From Bacteroidales bacterium (GTDB lineage: Bacteria > Bacteroidota > Bacteroidia > Bacteroidales > P3), in the NCBI GenBank assembly GCA_024400545.1, contig JAKSMO010000017.1, forward strand, positions 1 to 42,801: 42,801 bases of DNA. Direction: 5' to 3'. The translations under genes and the position numbers were made by a program. The notes under the pieces are model-generated. The model had not been told where the DNA came from, ran no database searches, and saw only the letters and a list, made by a program, of their open reading frames with translations. Shown piece after piece: positions 1 through 42,801 of this stretch. Each line of letters opens with the position of its first letter. The stretch's first letter is position 1.

Positions 1-12
1 AAAAATTCTTGC

Positions 13-20
13 TATCTTTG
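13..20 (+). promoter_or_regulatory. Isolated TAnnTTTG promoter-like box
   Basis: The octamer TATCTTTG matches the Bacteroidetes -7 box (TAnnTTTG). It lies at the window edge, so its -33 partner cannot be seen, and no plus-strand gene follows within 3 kb. It may drive a short non-coding transcript or be a chance or decayed site. Confidence 0.3.
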
Positions 21-54
21 CACAACGGTGTTGCACTTCGAGATTGAATCTAAG

Positions 55-150
55 TTAAAGACTTTCTCGGAAACAGTACAATAAACTATTTTTCAATCAT
101 ATTGAGCCAGATGGCGAGTCGCCGACATTAAAAATGCAGAGCAGGAAAAG
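55..150. repeat. Left copy of a diverged direct repeat flanking the fic gene
   Basis: This stretch aligns in the same orientation with 2027-2121 over about 95 bp. Shared blocks include TTAAAGACTTTC, AACTATTTTTCAAT and CAGGAAAA, with scattered substitutions and one-base gaps. Just before it, at 41-51, is AGATTGAATCT, which resembles the inner halves of the fic operator arms. The two copies bracket the complete fic gene and its promoter, as would be left by an old duplication or by insertion of a cassette. Confidence 0.6.
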
Positions 151-647
151 GTACGATTTTTGCGACTATTTGGATTATTGAGTCATTTTTTCAACGAGCC
201 AACAATCCAAACCCAATAAAGACAATCAAGCTAGTGAGGGGATAATAACTCGTTTAATACGTGGAGTACCATCCCCGATGTTTGGTTATACCTTCGTTAT
301 GGTATTTGAAGCATACTTATGGGCACAAGGATATTCAACCTGTTGGATGAATTAATTTGTTAATAATTTCTTTCAAAAAAAAGTTGTGTATGTCAATAAT
401 TTTTCGTATTTTGTAGTGAAAATCAATTTATTACAAAAAAATATCATCATGCACAACTTTTATGCAAAGATACAGAAACCGAGCGAAATGGAAAAATTTA
501 ATTTGACGTTTGCTAGTGGAATCGGGACCGACAAAAGTGCCGCATTGCCTGGTAATCGAGGTGGCAGGGCTATATGTGGAAGTTAAGCAATTCGTGGTGC
601 AAAATTACATCTTTTTTAATTTATTGAGATGATTTTTGCAGGGAGGG
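151..647. other. Gene-poor stretch downstream of fic
   Basis: No convincing gene is seen here. The only open frame of note (386-586) is short, starts in AT-rich sequence and looks like no known family. The stretch holds an imperfect inverted repeat (379-392 with 448-461) and a minus-strand TATCTTTG box at 465-472, which reads away from fic toward lower coordinates. GGGGAT and ATCCCC near 238-276 could pair in RNA, but there is no clear terminator that would support a small RNA. Confidence 0.5.
379..461. repeat. Imperfect inverted repeat around a 55-bp core
   Basis: Arms 379-392 (AAAAGTTGTGTATG) and 448-461 (CATGCACAACTTTT) are complementary with one mismatch. A minus-strand promoter-like box lies just outside the right arm at 465-472. 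A similar AAAAAGTTGTATAT string occurs at about 2144-2158, beyond the right-hand copy of the fic-flanking repeat. Function unknown. Confidence 0.45.
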
Positions 648-1952
648 TTACTTGCTAGATAGCAAGTTGTCGAACATGGGGCTCTTGATGTAATTGTTCT
701 TCACCTTGTTGACCGGCACCTTGGTCAGAAATGCCTTTTCTACAAGACCTTCCAGGTCCATTCGCGCGGTGGGTTGGCTGATTCCGAAGCGGGTCTCGAT
801 CTCTTTCACTGTTAGGACCATCTTGGGATTGTCCTGTATCCAAGAAATGACGGCAGCCTGCCTCTCGTTTATGCCATAGTCAATAATATAGTTCGAATTC
901 GACTTCCTTTGGGCACGTTTTCTGTTCAGGTAATTCTGAAACTCGGTGAAAGCCAGCTCCAGTGTTCTCAAATGATAGGTAATAAAATATCCCAGGTCGC
1001 CCCCGTCCAGCTCCGTGTAGAGGTACGATTTCTCATAGCTGGCTTTGCTTTTGTAGATCACTCTTGAGATGGAAAGATATTCGGTCAGCCAATACCCCTT
1101 TTTGAGCATGTACCAATAGAAGAGGGCTCTTGCCGTTCTTCCGTTTCCGTCAACAAAAGGATGCACGAAGGCCACCATAAAATGAATAACGACAGCCTTG
1201 ATTATGGGGTGGATAAACCCTTCGGTATCATCGTTGTTTGCAAATTGGCACAGGTCTTCTACAAATTGAGGAATGTCAGCGTGTGGTGGTGGCGTATGGA
1301 CAATTTCTCCAGTTATCTCATTTCCAACAACCACATCGTCAGTTGTCCTGAACCGACCTTCGTCATCGGCAGAATCCAATGTGTTGTGAGTCATTAGGGA
1401 ATGGACTTTCAGCAGCAATTCGGGCGAAAGGTCATCGCCTTTGTGCTCGGAAATGAACTGAATGGATTCGTAGTTGTTGGCTATCATTTGTTCCGAACGG
1501 CTTCGGGGCGAAATTTTCTTCCGTAGCATATCTTTAGCCACCTTGCGGGTCGTGGAAGCACCCTCCATCTGACTAGATGAGATAGCCTCCTCCATCAGTG
1601 ACGATACTAGGTACCAATTCCTATCGTCGCTGGGTGCAGCAGAGCCATCAACCCATGAGCCGCCATAATTCATATCGAAATCGTAGCATAACTTCTGCAT
1701 TCTGTCGGTGATACAAGCCGTCAGCCGGTATTTTTGCCATACCGTCCTGCTTTGCATTGATCTGCTTATCTTGATTGCCGCCCACAGGTCCTCGGCACTG
1801 ATATCGGCCGGGCGAGGCCGGTACTTCACATCGGTCCAATACCAATAGTTGCTGTTGGCCTCAAGCAACAGCCGACGCACATCATCGCGTTGCATTATTG
1901 CGACCGATCTCTGCAATGATTGTTTCTTCTTCTGTGGTGGTTGTTCTATCAT
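648..1952 (-). CDS. Fic domain protein AMP transferase with C-terminal winged helix
   Basis: A 434-residue Fic family protein. The catalytic motif HPFVDGNGR is intact (residues 264-272, His264 as the catalytic base), so transfer of AMP from ATP to a hydroxyl group on a target protein is the expected reaction. An N-terminal inhibitory helix motif S-x-x-x-E-G lies at 126-131 (Glu130). In the family this glutamate blocks productive ATP binding, which makes it a self-inhibited class II Fic protein. Residues from about 365 form a winged helix-turn-helix, suggesting it binds DNA and may control its own promoter, which carries a long palindrome. It stands alone: no antitoxin or partner gene is adjacent. 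An 8-bp inverted repeat (650-657/660-667) spans the stop codon. The start is the ATG about 20 nt after the promoter box. The target protein is not predictable. Confidence 0.93.
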   Translation of the reverse strand: MIEQPPQKKKQSLQRSVAIMQRDDVRRLLLEANSNYWYWTDVKYRPRPADISAEDLWAAIKISRSMQSRTVWQKYRLTACITDRMQKLCYDFDMNYGGSWVDGSAAPSDDRNWYLVSSLMEEAISSSQMEGASTTRKVAKDMLRKKISPRSRSEQMIANNYESIQFISEHKGDDLSPELLLKVHSLMTHNTLDSADDEGRFRTTDDVVVGNEITGEIVHTPPPHADIPQFVEDLCQFANNDDTEGFIHPIIKAVVIHFMVAFVHPFVDGNGRTARALFYWYMLKKGYWLTEYLSISRVIYKSKASYEKSYLYTELDGGDLGYFITYHLRTLELAFTEFQNYLNRKRAQRKSNSNYIIDYGINERQAAVISWIQDNPKMVLTVKEIETRFGISQPTARMDLEGLVEKAFLTKVPVNKVKNNYIKSPMFDNLLSSK

Positions 1953-1975
1953 AAAAATGAGCGGTTTTCAAAATG

Positions 1976-1983
1976 CAAAGATA
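1976..1983 (-). promoter_or_regulatory. -7 box of the fic promoter
   Basis: Read on the minus strand this is TATCTTTG, an exact TAnnTTTG box, placed so that transcription would start about 15-20 nt before the fic ATG. No clear TTG element is seen at -33; that position falls inside the palindrome at 1985-2023, so the promoter may depend on, or be blocked by, whatever binds there. Confidence 0.7.
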
Positions 1984-1984
1984 C

Positions 1985-2023
1985 AAAATTCTTATAGATT
2001 TTTCGAGAATCTATAAGAATTTT
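1985..2023 (-). promoter_or_regulatory. Perfect 16-bp palindromic operator upstream of fic
   Basis: The arms AAAATTCTTATAGATT (1985-2000) and AATCTATAAGAATTTT (2008-2023) are exact reverse complements with a 7-base spacer. The site abuts the -7 box and covers the -33 region of the fic promoter. The winged helix at the Fic C-terminus is the obvious candidate ligand, giving autoregulation. The position argues for an operator rather than a terminator. Confidence 0.75.
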
Positions 2024-2026
2024 CTT

Positions 2027-2121
2027 TTAAAGACTTTCCTTGAAAGAGTACAGTGAACTATTTTTCAATATGTTGAAAAAGATGACAAATTGCTGACATG
2101 AAAATACAGAACAGGAAAAAC
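2027..2121. repeat. Right copy of the direct repeat flanking fic
   Basis: Partner of 55-150, in the same orientation. It begins four bases after the palindromic operator, so it lies directly upstream of the fic promoter region, while the left copy lies beyond the 3' side of the gene. Confidence 0.6.
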
Positions 2122-2870
2122 TAATAGTTTTTTCTGCTAAAGAAAAAAAGTTGTATATTAAAAATCAGAGGGAGGTTCTATTATAGAATAGGCTCAATGC
2201 AAGCTAAATTCCTTCCTTTCTTTATAATAATATAATGTTTATATGTGAATATAAAAAAAGCACGGTGTAAGTGCACACTGAAAAAGCCGGTAAGTGTTTG
2301 CTCTTATTTGCGAAAGCGTTTTGGCTTTGAAGAAGTTGTGCGTTCGCATTGCCGAAAGCACTCAGAGCGGTAATGGCACTGTAACAAAGGGGGCGGGTCG
2401 TCCTCTCTTGCTTTTTATTCATCGAACATGCGGTGTTAGGCCCCCCCCCATGATTCTCCGGTTTAGTGTTGCACTGCCTCAAAACCGAAAGCTGGGAATA
2501 CATTTTTCAAATGCTAAAGTGGGTATTGAGCAAGAAAAGAGTAGCTTCGCTGTACCTCCACTCTACCTCCAGTGTAGCTCCACTCGTGAAACACTTGCTT
2601 GAGAGATGTTCCACAGGGGTATCACCCTTGGATGGGTGGAGTTTGATAGAGGGTAGGTGCGTTGGCCGATTGGCTTTTGCCGAGAGGAAAGGAAAGAAAA
2701 CGCAGTTTAGTCTGAACGGCTTTGTTTGTTGAGAAGGGATTGCTCCCCGCAGTCGTGATCCCTCGGCTTTCTTTGACTCGAAAACAAAAAAAAAATCAAC
2801 TCATTCGGAGTCCTTACTTTTTTATTGCCGCAATGCTCCTTTCAAGCAAGCTTTGAGAGACATTGCAACA
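2122..2870. other. Gene-poor stretch, possibly decayed sequence
   Basis: No gene is supported. Overlapping open frames on both strands (2222-2732) are short, give unfamiliar low-complexity products and lack any promoter box. The stretch includes a run of nine C (2441-2449) and a short 11-bp-period array (2539-2582). It could be a pseudogene remnant, a small RNA region or plain spacer; the sequence does not decide. Confidence 0.5.
2539..2582. repeat. Four-unit 11-bp tandem array
   Basis: Consecutive 11-mers GAGTAGCTTCG, CTGTACCTCCA, CTCTACCTCCA and GTGTAGCTCCA share a common pattern. The period, and the word ACCTCCA, recur in the larger palindromic arrays at 4866-4964 and 35259-35353. Confidence 0.5.
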
Positions 2871-2904
2871 ATAAAAAACAAGCTCCACTATCGTGAAGCT
2901 TGTT
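2871..2904 (-). terminator. Intrinsic terminator of the tRNA-Ser gene
   Basis: On the minus strand a 12-bp stem (2893-2904 with 2877-2888, one G-T pair) closes a GATA loop and is followed by TTTTTTAT. It lies 20 nt beyond the 3' end of the tRNA, as expected for a monocistronic tRNA transcript. Confidence 0.85.
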
Positions 2905-2923
2905 GGTTGATTTTTGTTTTTTG

Positions 2924-3011
2924 CGGAAAGGAAGGGATTCGAACCCTTGAAGCCCTGTTAAGGCTTACTCGCTTTCCAGGCGGGCCTCTTCAACCACTCG
3001 AGCACCTTTCC
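2924..3011 (-). tRNA. tRNA-Ser (anticodon GGA)
   Basis: An 88-nt class II tRNA. The acceptor stem pairs GGAAAGG with CCTTTCC, the T arm contains GGTTCGAAT, and a long variable arm is present, as in serine tRNAs. The anticodon loop CTGGAAA gives anticodon GGA, reading UCC and UCU. The discriminator is G and CCA is not encoded, so it is added after transcription. It has its own promoter and terminator. Confidence 0.96.
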
Positions 3012-3067
3012 GTTTGGTTGGATGATTTTAGTCAGTTACGATGATTTTTCACTGCTGAAATCGGGTG

Positions 3068-3099
3068 CAAAAGTACAAACTTTTTTTTAATTAGCAAAA
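3068..3099 (-). promoter_or_regulatory. Promoter of tRNA-Ser
   Basis: On the minus strand TTTTG (3099-3095) is followed after 19 nt by TACTTTTG (3075-3068), the full Bacteroidetes -33/-7 arrangement. Transcription would start about 50 nt before the mature tRNA 5' end. It is back to back with the promoter at 3106-3113. Confidence 0.75.
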
Positions 3100-3105
3100 A
3101 AAATG

Positions 3106-3113
3106 TATATTTG
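3106..3113 (+). promoter_or_regulatory. -7 box for the M49-like lipoprotein gene
   Basis: TATATTTG matches TAnnTTTG and lies 42 nt before the start codon at 3156. The -33 region is T-rich without a clear TTG and runs into the divergent tRNA promoter. Confidence 0.65.
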
Positions 3114-3155
3114 CATGAATATTTTTTTTGTTGAATAATCTTAAAAGTATTATAT

Positions 3156-4793
3156 ATGAAGAAATTAAGTATTTTTGCAATTTCCTTTGCTATGCTCGCA
3201 ATGGTGGGCTGCAAGGACAAGAAAATTGAAGAAAAATCGGAAATTCAGCAGAAAGTTGACGAGTATGCTGAATACACTTTGACCACCGATTTAAGCATTC
3301 TGACCGAGAAAGAAAAGCAGTTGCTGCCTATCTTTATCCAGATTGCCGAGATTATGGATGATCTGTATTGGGACCAGTATTTCGGACCCGAGAACCGTGC
3401 GCTGCTCGACACCATCACCGACCCCGCAGTAAAGGATTTTGCTATGTTGCAGTATGGCGCATGGGATCGCCTGGGCGAGGAGAAACCCTTCATCCCTGGC
3501 TGGGGTGAGCGCCCTGCCGGCTGCCATTTCTATCCGCTGGATATGACTGCTGAGGAGTATGATGCTCTGCAGGATGAAGAGAAGAGCAGCCAATATACTG
3601 TGATTCGCCGCGACGAAAATGGTGCGCTGAAAGTTGTGCCTTACCATGTTGAGTATGCCGACCGCCTGGCCAAGGTGGACAGCCTGATGGGTCTGGCCAT
3701 CGATTTGGCTGAGGATCAGGGTTTGAAGAATTACCTCACCGAGCGCCGCAAAGCCCTCATGACCGACGATTACTATGCCAGCGACCTGGCTTGGATGGAT
3801 ATGAAACAGAGCAAACTTGACTTTGTGGTTGGTCCTATTGAGAGATACGACGATGCCCTTTATGGCAACAAGACCAGCTATGAGGCTTTCATCCTTGTGA
3901 AGGATGAGAAGTGGAGCAACGACCTGGCTAAGTTTGTGGGCATGTTACCCCAGCTGCAGCAGGAGCTGCCTTGCGACCCCCAGTTCAAACCCGCAATGCA
4001 GGGCGCAGAGAGCGACTTGAATGTGTATGACGTAATCTATTATGCTGGCGACTGCAATGCCGGTTCCAAGACCATCGCCATCAACCTGCCCAACGACGAG
4101 CGTATCCATCAGACCAAGGGTGCCCGCCGCCTGCAGCTGAAGAACGCTATGCGTGCAAAATTCGACAAGATTCTTATGCCCATCAGCGAACTGATGATTT
4201 GCGACGACCAGATCGACAATGTGAACTTCAACGCATTCTTCAGCAATGTGTGCTTCCACGAGGTGGCTCACGGCCTGGGTATCAAAGAGACCGTTACCAA
4301 GCACGAAAGCATGCGCAAGGCTTTGGGCAACCAGTACAGCAACTGGGAAGAGGCCAAGGCCGACATCTGCGGCTTGTTCCTCACCACCACCCTTATCGAG
4401 AAAGGCGAAATCACCAACTGCACCAAGGAAGACGCTTACGTTACCTTCATCGCCGGCATCCTCCGCAGTGTTCGCTTTGGCGCTACCGAGGCTCACGGCA
4501 TTGCCAATATGATGTGCTTCAACTATATGCAGGACAATGGCGCATTCACTCGCAACCAGGATGGCAAATATGTTATCAATGTTGAGAAAGCAGAAGCTGC
4601 CATGAAGAGCTGGGCTGCGCTGATCCTCCGTGTGGAGGGCGAGGGCGATGTGGCCTTTGCTAAGAAATATTCTGCAGAGAACGGCAAGGTTCGCGCCGAT
4701 TTGCAGGCCGACCTCGACAAGATCGCACAGAACAACATCCCCCGCGATATTACCTACAACCAGGGTTTGAAAGCCCTCGGCTTGGCAAAATAA
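3156..4793 (+). CDS. Lipoprotein zinc peptidase of the dipeptidyl peptidase III (M49) type
   Basis: A 545-residue protein with a lipoprotein signal (hydrophobic residues 4-18, Cys19 after AMVG), so it is likely anchored in the envelope. Residues 368-375 read HEVAHGLG: His368 and His372 would bind zinc with Glu369 catalytic. About 26 residues on, the EEAKAD box (398-403) supplies the third ligand. This pairing is the M49 signature, but the first box is the five-residue HEXXH form rather than the six-residue HEXXGH of eukaryotic enzymes. The expected activity is release of dipeptides from peptide N-termini; an exopeptidase role in periplasmic or surface peptide use is inferred. It is monocistronic, with its own promoter box and a strong terminator. 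The composition is more GC-rich than the polysaccharide operon downstream. Confidence 0.88.
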   Translation: MKKLSIFAISFAMLAMVGCKDKKIEEKSEIQQKVDEYAEYTLTTDLSILTEKEKQLLPIFIQIAEIMDDLYWDQYFGPENRALLDTITDPAVKDFAMLQYGAWDRLGEEKPFIPGWGERPAGCHFYPLDMTAEEYDALQDEEKSSQYTVIRRDENGALKVVPYHVEYADRLAKVDSLMGLAIDLAEDQGLKNYLTERRKALMTDDYYASDLAWMDMKQSKLDFVVGPIERYDDALYGNKTSYEAFILVKDEKWSNDLAKFVGMLPQLQQELPCDPQFKPAMQGAESDLNVYDVIYYAGDCNAGSKTIAINLPNDERIHQTKGARRLQLKNAMRAKFDKILMPISELMICDDQIDNVNFNAFFSNVCFHEVAHGLGIKETVTKHESMRKALGNQYSNWEEAKADICGLFLTTTLIEKGEITNCTKEDAYVTFIAGILRSVRFGATEAHGIANMMCFNYMQDNGAFTRNQDGKYVINVEKAEAAMKSWAALILRVEGEGDVAFAKKYSAENGKVRADLQADLDKIAQNNIPRDITYNQGLKALGLAK

Positions 4794-4813
4794 TATCGAC
4801 CACACCTTATTAG

Positions 4814-4850
4814 TGCAGGGCGTTCACTCCGCGTGAGCGCCCTGCATTTA
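4814..4850 (+). terminator. Intrinsic terminator after the M49-like gene
   Basis: Arms 4814-4827 and 4833-4846 form a 14-bp stem (one G-T pair) with a 5-nt loop, followed by TTTATCTTAT. It begins 20 nt after the stop codon. Confidence 0.88.
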
Positions 4851-4865
4851 TCTTATGCGGTACAT

Positions 4866-4964
4866 GTTACCTCCAGTCATTCTACGGTTATTCTGCGGTC
4901 ATCCTACGTAGTTGCTGCGGTGTGGCACCGTTCCCATACCGTAGCAACTCCGTAGAATGACCGG
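4866..4964. repeat. Palindromic array of 11-bp units, copy 1
   Basis: Nine consecutive 11-mers can be read, for example TCATTCTACGG (4877-4887), TTATTCTGCGG, TCATCCTACGT and AGTTGCTGCGG. The second half is roughly the reverse complement of the first. TCATTCTACGG is matched exactly by CCGTAGAATGA (4951-4961), and AGTTGCTGCGGT is matched with one difference by ACCGTAGCAACT. The element could fold into a long hairpin. A relative lies at 35259-35353. Both sit at the 3' side of a gene. Confidence 0.75.
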
Positions 4965-5138
4965 AATATCTATGGGTCTTGGCCGGTTTCAGAGTTCGGC
5001 CGAGATGATAGGATGCCTAGGTGCGACCTATGAATTGTAGCCTGAATTTGGTCATATCGCCTTTGGACCGAGGGGACTATCTTAAGTCTCCTTACAATTT
5101 GGCTCATATCATTTTTTACGCAATAATAGAAAAATATA

Positions 5139-5168
5139 TTGTGTATTTGAAAAAAAAGTGTATTTTTG
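5139..5168 (+). promoter_or_regulatory. Promoter of the surface polysaccharide operon
   Basis: TTG (5139-5141) is followed after 19 nt by TATTTTTG (5161-5168), matching the Bacteroidetes -33/-7 arrangement. It precedes the first gene by about 200 nt, leaving a long leader. A second TATTTTTG lies at 5190-5197 inside the leader hairpin. I looked for inverted repeats that would make the promoter invertible, as at many Bacteroides capsule loci, and saw none. Confidence 0.75.
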
Positions 5169-5177
5169 CATATGAGT

Positions 5178-5211
5178 TTAGTGCATATGTATTTTTGTTA
5201 ATATGCACTAA
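5178..5211 (+). promoter_or_regulatory. Leader hairpin of the polysaccharide operon
   Basis: A perfect 11-bp inverted repeat (5178-5188 with 5201-5211) has a 12-nt loop containing another TATTTTTG box. It lies right at or just after the predicted transcription start. It could be a pause or antitermination-loading structure in the leader, or an operator at a second promoter. No U-run follows, so it is not a simple terminator. The rest of the leader to 5366 holds no gene. Confidence 0.55.
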
Positions 5212-5366
5212 TTCGGTAGATTACGATTGTGCCCTTGGATAGGGGTGCGCGTATTTTGGGAATATTTGTACCCATTTATCTTCCAGAAGTCCTGTGCTAA
5301 ATATCAGGGCAGGGAGGAATATGTGCCTTAGTTGAGGACAATCGTGGTCTGGCGTTGAATCGGAAT

Positions 5367-5852
5367 ATGGAAACACGAGAGAAACAAAAGCGCTGGTATG
5401 CTGCCAAGGTGCATTTCAACAGGATGCTGCCTATAAAGGAGCAGCTGATTGCCGACAGGCAGGAGTTTTATGTGCCGGAGGTTGTGCCATCATTGGTGTT
5501 TTTGTATTGTGAGGAGGAATATGTGGTTCAGTTTGAACAGAAGAACTTTCATCGACTTTGGATTTACCGCAATCCGGAGAGCACGAAGCTGGCAACAATT
5601 CCGGACCAAGAAATGGAAGTGTTTGTATTTGTTTGCTCGGCAGGAAAACAAGGCCTTACATATTTGGGCGACGACAAGCCCGAGTATCATCAGGGCGACA
5701 AGGTGAGGGTGACGGAAGGTCCGTTCAAAGGCGCTGTGGGTCATATTAAGCGTATCAAGAAAGATAGACGATTGATTGTGAGTGTGAAAGGCATAGCGGC
5801 TGTGGCCACTGCGTTTATTCACCCGCAATTCTTAGAAAAAATAGAGGGATGA
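5367..5852 (+). CDS. NusG-like transcription antiterminator, UpxY type
   Basis: A 161-residue protein from the ATG at 5367; an upstream in-frame TTG at 5355 is less likely. The N-terminal half starts KRWYAAKVHF, typical of the NusG NGN domain that binds RNA polymerase. The C-terminal third (from about residue 110) is a KOW domain beginning GDKVRVTEGPFKGAVG. As the first gene after a long leader, it is expected to let RNA polymerase read through the 24-gene operon, as UpxY proteins do in Bacteroides capsule loci. The inhibitor gene upxZ, which usually follows upxY in B. fragilis, is absent. The stop overlaps the next start (ATGA), so translation is coupled. Confidence 0.9.
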   Translation: METREKQKRWYAAKVHFNRMLPIKEQLIADRQEFYVPEVVPSLVFLYCEEEYVVQFEQKNFHRLWIYRNPESTKLATIPDQEMEVFVFVCSAGKQGLTYLGDDKPEYHQGDKVRVTEGPFKGAVGHIKRIKKDRRLIVSVKGIAAVATAFIHPQFLEKIEG

Positions 5853-7030
5853 GAAAACCATTATTCCCGTTGTCCCCATTGTGGGACCAGTATTATCCTA
5901 ACGAGACTTTTTCGGAGTTTGGCAGTGAGGGCTGCGACGAACTACAGGCCGACGACATTCTCAACGATGATGTGAGAAATGCTTTTCAGGCAGTGGAGTC
6001 GTTGCCTATCAGGCAGGTGTATTTGTGGTTTTTGTCCAATAAGGATTCGTTTTCGCCTTCAACCCTGCTGTGGGGAATGAAGCATAATGGCCGCGACCCC
6101 ATTAGGAAACGCCAGGGCGGAGGTGTGTATGACGCAATATTTGTGCAGCGTCCGTTGCACACGGTGTATGAGCTGGACAATTTCCTAGCCGACTGCAACC
6201 ATAATTTGAGTCAAGGGGGGTATTTGGTTTGTTGCTGCAGAACCTCATCGGTGAAGAAGAAGGTGATGTATAGCAGGTATCCGAAGCCCATTAATCGCAT
6301 TTACTACGGTCTGCACTATTTGTGGCATCGGGTTTGTCCGAAGTTGAAGATCACCAAGCCGTTCTATTTTTGGGTTACTAAGGGTAATAACCGCACATTC
6401 CATCGTGTGGAGATTTTGGGCCGCCTGTATCATGCGGGGTTTGAGGTGGTGTATGAGAGCACGCCTCATGGTGAGTTTAGGGTGATAGCCCGAAAGGCCA
6501 AAGACCCGATAACAGTGGGAGTGCCCAGTTCCTCGCCCATTGCCAAATTAAGGCGAGTGGGCAAAAACGGTAAGATAATCACCGTGTATAAGTTCCGCAC
6601 GATGTATTCGTATAGCGAGTATTTGCAAGAGTATGTGTATCATCATCGTAAGTTGGACAATACCGGAAAGTTTTATAAGGATTATCGTGTGAATACGATT
6701 GGTTCGTTTTTGAGAAAGACTTGGTTGGACGAACTGCCGATGGTGGTGAATATGCTGAAGGGTGAAATGAAGCTGGTGGGAGTGCGACCTTTGTCGCGAC
6801 AATTTTTTGGTCTGTATTCGAAGGAGATGCAGGAATTGCGTATCAAGACCAAGCCCGGATTGCTGCCCCCGCTGTATTATGAAAAAGAACAGCCCGAAAC
6901 TTTGGAGGAAATTCAAGAGTCGGAACGCAGGTATTGTGAGGCTTATTTGCAGCATCCATTGCGTACCGATTGGAAATACTTCTGGGGTATTGTGAGCAAT
7001 ATATTGTTGAAGAAAAAACATTCTCATTAA
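5849..7030 (+). CDS. Initiating phosphoglycosyltransferase domain fused to a methyltransferase-like N-terminus
   Basis: A 393-residue protein. From about residue 228 on it matches the bacterial sugar-transferase (WcaJ/PglC-type monotopic PGT) core: YKFRTM (247-252), LDELP (293-297, the catalytic Asp-Glu pair) and LVGVRP (309-314). These enzymes move a sugar-1-phosphate from a UDP-sugar to undecaprenyl phosphate and so start glycan assembly. The usual membrane re-entrant helix just before the core is not visible. Instead residues 1-220 look like the C-terminal part of a class I methyltransferase (YDAIFVQRPLHTVYELDNFL at 94-113, then a GGYLVCC strand), without a recognisable SAM-binding glycine loop. 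How it reaches the membrane is unclear. The sugar-transferase call is firm; the N-terminal reading is tentative. Confidence 0.85.
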   Translation: MRKPLFPLSPLWDQYYPNETFSEFGSEGCDELQADDILNDDVRNAFQAVESLPIRQVYLWFLSNKDSFSPSTLLWGMKHNGRDPIRKRQGGGVYDAIFVQRPLHTVYELDNFLADCNHNLSQGGYLVCCCRTSSVKKKVMYSRYPKPINRIYYGLHYLWHRVCPKLKITKPFYFWVTKGNNRTFHRVEILGRLYHAGFEVVYESTPHGEFRVIARKAKDPITVGVPSSSPIAKLRRVGKNGKIITVYKFRTMYSYSEYLQEYVYHHRKLDNTGKFYKDYRVNTIGSFLRKTWLDELPMVVNMLKGEMKLVGVRPLSRQFFGLYSKEMQELRIKTKPGLLPPLYYEKEQPETLEEIQESERRYCEAYLQHPLRTDWKYFWGIVSNILLKKKHSH

Positions 7031-7048
7031 AATAAGACAACTAAAGTT

Positions 7049-7918
7049 ATGAGTGAAAACCAGGAATGGACAACAGTCATTAAACCCAAAGATAAGCTGT
7101 TGGCTGTAGATGTCAAAGAATTATGGCGTTATCGTGATCTGTTTACGTTGTTTGTGAAACGAGATATCACAACACAGTACAAACAAACAGTGCTGGGTCC
7201 GCTGTGGTTCATCGTTCAGCCTGCGATGACGGTGATAATGTATATGGTGGTCTTTGGCGGTATTGCTGGTATTGATACCGATGGCATTCCCCAGCCGCTG
7301 TTCTATCTGGCCGGTACTTGCATGTGGCAGTATTTTTCTGACTGCTTGGGTAAGACGTCGAATACGTTTGTGTCCAATAGCGGCTTGTTTGGCAAGGTGT
7401 ATTTTCCGAGATTGATTACTCCGTTGTCGAATGTGACGTCGAATCTGATGCGTTTTGGCATTCAGTTTGGTTTATTCCTTATTGTATATATCGTTTTGGC
7501 CATTATAGGATGTACGGCACATCTGACATGGTATGTGCTGCTGTTCCCCCTGCTGGTTGTTATGATGGCAGGTTTGGCGTTGGGCTTTGGTGTTGTGATT
7601 TCGAGTATGACTACCAAGTATAGAGACTTGCAGATTCTCTTTTCGTTCCTGACGAGCCTCTGGATGTATGCCACCCCGATTGTATATCCGCTGAGCCGAG
7701 TGGAAGGCAAGATTGTAATGGGGTTTGACTTGCATACAATCATGTGCTTGAACCCTGTTACCCCGGTGATGGAAACCTTTAAACATGGCTTTTTGGGCGC
7801 TGGAGAGTTTATTGGCTGGGGTTGGTTGGCCTATAGCTTTGTGTTTATGCTGGTTCTGTTGAGTTTGGGTGTGGTGGTGTTTAATAGAACTCAGAAGAGT
7901 TTCATGGATACAGTATAA
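7049..7918 (+). CDS. wzm: ABC-2 type polysaccharide exporter permease
   Basis: A 289-residue inner-membrane protein with about six hydrophobic segments. The N-terminal region contains LFVKRDITTQYKQTVLGPLW, the hallmark of Wzm/TagG/KpsM permeases (charged helix, then LGPLW). It pairs with the ATPase gene 51 nt downstream to flip the lipid-linked glycan across the inner membrane. In this class the chain is completed in the cytoplasm before export, so no Wzx flippase is needed, and none is seen. Confidence 0.95.
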   Translation: MSENQEWTTVIKPKDKLLAVDVKELWRYRDLFTLFVKRDITTQYKQTVLGPLWFIVQPAMTVIMYMVVFGGIAGIDTDGIPQPLFYLAGTCMWQYFSDCLGKTSNTFVSNSGLFGKVYFPRLITPLSNVTSNLMRFGIQFGLFLIVYIVLAIIGCTAHLTWYVLLFPLLVVMMAGLALGFGVVISSMTTKYRDLQILFSFLTSLWMYATPIVYPLSRVEGKIVMGFDLHTIMCLNPVTPVMETFKHGFLGAGEFIGWGWLAYSFVFMLVLLSLGVVVFNRTQKSFMDTV

Positions 7919-7969
7919 TAGGAGTGAGTGAAGTATTGGATGTGTATGAATTTGTAAAATCAAACAGTT

Positions 7970-9214
7970 ATGGCTACAGCAATTGAATTTAACAATATAT
8001 CTAAACAATATAGATTGGGTTTGGTTTCGACAAGAACATTGAGTCACGACCTTAACCGCTGGTGGACAGTGAATGTGCGAGGTAAGGAAGACCCCTATTT
8101 GAAGATTGGCGAAACCAACGATCGTACCCAGAAGGGTATGAGTGAGTATGTTTGGGCCTTGAAGAATATCGACTTTAAGGTGGAGCAGGGTGATGTGGTC
8201 GGCATTATTGGCCGTAATGGCGCCGGTAAGAGCACTTTGCTCAAAATTTTGTCGAAGATTACGGGTCCGACAACGGGAACTATTAAAGCGAAAGGCCGTA
8301 TCGGCTCGCTGCTGGAGGTGGGCACAGGATTCCACCCTGAGATGACGGGCCGCGAGAATATCTTTCTGAATGGTGCCATCCTGGGTATGACTAAGGCCGA
8401 GATTGCCAGGAAATTGGATGAGATTGTGGATTTCAGCGGGTGTGAGCGATATATCGATACTCCGGTGAAGCGTTACAGCTCGGGTATGACAGTACGCTTA
8501 GGCTTTGCTGTTGCCGCTTTCTTGGAACCTGAGATTCTGGTGGTGGACGAGGTGTTGGCTGTGGGCGATGCCGAATTCCAGAAGAAAGCTATTGGCAAGA
8601 TGCAGGATGTGAGTAGCGGCGAGGGCCGTACGGTGTTGTTTGTGAGCCATAATATGTCGAGTATCCAGCAGTTGTGCAAACATGGTGTGTTGCTAAAAGA
8701 TGGCATGGTGGAGAAGATGGGCGACGTGGCCGATGTGGTGGATTATTACTTGAGTAATATGAAAACCATTAATGACTTTAATAGAAATGGCAACGGCAAC
8801 GTATTGGCCAAGGATTTCAGAATGAATACTGAAAAGGTTGAGCTGGGTGAGGATTTGGTGATTGATGTGGATTTGGTGGCACAGCGCGACACGGATATAG
8901 TGGATATTAGTTTTGATATCCTGGATGAGCAAGGTAAGCAGATAGCCCATGTTTCGAATTACGATGACCAATACCGTATCGACCACATGAGCAAAGGCGA
9001 GTGCAGAAGTGTTCGTTGTCATATAAAGAATGTCAATCTGGCTCCGGGGTGCTATACCTCAAGTATTTGGGTCGGTAATCCATACACTACGCATGATATG
9101 GTTTGGGGTTGTGTGCGATTCCGAGTGGATCAAAATGAAGTCTTTATCAAGCGCATTACTCCCTATGACGAGACATCGAGAGTGGTGCTGCAGTCGGAGT
9201 GGTCCACAATTTAA
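7970..9214 (+). CDS. wzt: ABC polysaccharide exporter ATPase with C-terminal glycan-binding domain
   Basis: A 414-residue protein. The ATPase domain has Walker A GRNGAGKS (81-88), the signature YSSGM (169-173), Walker B ILVVDE (189-194) and the switch His227. Residues from about 265 form an extra domain like the Wzt C-terminal beta-sandwich. In studied systems such as E. coli O9a that domain recognises a modified non-reducing chain end before export. Its presence predicts that this glycan carries a terminal modification. The 51-nt gap after wzm is one of the larger gaps in the operon. Confidence 0.95.
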   Translation: MATAIEFNNISKQYRLGLVSTRTLSHDLNRWWTVNVRGKEDPYLKIGETNDRTQKGMSEYVWALKNIDFKVEQGDVVGIIGRNGAGKSTLLKILSKITGPTTGTIKAKGRIGSLLEVGTGFHPEMTGRENIFLNGAILGMTKAEIARKLDEIVDFSGCERYIDTPVKRYSSGMTVRLGFAVAAFLEPEILVVDEVLAVGDAEFQKKAIGKMQDVSSGEGRTVLFVSHNMSSIQQLCKHGVLLKDGMVEKMGDVADVVDYYLSNMKTINDFNRNGNGNVLAKDFRMNTEKVELGEDLVIDVDLVAQRDTDIVDISFDILDEQGKQIAHVSNYDDQYRIDHMSKGECRSVRCHIKNVNLAPGCYTSSIWVGNPYTTHDMVWGCVRFRVDQNEVFIKRITPYDETSRVVLQSEWSTI

Positions 9215-9221
9215 TAGATAG

Positions 9222-10244
9222 ATGGGAGTTGTATTAAGCATATTAGTCGTTTCGCATAATCAGTGTGGTTTGCTTCCGCGCTGTTTGGACAGTGTGTTGT
9301 CGCAGAAGCTGAATGTCAGTTACGAGGTAATCGTATCAGACGACAGATCGACGGACGGTACCTGGGAATTGATAGAAGACTATATGCGCCGCTATCCCGG
9401 AATTGTGAAAGGGGTGCATTGCAACTCTGACGAATGTAATCCGATAAACAGGTCGGAGCGTTGCGGGTGGAACAAGGCCACAGCGTATAAAAATTGTGAG
9501 GGTGACTTTTTTGTGAATATTGATGCTGACGACTATCTGAAAAGTGTTGATATCTATCAGCTTCAACTGGATATGTTGATGTCGCATCCCGATTGCTATC
9601 TTTGTCAGCAAAAGGTATGGCAGGTGAATGATGGCGATCCTTTGGAAAAAGGATATGCCTGGCCAAACGACGAATGGCTGAAAGAGGGCATGATACTTAC
9701 CCCCAAAGAGGTGGTGTGTTATGATATGCGGGGTGTGAATACTACCTATATGATTAGAAGGAACAAAGATGTGGACCCTGTAGGTTTGTATGGGAAGCAC
9801 TTTGATGATTCGGTGATAACGTTGCATCATTTGCAATATGGCAATGTGGTGTTGATTGACAGGGCTGATTATGTGTGGGTGCAGTATAAAAATAGTATAA
9901 GCAACTCGGTGCGAGGTGATGTGTTGATGGTGGAGCGGTCGCTGCTACCTTTCACCCATGCTATGTATATACCCAAATTTCGGGATTTGTTTTTGGAAAG
10001 AATGAATCTTGATTTGTACCATTTGTTGAGGAGATGTGTGGTAGGGGGACTGGAATTGAATGATGAGCAGAAGGCATATTGGGGGCAACACAAGGGTTTT
10101 ATTTTCCAATTTGTTGTGGGTCGGAAGAAAGGACTGTTGGCGCGATTAAGAGTGGCAAGGGCTTTTTTGATTTGTAGGAAGAATAGGAAAAAGGGATCCT
10201 CAAAACAGGAGATTAACAGGCTGTATAACTTATTGGTAGGTTAG
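9222..10244 (+). CDS. Family 2 glycosyltransferase
   Basis: A 340-residue GT-A enzyme. It opens with a nucleotide-binding strand and VSDDRSTDGT (38-47), and has the metal-binding DADD at 101-104, both standard for GT2 inverting transferases. It probably adds one sugar of the repeat unit at the cytoplasmic face of the inner membrane. Donor and acceptor cannot be told. It begins 7 nt after wzt. The C-terminal 60 residues are rich in Lys and Arg, which may help membrane association. Confidence 0.92.
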   Translation: MGVVLSILVVSHNQCGLLPRCLDSVLSQKLNVSYEVIVSDDRSTDGTWELIEDYMRRYPGIVKGVHCNSDECNPINRSERCGWNKATAYKNCEGDFFVNIDADDYLKSVDIYQLQLDMLMSHPDCYLCQQKVWQVNDGDPLEKGYAWPNDEWLKEGMILTPKEVVCYDMRGVNTTYMIRRNKDVDPVGLYGKHFDDSVITLHHLQYGNVVLIDRADYVWVQYKNSISNSVRGDVLMVERSLLPFTHAMYIPKFRDLFLERMNLDLYHLLRRCVVGGLELNDEQKAYWGQHKGFIFQFVVGRKKGLLARLRVARAFLICRKNRKKGSSKQEINRLYNLLVG

Positions 10245-10251
10245 CGTAGTT

Positions 10252-11187
10252 ATGATAAATCAGGAACAGCCATTGGTTAGTATTTGTTGCTTGACTTATA
10301 ATCATGCTGCTTTCGTGGCGGAATGCCTTGAGGGCTTTTTGATGCAGCAAACAAACTTTGGCGTTGAAATACTGGTTCATGATGATGCTTCGACCGACGG
10401 CACTGAAGAGATTATCAGAAGCTATGCGGAGAAATATCCGGAGAAGATATTTCCGCTGTATGAGGAAGAGAATCAGTATTCCAAAGGACTAAACGTTTTG
10501 ATGGATTATGAATATAATTATTCGCGAGCCAGAGGCAAGTATATCGCATATTGTGAGGGGGATGATTATTGGACTGATCCATTGAAGCTTCAGAAACAGA
10601 TTGACTTTATGGAGTCGCATCCTGAGTATTCGGTCTGTTTTCATAGATGTACTCATTTGTATGCTCAAACTGGAAAAACCGAGGAGGACAAATGCGGCGA
10701 ATATTTTAAGAATGGAGAAGAGGGGCAGGACATTACGTTGGAGATGTTCTTTAAAAGCTGGATAACCCAGCCGTTAACTATGGTCTTTAGAAAATCGCTG
10801 TTCACTTTGGAGTGGTACAAAAAGTATAAGTATTATCGCGATATGCATGAGATATACCATCTGTTGAATGTGGGCAAAGGCTATCTGTTTGGATTTAACG
10901 GAGGTGTGTATAGGTACCATTCGGGCGGAATACACAGTATGTTGTCGAGAAGGGATTTTTGTAATGTTTCGCTGCCGATTGACAGAGAGTTTTATCAGGT
11001 TTCGCCATCGATTTATAGCAAAAGAGTATATTGTTCAACCTTGCAGGAGTGTTTTTTGCTCTATGCCGGTGAGAGTAGGAGAAAAGCATTGAAGTATTGG
11101 TTGGAATATGCAAGAGTGTCGGAAGATTGGAAGCGAGTGATTAAGTTTTTCTGGTTGATAATGAAGAAAGGCAATGTGCGTCAGTAA
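10252..11187 (+). CDS. Family 2 glycosyltransferase
   Basis: A 311-residue GT2 enzyme with HDDASTDGT (43-51) and EGDDYW (102-107), the nucleotide- and metal-binding sites. The EGDDYW form is common in capsule and O-antigen transferases of Bacteroidetes and Firmicutes. It starts 7 nt after the previous gene, and its end overlaps the start of the adenylation gene by 14 nt. Sugar specificity unknown. Confidence 0.93.
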   Translation: MINQEQPLVSICCLTYNHAAFVAECLEGFLMQQTNFGVEILVHDDASTDGTEEIIRSYAEKYPEKIFPLYEEENQYSKGLNVLMDYEYNYSRARGKYIAYCEGDDYWTDPLKLQKQIDFMESHPEYSVCFHRCTHLYAQTGKTEEDKCGEYFKNGEEGQDITLEMFFKSWITQPLTMVFRKSLFTLEWYKKYKYYRDMHEIYHLLNVGKGYLFGFNGGVYRYHSGGIHSMLSRRDFCNVSLPIDREFYQVSPSIYSKRVYCSTLQECFLLYAGESRRKALKYWLEYARVSEDWKRVIKFFWLIMKKGNVRQ

Positions 11188-12688
11188 TTTTGAACAACAG
11201 ATATTGTGCCCCTTGTCTGACCATTTGATAAATGGCGGAGCAAGGGAGGCATTTCTTATAGCAGGAACAACCTACAGCTATGCCCAGCTGAAGGATTGTG
11301 TGATGAAGATACGTGGTGCTGTTTCACAAAGTGGCAGCGATGAGAAGGTCTGGGCATTGGCGGTGCATGACGATTTGGAAACCTACGCTTCGATTATTGC
11401 TTTATGGATGGAGGGTAGGGCATATGTGCCTCTGCATCCCAATCAGCCTTTGGAAAGGAATTTGAATATAATAGAACAAGTAGGGACCAGGCATTTGCTG
11501 GACTCGGCTACGGATTCTGTCTATATCAATTCGGCCACAGAGATTATCACTACATCAGCACTGCAAGGTACAGAATGTGATTTGCGCGAATGGCAGTCTG
11601 TTTCGGACAACGAATTGGGCTACATCTTGTTTACTTCGGGCAGCACGGGAGTGCCCAAAGGAGTGTGCATTTCGAGAAGAAACATCTCTGCTTTTATCGA
11701 TTCGTTTTGGCAGACTGGAATAGAGCTGGGCAGCACTGATCGCTGTTTGCAGGCTTTTGATCTGACATTTGATGTCAGTGTGCAATCGTTTTTGGTGGCA
11801 TTGATTAAAGGTGCCTGTGTGTGTACGATACCATATGGTCAGGTGAAATATTTGTATGCGGCATCGTTGATGATAGATGAAGGTATTACTTTTGGAGCTA
11901 TGGCACCCTCGATGTTGACGTATTTGCGCCCCTATTTTGATGAACTGGAAATTCCGGCATTGAAAGCGTGTATTTTAACAGCAGAGGCCTGTCCCGTTGA
12001 TTTGATGGAGGATTGGTATAAATGTGCAGTAAATACGGAGATATATGATTTTTACGGGCCCACCGAAGCAACGATATATTGTACGTATTATAAATTGAAC
12101 CGAGCAGAAGAAAATCTGTCGGCCAATGGGATTATTTCGATAGGTAAGCCATTGGCCAATGTGACCGCCGTTATTCTGGACGAAAAGGGTAAGGAACTCG
12201 GTGTTGGGGATAAAGGAGAGCTGTGTGTGGCCGGCGATCAGATAACACCCGGTTATTGGAAGAACGATGAAAAAAACACCACTTCGTTTTTTGAAATGGA
12301 GTTGAACGGCGAGAAGAAAAGGTTCTATAGAACCGGTGACTTATGCTATTGGGATGGGAGTGGGAACATTATTTATTTGGGAAGAATTGACCAACAAGCC
12401 AAGATCCAAGGGTACAGAGTGGAACTGGGCGAGATAGAATATCATGCCAGGCGATACTATAACAACGAGAAAAGGGTTGTGGCATTGGCATTCCAAAATG
12501 AAAAAAATCTCACAGAGGTAGCACTCTTTATTGAATCGGAAGAGCAGAATACGCAAGAACTGGTAGAATATTTGAAGGATAAAATGCCTCATTATATGAT
12601 TCCGTCGCAATATTTATTTGAACCTTCATTTCCGTTGAATAATTCAGATAAAATTGATAGGACGGCTTTAAAACAAAGATTATTATGA
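11174..12688 (+). CDS. Stand-alone NRPS-type adenylation enzyme
   Basis: A 504-residue adenylate-forming enzyme of the amino-acid-activating (NRPS A domain / DltA) group. Core motifs are present: FTSGSTGVPKG (about 153-163), YGPTE (about 294-298), YRTGD (about 385-389), IDQQAKIQGYRVELGEIE, and a C-terminal NNSDKIDR that keeps the catalytic lysine. The A4 motif FDLTFDVSV keeps the Asp that holds the alpha-amino group, so an amino acid substrate is more likely than a fatty acid. My hand alignment of the ten specificity positions reads D-V-Q-A-I-T-F-I-Y-K, which I cannot match to a known substrate. It should load the carrier protein encoded directly downstream (4-nt overlap). DltA-like D-alanine activation is one possibility. 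Confidence 0.9.
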   Translation: MCVSNFEQQILCPLSDHLINGGAREAFLIAGTTYSYAQLKDCVMKIRGAVSQSGSDEKVWALAVHDDLETYASIIALWMEGRAYVPLHPNQPLERNLNIIEQVGTRHLLDSATDSVYINSATEIITTSALQGTECDLREWQSVSDNELGYILFTSGSTGVPKGVCISRRNISAFIDSFWQTGIELGSTDRCLQAFDLTFDVSVQSFLVALIKGACVCTIPYGQVKYLYAASLMIDEGITFGAMAPSMLTYLRPYFDELEIPALKACILTAEACPVDLMEDWYKCAVNTEIYDFYGPTEATIYCTYYKLNRAEENLSANGIISIGKPLANVTAVILDEKGKELGVGDKGELCVAGDQITPGYWKNDEKNTTSFFEMELNGEKKRFYRTGDLCYWDGSGNIIYLGRIDQQAKIQGYRVELGEIEYHARRYYNNEKRVVALAFQNEKNLTEVALFIESEEQNTQELVEYLKDKMPHYMIPSQYLFEPSFPLNNSDKIDRTALKQRLL

Positions 12689-12927
12689 CTAGAGAAGAGA
12701 TAGTGTCGAAAATTGAACCTATTGCACAGAAGGTGTTTATGCAACCGTCGTTGGTAATTGACGACAACCTTAGTGCGGCAACTGTGCCTACCTGGACATC
12801 GCTCACTTTTACTCAGTTTCTGACTGAACTTGAAGGCTTATTTGCCATTAAGTTTAAGATGATGGAAATATTGAAGATGAAAAATATGGGTGCTATTATT
12901 GATACGGTGGTTAGTCATCTTAAGTAA
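12685..12927 (+). CDS. Acyl/peptidyl carrier protein
   Basis: An 80-residue carrier protein. The predicted phosphopantetheine attachment site is Ser39 in TWTSLTFTQF; the usual DSL triplet is TSL here. The length and four-helix pattern fit ACP/PCP/DltC domains. It overlaps the adenylation gene by 4 nt and the next gene by 1 nt, so the three are very likely made together. Its partner should be the upstream ligase, with the thioester-bound group then passed on by the downstream gene product. Confidence 0.85.
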   Translation: MTREEIVSKIEPIAQKVFMQPSLVIDDNLSAATVPTWTSLTFTQFLTELEGLFAIKFKMMEILKMKNMGAIIDTVVSHLK

Positions 12928-13988
12928 TGAGTGCGGAAACGGTAGAAATAAAATTATTCACAGTAAAGGACCTAAGGGCCTGGTTGTATAAGAATCAGGT
13001 GATTGACGGACTGACTGCCAGTGTTGTGACTAAATGCAGGGCAGAGGCTATTGTCAATAATCCGTATGTAAAAGAGGATGATCCTGTAGCCGCCGCCATT
13101 TATGATGCTGGTCAGTTGGCAGCATATACCGCATCGTTTCCAGATGAGATAAATGGAGAACGAGTGTGGTGGTTTAGTTCTTTGTGGTGCCACGAGGCAT
13201 TTCAAGGACAAGGCTATCCACTAATTGCAATCGGAAGTCTTTGTGAGGCAAGAGAGGGTGAGGCTTTCTTCGACATGTGGGGGGCGGAAGAAACGGTAGG
13301 GATATTTAATTATCTAGGGTTGGAATGTTCGTACTTTGAAGAGTATGTTCTATCAAAGCGCTTTTTTTCAACTGAACTCTTGAAGAATCGCATTTCGTCA
13401 TTCTTTTGGGAAATCAAAGAGCAGAAAAAATGTAGGCTTAAGTCCATAACGGAAAAGATTGCGGCGGCGCAGTATGAGATAGAATATGTGAATTTTATTG
13501 ACGAAGAGTTATACGCGTTCATCAAAACTAATGCCAAGAAAGATTTGTGGACAAGGTCGAGAGAGATGATGAATTGGATAATGGCGTATTCGTTTATTCA
13601 TCAGGCTCCGTTATCTAACAGGGTGGATTGGTCGAGCCATTTTAGTGATAATAGAAGTAGATATTGGCGCTCGGGAGTTAAAGTTATAGAAGATGGTAAA
13701 TTGGTGGGATTCTTTATGATAAGAGAAGCTACCGACGATTTGTCGTTGAAGTATATTTATTATATTGAAGATAAAAAGGAGTTGGTGTTTGAGGCTGTGA
13801 TGGAGCATATTGTGAAGTTGGACAAATATCAATTTTCGACAAGGAATAAAGAATTAAGAGACTTTGTGGTTGGAGAAGGATTCTACGATAGGCAGACGGT
13901 CACAAAGGTTTCTTTTTCTCATCCCGATAGTTTTAGAGTACCTCAGGATGCAGAATCACAGGGGGGAGATGGTGATGGATTTGTATGA
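12927..13988 (+). CDS. GNAT-like protein, probable acyl or aminoacyl transferase acting with the carrier protein
   Basis: A 353-residue protein I do not recognise as a named family. Residues about 60-135 resemble a GNAT acyltransferase core: strands on either side of WCHEAFQGQGYPLIAIGSL (about 87-105), which is close to the GNAT acyl-CoA/pantetheine loop. A second segment (about 220-325) with an IEDGKLVGFFMIR strand may be another GNAT-like half, as in tandem-GNAT transferases. Because it sits in a 3-gene block with a ligase and a carrier protein, I infer that it takes the carrier-bound group and adds it to an amino sugar. The last 20 residues are Gly- and Asp-rich. The fold call is moderate and the reaction is inference. 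Confidence 0.55.
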   Translation: MSAETVEIKLFTVKDLRAWLYKNQVIDGLTASVVTKCRAEAIVNNPYVKEDDPVAAAIYDAGQLAAYTASFPDEINGERVWWFSSLWCHEAFQGQGYPLIAIGSLCEAREGEAFFDMWGAEETVGIFNYLGLECSYFEEYVLSKRFFSTELLKNRISSFFWEIKEQKKCRLKSITEKIAAAQYEIEYVNFIDEELYAFIKTNAKKDLWTRSREMMNWIMAYSFIHQAPLSNRVDWSSHFSDNRSRYWRSGVKVIEDGKLVGFFMIREATDDLSLKYIYYIEDKKELVFEAVMEHIVKLDKYQFSTRNKELRDFVVGEGFYDRQTVTKVSFSHPDSFRVPQDAESQGGDGDGFV

Positions 13989-14722
13989 TTAGCAATGGTA
14001 TAGGTATGGATCTGAAGAAAGGGATAAAGAAACTTGTAGGGTATGCCAAGAAACATCTGTATAGTCAGGTTGATGTCTTTTTGTTTCATGCTGTTTCTGA
14101 ACAGTTTGACGAAAAGAAAAATTTAAGAGTTGATTGGATTTCAACGCAGGAATTCAAGCAATTGGTAACGAAGATTAGTCGAGATTACGTTTTTGTTTCG
14201 TTGGAAGAGGCCCAAAAAATACTTGACCACAAGATAAGGAAAGGGAGAGCAAAGTATGCAGTGCTGACTTGTGATGACGGGTATCGCTCGGTGTTGGACA
14301 TCCTGCCTTTTTTGGAGGCTAAGGAAATACCGATCACGTTGTTTTTAAACCCGAAATATCTTGATGGAGTAAGTAAGCGAGAGGACTATGTAGAGAGTCC
14401 AGAGTACATTGGTTTTGAGGATTTGAGGAATTTGAACGCAAAATATGTGAGTATAGGCATGCACGGCTATGAGCATGTAGATGCAACAAAACAAGAGCCA
14501 GAAGCTTTTAGAGCATCCTTGAGGGAGTGCGTAAGCTACTTAAATTCACAGAAATGCTTTATTCCATATTTCGCATACACATGGGGCAAGTGCAATCAGA
14601 TGACCCAAGAAATATTGACAGAAGAGGGCATTGTCCCAGTTTTTGCAGATGGTAAGTCGAATTATGGATATTGCCAAGGTATAAGTCGTAAAGCAATTGA
14701 GTGTTATCAGAATAAAAAGTAA
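13985..14722 (+). CDS. NodB-type polysaccharide deacetylase
   Basis: A 245-residue carbohydrate esterase family 4 protein. It has TCDDG (95-99; Asp97 as base, Asp98 as metal ligand), H-x-x-x-H at 160-164 (His160 and His164) and an FAYTWG third motif near 196-201. Such enzymes remove N- or O-acetyl groups from sugars. No signal peptide is seen, so it would work in the cytoplasm on a precursor or lipid-linked intermediate. Exposing an amine here would create the acceptor that the upstream ligase/carrier/GNAT set needs, which fits its 4-nt overlap with the GNAT-like gene. A second ATG at residue 8 (14006) is possible. Confidence 0.85.
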   Translation: MISNGIGMDLKKGIKKLVGYAKKHLYSQVDVFLFHAVSEQFDEKKNLRVDWISTQEFKQLVTKISRDYVFVSLEEAQKILDHKIRKGRAKYAVLTCDDGYRSVLDILPFLEAKEIPITLFLNPKYLDGVSKREDYVESPEYIGFEDLRNLNAKYVSIGMHGYEHVDATKQEPEAFRASLRECVSYLNSQKCFIPYFAYTWGKCNQMTQEILTEEGIVPVFADGKSNYGYCQGISRKAIECYQNKK

Positions 14723-14731
14723 TACGGACCA

Positions 14732-15694
14732 ATGAAAGCACCAGTACTCGTAATCACCTTTAATCGACCTTCTTATGCACGTAGAGTGTTGGAGACGGTT
14801 AGAAGATACAAACCGGAACATCTTTTTGTTTTCCAAGATGGTGCAAGGGTAGGGAATGCTATGGACGCAGAACGATGCCCACAAGTCAGGGCGATGGTGG
14901 ACAAGATGGTGGATTGGCCATGTAAGCTTGAAACGTATTATTCGGATAAAAACTTAGGGTGTGGGCCAGGTCCGGCGAGTGCCCTTTCGTGGTTTTTTGA
15001 CAAGGAGGAATGTGGTATAGTGCTGGAGGATGATGCTGTGCCTCACGACGACTTCTTTGAGTATGCGACTATTTTGCTGGAGAAATATAAGGACGATTCG
15101 GATGTGCGGGCAATTGGAAGTATGAATGTGGATACTCATAGATGGGGAGATGGGTCGTATTATTTCTCAATGATGAACAGAAACTTGTGTGCATGGGCTA
15201 GTTGGAGAAGGGCTTGGGTGGATTTTGATATAAGACTCATGAATACATCAAGATGCAAGTTGTCGCGGGCGCTAAGCAGATATCATTGTGGACTTTCGGA
15301 GCGCGCTTATTGGTGTGATAGACTGGACGAGGTGCATAAAGACGGCGTGGGTGGAACAAGTTGGGATATGCAGTTCTTGATGTCTATTTGGCTGAATGGA
15401 GGGAAAGGCATTATTCCCAATGTGAATCTCTCGTCGAATATCGGAACCACAAGTGATGCCACGCATGAGCTGTTGCAAGGCAACATTATTGACAATGTGC
15501 CAACGAATCCGATATTGCCATTGATTCACCCGACAACGACTAGTGTACAAACTGAAGCGGATAAAGAATTTCATTATAGATATTTTCAACGTTCGAGAGC
15601 CAATTGGCCGAAGTCGAAAATATGGTTGGTAGAGGCGAACAAGTGGCTGAAAAGACTGCTGGGGAGAAACGAGCCATGGAGAAATAAAAAATGA
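14732..15694 (+). CDS. GT-A fold glycosyltransferase (HlpA/GNT-I-like)
   Basis: A 320-residue protein that opens with [18 protein letters not shown] and carries LEDDAVP at 98-104, the metal-binding EDD site of the GT-A family related to GNT-I and to HlpA-like proteins. It probably adds a sugar in repeat-unit assembly; the donor is unknown. It has no signal peptide. It begins 9 nt after the deacetylase gene and overlaps the next gene by 4 nt. Confidence 0.82.
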
Positions 15695-16341
15695 GGAAGA
15701 TACGGTATTATTTTCAGAAATTTTTTGGCAACTTGTTGAAGTCGCCTATCTTTTTGGATGGAAAGACTGTAGGATATAGTGTGGTAAAGTCGGAGAAAGC
15801 TGGGGTAAAAATGTCGCCGAAAAGTCGAGTGCTTGCTCCGTATGTGTTGCGGAATGTGGAGTTGGGGGATTACTCGTATTTGTCACCCAATTCCAATGTT
15901 TCTAATTGCACAATAGGAAAGTTCTGTTCTGTCGGGCCCAACTTTTGCTGCGGATTGGGGATTCATCCAATACATGGAATATCCACTTCGCCGATGTTTT
16001 TCTCAACCAAGAAGCAGAATGGTTTTACGCTTTCTGCAACAAACAAGATTGAAGAAAATAAGCATGTGGAGATTGGCAATGATGTGTGGATAGGTGCAAA
16101 TGTGACGATTTTGGATGGTGTGACAATTGGAGATGGAGCTATTGTTGGGGCTGGTGCTGTTGTTACGAAGGATATTCCGGCATACGGAATTGCAGTAGGT
16201 GTTCCGGCAAAAGTCAAGAAGTATCGCTTTGATGATGATACCATCAAGAAGTTGCAAGAATGCGAGTGGTGGGATGACGAATCTAAGTTGAAATCGGTAG
16301 AACAGCACTTCTTTGACGTAAAAGATTTTTTGTCTGAATGA
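15691..16341 (+). CDS. Hexapeptide-repeat O-acetyltransferase, CatB-like
   Basis: A 216-residue left-handed beta-helix acetyltransferase. Hexapeptide turns run from about residue 60 to 180, including [21 protein letters not shown] loop with GIHPIHG carries the likely catalytic histidine, and the end reads [11 protein letters not shown], as in CatB/xenobiotic-type and capsule O-acetyltransferases. Acetyl-CoA-dependent O- or N-acetylation of a sugar is expected. It overlaps the previous gene by 4 nt. Confidence 0.9.
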
Positions 16342-16342
16342 T

Positions 16343-17317
16343 ATGAGATTTTCCGTAATCGTTCCGTTATATAATAAAGAAGAATTTGTTGAGAGGACAA
16401 TACAAAGTGTTCTCGCTCAGAGTTATTCCGATTTTGAGCTGATTGTGGTGGATGATGGCAGTACGGACAATTCATTGACAGTGGCAAAAGATTGTGCGAA
16501 AAAGAATGAGGAGAAATGCCAAATTGTGAGTCAGCCGAATGGCGGAGTGGCAACTGCGAGAAACAATGGTGTGGCTCATGCAAAAGGTGATTATGTCTGC
16601 TTTTTGGACTCGGATGACTGGTGGGAACCAGATTTCTTATCCGAAATGGCTGGATTGATTGACAGGTATCCAGAAGCAGGTATGTACGGGACAGGGTTCT
16701 ATTTGGTTAAAAATGGCCAGAAGAGAATTGCGCCTATCGGCATTGATTCTAATTTTGATGAGGGATATATAAATTATTGCCAGGTATATGCAAAAACATT
16801 GTGCATGCCAATCACATCAAGCTCGGTGGCTGTTTCGCGGCAATTGTTTTTAGAAACAAGAGGATTTAGAAAAGGGATATCGTTGGGAGAGGATTTTGAC
16901 CTTTGGATAAGATTGGCGTTGAAAAATAAAGTAGCATTGGTTGCCAAGCCATTAGCTAATTACTTTCAAGATATTCCGCCAAGCAAAAGGGCCACCAGGC
17001 GATTGCATGATCCGCAGACCCACATGTTGTGGAATTTTGATTATCTGAGAGAGGAAGAGTTGCGGAATAGAGATTTGAAAATACTGCTCGATAGGTTGAG
17101 AGCGAGTGGGTTATATTATTACTTTTTGTCAAAAGAGTACCATTCGGCCACGTTAGACCAGATAGCGAAAATCGATTGGAGTAATGTATCGCCTAAATGG
17201 TATAAGAGATACCATTCGCCTATTTGGTATCAAAGAATATTGGTGGTATCGAAGAAGAGGATGTCGGCTGTCAAACAAATTTGTCTGAAGCTATTAAGGA
17301 AACTGAAAAAAGCATAG
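16343..17317 (+). CDS. Family 2 glycosyltransferase
   Basis: A 324-residue GT2 enzyme with VVDDGSTDN (35-43) and LDSDDWW (88-94), the nucleotide and metal sites. It starts one base after the previous stop codon. The C-terminal region is basic. Specificity unknown. Confidence 0.94.
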   Translation: MRFSVIVPLYNKEEFVERTIQSVLAQSYSDFELIVVDDGSTDNSLTVAKDCAKKNEEKCQIVSQPNGGVATARNNGVAHAKGDYVCFLDSDDWWEPDFLSEMAGLIDRYPEAGMYGTGFYLVKNGQKRIAPIGIDSNFDEGYINYCQVYAKTLCMPITSSSVAVSRQLFLETRGFRKGISLGEDFDLWIRLALKNKVALVAKPLANYFQDIPPSKRATRRLHDPQTHMLWNFDYLREEELRNRDLKILLDRLRASGLYYYFLSKEYHSATLDQIAKIDWSNVSPKWYKRYHSPIWYQRILVVSKKRMSAVKQICLKLLRKLKKA

Positions 17318-17321
17318 AGTT

Positions 17322-18719
17322 GTGGTTACATTTTTACCAAAGCAGATTTCAAGAAGAGCAATATTGATATATGTACTCTCGTTGCTATTTGTAAGCGGAG
17401 TATTCTATAGGTATATCATGGCTCCAATATTTCTTGTGATGGGTATCATTTGGGTGCTATTGTTCTTCTTATTGTCGTCAAAATATACCCAAACCTGGAG
17501 TCGGTTGAATGAGAGAGGCTATAAGCGAAGGCTGTTCTTCACAGCGTTAGGCATTAGATTGGTATGGGTCATATTCTCATATTTCTTCTATTTGATAAAG
17601 ACCGGAATACCTTTTGAATTTGGTTCATCCGACGCTTACGATTATCATGAATTGGCTGCATGGCTGAATGAGATTGGCTGGAAAGACCTACGGTCATACA
17701 TGTCCACTGTGGGTATTAGTGATAGTGGTTATCCTATATATTTGACTTTATTGTATGCCATTGTGGGACCGAATATATTAGTTGCTCGTGTTGTCAAGAG
17801 TTTACTGAGTGCATGGATGTGTGTGATGATGTATAATATTGCAACTCGAAATTTTGGCGAAAAAGTAGGTAGAATGGCGGGCATTTTTGGTTGCTTAATG
17901 CCTAATTTGGTGATATATTGTGGCCTACATTTGAAAGAGGTGGAGATGATTTTTCTGGCTGTTGCCACACTGGATAGAGCAGACAACATGTTGCATAAAA
18001 ACAAGATTTTCTTTTGGGATGGTGTAATTGTTGTATTGCTTATTGCAAGCTTGTTCTTTTTCCGAACGGTGTTGGGCGCAACTGTGGCTTTTGCTATTTT
18101 CACTTCGATTGTCTTTTCCAGATCGCGAGCTGTTACAAGTTGGAATCGAGCAGTGTTGATTATCTGGGCTGTGATGGCTGTGGGCATATTTGCTGGAGGT
18201 ACGATTGCTTCGGATGTTCGGTCGGTGTGGGAACAAAGAACGACTAATCAGGATGCAAAACGATCCCACCAGGTGAATAAAGGTGTTAAATGGGCCAAGT
18301 ATGCTACAGGTTCAGTGATGGCACCAATGATGTTTGTGTTGCCATTCCCCACCATGATTGACGTTGATGAACAGTACAATCAGCAGTTGATTAATGGTGG
18401 TAATTATGTCCGAAATTTTTTGGGTATATTTGTCATCATTACAACGTTTGATGCTATTTTTAGGAGAAAAAACTGGCGCGATTTCACTTTGATAGGATCA
18501 TACCCTATAGCATATTTGGGTGTGGTGTGTTCGAGCGGATTTGCAAATGCTGAGCGATTCCTCTTGCCGGCATTGCCCATGCTATTGATAATGGCGGCAT
18601 ACGGAATATCAATACTGTCGGCTAAAAACTTCAGATATGTGAAGATATGGTATGTGGCATTGCCAATCATCATTATTGGTTGGGCAGTTTTTAAGTTAGG
18701 CTCGCGAGGAATATTGTAG
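17322..18719 (+). CDS. Polytopic membrane protein, possible GT-C glycosyltransferase or polymerase
   Basis: A 465-residue protein with about ten or more membrane segments. After two N-terminal helices comes a region with SSDAYDYHELAAWL and GYPIYLTLLYAIVG, which resembles the first extracytoplasmic loop of GT-C enzymes (ArnT/PMT type, acidic residues then G-x-P-x-Y). A Wzy-type polymerase is the alternative. Because the operon has an ABC exporter, a Wzy would not be required, so a transferase that decorates the glycan outside the membrane fits better. The start used is GTG at 17322, 4 nt after the previous stop; the next ATG (17419) would remove the first helix. Confidence 0.7.
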   Translation: MVTFLPKQISRRAILIYVLSLLFVSGVFYRYIMAPIFLVMGIIWVLLFFLLSSKYTQTWSRLNERGYKRRLFFTALGIRLVWVIFSYFFYLIKTGIPFEFGSSDAYDYHELAAWLNEIGWKDLRSYMSTVGISDSGYPIYLTLLYAIVGPNILVARVVKSLLSAWMCVMMYNIATRNFGEKVGRMAGIFGCLMPNLVIYCGLHLKEVEMIFLAVATLDRADNMLHKNKIFFWDGVIVVLLIASLFFFRTVLGATVAFAIFTSIVFSRSRAVTSWNRAVLIIWAVMAVGIFAGGTIASDVRSVWEQRTTNQDAKRSHQVNKGVKWAKYATGSVMAPMMFVLPFPTMIDVDEQYNQQLINGGNYVRNFLGIFVIITTFDAIFRRKNWRDFTLIGSYPIAYLGVVCSSGFANAERFLLPALPMLLIMAAYGISILSAKNFRYVKIWYVALPIIIIGWAVFKLGSRGIL

Positions 18720-18732
18720 CACAAAATTGAGC

Positions 18733-19860
18733 ATGAAGGTTGCTTTTTATATAGGTCGATTAAATAGAGGTGGAGCAGAAACTTTGCTTGCCGATATATT
18801 TTCAATGAAAGAGACTCTTCCTTTTGAGCCTTTATGCGTATATCGTTCGGAAGGCAATTTGTCGGATGCATTTCACTCTACTGGAGTTAGAATGAAACGA
18901 TTGCCGAGAAAGAAAAGTTGGCTAGTATATATGATTCGTTTGAGGTATTTGTTGTTGAGCGAAAAGGTTGAAATTGTGCATGCTCAAACCTCTTTAAATG
19001 CGATAATAGCCATTTTGTGTACATTGTTTACTCCGATTAAAGTGGTTAATACATTTCATGGGTTTGGTTTTGCTCGTAGCCCTAAGATTTTGCGTCGGTT
19101 CGTTTTCCGAGGATGCGATAGGTTGGTTTTTGTGAGCGATTATGAAAAATCATATTATCTGCAACTAGGTGATTTTGGGGTTAGGAACAAGTGTGAGGTG
19201 GTATATAATGGCGTCAATTTCGACAAATTTAAACTAAAAGATCATAAGAGTGAATCTGATGAATTGATTAATATCTGTATGGTTGGCAGTTTTGCTGAAG
19301 GCCGAAACCATCTATTTGTGTGCCAATTTATCAATCATCTGAAACAAAAGGGAGTGAATTTCCATTTCACTTTTATTGGGGGAGCAAGAGTGAGCGAACC
19401 CAAAGTATATGAAGACTGTGTGAATTACTGCACGGAGCACGATTTGATGAACCACGTCACGTTTGCAGGTCTGTGTGACGACGTTCCTCAATTGTTGGCC
19501 ACGATGGACGCTTTTGTTTACGCAACTCGTCACGATAGTTTCGGAATAGCAGTTATGGAGGCGATAGCCTCAGGTTTGCCTACTTTTGTGAATGATTGGG
19601 GCGTGATGAACGAGTTAACCAAAGATGGGAAACTGGCTTCGTTGTATGAATCAAATAATATTGATTCGTTATATGAGAAGTTCGTTCACTTCTTACATCA
19701 GCGTTCGGAGTATCAGTCCGACGCATATAATAATGCGTTGGAGGTAAGAATGATTTATAGTATTGAAAATCATATTGCAAATTTGGCGCGAATCTACTAC
19801 GCTCTACTTTCGCCACACCTTCGTATGAAAAAAGAGGTGGGAGAAGGTAAGAGTAGATAA
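18733..19860 (+). CDS. Family 4 glycosyltransferase
   Basis: A 375-residue GT-B enzyme. The N-terminal domain starts KVAFYIGRLNRGGAETLLAD, typical of GT4, and the C-terminal domain carries the donor-binding E-x7-E-type stretch DSFGIAVMEAIASG (about 266-279). A retaining transfer from a nucleotide sugar is expected. I use the ATG at 18733; an in-frame TTG two codons upstream is less likely. Confidence 0.92.
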   Translation: MKVAFYIGRLNRGGAETLLADIFSMKETLPFEPLCVYRSEGNLSDAFHSTGVRMKRLPRKKSWLVYMIRLRYLLLSEKVEIVHAQTSLNAIIAILCTLFTPIKVVNTFHGFGFARSPKILRRFVFRGCDRLVFVSDYEKSYYLQLGDFGVRNKCEVVYNGVNFDKFKLKDHKSESDELINICMVGSFAEGRNHLFVCQFINHLKQKGVNFHFTFIGGARVSEPKVYEDCVNYCTEHDLMNHVTFAGLCDDVPQLLATMDAFVYATRHDSFGIAVMEAIASGLPTFVNDWGVMNELTKDGKLASLYESNNIDSLYEKFVHFLHQRSEYQSDAYNNALEVRMIYSIENHIANLARIYYALLSPHLRMKKEVGEGKSR

Positions 19861-19883
19861 AGTAAACGTGTAAAAACACCATT

Positions 19884-20897
19884 ATGAAGATAACAATTAC
19901 AGGCGGAGCCGGTTTTATTGGTTCTAATTTGTGCGAACATTTTGTCAAAAAAGGTTACGAGGTTACTTGTTTGGATAATCTATCAACAGGATTTCGGCGT
20001 AATGTAGAAGCATTGATGGCTGAATCGAATTTCAAGTTTATCGAGGGTGATATTCGAGATCTTGAAACTTGTCGAATAGCGGTAAAAGGCTCAGAAGTAG
20101 TGCTTCATGAAGCCGCCTTGGGTAGTGTGCCCCGTAGTATCAACGACCCGATAAATACAAATGCTAATAATATTGACGGTTTTTTGAATATGCTAGTGGC
20201 ATCACGTGATGCCGGAGTTCGCCGTTTTGTATATGCTGCCAGTTCATCGACTTATGGTGATAGCAAAGAATTGCCTAAAGTTGAGCATAATATTGGCCGT
20301 CCTTTATCTCCGTATGCCATCACAAAGTTTGTGAATGAGTTGTATGCTAATGTGTTTACGGATCTTTATGGTTTGGAAACTATTGGTTTAAGATATTTCA
20401 ATGTTTTTGGCCGTCGCCAAGACCCGAATGGTGCTTATGCGGCAGTGATACCGTTGTGGGTGAAGGCATTGATTCATCATGAGTCGCCATATATTAATGG
20501 GGATGGCTCCTATTCTCGCGACTTCACCTATATTGATAATGTCATTCAGGCCAATGAACTGGCTGCCACAGTACCATCGGAGCAACTGAGGGAGCGAGCC
20601 AACCAGTACAACGCTACCCTTACTGAGAAAGCCCCCAAGGATTTGGTGTTCAATGTGGCATATGGCGGAAACACCACTTTGATGGATTTGTTTGCATGTC
20701 TGCGTGATAATTTGGCGAAGTATGATGTAGAAATAGCGAAGATCGACCCGATTCATCGTGATAATAGGGCCGGTGACATTCCTCATTCTCAGGCATCTAT
20801 CCAAAAAGCACAATTTATTTTGGGCTACAAGCCCAAGTTTGACGCAATAAGCGGGTTTGAGCAAGCATGTGATTGGTATTGGAATAATTTGAAATAA
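19884..20897 (+). CDS. wbpP: UDP-N-acetylglucosamine C4-epimerase, WbpP/TviC-like
   Basis: A 337-residue extended SDR enzyme. The NAD-binding loop GGAGFIG is at 7-13, the SSSTYGD strand at 120-126 and the catalytic YxxxK at Tyr144/Lys148. The stretches AALGSVPRSINDP (78-90) and RYFNVFGRRQDPNGAYAAVI are close to WbpP/TviC, which interconvert UDP-GlcNAc and UDP-GalNAc (or the uronic acids). It would supply a GalNAc-type donor for the repeat unit. It starts 23 nt after the GT4 gene and ends directly against the next start codon. Confidence 0.87.
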   Translation: MKITITGGAGFIGSNLCEHFVKKGYEVTCLDNLSTGFRRNVEALMAESNFKFIEGDIRDLETCRIAVKGSEVVLHEAALGSVPRSINDPINTNANNIDGFLNMLVASRDAGVRRFVYAASSSTYGDSKELPKVEHNIGRPLSPYAITKFVNELYANVFTDLYGLETIGLRYFNVFGRRQDPNGAYAAVIPLWVKALIHHESPYINGDGSYSRDFTYIDNVIQANELAATVPSEQLRERANQYNATLTEKAPKDLVFNVAYGGNTTLMDLFACLRDNLAKYDVEIAKIDPIHRDNRAGDIPHSQASIQKAQFILGYKPKFDAISGFEQACDWYWNNLK

Positions 20898-21827
20898 ATG
20901 AAAGTTATTTTTGTCGCCAGTGGGAACAAATCTGTAGGAACAGTTAGTTCCTTTGTTCGTTCTCAATTTGATTCACTCCAGCGTGAGGGTTTAGAGATGG
21001 AACTTTTTCCTGTAGTAGGTCACGGATGGAAAGCCTATCTTCGTGCAGCCCTGCGCTTGAGAAAAATCGTCAGAACGACTCGCCCTGATGTCGTCCATGC
21101 TCATTACTCTGTATGTGGCCTGGTCGCCGCACTTGCAACTTTCGGTCTCCGTACCAAGGTGGTGGTATCTATTTTGGGAAGTTTTCCTACAGAGAATTTC
21201 AAGTTACATTGGGTCCGATTCTTCATCAAGCATATCTGGGATGCAACACTTACAAAATCACAACGAACCGCCGATCAGCTAGGCATTAAGTTGCCGGTAG
21301 TACCAAACGGAGTGAACCTTGCTCAATTTTCGCTGATAGATCAGCAGGAGGCACGTTCATTAGTGGGTTTCTCGGAGGGGAAGCAATATGTGATTTGGTG
21401 CTCCCATCCTTCGCGCCCGGAAAAGCGTTTCCGACTGGCTGAAAAGGCTGTGCAACTGTTGAATAATGATAATGTTGAATTAGTGGCCGTGTGTGATAAG
21501 CCTCACGATGAGGTGGTTAAATATATGTGTGCTGCCGATATGTTGTTATTGACCTCTGTTAGCGAGGGTTCGCCTAATGTAATCAAGGAGGCTATGGCGT
21601 GCAATTGTCCGCTGGTGTCGACTGATGTTGGCGATGTACAATGGGTTACAGAGGGTGTGGAAGGTACTTATGTAGCAATGGCAGACGACCCACAGACCAT
21701 CAGTGATTGTATTGAGCAGGCTTTGACTTTCGGAAAAAGAACTAGCGGAAGAGAACAGATTCTCACCAAAGGATTGACCACGGAATGTATTGCTTCAAAG
21801 ATTATTTCGATTTATGACTCTTTATAA
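20898..21827 (+). CDS. Family 4 glycosyltransferase
   Basis: A 309-residue GT-B enzyme. RPDVVHAHYSVCGL and the C-terminal SEGSPNVIKEAMACNCPLVS (about 221-240) are standard GT4 acceptor- and donor-side motifs. It is shorter than most GT4 proteins, mainly in the N-terminal domain. Its ATG follows the epimerase stop with no gap. Confidence 0.9.
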   Translation: MKVIFVASGNKSVGTVSSFVRSQFDSLQREGLEMELFPVVGHGWKAYLRAALRLRKIVRTTRPDVVHAHYSVCGLVAALATFGLRTKVVVSILGSFPTENFKLHWVRFFIKHIWDATLTKSQRTADQLGIKLPVVPNGVNLAQFSLIDQQEARSLVGFSEGKQYVIWCSHPSRPEKRFRLAEKAVQLLNNDNVELVAVCDKPHDEVVKYMCAADMLLLTSVSEGSPNVIKEAMACNCPLVSTDVGDVQWVTEGVEGTYVAMADDPQTISDCIEQALTFGKRTSGREQILTKGLTTECIASKIISIYDSL

Positions 21828-23214
21828 TATTATTGATAGATATATCTTTCTCCCATTAGGAGATTTGGTTTATGGCAGTTGTGTTGCTGCCAAATTCAAG
21901 GAGATGTGCAAGACAGACTTCTTGACGGAAGAGCAAGTTGTTGAACTCCAAAATAGAAAGCTGCAGAAACTTGTCAAGCATTGCTACGACACTGTTCCTT
22001 ATTATACACGTCTTTTTGATTCTCTAGGAATTGACCCGAGCCAGATTAAGACTCGTGAGGACTTGAAAGTGTTGCCGGTGCTGACCAAGCAAATTATCCG
22101 TGATAATTATGACGATCTGTTCAGCAAGGGGATGAGCTCCAGACGTTTGCGTACTGGGGCGACTGGTGGTAGTACGGGAACACCTTTGAAATTCTGTACT
22201 GATGCAGCTGAATGGAGTAGCTGGAAAGCCTCCACCCTCAGAGCTTGGAAATGGTATGGCTTGAATATTGGTGATAAAATTTTCTCATTGGGTGGCAACT
22301 CCATCAACAAGAAGAAAAATCTGTTGTCGTTCAAAGGTCTTTATGACAGAATCATCATGCGCAACTTCAAGTTCAGTAGTGCTGATGTGTCAGATGAAGG
22401 AATGCAGCGCAACTATGAAGCATACATGAAGATAAAGCCCAAGGCAATTCGCGGATATGGATCTTCATTATATGTCTTTGCGCGCTATATTGAGAAGAAC
22501 AACCTTCCAGTCCTGCCTTTAAAGGTGTTGTTGACAACTGGCGAGGTGTTGATGCCTGAATATCGTCGTAAGTTAGAGGAGGTTTTCCACGCTCCATTGT
22601 ATGATGCGTATGGCGCTGGAGATGGAGGAATCCTGTCTCATGAATGTAAAGAACATAATGGATTCCATATCACGGAAGAATCTTGTGTTATTGAGATTAC
22701 CGACAAGAAGGGTGTCCCTCTGGAGGATGGCGAAGTGGGCTTTGTCTGCACAACTGATTTGGACAATTATGTATTCCCATTCTTGAGATATCATGTGGGT
22801 GACATGGCATATATAAAAAAAGAGCAGTGTACCTGCGGACGTAAGACACGGCTGATAGGAGAGGTGATGGGTAGGGCTGGTCGTCTGATGTACAACAAGC
22901 AGGGTGTACCTATTTCACCCACAATGCTCCCGATGATGTTCTATCCTGAATTGAACTACCACAATGTTGAATATCAAAAAGTATATAACAAGATTGATAA
23001 ATTCCAAATCCGTCAGGATGCCAAAGGTGACATTTGTGTGTTACTTAAATTAAAGGATAAGAATGAAGACCGTGCCCAATTTGACTATGTGCGGACAAAC
23101 TATTGCAACCATTTTGTTGGTTCAGAAGTAGTATTATCTTTTGTTGATGAGATTCCGACACTGCCTTCTGGCAAGGAGGACTATTGTGTTTCGGAGTATG
23201 AATACAAAGGGTGA
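21814..23214 (+). CDS. CapK/PaaK-like adenylate-forming enzyme
   Basis: A 466-residue protein of the phenylacetate-CoA-ligase-like group that includes capsule protein CapK. The P-loop TGATGGSTGTPLKF lies at about 114-127, an adenylate-binding YDAYGAGDGG follows, and a CTCGR cysteine motif is near residue 340. PaaK proteins make acyl-CoA from carboxylic acids; CapK-type homologues in polysaccharide loci have no settled reaction. It is the second adenylate-forming enzyme in this operon, unrelated in subfamily to the one at 11174. I use the ATG at 21814 (14-nt overlap with the GT4 gene) over a TTG at 21790. Confidence 0.85.
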   Translation: MTLYNIIDRYIFLPLGDLVYGSCVAAKFKEMCKTDFLTEEQVVELQNRKLQKLVKHCYDTVPYYTRLFDSLGIDPSQIKTREDLKVLPVLTKQIIRDNYDDLFSKGMSSRRLRTGATGGSTGTPLKFCTDAAEWSSWKASTLRAWKWYGLNIGDKIFSLGGNSINKKKNLLSFKGLYDRIIMRNFKFSSADVSDEGMQRNYEAYMKIKPKAIRGYGSSLYVFARYIEKNNLPVLPLKVLLTTGEVLMPEYRRKLEEVFHAPLYDAYGAGDGGILSHECKEHNGFHITEESCVIEITDKKGVPLEDGEVGFVCTTDLDNYVFPFLRYHVGDMAYIKKEQCTCGRKTRLIGEVMGRAGRLMYNKQGVPISPTMLPMMFYPELNYHNVEYQKVYNKIDKFQIRQDAKGDICVLLKLKDKNEDRAQFDYVRTNYCNHFVGSEVVLSFVDEIPTLPSGKEDYCVSEYEYKG

Positions 23215-23268
23215 TGTAGGAATAAGCAATCTGTTCTTGGAAATAATAACTTACTAATATCAATAATT

Positions 23269-23763
23269 ATGTCTCTGTATGAACATCGAACTGTAAAATC
23301 AGTTTTGAAAGGAATTTGGACACATACACTGTCCGATATCGCCATGTTTACCTTCCCTTATCAAGTCACTGTGGCCGTTCACAAACTCAGAGGCGTGAAG
23401 GTGGGAAAGAGAAGTCATATTGGCCGCAACTGCTTGCTCGACGATCATAATCCCGAAATGATTGAAATCGGCGACCGTGTAGGCATCACCTATGGGGTAA
23501 AGATTATCTGCCATAAACGAGACATGTCTAAGTACAAATACGGGATGAATCCCCAGCAGTGTCCATTCATCTATGGCAAAGTGAAGATTGAAGACGATGT
23601 ACACATTGGCATAGGAAGCACGATTATGCCAGGTGTCACCATCGGCAAGGGCGCTGTTATTGGTGCCTGCTCGCTGGTAACAAAGGATGTTCCTCCCTAC
23701 AGCCTTGCAGTAGGCTCACCAGCCAAAATTATTAAGACTTGGACCAAAGAAGAAGCAGAATGA
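23269..23763 (+). CDS. Hexapeptide-repeat acetyltransferase, WcaF/NodL-like
   Basis: A 164-residue left-handed beta-helix protein. Hexapeptide turns include VHIGIGSTIMPGVTIGKGAV, and it ends LAVGSPAKIIKTW. A KIICHKRDM stretch supplies the likely catalytic His. An acetyl-CoA-dependent sugar O-acetyltransferase is expected. A 54-nt gap precedes it, and it overlaps the next gene by 4 nt. Confidence 0.88.
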   Translation: MSLYEHRTVKSVLKGIWTHTLSDIAMFTFPYQVTVAVHKLRGVKVGKRSHIGRNCLLDDHNPEMIEIGDRVGITYGVKIICHKRDMSKYKYGMNPQQCPFIYGKVKIEDDVHIGIGSTIMPGVTIGKGAVIGACSLVTKDVPPYSLAVGSPAKIIKTWTKEEAE

Positions 23764-24782
23764 GATATATCTTCGAACTTAATCACCCTAAGCATTACTA
23801 TCAGTTCAAGTATGTGATGCAAATGCTTGAGCAGCATGGCCATGAGATTATGGTGCTGGCTCGCGACAAGGATGTTTTATTGGATGTCCTTCGTGAAGAA
23901 AATGTGGATTTCACTATTTTTGGAAAGCATCATAAATCAATGAGGGCCAAAGTAATGGGAACCTTTAGCCTTGTTAAGAATTACATAGCAATTGCACGAA
24001 AGTATAAGCCCGATGTCATCGTGTCAAAAGGTTCTTGGTACGGCACATTCACAGCTAAGGTGTTAGGAAAGAAGTCTGCTATCTTTCCCGATTCCGAGGT
24101 GGTGAAAGTAACAAATAACTATGTCGTTCCGATGTGCACGAAAGTTATAACTCCGCAGCCTTTCAAACTTAACTATGGTACAAAACATTTGCGTGTGGCA
24201 GGAATTTTTGAGGATTGCTACCTTGCTCCCCAAGTCTATCAACCAAAGTCCGACTTTATTGAGCAATATTCGCTGAAGAAACCTTATGCTGTTGTGCGAT
24301 TTGTAGGTTGGTTTGCCAATCATGATGTTGGAAATAATGGATTCTCTTTTCAAGACAAGATTAACCTTGTGAAGACCATAGCAGAGTATATGACGGTTTA
24401 CATCTCTTCTGAAGGTAGATTGCCGGAAGAACTGAAAGTATATCGCCTGCCCACACCTGCGTCAATCATCCACGATGTGTTGAGCAACGCTGATTTGTAT
24501 GTTGGTGATTCTCAGACTATGGCTGCCGAAGCCGCACTTCTGGGTACTCCGGCTATCCGTTCCAACTCTTTTGTGGGTCCTAACGATATGTCAAACTTCA
24601 TCATGTTACAAGATGAGTATCAGTTGCTCCACAATATTGCCAACCCTCAAGAGGCAATTGCTTTGGCTAAAAAATATTCAGAAAACAGCCAGAAACAAGT
24701 GTGGATGGAGCGTCGCAATCGTTATTATGAACGTATCGGTGATATCAATGCCGAAATAGTATCAATGTTAGAACAGTTCTAA
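23760..24782 (+). CDS. DUF354 family protein, GT-B-like
   Basis: A 340-residue protein of the DUF354 type, recognised from RYIFELNHPKHYYQFK at the start, the KPDVIVSKGSWYGTF strand, and SIIHDVLSNADLYVGDSQT. The last resembles the donor-binding side of MurG/UDP-GlcNAc 2-epimerase-like GT-B folds. Members occur in archaeal and bacterial polysaccharide loci and are predicted, not proven, glycosyltransferases. I use the ATG at 23760, which overlaps the previous stop as ATGA; a TTG seven codons upstream is less likely. Confidence 0.82.
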   Translation: MRYIFELNHPKHYYQFKYVMQMLEQHGHEIMVLARDKDVLLDVLREENVDFTIFGKHHKSMRAKVMGTFSLVKNYIAIARKYKPDVIVSKGSWYGTFTAKVLGKKSAIFPDSEVVKVTNNYVVPMCTKVITPQPFKLNYGTKHLRVAGIFEDCYLAPQVYQPKSDFIEQYSLKKPYAVVRFVGWFANHDVGNNGFSFQDKINLVKTIAEYMTVYISSEGRLPEELKVYRLPTPASIIHDVLSNADLYVGDSQTMAAEAALLGTPAIRSNSFVGPNDMSNFIMLQDEYQLLHNIANPQEAIALAKKYSENSQKQVWMERRNRYYERIGDINAEIVSMLEQF

Positions 24783-24790
24783 ATTTTGGT

Positions 24791-25552
24791 ATGGACTTCA
24801 CTGTAGATAAATATTGTCAACTATTGGATGCGTTGCTTCAGAGTCAGATGTCGTTTCACCTTCGTCATGATGTCGACCTGCTACCCCAGCATTCTTTAAG
24901 AACAGCTCGTCTTGAGGCTCAACGGGGCATTTCAGCCACCTATTATTTCCGTGTGGTTCCGGAAAGTTATGACGAGCAAGTGATTAAAGAAATCAAGGCA
25001 CTCGGCCATGAGATAGGATATCATTATGAGTCACTTACCACGTGTAATGGCAACATTGATCAAGCTTATCTTGATTTCTGTACTAATCTAGAGAGACTCA
25101 GAACCTTAGCACCCATCCAAAGCATTTGTATGCATGGCTCCCCGCGTAGTCCATGGGACAGCAAGGATATCTGGAAAAAATATGATTATCATACTTTAGG
25201 GGTGGCTTTCGAACCTTACCTTGACACCGATTTTAGTCAGAGTGTTTATTTGACTGACACTGGCCGCCGGTGGGATGGTTATCGCGTGAGTGTGAGAGAT
25301 AAAATTCCTGGATTCCAAGAAGAATGGGAATCGTTAGGACTGAAATTCCATTCGACTGATGAAATTATAGAACAATTGTTAGATTCGGATTCTCCATTGA
25401 GGAAATCTGGGAAAAAGGTATTATTGACTACCCATCCCCAACGTTGGAATCCTTTTGGCTTTGCATATGTGAAAGAATTCTCAATGCAAATGATAAAAAA
25501 CGTTTATAAAAGGATGCTGGTGAAAAAGAAAATACAAGACAATAAACAATAA
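24791..25552 (+). CDS. NodB-like deacetylase-type protein (WbmS-like)
   Basis: A 253-residue protein with a short N-terminal NodB-like core. RHDVD (25-29) stands in for the usual TFDDG metal site, and a GHEIGYHYE motif (72-80) follows. This shortened pattern fits the WbmS-like branch of family 4 esterases found in O-antigen loci. Deacetylation or amide hydrolysis on a sugar intermediate is possible but unproven. It has no signal peptide. It ends the cassette begun by the CapK-like gene. Confidence 0.72.
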   Translation: MDFTVDKYCQLLDALLQSQMSFHLRHDVDLLPQHSLRTARLEAQRGISATYYFRVVPESYDEQVIKEIKALGHEIGYHYESLTTCNGNIDQAYLDFCTNLERLRTLAPIQSICMHGSPRSPWDSKDIWKKYDYHTLGVAFEPYLDTDFSQSVYLTDTGRRWDGYRVSVRDKIPGFQEEWESLGLKFHSTDEIIEQLLDSDSPLRKSGKKVLLTTHPQRWNPFGFAYVKEFSMQMIKNVYKRMLVKKKIQDNKQ

Positions 25553-25594
25553 AATAGAAAAGCGAACGTTAAAATATTAATAAATAATAAATAA

Positions 25595-26374
25595 ATGAAA
25601 AAGTTGTATTGGTTGATAGTGGTTGCGTTCTTGGCAACAATTACTTCTTGCATTACACCTAGTCAGGTAAACTACTTGCAAGATATGCATCATGGAAGCC
25701 AAATTGAGTTGGAGCAAGTGTTTCAGGCAAAAATTAGTCCGTACGATGAGTTAGATATTCATGTATATGCTTCATCAGAAGAGCTTGCTCGCCCCTTTAA
25801 TATCGGAGGCGTTCAAAATATGGCGAATATCAGTTCCAACCACCAGGGACAATATTTGGTGGATATCTATGGCAATATTCAGTTTCCTGTATTAGGAACC
25901 ATTCATGTGGCTAATATGACTCGACTCGAACTGCAAGACACCATTAAGAACAGATTAATTCAAGGTAATTTGTTGAATGATGCAGTAGTAATGGTCAGAT
26001 TCGCTAATTTCAAAATATTTTTCTTAGGTGCCGAGGGTGGTAAATCAATTACTATTTCGAATGAGCGATGCACCTTTTTAGAAGCACTTGCTTTGGCGGG
26101 CGATTTGAATCTATATACCAACCGTAATAAGATAGCCGTGATGCGTGAAGTGAATGGTAAGATGGAGATGCGATTCCTGGATCCCCGTTCGTCATCCGTA
26201 TTTCAGGATCCTTTCTTTATGCTTCAGCAGAACGACTTCATTATCACTCAGAAATACACAAAGGAAACACCCCGTAATGAAGCCCGCAATGTGTCTTCTT
26301 GGATATCTATCATTATGTCGTTCTTGACCTTTGGCATCACTATTTTTGGATACGTTACAAATACAAGAAACTAA
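25595..26374 (+). CDS. wza: Outer-membrane polysaccharide export lipoprotein
   Basis: A 259-residue OPX protein. It has a lipoprotein signal with Cys19 after TITS, a polysaccharide-export domain (about 45-135; SPYDELDIHVYASSEE) and one SLBB-like domain. A hydrophobic C-terminal helix (ISIIMSFLTFGITIFGYV) is a feature of Bacteroidetes Wza homologues and may cross the outer membrane. It forms the exit pore with Wzc, encoded 6 nt downstream. A 42-nt AT-rich gap precedes it. Confidence 0.93.
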   Translation: MKKLYWLIVVAFLATITSCITPSQVNYLQDMHHGSQIELEQVFQAKISPYDELDIHVYASSEELARPFNIGGVQNMANISSNHQGQYLVDIYGNIQFPVLGTIHVANMTRLELQDTIKNRLIQGNLLNDAVVMVRFANFKIFFLGAEGGKSITISNERCTFLEALALAGDLNLYTNRNKIAVMREVNGKMEMRFLDPRSSSVFQDPFFMLQQNDFIITQKYTKETPRNEARNVSSWISIIMSFLTFGITIFGYVTNTRN

Positions 26375-26380
26375 TATTAT

Positions 26381-28885
26381 ATGGAAAAAACTAATCCGAC
26401 GAACTCAAATAATGAGAATAAAGAACAGGTTGATCTGTCTTTCTTGGAGGAATCGCAAACCATTAGTATTCATCTTCGACCTATAATTAATACTATTGTT
26501 CGCAACATCCACTGGCTGTTGCTTTGTGCCTTTGTGGGTGGATTTATATGCAATTTTATAGCTCATAAAAAGGAGAAAATGTATGAGAGTCATGCCAAGA
26601 TTCTGATTCGAACGGGCAATGACTTGAGTATTAGCGATAATGATACCCGAGAGATGGCTATTAAGAATGCTATCGGTTTGAAATCGTTCTACTCGAGTTC
26701 TATCAATAATGAGATAATGATTCTTACTTCTAAATCCACCATTCAGCAGGCCGTTGAAAAATTAGGGTGGGAAGTATCGTATAGCACAAAGACCAACTTC
26801 TTTAAACGCGAGAAGGATCTTTATAAAATTTCGCCTATCACGGTATCTTTCGGTGATAATGAAATGGAACACCCAAGCCATATGGAGGTGAAAATTATTG
26901 ATGATGATCATTGCGTGTTGCGTTCCCCAGGCCATAAACCTATGTGGGTGGAGTTCTCAAAAGTCGTATTTACGCCTTTTGGCCGAATGAAAATCGACAA
27001 AACATGGTCTTTTGACGAAAAAACAATTAACCGTGTTATTGATGTTGATTTTTATGATTCAAAGGTGCTGGCAGAGATTTATCGAGGAAAACTAAATGTA
27101 GCTCGCGATAGTGAGAAAAATACTATATTAAATGTATCTATTTATGATGTATCGCCCCATCGTTGTGCCGATATCATCAATACTGTAATTGCTGTTTATA
27201 ATGAAGGCGCAATCAACGATAAGCGCCGTATCATTACCGAGACGTATGATTATATCAATGAGCGTATCAGTGCATTAAGCGCCGATTTAGGTGCTCAGGA
27301 GTCTGCATTGGCCTCTTTTAGAAGCAACAACGATGTAATTACTACCGCAACAATGAGTGAAAATTATGTTCAGTCAAGTTTGCATTCCTCATCCGAAGCA
27401 GTACGCCTACAGGATGAACTCGCTATGGTGAGAAATCTTCTCTCCAATATTAAAGCGAGCGATGGCTCCCAGATTGTGCCTGTCGGATCGGTTTCCAATG
27501 GTACCGTGATTTCATATTTGGCAAACTACAATAGTCATGCACAGTCTATTGCACGTTATAAAGAGATGGGCACTTTAAATAATCCGGTTGCTTCGCGCGC
27601 AATTGAAGCCCAAAACCAGCAGCGTCAAGATCTGATTAGCATGACAGAGGGCTATATTTCATCCTTGGAACAACGCATCATTAATGAACGAAATATTGCT
27701 AATAACGCATCGGCTAAAGTCCGTCAGGTTCCTGCCAAACAAATACTGCTTGAAGGATTGGAACGTAACCAGAAGATTAAAGAGTCTTTGTATGTTTCTC
27801 TTCTCTCTCGCCGCGAAGAATTGATGATTAGTCAGCCCTCGCTCGAAGGTTGTGCTAAGATAATTGACGAGGCCCAGGTAAACACGGCCCCTATCTCCCC
27901 AGATATTGAGAAAATGACCATCATGGGCATTGTTATCGGATTATTAGTTCCCGTTGTTATCTATTTATTGCGTAGGCTTTTGGATACACAAGTGAAGACG
28001 TATGAGGATGTTGCTAAAGCTACAACCATTCCGTTCTTATGTCATATTGCTTCGCGCCCCAAGAATAATACAAACAATATAATAATCAACGAAAATTCAT
28101 CCGATGTTATATCGGAGTCGTTTAGAATGCTGCGTACAAAAGTTGATTTCTTGACGTCCGAGCAGGGTGTAGCCAATACACTCCTTTTTACCTCCTTGGT
28201 ACCGAATTCGGGCAAGACTTTTATTACCAGCAATCTTGCTGCCGCTATGGTGTTGGCTAATAAAAAAGTGTTGCTCATCGACCTCGATCTGCGAAAAGGC
28301 TCACTTTCTAAGTTGTTTAAAAACGAGAAGGCTACTCATAAAGAATACGGCATTTCCGATTACTTGCTCAACAAAGAAAGTTACCCTAAAAGCATCGAAG
28401 AATATATCTATCAACGCGCAGAAGTTCCGGGTCTCGACTTTATTTTCGCAGGTTCCCTGCCCCCCAATACTACTGAGCTATTGAGCACAGAGCGTTTCAA
28501 ATCTGTCATGGAGGAACTCAAAAAGCGCTATGAATACATAATTATTGATGGTGCTCCCGCTGATGTTGTTGATACCGATATCATTAAAGACTATGCCGAC
28601 CATACTTGCTTTGTGATTCGTGCGCATAGCTTTGATAAGAGTTGGTTGGGCTATGTCGAGCGCATCTATCGCGAACATGTTTTCAAGAGCATGTACTATC
28701 TTGTCAATGATGTAAGAGAGTCTGATTTGGGAAATGGCTATGGCTACGGCTACGGCTATGGTTATGGCTATGGTTACGGCTATGGCTATGGGTATGGTTA
28801 TGGCTACGGTCACGGTCGTTCCTCACAAGAAGACAAACCGCATAAGAAAGGTCTCAGATCCTTCTTGAAGCATCATACCAACTAG
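26381..28885 (+). CDS. wzc: Polysaccharide co-polymerase with tyrosine kinase domain
   Basis: An 834-residue PCP-2a protein. Membrane segments are near residues 45-65 and 510-530, with a long periplasmic part rich in coiled coil between. The cytoplasmic BY-kinase domain has Walker A VPNSGKT (about 606-612), Walker A' VLLIDLDLRKG (about 629-639) and Walker B YIIIDGAPADVVD (about 717-729). It controls chain length and export together with Wza through cycles of autophosphorylation. The tyrosine cluster at the C-terminus is unusual: twelve Gly-Tyr pairs (786-809), then GHGR and a basic tail. See the repeat at 28736-28807. Confidence 0.95.
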   Translation: MEKTNPTNSNNENKEQVDLSFLEESQTISIHLRPIINTIVRNIHWLLLCAFVGGFICNFIAHKKEKMYESHAKILIRTGNDLSISDNDTREMAIKNAIGLKSFYSSSINNEIMILTSKSTIQQAVEKLGWEVSYSTKTNFFKREKDLYKISPITVSFGDNEMEHPSHMEVKIIDDDHCVLRSPGHKPMWVEFSKVVFTPFGRMKIDKTWSFDEKTINRVIDVDFYDSKVLAEIYRGKLNVARDSEKNTILNVSIYDVSPHRCADIINTVIAVYNEGAINDKRRIITETYDYINERISALSADLGAQESALASFRSNNDVITTATMSENYVQSSLHSSSEAVRLQDELAMVRNLLSNIKASDGSQIVPVGSVSNGTVISYLANYNSHAQSIARYKEMGTLNNPVASRAIEAQNQQRQDLISMTEGYISSLEQRIINERNIANNASAKVRQVPAKQILLEGLERNQKIKESLYVSLLSRREELMISQPSLEGCAKIIDEAQVNTAPISPDIEKMTIMGIVIGLLVPVVIYLLRRLLDTQVKTYEDVAKATTIPFLCHIASRPKNNTNNIIINENSSDVISESFRMLRTKVDFLTSEQGVANTLLFTSLVPNSGKTFITSNLAAAMVLANKKVLLIDLDLRKGSLSKLFKNEKATHKEYGISDYLLNKESYPKSIEEYIYQRAEVPGLDFIFAGSLPPNTTELLSTERFKSVMEELKKRYEYIIIDGAPADVVDTDIIKDYADHTCFVIRAHSFDKSWLGYVERIYREHVFKSMYYLVNDVRESDLGNGYGYGYGYGYGYGYGYGYGYGYGYGHGRSSQEDKPHKKGLRSFLKHHTN
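28736..28807 (+). repeat. Hexanucleotide repeat coding for (Gly-Tyr)12 in Wzc
   Basis: Twelve in-frame GGN-TAY units. Most are GGC or GGT with TAT or TAC, and one is GGG-TAT. The codons vary, so the repeat is not a fresh slippage product and the Gly-Tyr pattern seems to be kept at protein level. Gain or loss of whole units would keep the frame. Confidence 0.9.
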
Positions 28886-28903
28886 TGTAGTTAATCTTAT
28901 TAC

Positions 28904-30016
28904 ATGGCACAGGAAATTACCGTCACTTCACCACTGCTTCCTGATTTAGAAGAATTTACTTCTCAATTAAAAAACATTTGGGATAGTAAGTGGATAACCA
29001 ACAATGGTCAGTTTCATCAACAATTGGAAGAGGCTTTGTGTGGCTATTTCAAAATACCATATATTAGCCTTTTCACCAATGGAACCTTACCTTTATTGAC
29101 TGCTCTACAAGCGCTACGTATCAGTGGTGAAGTGATAACCACTCCATATAGCTTTGTGGCCACCACGCATAGCATTTGGTGGAATGGTATCAAGCCGGTA
29201 TTTGTTGATATCGATCCTTCCAATTGTGGAATCAATCCTGATTGTATTGAGGCTGCCATTACCCCGCGTACTACGGCTATTATGCCAGTGCATTGCTATG
29301 GAAAGCCTTGCGATATAGAAGGTATTCAAGAGGTTGCTGATAAGTATGGATTGAAAGTTATTTATGATGCAGCTCATGCTTTTGGAGTAGAGGTTAATGG
29401 CAGGTCTATTTTAGAGTTTGGCGATTTGTCCACACTTAGTTTCCATGCCACAAAAGTGTTTAACACGATTGAAGGTGGCGCATTGGTAATGCACGATAGT
29501 TCTACCAAGCGGCGCGTAGATTATTTGAAAAATTTTGGTTTCGAAAGTGAGACTGAAGTGATTGCTCCCGGCATTAATAGTAAAATGGATGAGGTTAGAG
29601 CTGTTTATGGCCTGCTGAATCTTCGTCAGGTTGATAGTGCTATTGAGGCACGTCGTCAAGTTGCCATTAAATATAGAGAGGAGTTAGGTGATATTCCAGG
29701 TATTCGTTATTTTGAAGATATGCCCGGTGTAAAGCACAACTATAGCTATTTCCCTATTTTTGTTGATGCTGCGGTGTATGGAATGTCACGCGATGAACTA
29801 TATGGCAAAATGAAAGAAAAAGGCATCCTGGGGCGAAGGTATTTCTATCCTCTGATTAGTTCTTTCAGCACCTATCGTGGCTTACCAAGCGCAAGACCAG
29901 AAAACCTTCCTCAGGCCACCAAAATTGCCAACGAAGTAATCTGCTTGCCAATGCATCACCAACTCTCAGATTCAGATGTTGCGAAGGTAATAGATGTAAT
30001 TCGCAATAAAGAGTGA
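28904..30016 (+). CDS. DegT/DnrJ/EryC1-type sugar aminotransferase
   Basis: A 370-residue PLP enzyme. YDAAHAFG (154-161) holds the Asp that pairs with the PLP ring nitrogen, and HATKVFNTIEGGA (181-193) holds the PLP lysine, Lys184. The HATK-F-TIEGGA form is typical of VioA/FdtB-type transaminases acting on dTDP-4-keto- or 3-keto-6-deoxyhexoses, so an amino-deoxy sugar is a likely product. The rmlA/rmlB genes that would make the precursor are not in the window and may lie elsewhere. It is the last gene of the operon, 18 nt after wzc and followed by a strong terminator. Confidence 0.88.
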   Translation: MAQEITVTSPLLPDLEEFTSQLKNIWDSKWITNNGQFHQQLEEALCGYFKIPYISLFTNGTLPLLTALQALRISGEVITTPYSFVATTHSIWWNGIKPVFVDIDPSNCGINPDCIEAAITPRTTAIMPVHCYGKPCDIEGIQEVADKYGLKVIYDAAHAFGVEVNGRSILEFGDLSTLSFHATKVFNTIEGGALVMHDSSTKRRVDYLKNFGFESETEVIAPGINSKMDEVRAVYGLLNLRQVDSAIEARRQVAIKYREELGDIPGIRYFEDMPGVKHNYSYFPIFVDAAVYGMSRDELYGKMKEKGILGRRYFYPLISSFSTYRGLPSARPENLPQATKIANEVICLPMHHQLSDSDVAKVIDVIRNKE

Positions 30017-30035
30017 TAACTCTAATCAATATTAG

Positions 30036-30064
30036 AAAAAGCCGAGTTTTGCTCGGCTTTTTTT
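30036..30064 (+). terminator. Terminator of the polysaccharide operon
   Basis: AAAAAGCCGAG (30036-30046), a short loop, then CTCGGC and seven T. The A-run and T-run make it able to work in both directions. It lies 20 nt after the aminotransferase stop. Confidence 0.92.
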
Positions 30065-30235
30065 ATTTTCATGCTGTTTTGAACAGATTTTAGATTTGTG
30101 CATTCTGTGGGGCGTTTTCGGCCCTGTTTGTGAGACTTTTGGCATATGGTAGGGCATAATAATATAAATTATGTGCAAATAATGCTATAATATGATGTAG
30201 TAGAAATGAATTAATGGAAGAGCTTATTGCAAGGG

Positions 30236-30279
30236 CAAACAAAAAAGTCATTCCTAAAAAGGAATGACTTTTTTGTTTG
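30236..30279 (-). terminator. Terminator of the minus-strand fibre operon
   Basis: A perfect 19-bp inverted repeat (30236-30254 with 30261-30279) with a 6-nt loop. The stem ends in A-run/T-run tracts, giving an intrinsic terminator 16 nt beyond the stop codon of the gene ending at 30296. It may act in both directions. The 170 bp between it and 30064 contains no gene. Confidence 0.9.
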
Positions 30280-30295
30280 TATCAGATATCGATGG

Positions 30296-32209
30296 TTAGT
30301 ATTCCCTAACTAGGCGAACAGAGCAACCAGTAGAGTAGTTCATGGTGTTCTGCATGGTAGTTGCACCAACTTCAATATGGAAGGAATATGCGGTTGTTCC
30401 ATTCACATGGCTGGAGCTCCAGTAGTTACCAATAGTGCCAACCTGAGTGGTGGTGCTGCCGGTACGGCTACCAGCAGCGGGCAGGAATACTGCGCCAGCT
30501 TCTTCCATAGCAGTCCAATCAGAAGCACTGTAAACGTTGACAGTGTAAGTGGTGTCAGTGTTTACAAAAGTGAGGTTGTCAGGGCAAGTCCAATTGTCGG
30601 GCAGGATCACATAACCAGGAGTGTTGGCAACAGTAGCCATACCTTTCAAATTGTTAGCGTTGGGACGCTGGGTAAGGAGGTAGGTCCATTCGCTATAGGT
30701 AAGGGTGCGCCACATGCCGGTCTGGTTGCCACCATTGATGATGGGATTGTAGAAACCCCAGTCACCATTAGCATAGAAGTCAGTGAGGTCGTTACCGGCA
30801 GCATCCTCGGTATATTCGGAATCGTTGGTAGAGGTCTCGTAGGGCATAAAGCGACCGGCGCCGCCATCCCAACCGCTGGTACCATAACCAAAGAGGTCAA
30901 GCCAGCTGGAGCAGTAGTTCATCATATAGATGTGAGAGTTGTCGCTGCTAGAAATATCATACTGATGAGCTGCAAAACGGAAGGTCTTGATACGGGGACG
31001 ATACTGCAGGTTACCCTGGGAGAAGTTGATGCGGGTGTTGGCACCTACGCTGAAAATACCATTAAGAGCACCTTTAACGGTAGGATGTTCAAGCTCAAAG
31101 ATACGGTTGTTGGCAGCATCAATCTGGTTTTGCAGGTTGTTGTTTATGTTGTTGATAAGGTTGTTGAGGTCAGCCATAGCGTCGTTCATGCTGTCGCGGT
31201 GAGCCAAGAACCAAGCATACAGGGTGTCAACACGACCAGAAAGGTTGTCGATACGATCCTGGAGCGCGTTGTCAAGGCTGTCGATACGGTCGTTCAGGTT
31301 ATCCTCAACACCATCAATGCGATTGTTCACACCATTGATACCTGCAGCGAGAATAGAGTCGGCATAAGCTTTGTTAACTGCATCGAGAGGATCGGTAGGA
31401 GTAGCAAGATTCTTAATCTGACCATTAGCATTGTTGTTGATAGCAATTACGTCGGAAAGGCCCTGAGTCTCTTCGGTGATGAAACCAAGATCGTTGATGA
31501 AGTCGCTCAAACGAGTGGGGTGATTAAGAACGCTGTCCCATTCGATAGTGCCAAGGGAACTAGAGTTTCCGCCCAAATTGGGGAGAATCACATAATGGCC
31601 ACCATTGTAGAAAAGGGTGTCGCCACTAACATAGAGATTAAGGTCGGCGGCAGTGAGGAAGCCAAGGTCGTTGATGAAGTCGCTCAAACGAGTGGGCTTG
31701 TTGATGAGGGCATTGTAGTCCAAACCCCAAGCATGGAAGTCGGGATCAACTTCGGCCAGAGTGAAGTTTCCGGAAATGCTGTCGGCAACTCTTGCATGTA
31801 CAGCACTATCGGCAGTGAATGCATAGAGGGCGTAGGGCACAGAAAGAATTTTCTGGATGGTATTGAGCTGGTAGTTGCCAGATCTGTCAACATCTACCTC
31901 GCTGGAAATCCAGTAGGTATCGTTCGACCAGTCGATATTGCTGAATCTAGTAGAACCTTCGCCGATAGTGAGGGTGAAGAGACCATTATCATTGGTGCTG
32001 ATAGAAGATTCAGTTTGGGTGTAAACGTTCTGCTCATGGTTTGCACCTTTAAGGATAGAGATACGAACGTTGATGGTTTTACCACGCCACAATTGTCCGT
32101 TGCTGTTGCGAACCACGGCCTGGTAGGTGAAGCCTTTAGGTGCTTCCTGTGCAATCACTACGGTAGCAAAGGCTATTATCGCTAATAAAGTTGCGAAAAA
32201 TTTCTTCAT
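30296..32209 (-). CDS. Secreted fibre-like protein with coiled coil and C-terminal lectin-like domain
   Basis: A 637-residue protein with a signal peptide cleaved near residue 20. Residues 24-132 (GFTYQAVVRNSNGQL to SVPYALYAF) form the N-terminal domain common to Bacteroidetes tail-fibre-like surface proteins. Two copies of a 17-residue motif, KPTRLSDFINDLGF-type, lie at 170-186 and 230-246. Residues 290-375 are a heptad-rich coiled coil (RIDSLDNALQDRIDNLSGRV), probably trimeric. The C-terminal 260 residues end GNYWSSS...SVRLVREY, as in FISUMP-type and C-type-lectin-like domains. It is the last gene of an operon with a T9SS-sorted protein and an OmpA protein, and probably forms a surface stalk with a binding head. 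No sorting domain is seen on this protein itself. Confidence 0.8.
   Translation of the reverse strand: MKKFFATLLAIIAFATVVIAQEAPKGFTYQAVVRNSNGQLWRGKTINVRISILKGANHEQNVYTQTESSISTNDNGLFTLTIGEGSTRFSNIDWSNDTYWISSEVDVDRSGNYQLNTIQKILSVPYALYAFTADSAVHARVADSISGNFTLAEVDPDFHAWGLDYNALINKPTRLSDFINDLGFLTAADLNLYVSGDTLFYNGGHYVILPNLGGNSSSLGTIEWDSVLNHPTRLSDFINDLGFITEETQGLSDVIAINNNANGQIKNLATPTDPLDAVNKAYADSILAAGINGVNNRIDGVEDNLNDRIDSLDNALQDRIDNLSGRVDTLYAWFLAHRDSMNDAMADLNNLINNINNNLQNQIDAANNRIFELEHPTVKGALNGIFSVGANTRINFSQGNLQYRPRIKTFRFAAHQYDISSSDNSHIYMMNYCSSWLDLFGYGTSGWDGGAGRFMPYETSTNDSEYTEDAAGNDLTDFYANGDWGFYNPIINGGNQTGMWRTLTYSEWTYLLTQRPNANNLKGMATVANTPGYVILPDNWTCPDNLTFVNTDTTYTVNVYSASDWTAMEEAGAVFLPAAGSRTGSTTTQVGTIGNYWSSSHVNGTTAYSFHIEVGATTMQNTMNYSTGCSVRLVREY
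31491..31519 (-). repeat. 29-bp direct repeat within the fibre gene, copy 1
   Basis: Identical to 31668-31696, 177 bp apart (59 codons, in frame). It encodes the shared PTRLSDFINDL part of the two fibre motifs. DNA-level identity within otherwise diverged sequence suggests a recent duplication or gene conversion. Confidence 0.85.
31668..31696 (-). repeat. 29-bp direct repeat within the fibre gene, copy 2
   Basis: Partner of 31491-31519, identical over 29 bp. Confidence 0.85.
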
Positions 32210-32211
32210 GA

Positions 32212-32766
32212 CTATTTTGCTTTAATAATTTTGTATATGTTCTTCTTTGTATTGTCGGAATTAATAACCTGGAGCATGTAGTTGCCGGCAGGGTATTCTT
32301 CCAAATTGATTTTTTCTTCACCTTCGGTATATAAACCCTGTAGCAGCAGTTGTCCGGAAGTGCTAAAGAGTTTGTAGGTGAGGGGCTCTGTGGTTTGGTT
32401 GCTGGAAATCACCACATGATTTGTTGTGGGATTGGGGTAAACAGCCATATTCACATTCAGGGGGTCGATACCCTCGCGAGGGTCATCGGAGCGCTCCACG
32501 TCGCGGTGGGTGAAAGGTTGCTGAACACCTTCGGAAAACGAGTAGGTGACATTTACGACAGTGATAGCAGGTGCAACCGAAGTACGCACTGCGATCTGAC
32601 CGCCGCTGATGCTCAAACTGCCGTTCCCGTTGGCCACATCGCCACCAAAACTGACGATTGCTGCGGGCTCATAGTTGACGCGGTTTTGGGCCATAATGTT
32701 GCCCATCAAACCCATCAGAGCCGTCAGAATCAGCAAAGTTGCTTTTTTCATTGTTCGATTATTCAT
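32212..32766 (-). CDS. Small secreted protein with a type IX sorting domain
   Basis: A 184-residue protein. Signal peptide (MKKATLLILTALMGLMGNIMA, from residue 6), about 75 residues of beta-rich sequence (INVTYSFSEG-type strands), then a type A T9SS C-terminal sorting domain starting VYPNPTTNHVVISS near residue 107 and ending YKIIKAK. T9SS carries such proteins through the outer membrane. It starts 2 nt after the OmpA gene stop and ends 2 nt before the fibre gene start, so the three are translated together. The start could instead be the internal ATG at 32751, which opens directly with the signal peptide. It may be the surface anchor or adaptor for the fibre. Confidence 0.82.
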   Translation of the reverse strand: MNNRTMKKATLLILTALMGLMGNIMAQNRVNYEPAAIVSFGGDVANGNGSLSISGGQIAVRTSVAPAITVVNVTYSFSEGVQQPFTHRDVERSDDPREGIDPLNVNMAVYPNPTTNHVVISSNQTTEPLTYKLFSTSGQLLLQGLYTEGEEKINLEEYPAGNYMLQVINSDNTKKNIYKIIKAK

Positions 32767-32768
32767 TT

Positions 32769-34364
32769 TTAGTTGTTCTTTGTTTCTCTAAAAATCAAGC
32801 CTTTGGCTTCGGTATTCTGTTTGGAGGACTGCTGTTTTTTTGCAGGTTCCGAAGTGTCGGTCTTGTCATTGGTGAGGTTGATTCCAAGATTGCGGATTTC
32901 AATCTCCACACGACGGTTCTGTGCTCTTCCTTCGTCTGTGCCGTTGTCCTCGATAGGATAATTCTCACCAAAACCTTTAGGCTCCATTCGGCTGTTCTTC
33001 ACACCACGAGAGTTGAGGTAGCGCATAACAGTTTTTGCGCGGTTCAGCGAAAGTTCATCGTTGTAAGCTTCAGTACCGCAGCTGTCGGTGTGACCATAAA
33101 TCAGAATCTCCAATTCGGGGAGTTCTTTCATCATTTGGGCAACTTCGTTCAGCGGAGCTCTGGACTCAGGACGTAGGTCTGCTTTGTCGAAATCAAATTT
33201 TACATTGAACAGGCATGCACGTTTGTCGCTGATATCCATACCCAACGTAATGAAAGCTTTCATTTCTTTGATAGAATAGCAGTCTTTTCTAATGTAGCCA
33301 TCAACCGTGTCGATCTGATACTTAGTAATAGTATTAGTGATAATACGGTTATTGTTGGTGTCGGGAATGTAACGATCGACAGTATCAGTAACCATAATTT
33401 TGACCGTGTCAGAGACATTGTTGGTTATATAGATAGTGTCGTGTACATATTCAATCAAATCTCTATTCTTCCAGCTTTTTCCAATAGGAAGGGCCACGCG
33501 AAGGGCAATTTCTATGCCGCGGTTGTAGCGAGATCCGTCCCAAAGGTCTTTGCTGACGAGGGAGTTGTGGATGCTGGAATAATCACCACTCATCACACCA
33601 GGGTTATTCTGGATTTCCTTTTTAGCAAAAGTGTTGTGCATGCCCATATTGTAACCGCCTTCCAGCGATACGAGAATGGGTAGTTTGCCGGTTTCAATCA
33701 GATAATCGAAACCAATTCCGAACATCACTGCGCCGTCAAACTGGTTGATGTTACCTTTGGTGATGTCAACCTTGTCGCCGTAGGGATAGTCCCAGTCATC
33801 GCGATAGCTGATAGTGCCACCAAATGCCATGTTGTATTGAGGAACAACCATGAGATAGGGCGAGAAGTGGCTATGTCCGAAAACAAAATTATAAGTGATT
33901 GGTAAACGGAAATCAATATATTGTGATTTCATCTTATATTCAACATCCAACCAATTCAAAGAATCGCCTCTTTCAATATAAGTAATTTCAGGACGGATGG
34001 CGAGATGACTTTTCCCGAAACGGAAATGGCCAAATATACCTGCCTGATAACGAGGCTGAAGGAAATGGTTATAGATATTGTATTGACTTGCCGAATAAGT
34101 CATGTCGGCTAGATTCAAGCCACCACGTACACCTAAATAGGAATGAGGAAAAATGTCAGGCCTTTGTTTGCGAGCTTTTTTGCCGTTTGCTCCAGAAGCA
34201 GAAACTAATTGTCCATTTTTTGCTGTCCGATTTGTCAAATCGCTAGTGCTCACAAGATTTTGGTTGGACTGCTGGTCTGAATTGCTCTTTGTATCGTTGC
34301 TCTGAGCCATGGTCATTGACATCCCCAAGCCGAGCATTATAATAAATAGTACTTTCTTTTTCAT
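32769..34364 (-). CDS. PorT-type outer-membrane barrel fused to an OmpA peptidoglycan-binding domain
   Basis: A 531-residue protein. Signal peptide 1-20; residues about 75-290 form an outer-membrane beta-barrel of the PorT type (HSYLGVRGGLNLADMTYSA, many alternating strands). A linker rich in DTV and TNT follows, then an OmpA domain (about 390-505) with VKFDFDKADLRPES and GHTDSCGTEAYNDELSLNRA, whose Asp and Arg bind diaminopimelate in peptidoglycan. It would anchor the outer membrane to the cell wall and may be the base of the fibre. The last 25 residues are polar and probably disordered. Its start overlaps the upstream lipoprotein gene by 4 nt. Confidence 0.88.
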   Translation of the reverse strand: MKKKVLFIIMLGLGMSMTMAQSNDTKSNSDQQSNQNLVSTSDLTNRTAKNGQLVSASGANGKKARKQRPDIFPHSYLGVRGGLNLADMTYSASQYNIYNHFLQPRYQAGIFGHFRFGKSHLAIRPEITYIERGDSLNWLDVEYKMKSQYIDFRLPITYNFVFGHSHFSPYLMVVPQYNMAFGGTISYRDDWDYPYGDKVDITKGNINQFDGAVMFGIGFDYLIETGKLPILVSLEGGYNMGMHNTFAKKEIQNNPGVMSGDYSSIHNSLVSKDLWDGSRYNRGIEIALRVALPIGKSWKNRDLIEYVHDTIYITNNVSDTVKIMVTDTVDRYIPDTNNNRIITNTITKYQIDTVDGYIRKDCYSIKEMKAFITLGMDISDKRACLFNVKFDFDKADLRPESRAPLNEVAQMMKELPELEILIYGHTDSCGTEAYNDELSLNRAKTVMRYLNSRGVKNSRMEPKGFGENYPIEDNGTDEGRAQNRRVEIEIRNLGINLTNDKTDTSEPAKKQQSSKQNTEAKGLIFRETKNN

Positions 34365-35059
34365 TTCGCTTTATTCTTGGCTGATAGAGAAGAAGTTTTT
34401 ACCGCAAAACCATCACCATCCTGCCACATACGGTAGGTTCCCTTTTCGGGCAGACGGTTGTCGATTTCTTCGGAAGAAGCGTATTTGTCGTTCAATACGT
34501 AGGCATATTGGCAGTCAACAATGCCAGAATCACAGATTTTGCCAGAAATAATCGTGGCGGTATTGCACCAATAAAGAGTGTCGTTGTGAGGGCCAGTTGT
34601 ATTGACAATGGTTTGTACGCAATATACTGTAAATAAGCTGTCGTGTCCAATTACTGAGGCGTTTCTAGCCGTACCAAAAGCTTCATTGTTTTGTTTTTCA
34701 TTATACATTAGTCGGCCTCTTGGATGTTGACCTGCAAATTGGAATGCCAAATCATAAAAAGCATTTTGATAATTGTCGGAAGCATACTTGATTATCATTG
34801 GAGATATTAGGTATGATCCATTAATCATTGGGGGATTGATGCCTTCGTTAATGATAAAATCATGGGCTAATAGTGAATCTTGAATCTCTTCGGCCACCAC
34901 ATCGTATGGGATTTTCCCATAAGGTATCGGGAGCACAATTGTGCTGTCGCCAGAGTTTAGAAGGATTGGATTTTCCTCCTTTAGGCATGCCGAAAAGACA
35001 AAAATGGAGCAGAATAGTAAGCCCCATAATGGCTTTAAGTGTCTGAGTTTTCTTTTCAT
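34361..35059 (-). CDS. Lipoprotein of unknown function, first gene of the fibre operon
   Basis: A 232-residue protein with a lipoprotein signal (hydrophobic 10-24, Cys25 after FSA). The mature part matches no family I know. It is mixed alpha/beta, with several polar strands and cysteines at about 148, 165 and 176-183. The start is the ATG about 30 nt after a TACATTTG box. The 4-nt overlap with the PorT/OmpA gene suggests they work together in the envelope. Confidence 0.8.
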   Translation of the reverse strand: MKRKLRHLKPLWGLLFCSIFVFSACLKEENPILLNSGDSTIVLPIPYGKIPYDVVAEEIQDSLLAHDFIINEGINPPMINGSYLISPMIIKYASDNYQNAFYDLAFQFAGQHPRGRLMYNEKQNNEAFGTARNASVIGHDSLFTVYCVQTIVNTTGPHNDTLYWCNTATIISGKICDSGIVDCQYAYVLNDKYASSEEIDNRLPEKGTYRMWQDGDGFAVKTSSLSAKNKAK

Positions 35060-35090
35060 ATGTAGTTTTTAATAATCCGCAGCGGGAATG

Positions 35091-35098
35091 CAAATGTA
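35091..35098 (-). promoter_or_regulatory. -7 box of the fibre operon
   Basis: On the minus strand this is TACATTTG, fitting TAnnTTTG, 32 nt before the first start codon. There is no clear -33 TTG. Just upstream, at 35118-35192, GTTAAA-type words recur four times. Confidence 0.65.
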
Positions 35099-35258
35099 CG
35101 AATAATATTTTGAAACTATGTTAAAGAATGGTTAATGTGTGTTAAAATCGCAAATTCCGTGTGTGAATATGGCTATTGAAATATGTTAAAACACGCTTTT
35201 TTTCTTTTCTACGACTTTTGCTGCTTTCCAATTTAATGTAACTTCTAATATAACATCG

Positions 35259-35353
35259 CACCACCTCCACTGATTCTACGGTCATCCTACGGTTATCCTA
35301 CGCCCATTCCCCATAAGCAGAACCGTAGGATAACCGTAGAATCTACGCAGCAT
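35259..35353. repeat. Palindromic array of 11-bp units, copy 2
   Basis: It begins with ACCTCCACTGATTCTACGG, closely like the left end of the copy at 4866. Units TGATTCTACGG, TCATCCTACGG and TTATCCTACGC are followed by a 20-nt spacer and CCGTAGGATAACCGTAGAATC, which pairs with the left side. The left arm has one 11-bp unit more than the right. It lies downstream of the P-loop gene, on the 3' side of that gene. The rest of the 35060-35437 spacer has no gene. Confidence 0.78.
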
Positions 35354-35437
35354 ATCCGTTGGTTCAGTGGTGGTTGGCATACCTTGTTCTTGTTTTTTAT
35401 TTTTTATATTCCGGGTGAGGGTTGGCCGAAGGCGAAG

Positions 35438-36451
35438 CTAGATTGAGGTGCGCATTACATCATAAACGGGGCATTCTAGCGCTTCGGAAAGTTGGCGGCA
35501 GGCCTCGTCGGAGTTGAGCGTGTAACCGTGTGGTGAGGTCGGGTTGAGGCATACGGCCACCAGATTGGATTTTTGCAGCACTGCGATTTTTCCGCCTCGT
35601 CGCACATAGTCGGCATAAACATCTTGCGCCACAAAGAATTTTGTGAAATCTCGCACAATGAGTTCTATCTCTTTAATATTGGGCTGAACGGCCAGGTATT
35701 TCAACAGTTTGTCGCTCACCGCACCAGCCACAAAAAGGGTGTTGCCGTATTTGAACAGATTGTCGTCGCCGCGTCCCAGCAGAAACACCGATTTGATACC
35801 CAGGTCGTGGGCTTCACCGTCGGAGTCAACGCCCCAGATTCCATTCTCAATCGAGTTGAGCTCTTGCCGTAGGGTAGGGGATGTTTCGGGCAAATTAATC
35901 AGGCGATAAACAAAGCGAGTCTTATTTATCAGTTGCTGAATGTTGGGCGATACGGCTGCGCCTGTGGCCAGAATCATGGCTTCGGTTACGGTGGGCGAGG
36001 CCAGGCTCAATCTCGACAACGCGCCATCCACTATGGTCAGCTCCATCCCATTTTTTACAAAATGGTCAATCTGTTGTTTCAGTATGCCCGTGGTGGCAGC
36101 ACCCGACAGTAGCACCTTGCCGGCGCATATCACTTCGGCCGTCAGCAATTGACCCAGCGCGGTACGTCTTTCGTCAACCGACACAATCTTCGACACCAGC
36201 CGGCGTTGGTAATAATGTTTCTGCGAGGTGATGAACTGCATCCCGTCGTACAGCGTTATTTCGGGTTTTGCGGTGGCAAATACAGAATCAACCTGCTCGC
36301 CATCCACACCTATCGAAGTTACGGCGGTTCGCACGCCCAAATCTCTCAATCTGCGCAAAAGATAGTTCAAACACACGGTTTTTCCGGTGTTTTTATCAAG
36401 ACCTACAATTGAGAGACTCCGATAGTTACGTATGTTTTCTACAAACGGCAT
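35438..36451 (-). CDS. P-loop protein of unknown function
   Basis: A 337-residue protein from the ATG at 36451. A P-loop GLDKNTGKT lies close to the N-terminus (about 17-25), so nucleotide binding is likely. The rest has no motif I can name, apart from a GRGDDN stretch and a beta-rich C-terminal third. I chose this start because TAACTTTG (36467-36460) reads as a promoter box just before it, which would give a nearly leaderless mRNA. An in-frame ATG at 36490 would add 13 residues and put the box inside the gene. It is divergent from a phosphate butyryl/acetyltransferase gene. A resemblance to reactivase or chaperone proteins of amino-acid fermentation clusters (KamB type) crossed my mind but I cannot support it. 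Confidence 0.75.
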   Translation of the reverse strand: MPFVENIRNYRSLSIVGLDKNTGKTVCLNYLLRRLRDLGVRTAVTSIGVDGEQVDSVFATAKPEITLYDGMQFITSQKHYYQRRLVSKIVSVDERRTALGQLLTAEVICAGKVLLSGAATTGILKQQIDHFVKNGMELTIVDGALSRLSLASPTVTEAMILATGAAVSPNIQQLINKTRFVYRLINLPETSPTLRQELNSIENGIWGVDSDGEAHDLGIKSVFLLGRGDDNLFKYGNTLFVAGAVSDKLLKYLAVQPNIKEIELIVRDFTKFFVAQDVYADYVRRGGKIAVLQKSNLVAVCLNPTSPHGYTLNSDEACRQLSEALECPVYDVMRTSI

Positions 36452-36459
36452 TTCGGATG

Positions 36460-36467
36460 CAAAGTTA
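36460..36467 (-). promoter_or_regulatory. Possible -7 box of the P-loop gene
   Basis: TAACTTTG on the minus strand, 8 nt before the ATG at 36451. If used, the leader would be only a few bases. No -33 TTG is evident, and the box would be coding if translation starts at 36490. Confidence 0.4.
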
Positions 36468-36477
36468 CGAAAATATC

Positions 36478-36506
36478 TTGTATATGACATTTTTTTTGTA
36501 ATTTTG
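36478..36506 (+). promoter_or_regulatory. Promoter of the phosphate acyltransferase gene
   Basis: TTG (36478-36480), an 18-nt gap, then TAATTTTG (36499-36506): the full Bacteroidetes arrangement, 46 nt before the start codon. Confidence 0.75.
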
Positions 36507-36552
36507 CATAAGCAGAAAATATATTAATAATACATAATTAATTTAAATCAAG

Positions 36553-37461
36553 ATGATTACAAAATTAGACGATCTCCTGGAACTCGTAAAGACCAAGGGT
36601 AAGAAAAGACTTGTAGCCGCATACGCCAACGATTCTCATACTATCGGCGCCGTTAGCATGGCCATCGATAATGGCATCATCGAGGGTACCCTCGTGGGCG
36701 ACATTGAGACCATCAAGAAGGTTTGTGCTGAGGAAGGCATTGATGTGAACAAGTTTGAGCTCGTGCAGGAAGCCGACGAGACCAAGGCCGGTGTTAAGGC
36801 TGTTGAGCTGATCAACGAAGGCAAGGGCGATTTCCTCATGAAGGGTTTGCTCTCCACTGATAAGTACATGCGTGCCATCCTCAACAAGGAAAAAGGTCTC
36901 ATGCCTGGCAAGAAGACCGACATGCTCACCCACATGGCTGTCTTTGAGGTCCCCGCATATCACAAGCTGCTTGTCTGCTCCGACGTGGCTATCATCCCTG
37001 CTCCTGATATGAAGCAGAAACAGGCCATCCTCGGCCACCTGATCAGCACCGCCAAGAGCATGCAGATTGAGAAACCCAAGGTGGCCCTCCTGGCTGCTAC
37101 CGAGCAGGTTTCCGTTGGTATGCCCGCTTGTGTTGAGGCTGCTATCATCAGCAAAATGGGCGACCGTGGCATGATCAAGGGCGCCATCATCGACGGCCCT
37201 CTTGCACTCGACGTGGCTATCGACGCTGAGAGCGCTAAGACTAAGAAGGTGGCTGGCGAGGTGGCTGGCGATGCCGACTGTATCCTCTTCCCCAACATCG
37301 AGTCTGGTAACGTTTTCTACAAGGCTTGCACCAAGTTTGGTGGCGCTGAGTTGGCTTGCATGGTTGTGGGTGCCAAGGTTCCTTGCGTTCTCACTAGCCG
37401 TGGCGACAGTGTTAAGACCAAACTCTACAGCATTGCTCTCGCTGCGCTGAACACAAAATAG
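36553..37461 (+). CDS. ptb: Phosphate butyryl/acetyltransferase
   Basis: A 302-residue enzyme of the phosphate acetyl/butyryl transferase family, recognised from its length and from motifs such as DFLMKGLLSTDKYMRAIL, the D-M-x-Q-K-x-x-I-L region after PAPD, and IIDGPLALDVAID. It exchanges the CoA of an acyl-CoA for phosphate, the step before a kinase that makes ATP, in fermentation to butyrate, acetate or branched acids. The short length and LLSTD stretch favour Ptb over Pta. No butyrate kinase gene is next to it. Its GC-rich, biased codons suggest high expression, and an antisense open frame runs along nearly its whole length as a by-product. Confidence 0.88.
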   Translation: MITKLDDLLELVKTKGKKRLVAAYANDSHTIGAVSMAIDNGIIEGTLVGDIETIKKVCAEEGIDVNKFELVQEADETKAGVKAVELINEGKGDFLMKGLLSTDKYMRAILNKEKGLMPGKKTDMLTHMAVFEVPAYHKLLVCSDVAIIPAPDMKQKQAILGHLISTAKSMQIEKPKVALLAATEQVSVGMPACVEAAIISKMGDRGMIKGAIIDGPLALDVAIDAESAKTKKVAGEVAGDADCILFPNIESGNVFYKACTKFGGAELACMVVGAKVPCVLTSRGDSVKTKLYSIALAALNTK

Positions 37462-37479
37462 TTCGCACATCATATCGGG

Positions 37480-37514
37480 CTACAGGCAACCGCTCTACGG
37501 AGGGTTGTCTGTAG
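37480..37514 (+). terminator. Hairpin after ptb, weak terminator
   Basis: Arms 37480-37491 and 37503-37514 form a 12-bp stem with one G-T pair. The following TCTATTATATAC is only partly T-rich, so some readthrough into the PAS gene is likely. Confidence 0.55.
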
Positions 37515-37586
37515 TCTATTATATACACGGCTCCATAATAAATATGAAACAATTAAATATATAATTACATTAAACAACTATTGAAA

Positions 37587-37931
37587 ATGGATAAATTTTT
37601 TGAAGGCCTCAAAGGTGTGGCCATCACTATTTGCGATAAGGAAGGCAACATCCTTGATATGAATCAACGTTCGGCCGATGTGAACAGCCACGGCCAGAAG
37701 ATTATTGGCAACAACCTCTTCAATTGTCATCCTCCCCGTGCTGCCGCAATCTTGAAGGATTTGCTCGACAACGAGAAGATGAATGCCTATACCATCGAGA
37801 AAGGCGATGTGAAAAAACTCATCTATCAGGTGCCCTGGTATGATGGCGAGGAGTTTGGCGGCTTGATTGAGATTTCGCTCCCCATTCCTTTCGATATGCC
37901 GCATTATGTGCGCACACCCAAAGCAGAATAA
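37587..37931 (+). CDS. Stand-alone PAS domain protein
   Basis: A 114-residue protein that is essentially one PAS domain: GVAITICDKEGNILDMNQRS, then GNNLFNCHPPRAAAILKDLL. The CHPPRA stretch resembles the PAS domain attached to DUF438 proteins (consensus near NCHPPKS). PAS domains bind heme, flavin or small metabolites; here no output domain is fused. It lies between ptb and an outer-membrane barrel gene, 21 nt before the latter. I start at the ATG 37587, since the upstream TTG at 37581 adds only two residues. A metabolic or redox sensing role is inference. Confidence 0.78.
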   Translation: MDKFFEGLKGVAITICDKEGNILDMNQRSADVNSHGQKIIGNNLFNCHPPRAAAILKDLLDNEKMNAYTIEKGDVKKLIYQVPWYDGEEFGGLIEISLPIPFDMPHYVRTPKAE

Positions 37932-37952
37932 TCTTATTTACGTTTCACAATC

Positions 37953-40490
37953 ATGCGATTTAAGTTTCCCGTAATACTATTCGTCCTTCTCTCTCTTTCG
38001 CTGCAGGTGTTGGCGCAAGGCAAAATCACAGGTCGTGTATTCGACGGCAAGTCGGGTGCGCCTATCGAGTATGCCACTGTGGCCATCCTCAAAGTAGGCG
38101 ACTCCAGTCTTGTCACAGGCTCTGTTACCGAGGCCAATGGCTCTTTCGCCGTTAAGGTGGCTTATGGCAAATACCTTGTGCGTGTGTCTTTCATGGGCTA
38201 TACTACTTATTTTTATGCAGCTCCGGTTCAGTTGTCCGAAAAACATCCGGCTGTGGCTCTCGGCAAGATTCAAATCTCGCCTTCGGCCAAAATGATGGAC
38301 GAGGTAACCGTCAAGGCCGAGCGCACCATGGTTGAGTATCAGCTCGACAAACGTGTTGTCAATGTGGATAAAAATCTGGTCTCGAGTGGCGGTACCGCTA
38401 CCGATGTACTCGAACAGGTGCCCAGTGTGTCGGTGGACAACGATGGCAATGTCTCGCTCCGAGGCTCTTCCAATGTGAAGGTGCTAATTAATGGTCGGCC
38501 CTACGAGCTTATGGGCAACGACCTTTCAACCCTTTTGGAGCAGATACCGGCTTCCACTGTTGAAAGTGTAGAGGTCATCACCAATCCGTCGGCCAAATAT
38601 GATCCCGAAGGCATGTCGGGCATCATCAATGTCAAACTCAAAGACAAAACTACCGGGGCTCTTGGCCTTAATGGTGTGGTCAATCTCAACATCGGCAGCC
38701 CGTTGCCTTTTGTCATTCCCCAGCAGCTACCCTCCTTTATTCCCACAGGTCAAGGCAGCCTCAGCCTCAACTACACCACCGAGAAGTATAACCTCTTTTT
38801 CACTCTTGATGGAGGTATGCGTCAACGTGGTGCGCATAGCCTGTCCACAATCACCCGCAAACGCAACGATGTGCCTTGGAGCAGCGATTCCAGCGATACC
38901 TACAGCATTCGTGGCGGCCGCAATGCAAGCATGAAAGTGGGAGCCGAATATTTCATCAATCCCAAGAGTAGCATCCTGTTTTCGTACCAATTGCGTGGAG
39001 GTATGCGTGGCCGTCAAAGCCAGATGTTCTCCAACGATCTGCTCACCGATGGTTTTCTTGATTACATGCAAACCGACACCAATGCCAATCGTAACACCAA
39101 CCATGCTTTCAATCTTAGCTATGTGAAACGTTTTGAGGAGAAAGATCGCGAATTCACCGCCGATGCCACTTTCAGCATGCGTCAGGTGCATGGTCAGGGC
39201 TGGCAGGAACAGGTTTATACCAATCCCTTAGCCAATTTTGGCCACTACTATTTGCGCGAATCCACCACCGAGAATCATCATCAGGCCTTGAATCTTAAGG
39301 CCAATTATGTGCACCCCTTTGCCGAAGTATGGAAATTGGAAACTGGTTATGAAGGCCGTCTTGACTGGCCCAACCAGAATGCCATCTATTACCGTACCGA
39401 GTTTGATTCGCTCAGCAATCTCTTCAAGTATCACGATAGCATCTCCTCCACCCATTTCGACTACAATCAGCAGGTGCATGCGGCCTATGCTACCGTGGGC
39501 GGAAAGATCAACGACAAGCTCTCTGCCCAGGCCGGTCTTAGGGTCGAATATTCCTACCTCTTGGGCTACGATGTCAACCATCCCAACACCGATTCGGTCC
39601 ACAAAAGTTATTGGCAGCCATATCCTACGGTGCATCTGTCGTATGAAATAAACAAAAACAACAGTATGCAGCTCTCCTATAGCCGCCGTGTGCGCCGTCC
39701 CCACATGTGGGACCTCAATCCCTATCTCGAAGTGCGTGAGGGACAGGAGCTCGGTTTTGGTAATCCCAATCTCGACCCGGAGTTTACCAATGCTTTTGAA
39801 CTTTCTTACAACCTCAGTTTGGACAAGTGGAACATCTACACCTGCGCCTATTACCGCCAAACCAACAACATGATGACACGCTATGGCTATGTTTGGGATT
39901 CCCTTTCGCAGCAGCGCTATTCCTGGTGGATGCCCTACAATTCGCAATACGACGGCTACTGGGCCAGCACCTGGCAGAATCTTGACCAAGGCTACAATTA
40001 TGGTCTTGAGTTCATTGTTGATTGGCAGGTGTTTAAGTGGTGGAAGCTCAATGCGAGCATCAATCTCTATCGCAGCACCATCGAAGGCACGTCGCTACTC
40101 GACAATATTGCCGTTTCAGCTTTCCAGGTCAGTGGCAAATTCACTTCTTATATGAATCTGCCTAAGGATTGGACCATCCAGTTCTCCGGTCAGTATTTTG
40201 CTCCCTGGCTCGATTTGCAGACCACTATGTTCGCTTCCTATTGGTTCGACCTCGCCGTTAAGAAAGATGTGCTGCAGAAACGTGGCACCATTAATCTCCG
40301 TATCGGCGATGTGTTCGCCACAGGCGGCTGGGGTCACGAAACCCATACTTCTCAGCTCGACCGTTTAGTTTTTGGTCGTCGCATCTCACCTACTGTCACC
40401 ATTGGATTCTCGTATAAGATCAACAATGGTCTTAAGCAAAAGCCTCGTTCTGCCGATGAAGACTATTCCTCCGACAGCAGCGAATATTAA
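37953..40490 (+). CDS. Outer-membrane beta-barrel receptor (TonB-dependent-receptor-like)
   Basis: An 845-residue protein. Signal peptide (residues 1-21), a carboxypeptidase-regulatory-like beta-sandwich (about 23-105; GKITGRVFDGKSGAPIEYAT), a plug domain (about 135-230; VLEQVPSVSVDNDGNVSLRG) and a long barrel of the OMP_b-brl_3 type rich in aromatic strands. It probably imports or binds a ligand at the outer membrane. No susD partner follows, unlike glycan uptake loci, so a peptide or metal ligand is as likely as a glycan. The C-terminus has an acidic SDSSEY tail after the last barrel strand. Confidence 0.88.
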   Translation: MRFKFPVILFVLLSLSLQVLAQGKITGRVFDGKSGAPIEYATVAILKVGDSSLVTGSVTEANGSFAVKVAYGKYLVRVSFMGYTTYFYAAPVQLSEKHPAVALGKIQISPSAKMMDEVTVKAERTMVEYQLDKRVVNVDKNLVSSGGTATDVLEQVPSVSVDNDGNVSLRGSSNVKVLINGRPYELMGNDLSTLLEQIPASTVESVEVITNPSAKYDPEGMSGIINVKLKDKTTGALGLNGVVNLNIGSPLPFVIPQQLPSFIPTGQGSLSLNYTTEKYNLFFTLDGGMRQRGAHSLSTITRKRNDVPWSSDSSDTYSIRGGRNASMKVGAEYFINPKSSILFSYQLRGGMRGRQSQMFSNDLLTDGFLDYMQTDTNANRNTNHAFNLSYVKRFEEKDREFTADATFSMRQVHGQGWQEQVYTNPLANFGHYYLRESTTENHHQALNLKANYVHPFAEVWKLETGYEGRLDWPNQNAIYYRTEFDSLSNLFKYHDSISSTHFDYNQQVHAAYATVGGKINDKLSAQAGLRVEYSYLLGYDVNHPNTDSVHKSYWQPYPTVHLSYEINKNNSMQLSYSRRVRRPHMWDLNPYLEVREGQELGFGNPNLDPEFTNAFELSYNLSLDKWNIYTCAYYRQTNNMMTRYGYVWDSLSQQRYSWWMPYNSQYDGYWASTWQNLDQGYNYGLEFIVDWQVFKWWKLNASINLYRSTIEGTSLLDNIAVSAFQVSGKFTSYMNLPKDWTIQFSGQYFAPWLDLQTTMFASYWFDLAVKKDVLQKRGTINLRIGDVFATGGWGHETHTSQLDRLVFGRRISPTVTIGFSYKINNGLKQKPRSADEDYSSDSSEY

Positions 40491-40902
40491 TATCCGTCAA
40501 GTGGATGGCCGCAGAGAGGTGTTCGATATAGTTCGGCACCGCTTTGTGGCCCTCACACCTGAGGAGTGGGTGCGTCAGCACACGCTTCATTACCTCCATT
40601 ACCAGCTGGGCTATCCGCTCGAGCTGATTCAGGTGGAGGGCGCCATAACCCTCAACGGCCTAACCCGTCGTTGCGACATCGTGGTTTACGATTCCCAGGT
40701 TCGTCCTCTGATCATTGTCGAATGCAAAAAGGAGTCGGTGGCCCTTACCCAGCGTGTTATCGACCAGGCCAGCCGGTACAACTTGGTTCTTCAGGTGCCA
40801 TATTTGTGTTTGACCAATGGTCCGCAGCGAATCTGTTGCCGGGTCGATTTCTCTCAGCAGCGACTCTTGCCCATCCCCGAATTGCCCATCTTTAACCGAT
40901 AA
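40456..40902 (+). CDS. Small HsdR N-terminal-like (PD-(D/E)XK) protein
   Basis: A 148-residue protein resembling the type I restriction enzyme R N-terminal domain (HSDR_N_2) that occurs as a stand-alone gene across Bacteroidetes. VFDIVRHRFVALTPEEWVRQ opens it, followed by LIQVEGAITLNGLTRRCDIV and LIIVECKKESV, giving the D...ExK nuclease-type site (Asp in CDIVVYD, Glu and Lys in ECK). It has no helicase domain and no restriction genes beside it, so restriction is unlikely; its role is unknown. The ATG at 40456 overlaps the end of the receptor gene by 35 nt. Confidence 0.8.
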   Translation: MKTIPPTAANINIRQVDGRREVFDIVRHRFVALTPEEWVRQHTLHYLHYQLGYPLELIQVEGAITLNGLTRRCDIVVYDSQVRPLIIVECKKESVALTQRVIDQASRYNLVLQVPYLCLTNGPQRICCRVDFSQQRLLPIPELPIFNR

Positions 40903-41015
40903 ATATAGTTAAAAATCGTAAAAAGAAGTTAAATGTTGTTAAAAATCAAGGGAAGGGGGTGACCAAAACGGCATTTTTGAGTCTTATATAGCGAAACACT
41001 AAAAAATGAGTCATT

Positions 41016-41501
41016 ATGCGCGATGAGGACAAGCAAATGTTAGCCGATCACTATCTGGATTTTTACCGGATGGCTTTTGCTGTTCTGCGCAACGAGAGCG
41101 ATGTGGAAGATGCCGTTCAGGAGGCTTTGGCCCGCACCATGTCACGTCCTTTTGTGAGCAACCCTTATCAGTATTGTGTACAGTCGCTATTTAACTGTTG
41201 TTCGGCAATTAGGCGCAAAAAGAAGTATCTATCTTTCGACCAGTTGGCCGAAACTTATTCCGAACAGGAGTCTGCACCCGATTATCGCTTGGCCGTGCTC
41301 CAGGATCTACAAAATCAGCTGTCGCCTCGCATTGCTCATGTATTTCAGCTGCACTATAACCAAGGTCTCACCGTAGTTCAGATTGCCGAAAAGCTGAATG
41401 TGTCGCCATCAATGATTAAAAAACTGATGCAAAAAGGTCACAATCAACTTCGAAAGGAGTTGTCAGAAATAGAAAAAAAAGAAATATTCAACATACAATA
41501 G
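41016..41501 (+). CDS. ECF-type RNA polymerase sigma factor
   Basis: A 161-residue sigma-70 family protein. Region 2 (about 8-72; LDFYRMAFAVLRNESDVEDAV) binds core polymerase and the -10 region. Region 4 (about 105-152; LTVVQIAEKLNVSPSMIKKL) is the -35-binding helix-turn-helix. It heads a set with a membrane anti-sigma-like protein and a secreted protein. A 113-nt spacer precedes it, with GTTAAAAATC at 40908-40917 and 40938-40947; this could be its own regulatory region. Confidence 0.9.
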   Translation: MRDEDKQMLADHYLDFYRMAFAVLRNESDVEDAVQEALARTMSRPFVSNPYQYCVQSLFNCCSAIRRKKKYLSFDQLAETYSEQESAPDYRLAVLQDLQNQLSPRIAHVFQLHYNQGLTVVQIAEKLNVSPSMIKKLMQKGHNQLRKELSEIEKKEIFNIQ

Positions 41502-41514
41502 AAACTCAACTGCT

Positions 41515-42042
41515 ATGACTAATATAGAAACTCTTCTCCGCCGTTATGCCGAAGGGACGCTCACTCCGGAACAGCAAGCCGAACTCGATGTCCTCACTCA
41601 TCGCCAACAGGTGTGGCAGGCTGCCAACCAACAGGCTACCGACATCCGTCGTCGTCGCCGTGGTTCTATTGCTGCGGTAGTGTCGTTGTGTGTGGTCTCG
41701 GCTGTTTTTGTGCTGCTTCGCCCCGCCAGTCAGGGCGTTAGTGATGCCAAGCCCGTAGTGGCTCAGGTGCAGCCCCAGTCGGTAGCGCCTACCGATGCTC
41801 CGATGGCTATCAACGTTGCAATGCAGGATAGTCCGGACCAGGAAATGCTGCATGTTGAGTCCGTTGTGGAGCATACCGTTGCCGAAACTGTTCATTCCTC
41901 GCGCCAGGTGGCCTCGCGTCCCGCCGATGTTATGCCGGTTGCCAACCCTGTTGAGCCTGCCGACCAGACTATTGTGGCTTGCAACACCCAATGCTCGCCC
42001 GATTCTGTCATCAACGATATTTGGAACTTCCTCCGCGCCTAA
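41515..42042 (+). CDS. Single-pass membrane protein, probable anti-sigma factor
   Basis: A 175-residue protein. The N-terminal 30 residues (TLLRRYAEGTLTPEQQAELD) look like the helical sigma-binding segment of Bacteroidetes anti-sigma/FecR-type proteins. RRRRR and a membrane helix (51-68) follow, then a Pro-, Ala- and Val-rich periplasmic part. It should hold the sigma factor encoded 13 nt upstream at the membrane until a signal arrives. The short, low-complexity periplasmic domain is not a FecR fold. Confidence 0.75.
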   Translation: MTNIETLLRRYAEGTLTPEQQAELDVLTHRQQVWQAANQQATDIRRRRRGSIAAVVSLCVVSAVFVLLRPASQGVSDAKPVVAQVQPQSVAPTDAPMAINVAMQDSPDQEMLHVESVVEHTVAETVHSSRQVASRPADVMPVANPVEPADQTIVACNTQCSPDSVINDIWNFLRA

Positions 42043-42065
42043 GGAGGCGTAATTAAATAGTGATT

Positions 42066-42527
42066 ATGCATCGTATTGTTGTCTTTGTGCTCTTCCTGTC
42101 AGCCATGTTCTCAACTATGGCGCAGACCGATTTGTATAAACGTTACGCCGACCGCACCGATATCCGTGTGGCCAGTGTTTCTAACTTTGCGTTGGATAGC
42201 GGAATTACTGCCGATGTTACACTCCTCGAAGCCATTGACGACGAGGGGTGGCAGTGGCTTTGTCGCGAATTCTCGCTTGTCGAACTCAGCAGTCAGCAAA
42301 TGGAGCAGATTCGCCAGGGGTGGGATGTCACCATGTTTGCCCACAGGTCTCCTGCCGATCCCACAAAACCTGCCGACAATACCCAAGATTCCGATCAGCA
42401 GGGCACCTGTTATCTTGGCGTTTCCTACCTTTCTCGCACAATCTACTTCTTCTGTTGTACTACCGACAAGCAGTCCGATGTTGTGGTCAAATATTTGATT
42501 GAGAAAATGCACCATTCCAAGCGATAA
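42066..42527 (+). CDS. Small secreted protein in the sigma-factor operon
   Basis: A 153-residue protein with a signal peptide (MHRIVVFVLFLSAMFSTMA). The mature part is mixed, with a Pro- and Asp-rich stretch (about 98-112) and cysteines at about 118 and 129-130. I do not recognise it with confidence; small secreted proteins of the DUF4252 kind often follow ECF sigma and anti-sigma genes in this phylum and would be my first comparison. I use the ATG at 42066; a GTG at 42060 is possible. Confidence 0.7.
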   Translation: MHRIVVFVLFLSAMFSTMAQTDLYKRYADRTDIRVASVSNFALDSGITADVTLLEAIDDEGWQWLCREFSLVELSSQQMEQIRQGWDVTMFAHRSPADPTKPADNTQDSDQQGTCYLGVSYLSRTIYFFCCTTDKQSDVVVKYLIEKMHHSKR

Positions 42528-42654
42528 GTCGCCAGTGCGATTTTTCTCATAAATTGTATCTCTGTTGTATATCGAGATAGAGGTTAGCTAATGCCAGTTC
42601 CTTCGGTGATCTCTCGGTGAAACAAAAACAAAAAAATAGAAAAACTATACCATC

Positions 42655-42801
42655 ATGAAACAAATCTTATCAATATTGCTACTACTGGCAGCCTCCATGT
42701 TCACCACCGCCCTCTACGCCCAAGGTCATTTCGACTGGGTGAAGAACTATAATGGTGTGCCGGATCATAATCATCGCACTGACATAAACACCATTGTAGG
42801 C
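42655..42801 (+). CDS. Secreted protein, 5' part only (cut by window end)
   Basis: The ATG at 42655 opens a frame that runs off the window with no stop (49 codons seen). It starts with a clear signal peptide (MKQILSILLLLAASMFTTAL, then YAQ) followed by GHFDWVKNYNGVPDHNHR. The FDWVK-Y-G opening resembles the first repeats of long Bacteroidetes surface proteins, many of them T9SS substrates, but the end needed to test this is missing. The 127-nt gap before it has no clear promoter box. Confidence 0.7.
   Translation, partial: MKQILSILLLLAASMFTTALYAQGHFDWVKNYNGVPDHNHRTDINTIVG

Follow-up and report, generated by a model that had tools for sequence, protein, structure and literature searches.

A conserved ligase, carrier, tandem-GNAT and deacetylase cassette as a probable N-acyl exchange module for a surface-polysaccharide amino sugar in Bacteroidales

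The window analysed here is a whole stretch of 42,801 nucleotides, positions 1-42,801 on the forward strand of contig JAKSMO010000017.1 (assembly GCA_024400545.1), from a Bacteroidales bacterium of GTDB family P3. The source bacterium is kin of rumen Bacteroidales. Inside a surface-polysaccharide locus, we found four linked genes on the forward strand, each overlapping its neighbour: LIG (11174..12688), encoding a stand-alone amino-acid adenylating ligase (A domain) of 504 aa; ACP (12685..12927), encoding a carrier protein of 80 aa with a presumed attachment residue, Ser39, in the motif WTSL; GNAT (12927..13988), encoding a predicted tandem-GNAT N-acyltransferase of 353 aa; and DEAC (13985..14722), encoding a NodB/CE4-type polysaccharide deacetylase of 245 aa. 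The overlaps are of 4 nt between LIG and ACP, 1 nt between ACP and GNAT and 4 nt between GNAT and DEAC, the reading frames and overlaps of the first three genes being as described in the original prediction.

Other genes on the forward strand include one for a family 2 glycosyltransferase (10252..11187), which overlaps LIG by 14 nt and has a homologue adjoining LIG in many kin loci, and one for a putative glycosyltransferase beside DEAC (14732..15694; Pfam score below the cut-off), with homologues in several kin loci. A Wzm/Wzt-type ABC exporter (7049..9214; scores below the equivalog cut-offs) belongs to the same surface-polysaccharide locus. A nucleotide-sugar epimerase (19884..20897), whose best NCBIfam match is TviC (UDP-GlcNAcA 4-epimerase; 374 bits, cut-off 760), is a possible source of the acceptor sugar, and a DegT-type sugar aminotransferase (28904..30016; DesI model 302.7 bits, cut-off 650) lies at the far end of the locus. 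As context, the product of a reverse-strand gene (32212..32766) carries a T9SS type A sorting domain (TIGR04183, 45.3 bits, above the cut-off).

LIG matches PF00501 (E 6.2e-54), with the AMP-binding fold and core motifs present. Its best NCBIfam models are those of amino acid adenylation (TIGR01733, built for domains of larger enzymes; 309.7 bits, narrowly below the cut-off of 317.4) and of DltA (TIGR01734; 249.1 bits, far below the cut-off of 559.85). At E 1e-100, TIGR01734 found no match in any of 198 Bacteroidota genomes. The pocket residues, at positions that we assigned by hand mapping onto GrsA numbering, are D V Q A L A F I Y K (200, 201, 204, 242, 268, 270, 293, 301, 302 and 493). Asp200, which we take to bind the alpha-amino group, and Lys493, which we take to bind the carboxylate, are kept in all 20 cassette ligases and in 30/30 of a wider ligase set, as expected from the amino-group-binding Asp noted in the original prediction; judged from sequence, their retention favours an amino acid rather than a fatty acid as the substrate. 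A hand comparison with known pocket codes points to what is presumably a small amino acid. Fourteen of the 20 cassette ligases share all ten pocket residues, though the tailoring genes vary, and eight other Bacteroidales ligases have the code DLMLFGVIFK, which to our eye is DltA-like.

ACP reached 15.6 bits against PF00550, below the cut-off of 20.8, and was not reported in a whole-genome search with that model, which gave one match elsewhere. The closest solved structure is that of the carrier 2lml (E 9.1e-8), and the attachment serine is invariant among the 23 aligned carriers, window included, which bears out the proposed 80-residue carrier with its serine in TSL. This carrier might hold a hydroxy- or fatty acyl group and not an amino acid. 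Such a group on a carrier is predicted for V. cholerae O1 perosamine. In two kin cassettes (L060 and L061) a ketoacyl synthase III and a ketoreductase are added, suggesting that something other than a plain amino acid is sometimes transferred. Moreover, an O-PS-specific carrier and ACP-dependent N-acylation are predicted in F. psychrophilum, according to excerpts of PMC6519341. Nevertheless, the two hallmark residues of all 30 ligases, the amino acid adenylation and DltA models as the best matches of LIG and an alanine/serine-type racemase in a related cassette make a hydroxy- or fatty acyl cargo decidedly unlikely.

The third protein, previously described as GNAT-like, matches PF00583 (Acetyltransf_1) at 22.5 bits in an HMM search, above the cut-off of 20.7, over residues 47-97 only, and none of the NCBIfam models. 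A structure model built with 25 aligned sequences (pLDDT 89.3, pTM 0.86) matches tandem-GNAT structures in Foldseek; the expected GNAT fold is thus predicted, in tandem. The first domain shows, by eye, the loop motif QGQGYP; the C terminus bears a conserved tail, QGGDGDGFV. The GNAT family with this conserved C-terminal GDGD tail is a new finding here. Of 393 Bacteroidales genomes, at least 49 have it; within the host family it is sporadic, being present in only 16 of 190.

DEAC matches PF01522 at 44.3 bits (cut-off 23.1) and has the motifs TCDDGY and HGYEH, the DD and HxxxH motifs being kept in all 20 aligned deacetylases, window included. No signal peptide or membrane segment was seen in DEAC by eye. 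The original prediction offered two sources for the acceptor amine, the aminotransferase at 28904 and the deacetylase at 13985. Since the aminotransferase lies about 15 kb away, outside the conserved four-gene core, the deacetylase route, with its conserved coupling, is favoured.

Among 21 named loci, retrieved with the GNAT alignment and having GNATs with 23-45% identity to that of the window, LIG was found in 19, ACP in 20, DEAC in 19 and all four genes in 18. The grouping is therefore a conserved cassette, not a chance one, and the anticipated recurrence of the gene set was observed. Read by eye, an ACP gene lies immediately 5' of a GNAT gene in 16 of the 21 loci, and in L042, L044, L046, L048 and L058 an ACP is placed after the first GNAT. 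Across the order, 48 GNAT loci were compared: DEAC lies within 1.5 kb of GNAT in 35, and four more have LIG and ACP in between. In the fetched stretches of these loci, 40/48 were without LIG and 36/48 without ACP, so the GNAT family is not generally dependent on supply by these two proteins, and its donor may be acetyl-CoA or some other compound.

The scarcity of LIG in these loci and the match to Acetyltransf_1 would fit an ordinary acetyl-CoA N-acetyltransferase, with LIG and ACP feeding another enzyme, for example a distant MBOAT protein. An MBOAT gene occurs in 11 of 20 ligase-centred stretches (L151-L170), and the window's own genome has two MBOAT matches elsewhere. We consider this explanation unlikely, given the position of ACP directly 5' of GNAT in most named loci, the pointlessness of re-acetylating the fresh product of the adjoining deacetylase and the lack of an MBOAT (DltB-type) gene among the 20 window proteins scanned, from 9222 to 30016. 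The reported lack of DltB/DltD partners thus stands for those window proteins, but not for the genome, nor for two kin cassettes, L055 and L057, which have a DltB-like MBOAT gene and, where DltD would be, a gene that matches no Pfam family. In L152, L055 and L057 the window's exact pocket code occurs together with an MBOAT gene, and the code therefore does not separate N- from O-transfer. Such loci, the two MBOAT matches of the genome and the LIG-DltA match of about 250 bits are what would be expected of a Dlt-like O-acylation system with membrane partners lost or shared from afar. With LIG far below the DltA cut-offs, and GNAT and a deacetylase in place of MBOAT and DltD, a system of this kind seems highly improbable in the window.

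Our data are probably best explained by a module that works in the cytoplasm and exchanges the N-acyl group on an amino sugar of a surface polysaccharide. DEAC, as its motifs suggest, would take the N-acetyl group off the sugar and free the amine; here we infer both the acceptor and the location. LIG would adenylate an amino acid and load it onto ACP, as indicated by the pairing of the two genes and by the hallmark residues, the substrate being presumed. GNAT, with its predicted fold, would then take over the aminoacyl group from ACP and join it to the freed sugar amine in the cytoplasm, and the modified sugar would enter the polysaccharide, which would be exported. The proposal that an amino acid is activated and put on an amino sugar thus gains from the GNAT fold, Asp200/Lys493 and the deacetylase coupling, with the substrate itself still conjectural.

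A further step is conceivable, although we hold it only tentatively: the aminoacyl sugar might serve as a linking sugar, its free amine taking the C termini of T9SS cargo via PorU. In excerpts of PMC7468200, VimE/VimA reportedly replace the acetyl group of the T9SS cargo-anchoring sugar by serine or glycine. In the 48 GNAT loci, a VimA homologue is near in 21 and VimE in 11; VimA is absent from all 17 ligase loci without GNAT. By phmmer and profile, VimA had no match in the window or in window-type loci; VimE had none in window-type loci either, and its matches were five other ORFs and no DEAC. The T9SS sortase PorU was found in 48/49 GNAT genomes versus 344/393 genomes of the order, a modest excess (one-sided p 0.008, relatedness of genomes not corrected). 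The window genome itself has PorU (930 bits) and 43 Por_Secre_tail matches, 40 of them above the cut-off.

The proximity of vimA and vimE and the frequency of PorU argue against mere amino-acid decoration of a capsule or O-antigen sugar (charge, antigenicity) without T9SS anchoring. Such decoration shares its chemistry with the exchange module, so that the chances of the two overlap, and we give it not quite even odds. It agrees with the sporadic cassette lying in a polysaccharide locus, with PorU above the cut-off in 8/8 cassette-free congeners tested and with a Segatella copri locus in which genes for a ligase, a carrier, an N-acyltransferase of the AAC(3) type and a racemase follow one another; this row adjoins a polymerase and a flippase and looks like plain decoration. 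The Segatella copri row also speaks for the chemistry common to both readings. The T9SS reading, by which the cassette would be a second, carrier-fed pathway to a T9SS linking sugar, with the GDGD-tail GNAT aminoacylating a deacetylated O-antigen sugar and PorU joining cargo to that amino acid, is somewhat doubtful. Six VimA-bearing loci (L100, L160, L162, L163, L226 and L229) also have a ligase and a carrier, which, if the T9SS reading is true, would explain the source of the amino acid there. In loci with both pairs, GNAT/DEAC may act on another position than VimA/VimE, a point against the T9SS reading. In the portions of PMC7468200 at hand, serine/glycine transfer by VimA is described with no amino-acid donor named, and in excerpts of the T9SS literature Prevotella intermedia is without VimA and VimE, the origin of its alanyl sugar being called unknown. 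The compact ligase-carrier-transferase-deacetylase set makes both questions testable with purified proteins, and is a potential tool for putting chosen amino acids onto amino sugars.

Several known systems resemble the cassette in part. DltA/DltC, which act in D-alanylation with DltB/DltD, likewise comprise a stand-alone A-domain ligase and a small carrier, but the cassette has GNAT and a deacetylase instead of DltB/DltD, and LIG is below the DltA cut-offs. Nod factor synthesis by NodB/NodA/NodF also joins deacetylation to N-acylation from a carrier, although with a fatty acyl group on a chitin oligosaccharide, and the tetronate genes of V. cholerae O1 provide ACP-dependent N-acylation in an O-antigen. 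The tandem GNATs VipF, Eis2, the clavulanic-acid tandem GNAT and N-myristoyltransferase share the fold of the window model; among the matches listed, known tandem GNATs have about 7-13% identity to the window protein, and other donors and acceptors. In Segatella copri DSM 18205, a plasmid locus (NZ_CP085933.1) has LIG (39.9% identity over 99%), then ACP and an N-acyltransferase. It differs in its AAC(3)-type transferase, its racemase and its ligase pocket (DFSQLGMVFK), and its 21-kb stretch contained no GDGD-tail-family GNAT or DEAC. WfpD/WfpG of F. psychrophilum likewise place a dedicated carrier and an N-acyltransferase in a surface-glycan locus, but with a predicted hydroxyacyl group from fatty-acid-type enzymes and a PglD-like transferase; the word 'deacetylase' is absent from the text of PMC6519341. 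XrtA/PEP-CTERM exopolysaccharide loci contain related ligase (TIGR03098), FemAB/GNAT-type (TIGR03019) and deacetylase families (PMC7468200, in part), whereas LIG has 159.9 bits against a TIGR03098 cut-off of 592.35 and GNAT is without NCBIfam match.

A precedent for the chemistry is reported for VimE/VimA of the Wbp/Vim pathway in P. gingivalis and T. forsythia, which also pairs a deacetylase with a GNAT-superfamily transferase (PMC7468200, in part) and whose homologues adjoin the GNAT/DEAC family in other Bacteroidales. As this pair was already reported to act on a sugar in two steps, deacetylation followed by aminoacylation, the novelty originally claimed for the logic of the module does not hold. 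Unlike that pathway, whose amino-acid donor is not named in the excerpts of PMC7468200, the cassette encodes a ligase and a carrier, and the window proteins are not VimA or VimE matches. What is new is the carrier-based aminoacyl supply, a transferase family other than VimA, and its gene association.

The three overlapping genes of the original prediction were recovered in the window with the coordinates and overlaps claimed for them, namely an adenylating ligase (LIG, 11174..12688, forward strand, 504 aa), a carrier (ACP, 12685..12927, forward strand, 80 aa) and a third gene (GNAT, 12927..13988, forward strand, 353 aa), which runs into a NodB/CE4-type deacetylase gene (DEAC, 13985..14722, forward strand). 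This four-gene cassette is probably an aminoacyl exchange module, in which an amino acid would be activated, loaded on the carrier and then transferred to an amino sugar that DEAC has freed. Such a reading, which is the core of the original prediction, is well supported by gene context and motifs, although not proven.

LIG belongs to the A-domain enzymes (PF00501, E 6.2e-54; TIGR01733, 309.7 bits against a cut-off of 317.4), and alignment of 20 cassette ligases showed Asp200 and Lys493 kept in all of them. Its ten pocket residues, whose positions we assigned by what we take to be the GrsA numbering, read DVQALAFIYK; 14 of the 20 ligases share all ten, and the other six depart from them at one or two positions. 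A comparison by hand with the codes that we take to be those of proline, glycine, alanine, serine and phenylalanine singled out no substrate for the window pocket. The available part of PMC13231372 holds nothing on the pocket. DltA, tried as a yardstick, matched none of 198 Bacteroidota genomes at E 1e-100. The carrier lies below the Pfam PF00550 cut-off (15.6 vs 20.8 bits) and its best solved relative is the carrier 2lml (E 9.1e-8), presumably a Geobacter protein; its Ser39 falls in a column occupied by serine in all 23 aligned carriers, window included. A second adenylate-forming enzyme, similar to PaaK, FlxY and F390 synthetase at scores below the cut-offs, is encoded in the same locus (21790-23214, forward strand), with close homologues in the kin loci L031, L038, L045, L055, L057, L058 and L059.

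The third product matched a GNAT-domain profile over residues 47-97 (22.5 bits, cut-off 20.7). Its predicted model, built from 25 aligned sequences (pLDDT 89.3, pTM 0.86), resembles tandem-GNAT structures, among them VipF, Eis2, a clavulanic-acid tandem GNAT and N-myristoyltransferase, with query TM-scores of 0.34-0.53 among the matches listed. The objection that this protein might have no GNAT fold is thus not borne out, because both the match in the PF00583 region and the predicted tandem-GNAT model point to one. A sequence search of the PDB returned chance-like matches alone (beta-glucosidases, E about 0.01), and neither one viral-contig scan nor one plasmid search found a GNAT relative. 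The C-terminal end ranks with the best-conserved parts of the family (Asp350 in 45/45 sequences, Gly349 in 44/45), and its conserved GDGD tail is encoded at 13959-13985 of the forward strand. Near the C terminus, 46 of 48 GNAT ORFs across the order follow a G-D/E/F-G-D pattern, the other two ending in GDSD and GDAD variants. The C terminus of N-myristoyltransferase takes part in catalysis, and by analogy we suggest that the GDGD tail may have a similar role.

All 20 aligned DEAC proteins, window included, have the DD and HxxxH motifs typical of NodB-type enzymes. Inspection by eye of DEAC revealed neither a signal peptide nor a membrane segment, and the enzyme is therefore probably cytoplasmic. 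Because the deacetylase adjoins an N-acyltransferase, the arrangement suggests that an N-acetyl group is replaced.

GNAT was found in 16 of the 190 genomes of the window's family, its own included, and all 16 belong to one of 12 genera. A scan of named genomes with the GNAT alignment gave 21 loci, several of them the same contigs as in the family search; their titles refer to Bacteroidetes, Bacteroidales, Paludibacteraceae or Candidatus Colicola equi, and rumen or foregut names are frequent among them. The gene order recurs: ACP stands directly 5' of a GNAT gene in 16 of these 21 loci, and the full four-gene set is present in 18 (LIG in 19, ACP in 20, DEAC in 19), L047 and L060 being short contigs and L052 having no DEAC. 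Several cassettes carry further genes. An ATP-grasp gene weakly similar to L-amino-acid ligases is added in L046 and L048, and a ketoreductase plus a ketoacyl synthase III in L060 and L061. In several cassettes (L025, L041, L043, L055 and others) a DUF1919 gene separates GNAT from DEAC. WbqC-family genes occur near two ligase cassettes (L061, 4546-5247; L151, 12486-13178, the second recognized by similarity to the first alone). A VOC gene (methylmalonyl-epimerase-like) follows LIG directly in L054 and L056 and sits within the cassette in L055 and L057; speculatively, it might indicate that the amino acid is chiral and thus not glycine.

L055 and L057 also contain a second carrier, a DltB-like MBOAT gene (TIGR04091, 201 bits, cut-off 375) and, in the DltD position, a gene that matches no Pfam family. 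In both (L055, 4581-12433; L057, 4939-12662) one ligase is followed by two branches, one with MBOAT and one with GNAT; each branch has a carrier to itself, and the two transferases may share a single aminoacyl supply. Across the order, ligase matches at E 1e-130 or better occurred in 28 of 393 genomes, and 20 of these stretches, from other Bacteroidales genera, were read (L151-L170). Asp and Lys are kept in 30/30 ligases of the combined set, with a variable pocket; DLMLFGVIFK, for instance, is found in eight ligases, with an MBOAT gene at four of their loci. That the window cassette is itself a Dlt-like system seems to us very improbable. A point in its favour is L152, which combines the exact pocket code of the window with MBOAT genes. 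The MBOAT-bearing stretches (11 of the 20) span many different codes, L152 with the window's code included, so the pocket can at most tell which amino acid is used and does not reveal how it is transferred. In the three stretches that were scanned (L152, L153, L160), small GNAT genes separate the ligase from the carrier.

A relative from a Segatella copri plasmid polysaccharide locus (L150, 1-13899, which also holds the phosphonate genes aepX and aepY) has the order ligase, carrier, AAC(3)-type N-acyltransferase, racemase. The racemase exceeds the cut-off of the alanine racemase model and has similarity to VanT serine racemases as well, and therefore alanine or serine is indicated for this relative. 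Since its ligase pocket (DFSQLGMVFK) differs from that of the window, these two amino acids are mere candidates for LIG. PLSDB labels the racemase vanT (37.5% identity); it more likely serves its ligase cassette.

Beyond the family, the GNAT profile matched at least 49 of the order's 393 genomes, spread over 37 of 206 genera, a lower bound given that the GNAT of L160 (genome G529, which has PorU, the sortase of type IX secretion, T9SS) was missed by that search and found later. We read 51 stretches for the 49 genomes (two genomes twice); 48 hold a GNAT over 40 bits, L219, L221 and L234 being outside this set, and absences are lower bounds as several stretches stop at contig ends. DEAC lies within 1.5 kb of GNAT in 35 of the 48 loci, and in four more (L100, L162, L163, L226) LIG and ACP stand between the two. 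LIG is present in 8 and ACP in 12 of the 48. Other neighbours are seen in L089 (9370-14271), where a B12-binding radical SAM gene, a carrier, a ketoacyl synthase III, DEAC and GNAT stand in a row, and in L096 (7338-11288), with a carrier, an FkbH-domain protein, GNAT and DEAC; the carrier/FkbH set is possibly another acyl supply.

VimE and VimA are the reported deacetylase and aminoacyl transferase for the T9SS anchor sugar, and our references came from the recA-vimA-vimE-vimF-aroG locus of G779, taken to be P. gingivalis. Among 5032 ORFs from the loci available for this comparison, single phmmer queries matched ten loci for VimA (E 8e-5 to 5e-14) and five for VimE (E 3e-28 to 1e-37). Profiles from these matches detected VimA homologues in 21 and VimE in 11 of the 48 GNAT loci, counts that lean towards detection there because the profiles were partly built from GNAT-locus members; with the same profiles, VimA occurred in none of 17 ligase loci without GNAT (Fisher p 5.5e-4). 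Typical orders are VimE-VimA-DEAC-GNAT (L097) and VimE-VimA-DEAC-LIG-small GNAT-ACP-GNAT (L160), and in the six loci where a ligase accompanies VimA its pocket is of the DAHK, DAPK or DGPK type. A search of the window-type stretches L025-L061 found neither VimA nor VimE. We rejected the idea that the window GNAT is VimA, a different protein whose homologues adjoin GNAT in vim loci and which a remark on TIGR03019 in the available part of PMC7468200, together with inspection by eye, marks as FemAB-type. Two proxies were tried as well: TIGR03019 for VimA (117 of 295 genomes matched, two over the cut-off), which was dropped, and PF01522 for VimE in the G528 family (27 of 38 genomes matched), where the seven stretches read held other deacetylases.

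It is conceivable, though we rather doubt it, that the aminoacyl sugar of the cassette receives T9SS cargo C termini via PorU. PorU is present in 344 of 393 genomes of the order and, counted by eye from two genome lists, in 48 of the 49 GNAT genomes (one-sided p 0.008, a value that ignores kinship), the sole exception being G415 (80% complete). In a test of 26 genomes, 25 had PorU over the cut-off; the one that did not, G037, is a cassette carrier with a completeness of 74%. In the window genome PorU reaches 930 bits, and there are 43 sorting-domain matches, 40 over the cut-off and one within the window. Two reverse-strand genes of the window are of note here: the one at 32212-32766 encodes a T9SS sorting domain, and the one at 30296-32209 weakly matches an adhesive-fibre N-terminal domain. 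Considerable evidence speaks against a T9SS role: the cassette occurs sporadically, PorU is found in all eight cassette-free congeners tested, no ligase is seen in 40 of the 48 GNAT loci, and ligases of this kind frequently serve MBOAT genes.

The exchange module that we favour can be compared with known pathways. In the available part of PMC7468200, the linking sugar of P. gingivalis and T. forsythia is described, 2-N-glycyl in the latter; the proposed roles are deacetylation for VimE and amino-acid transfer for VimA, with support from vimA exchange between species. The part of PMC11969387 at hand reports an N-alanyl deoxyhexose of unknown biosynthesis in P. intermedia, from which VimA and VimE are absent. 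The components needed for such an aminoacyl-sugar pathway are all encoded in the window cassette. The transfer had been called novel, and this holds in part: deacetylation followed by aminoacylation of a sugar was already reported, but a ligase-carrier supply paired with a transferase family other than VimA is new, as is the tie of the GNAT family to vim genes. Among the matches listed, literature titles and the starts of abstracts showed no set of amino-acid ligase, carrier, GNAT and deacetylase for a surface glycan. A parallel on the carrier side is the O-antigen of F. psychrophilum, for which the accessible portion of PMC6519341 predicts an ACP-dependent N-acylation of a sugar.
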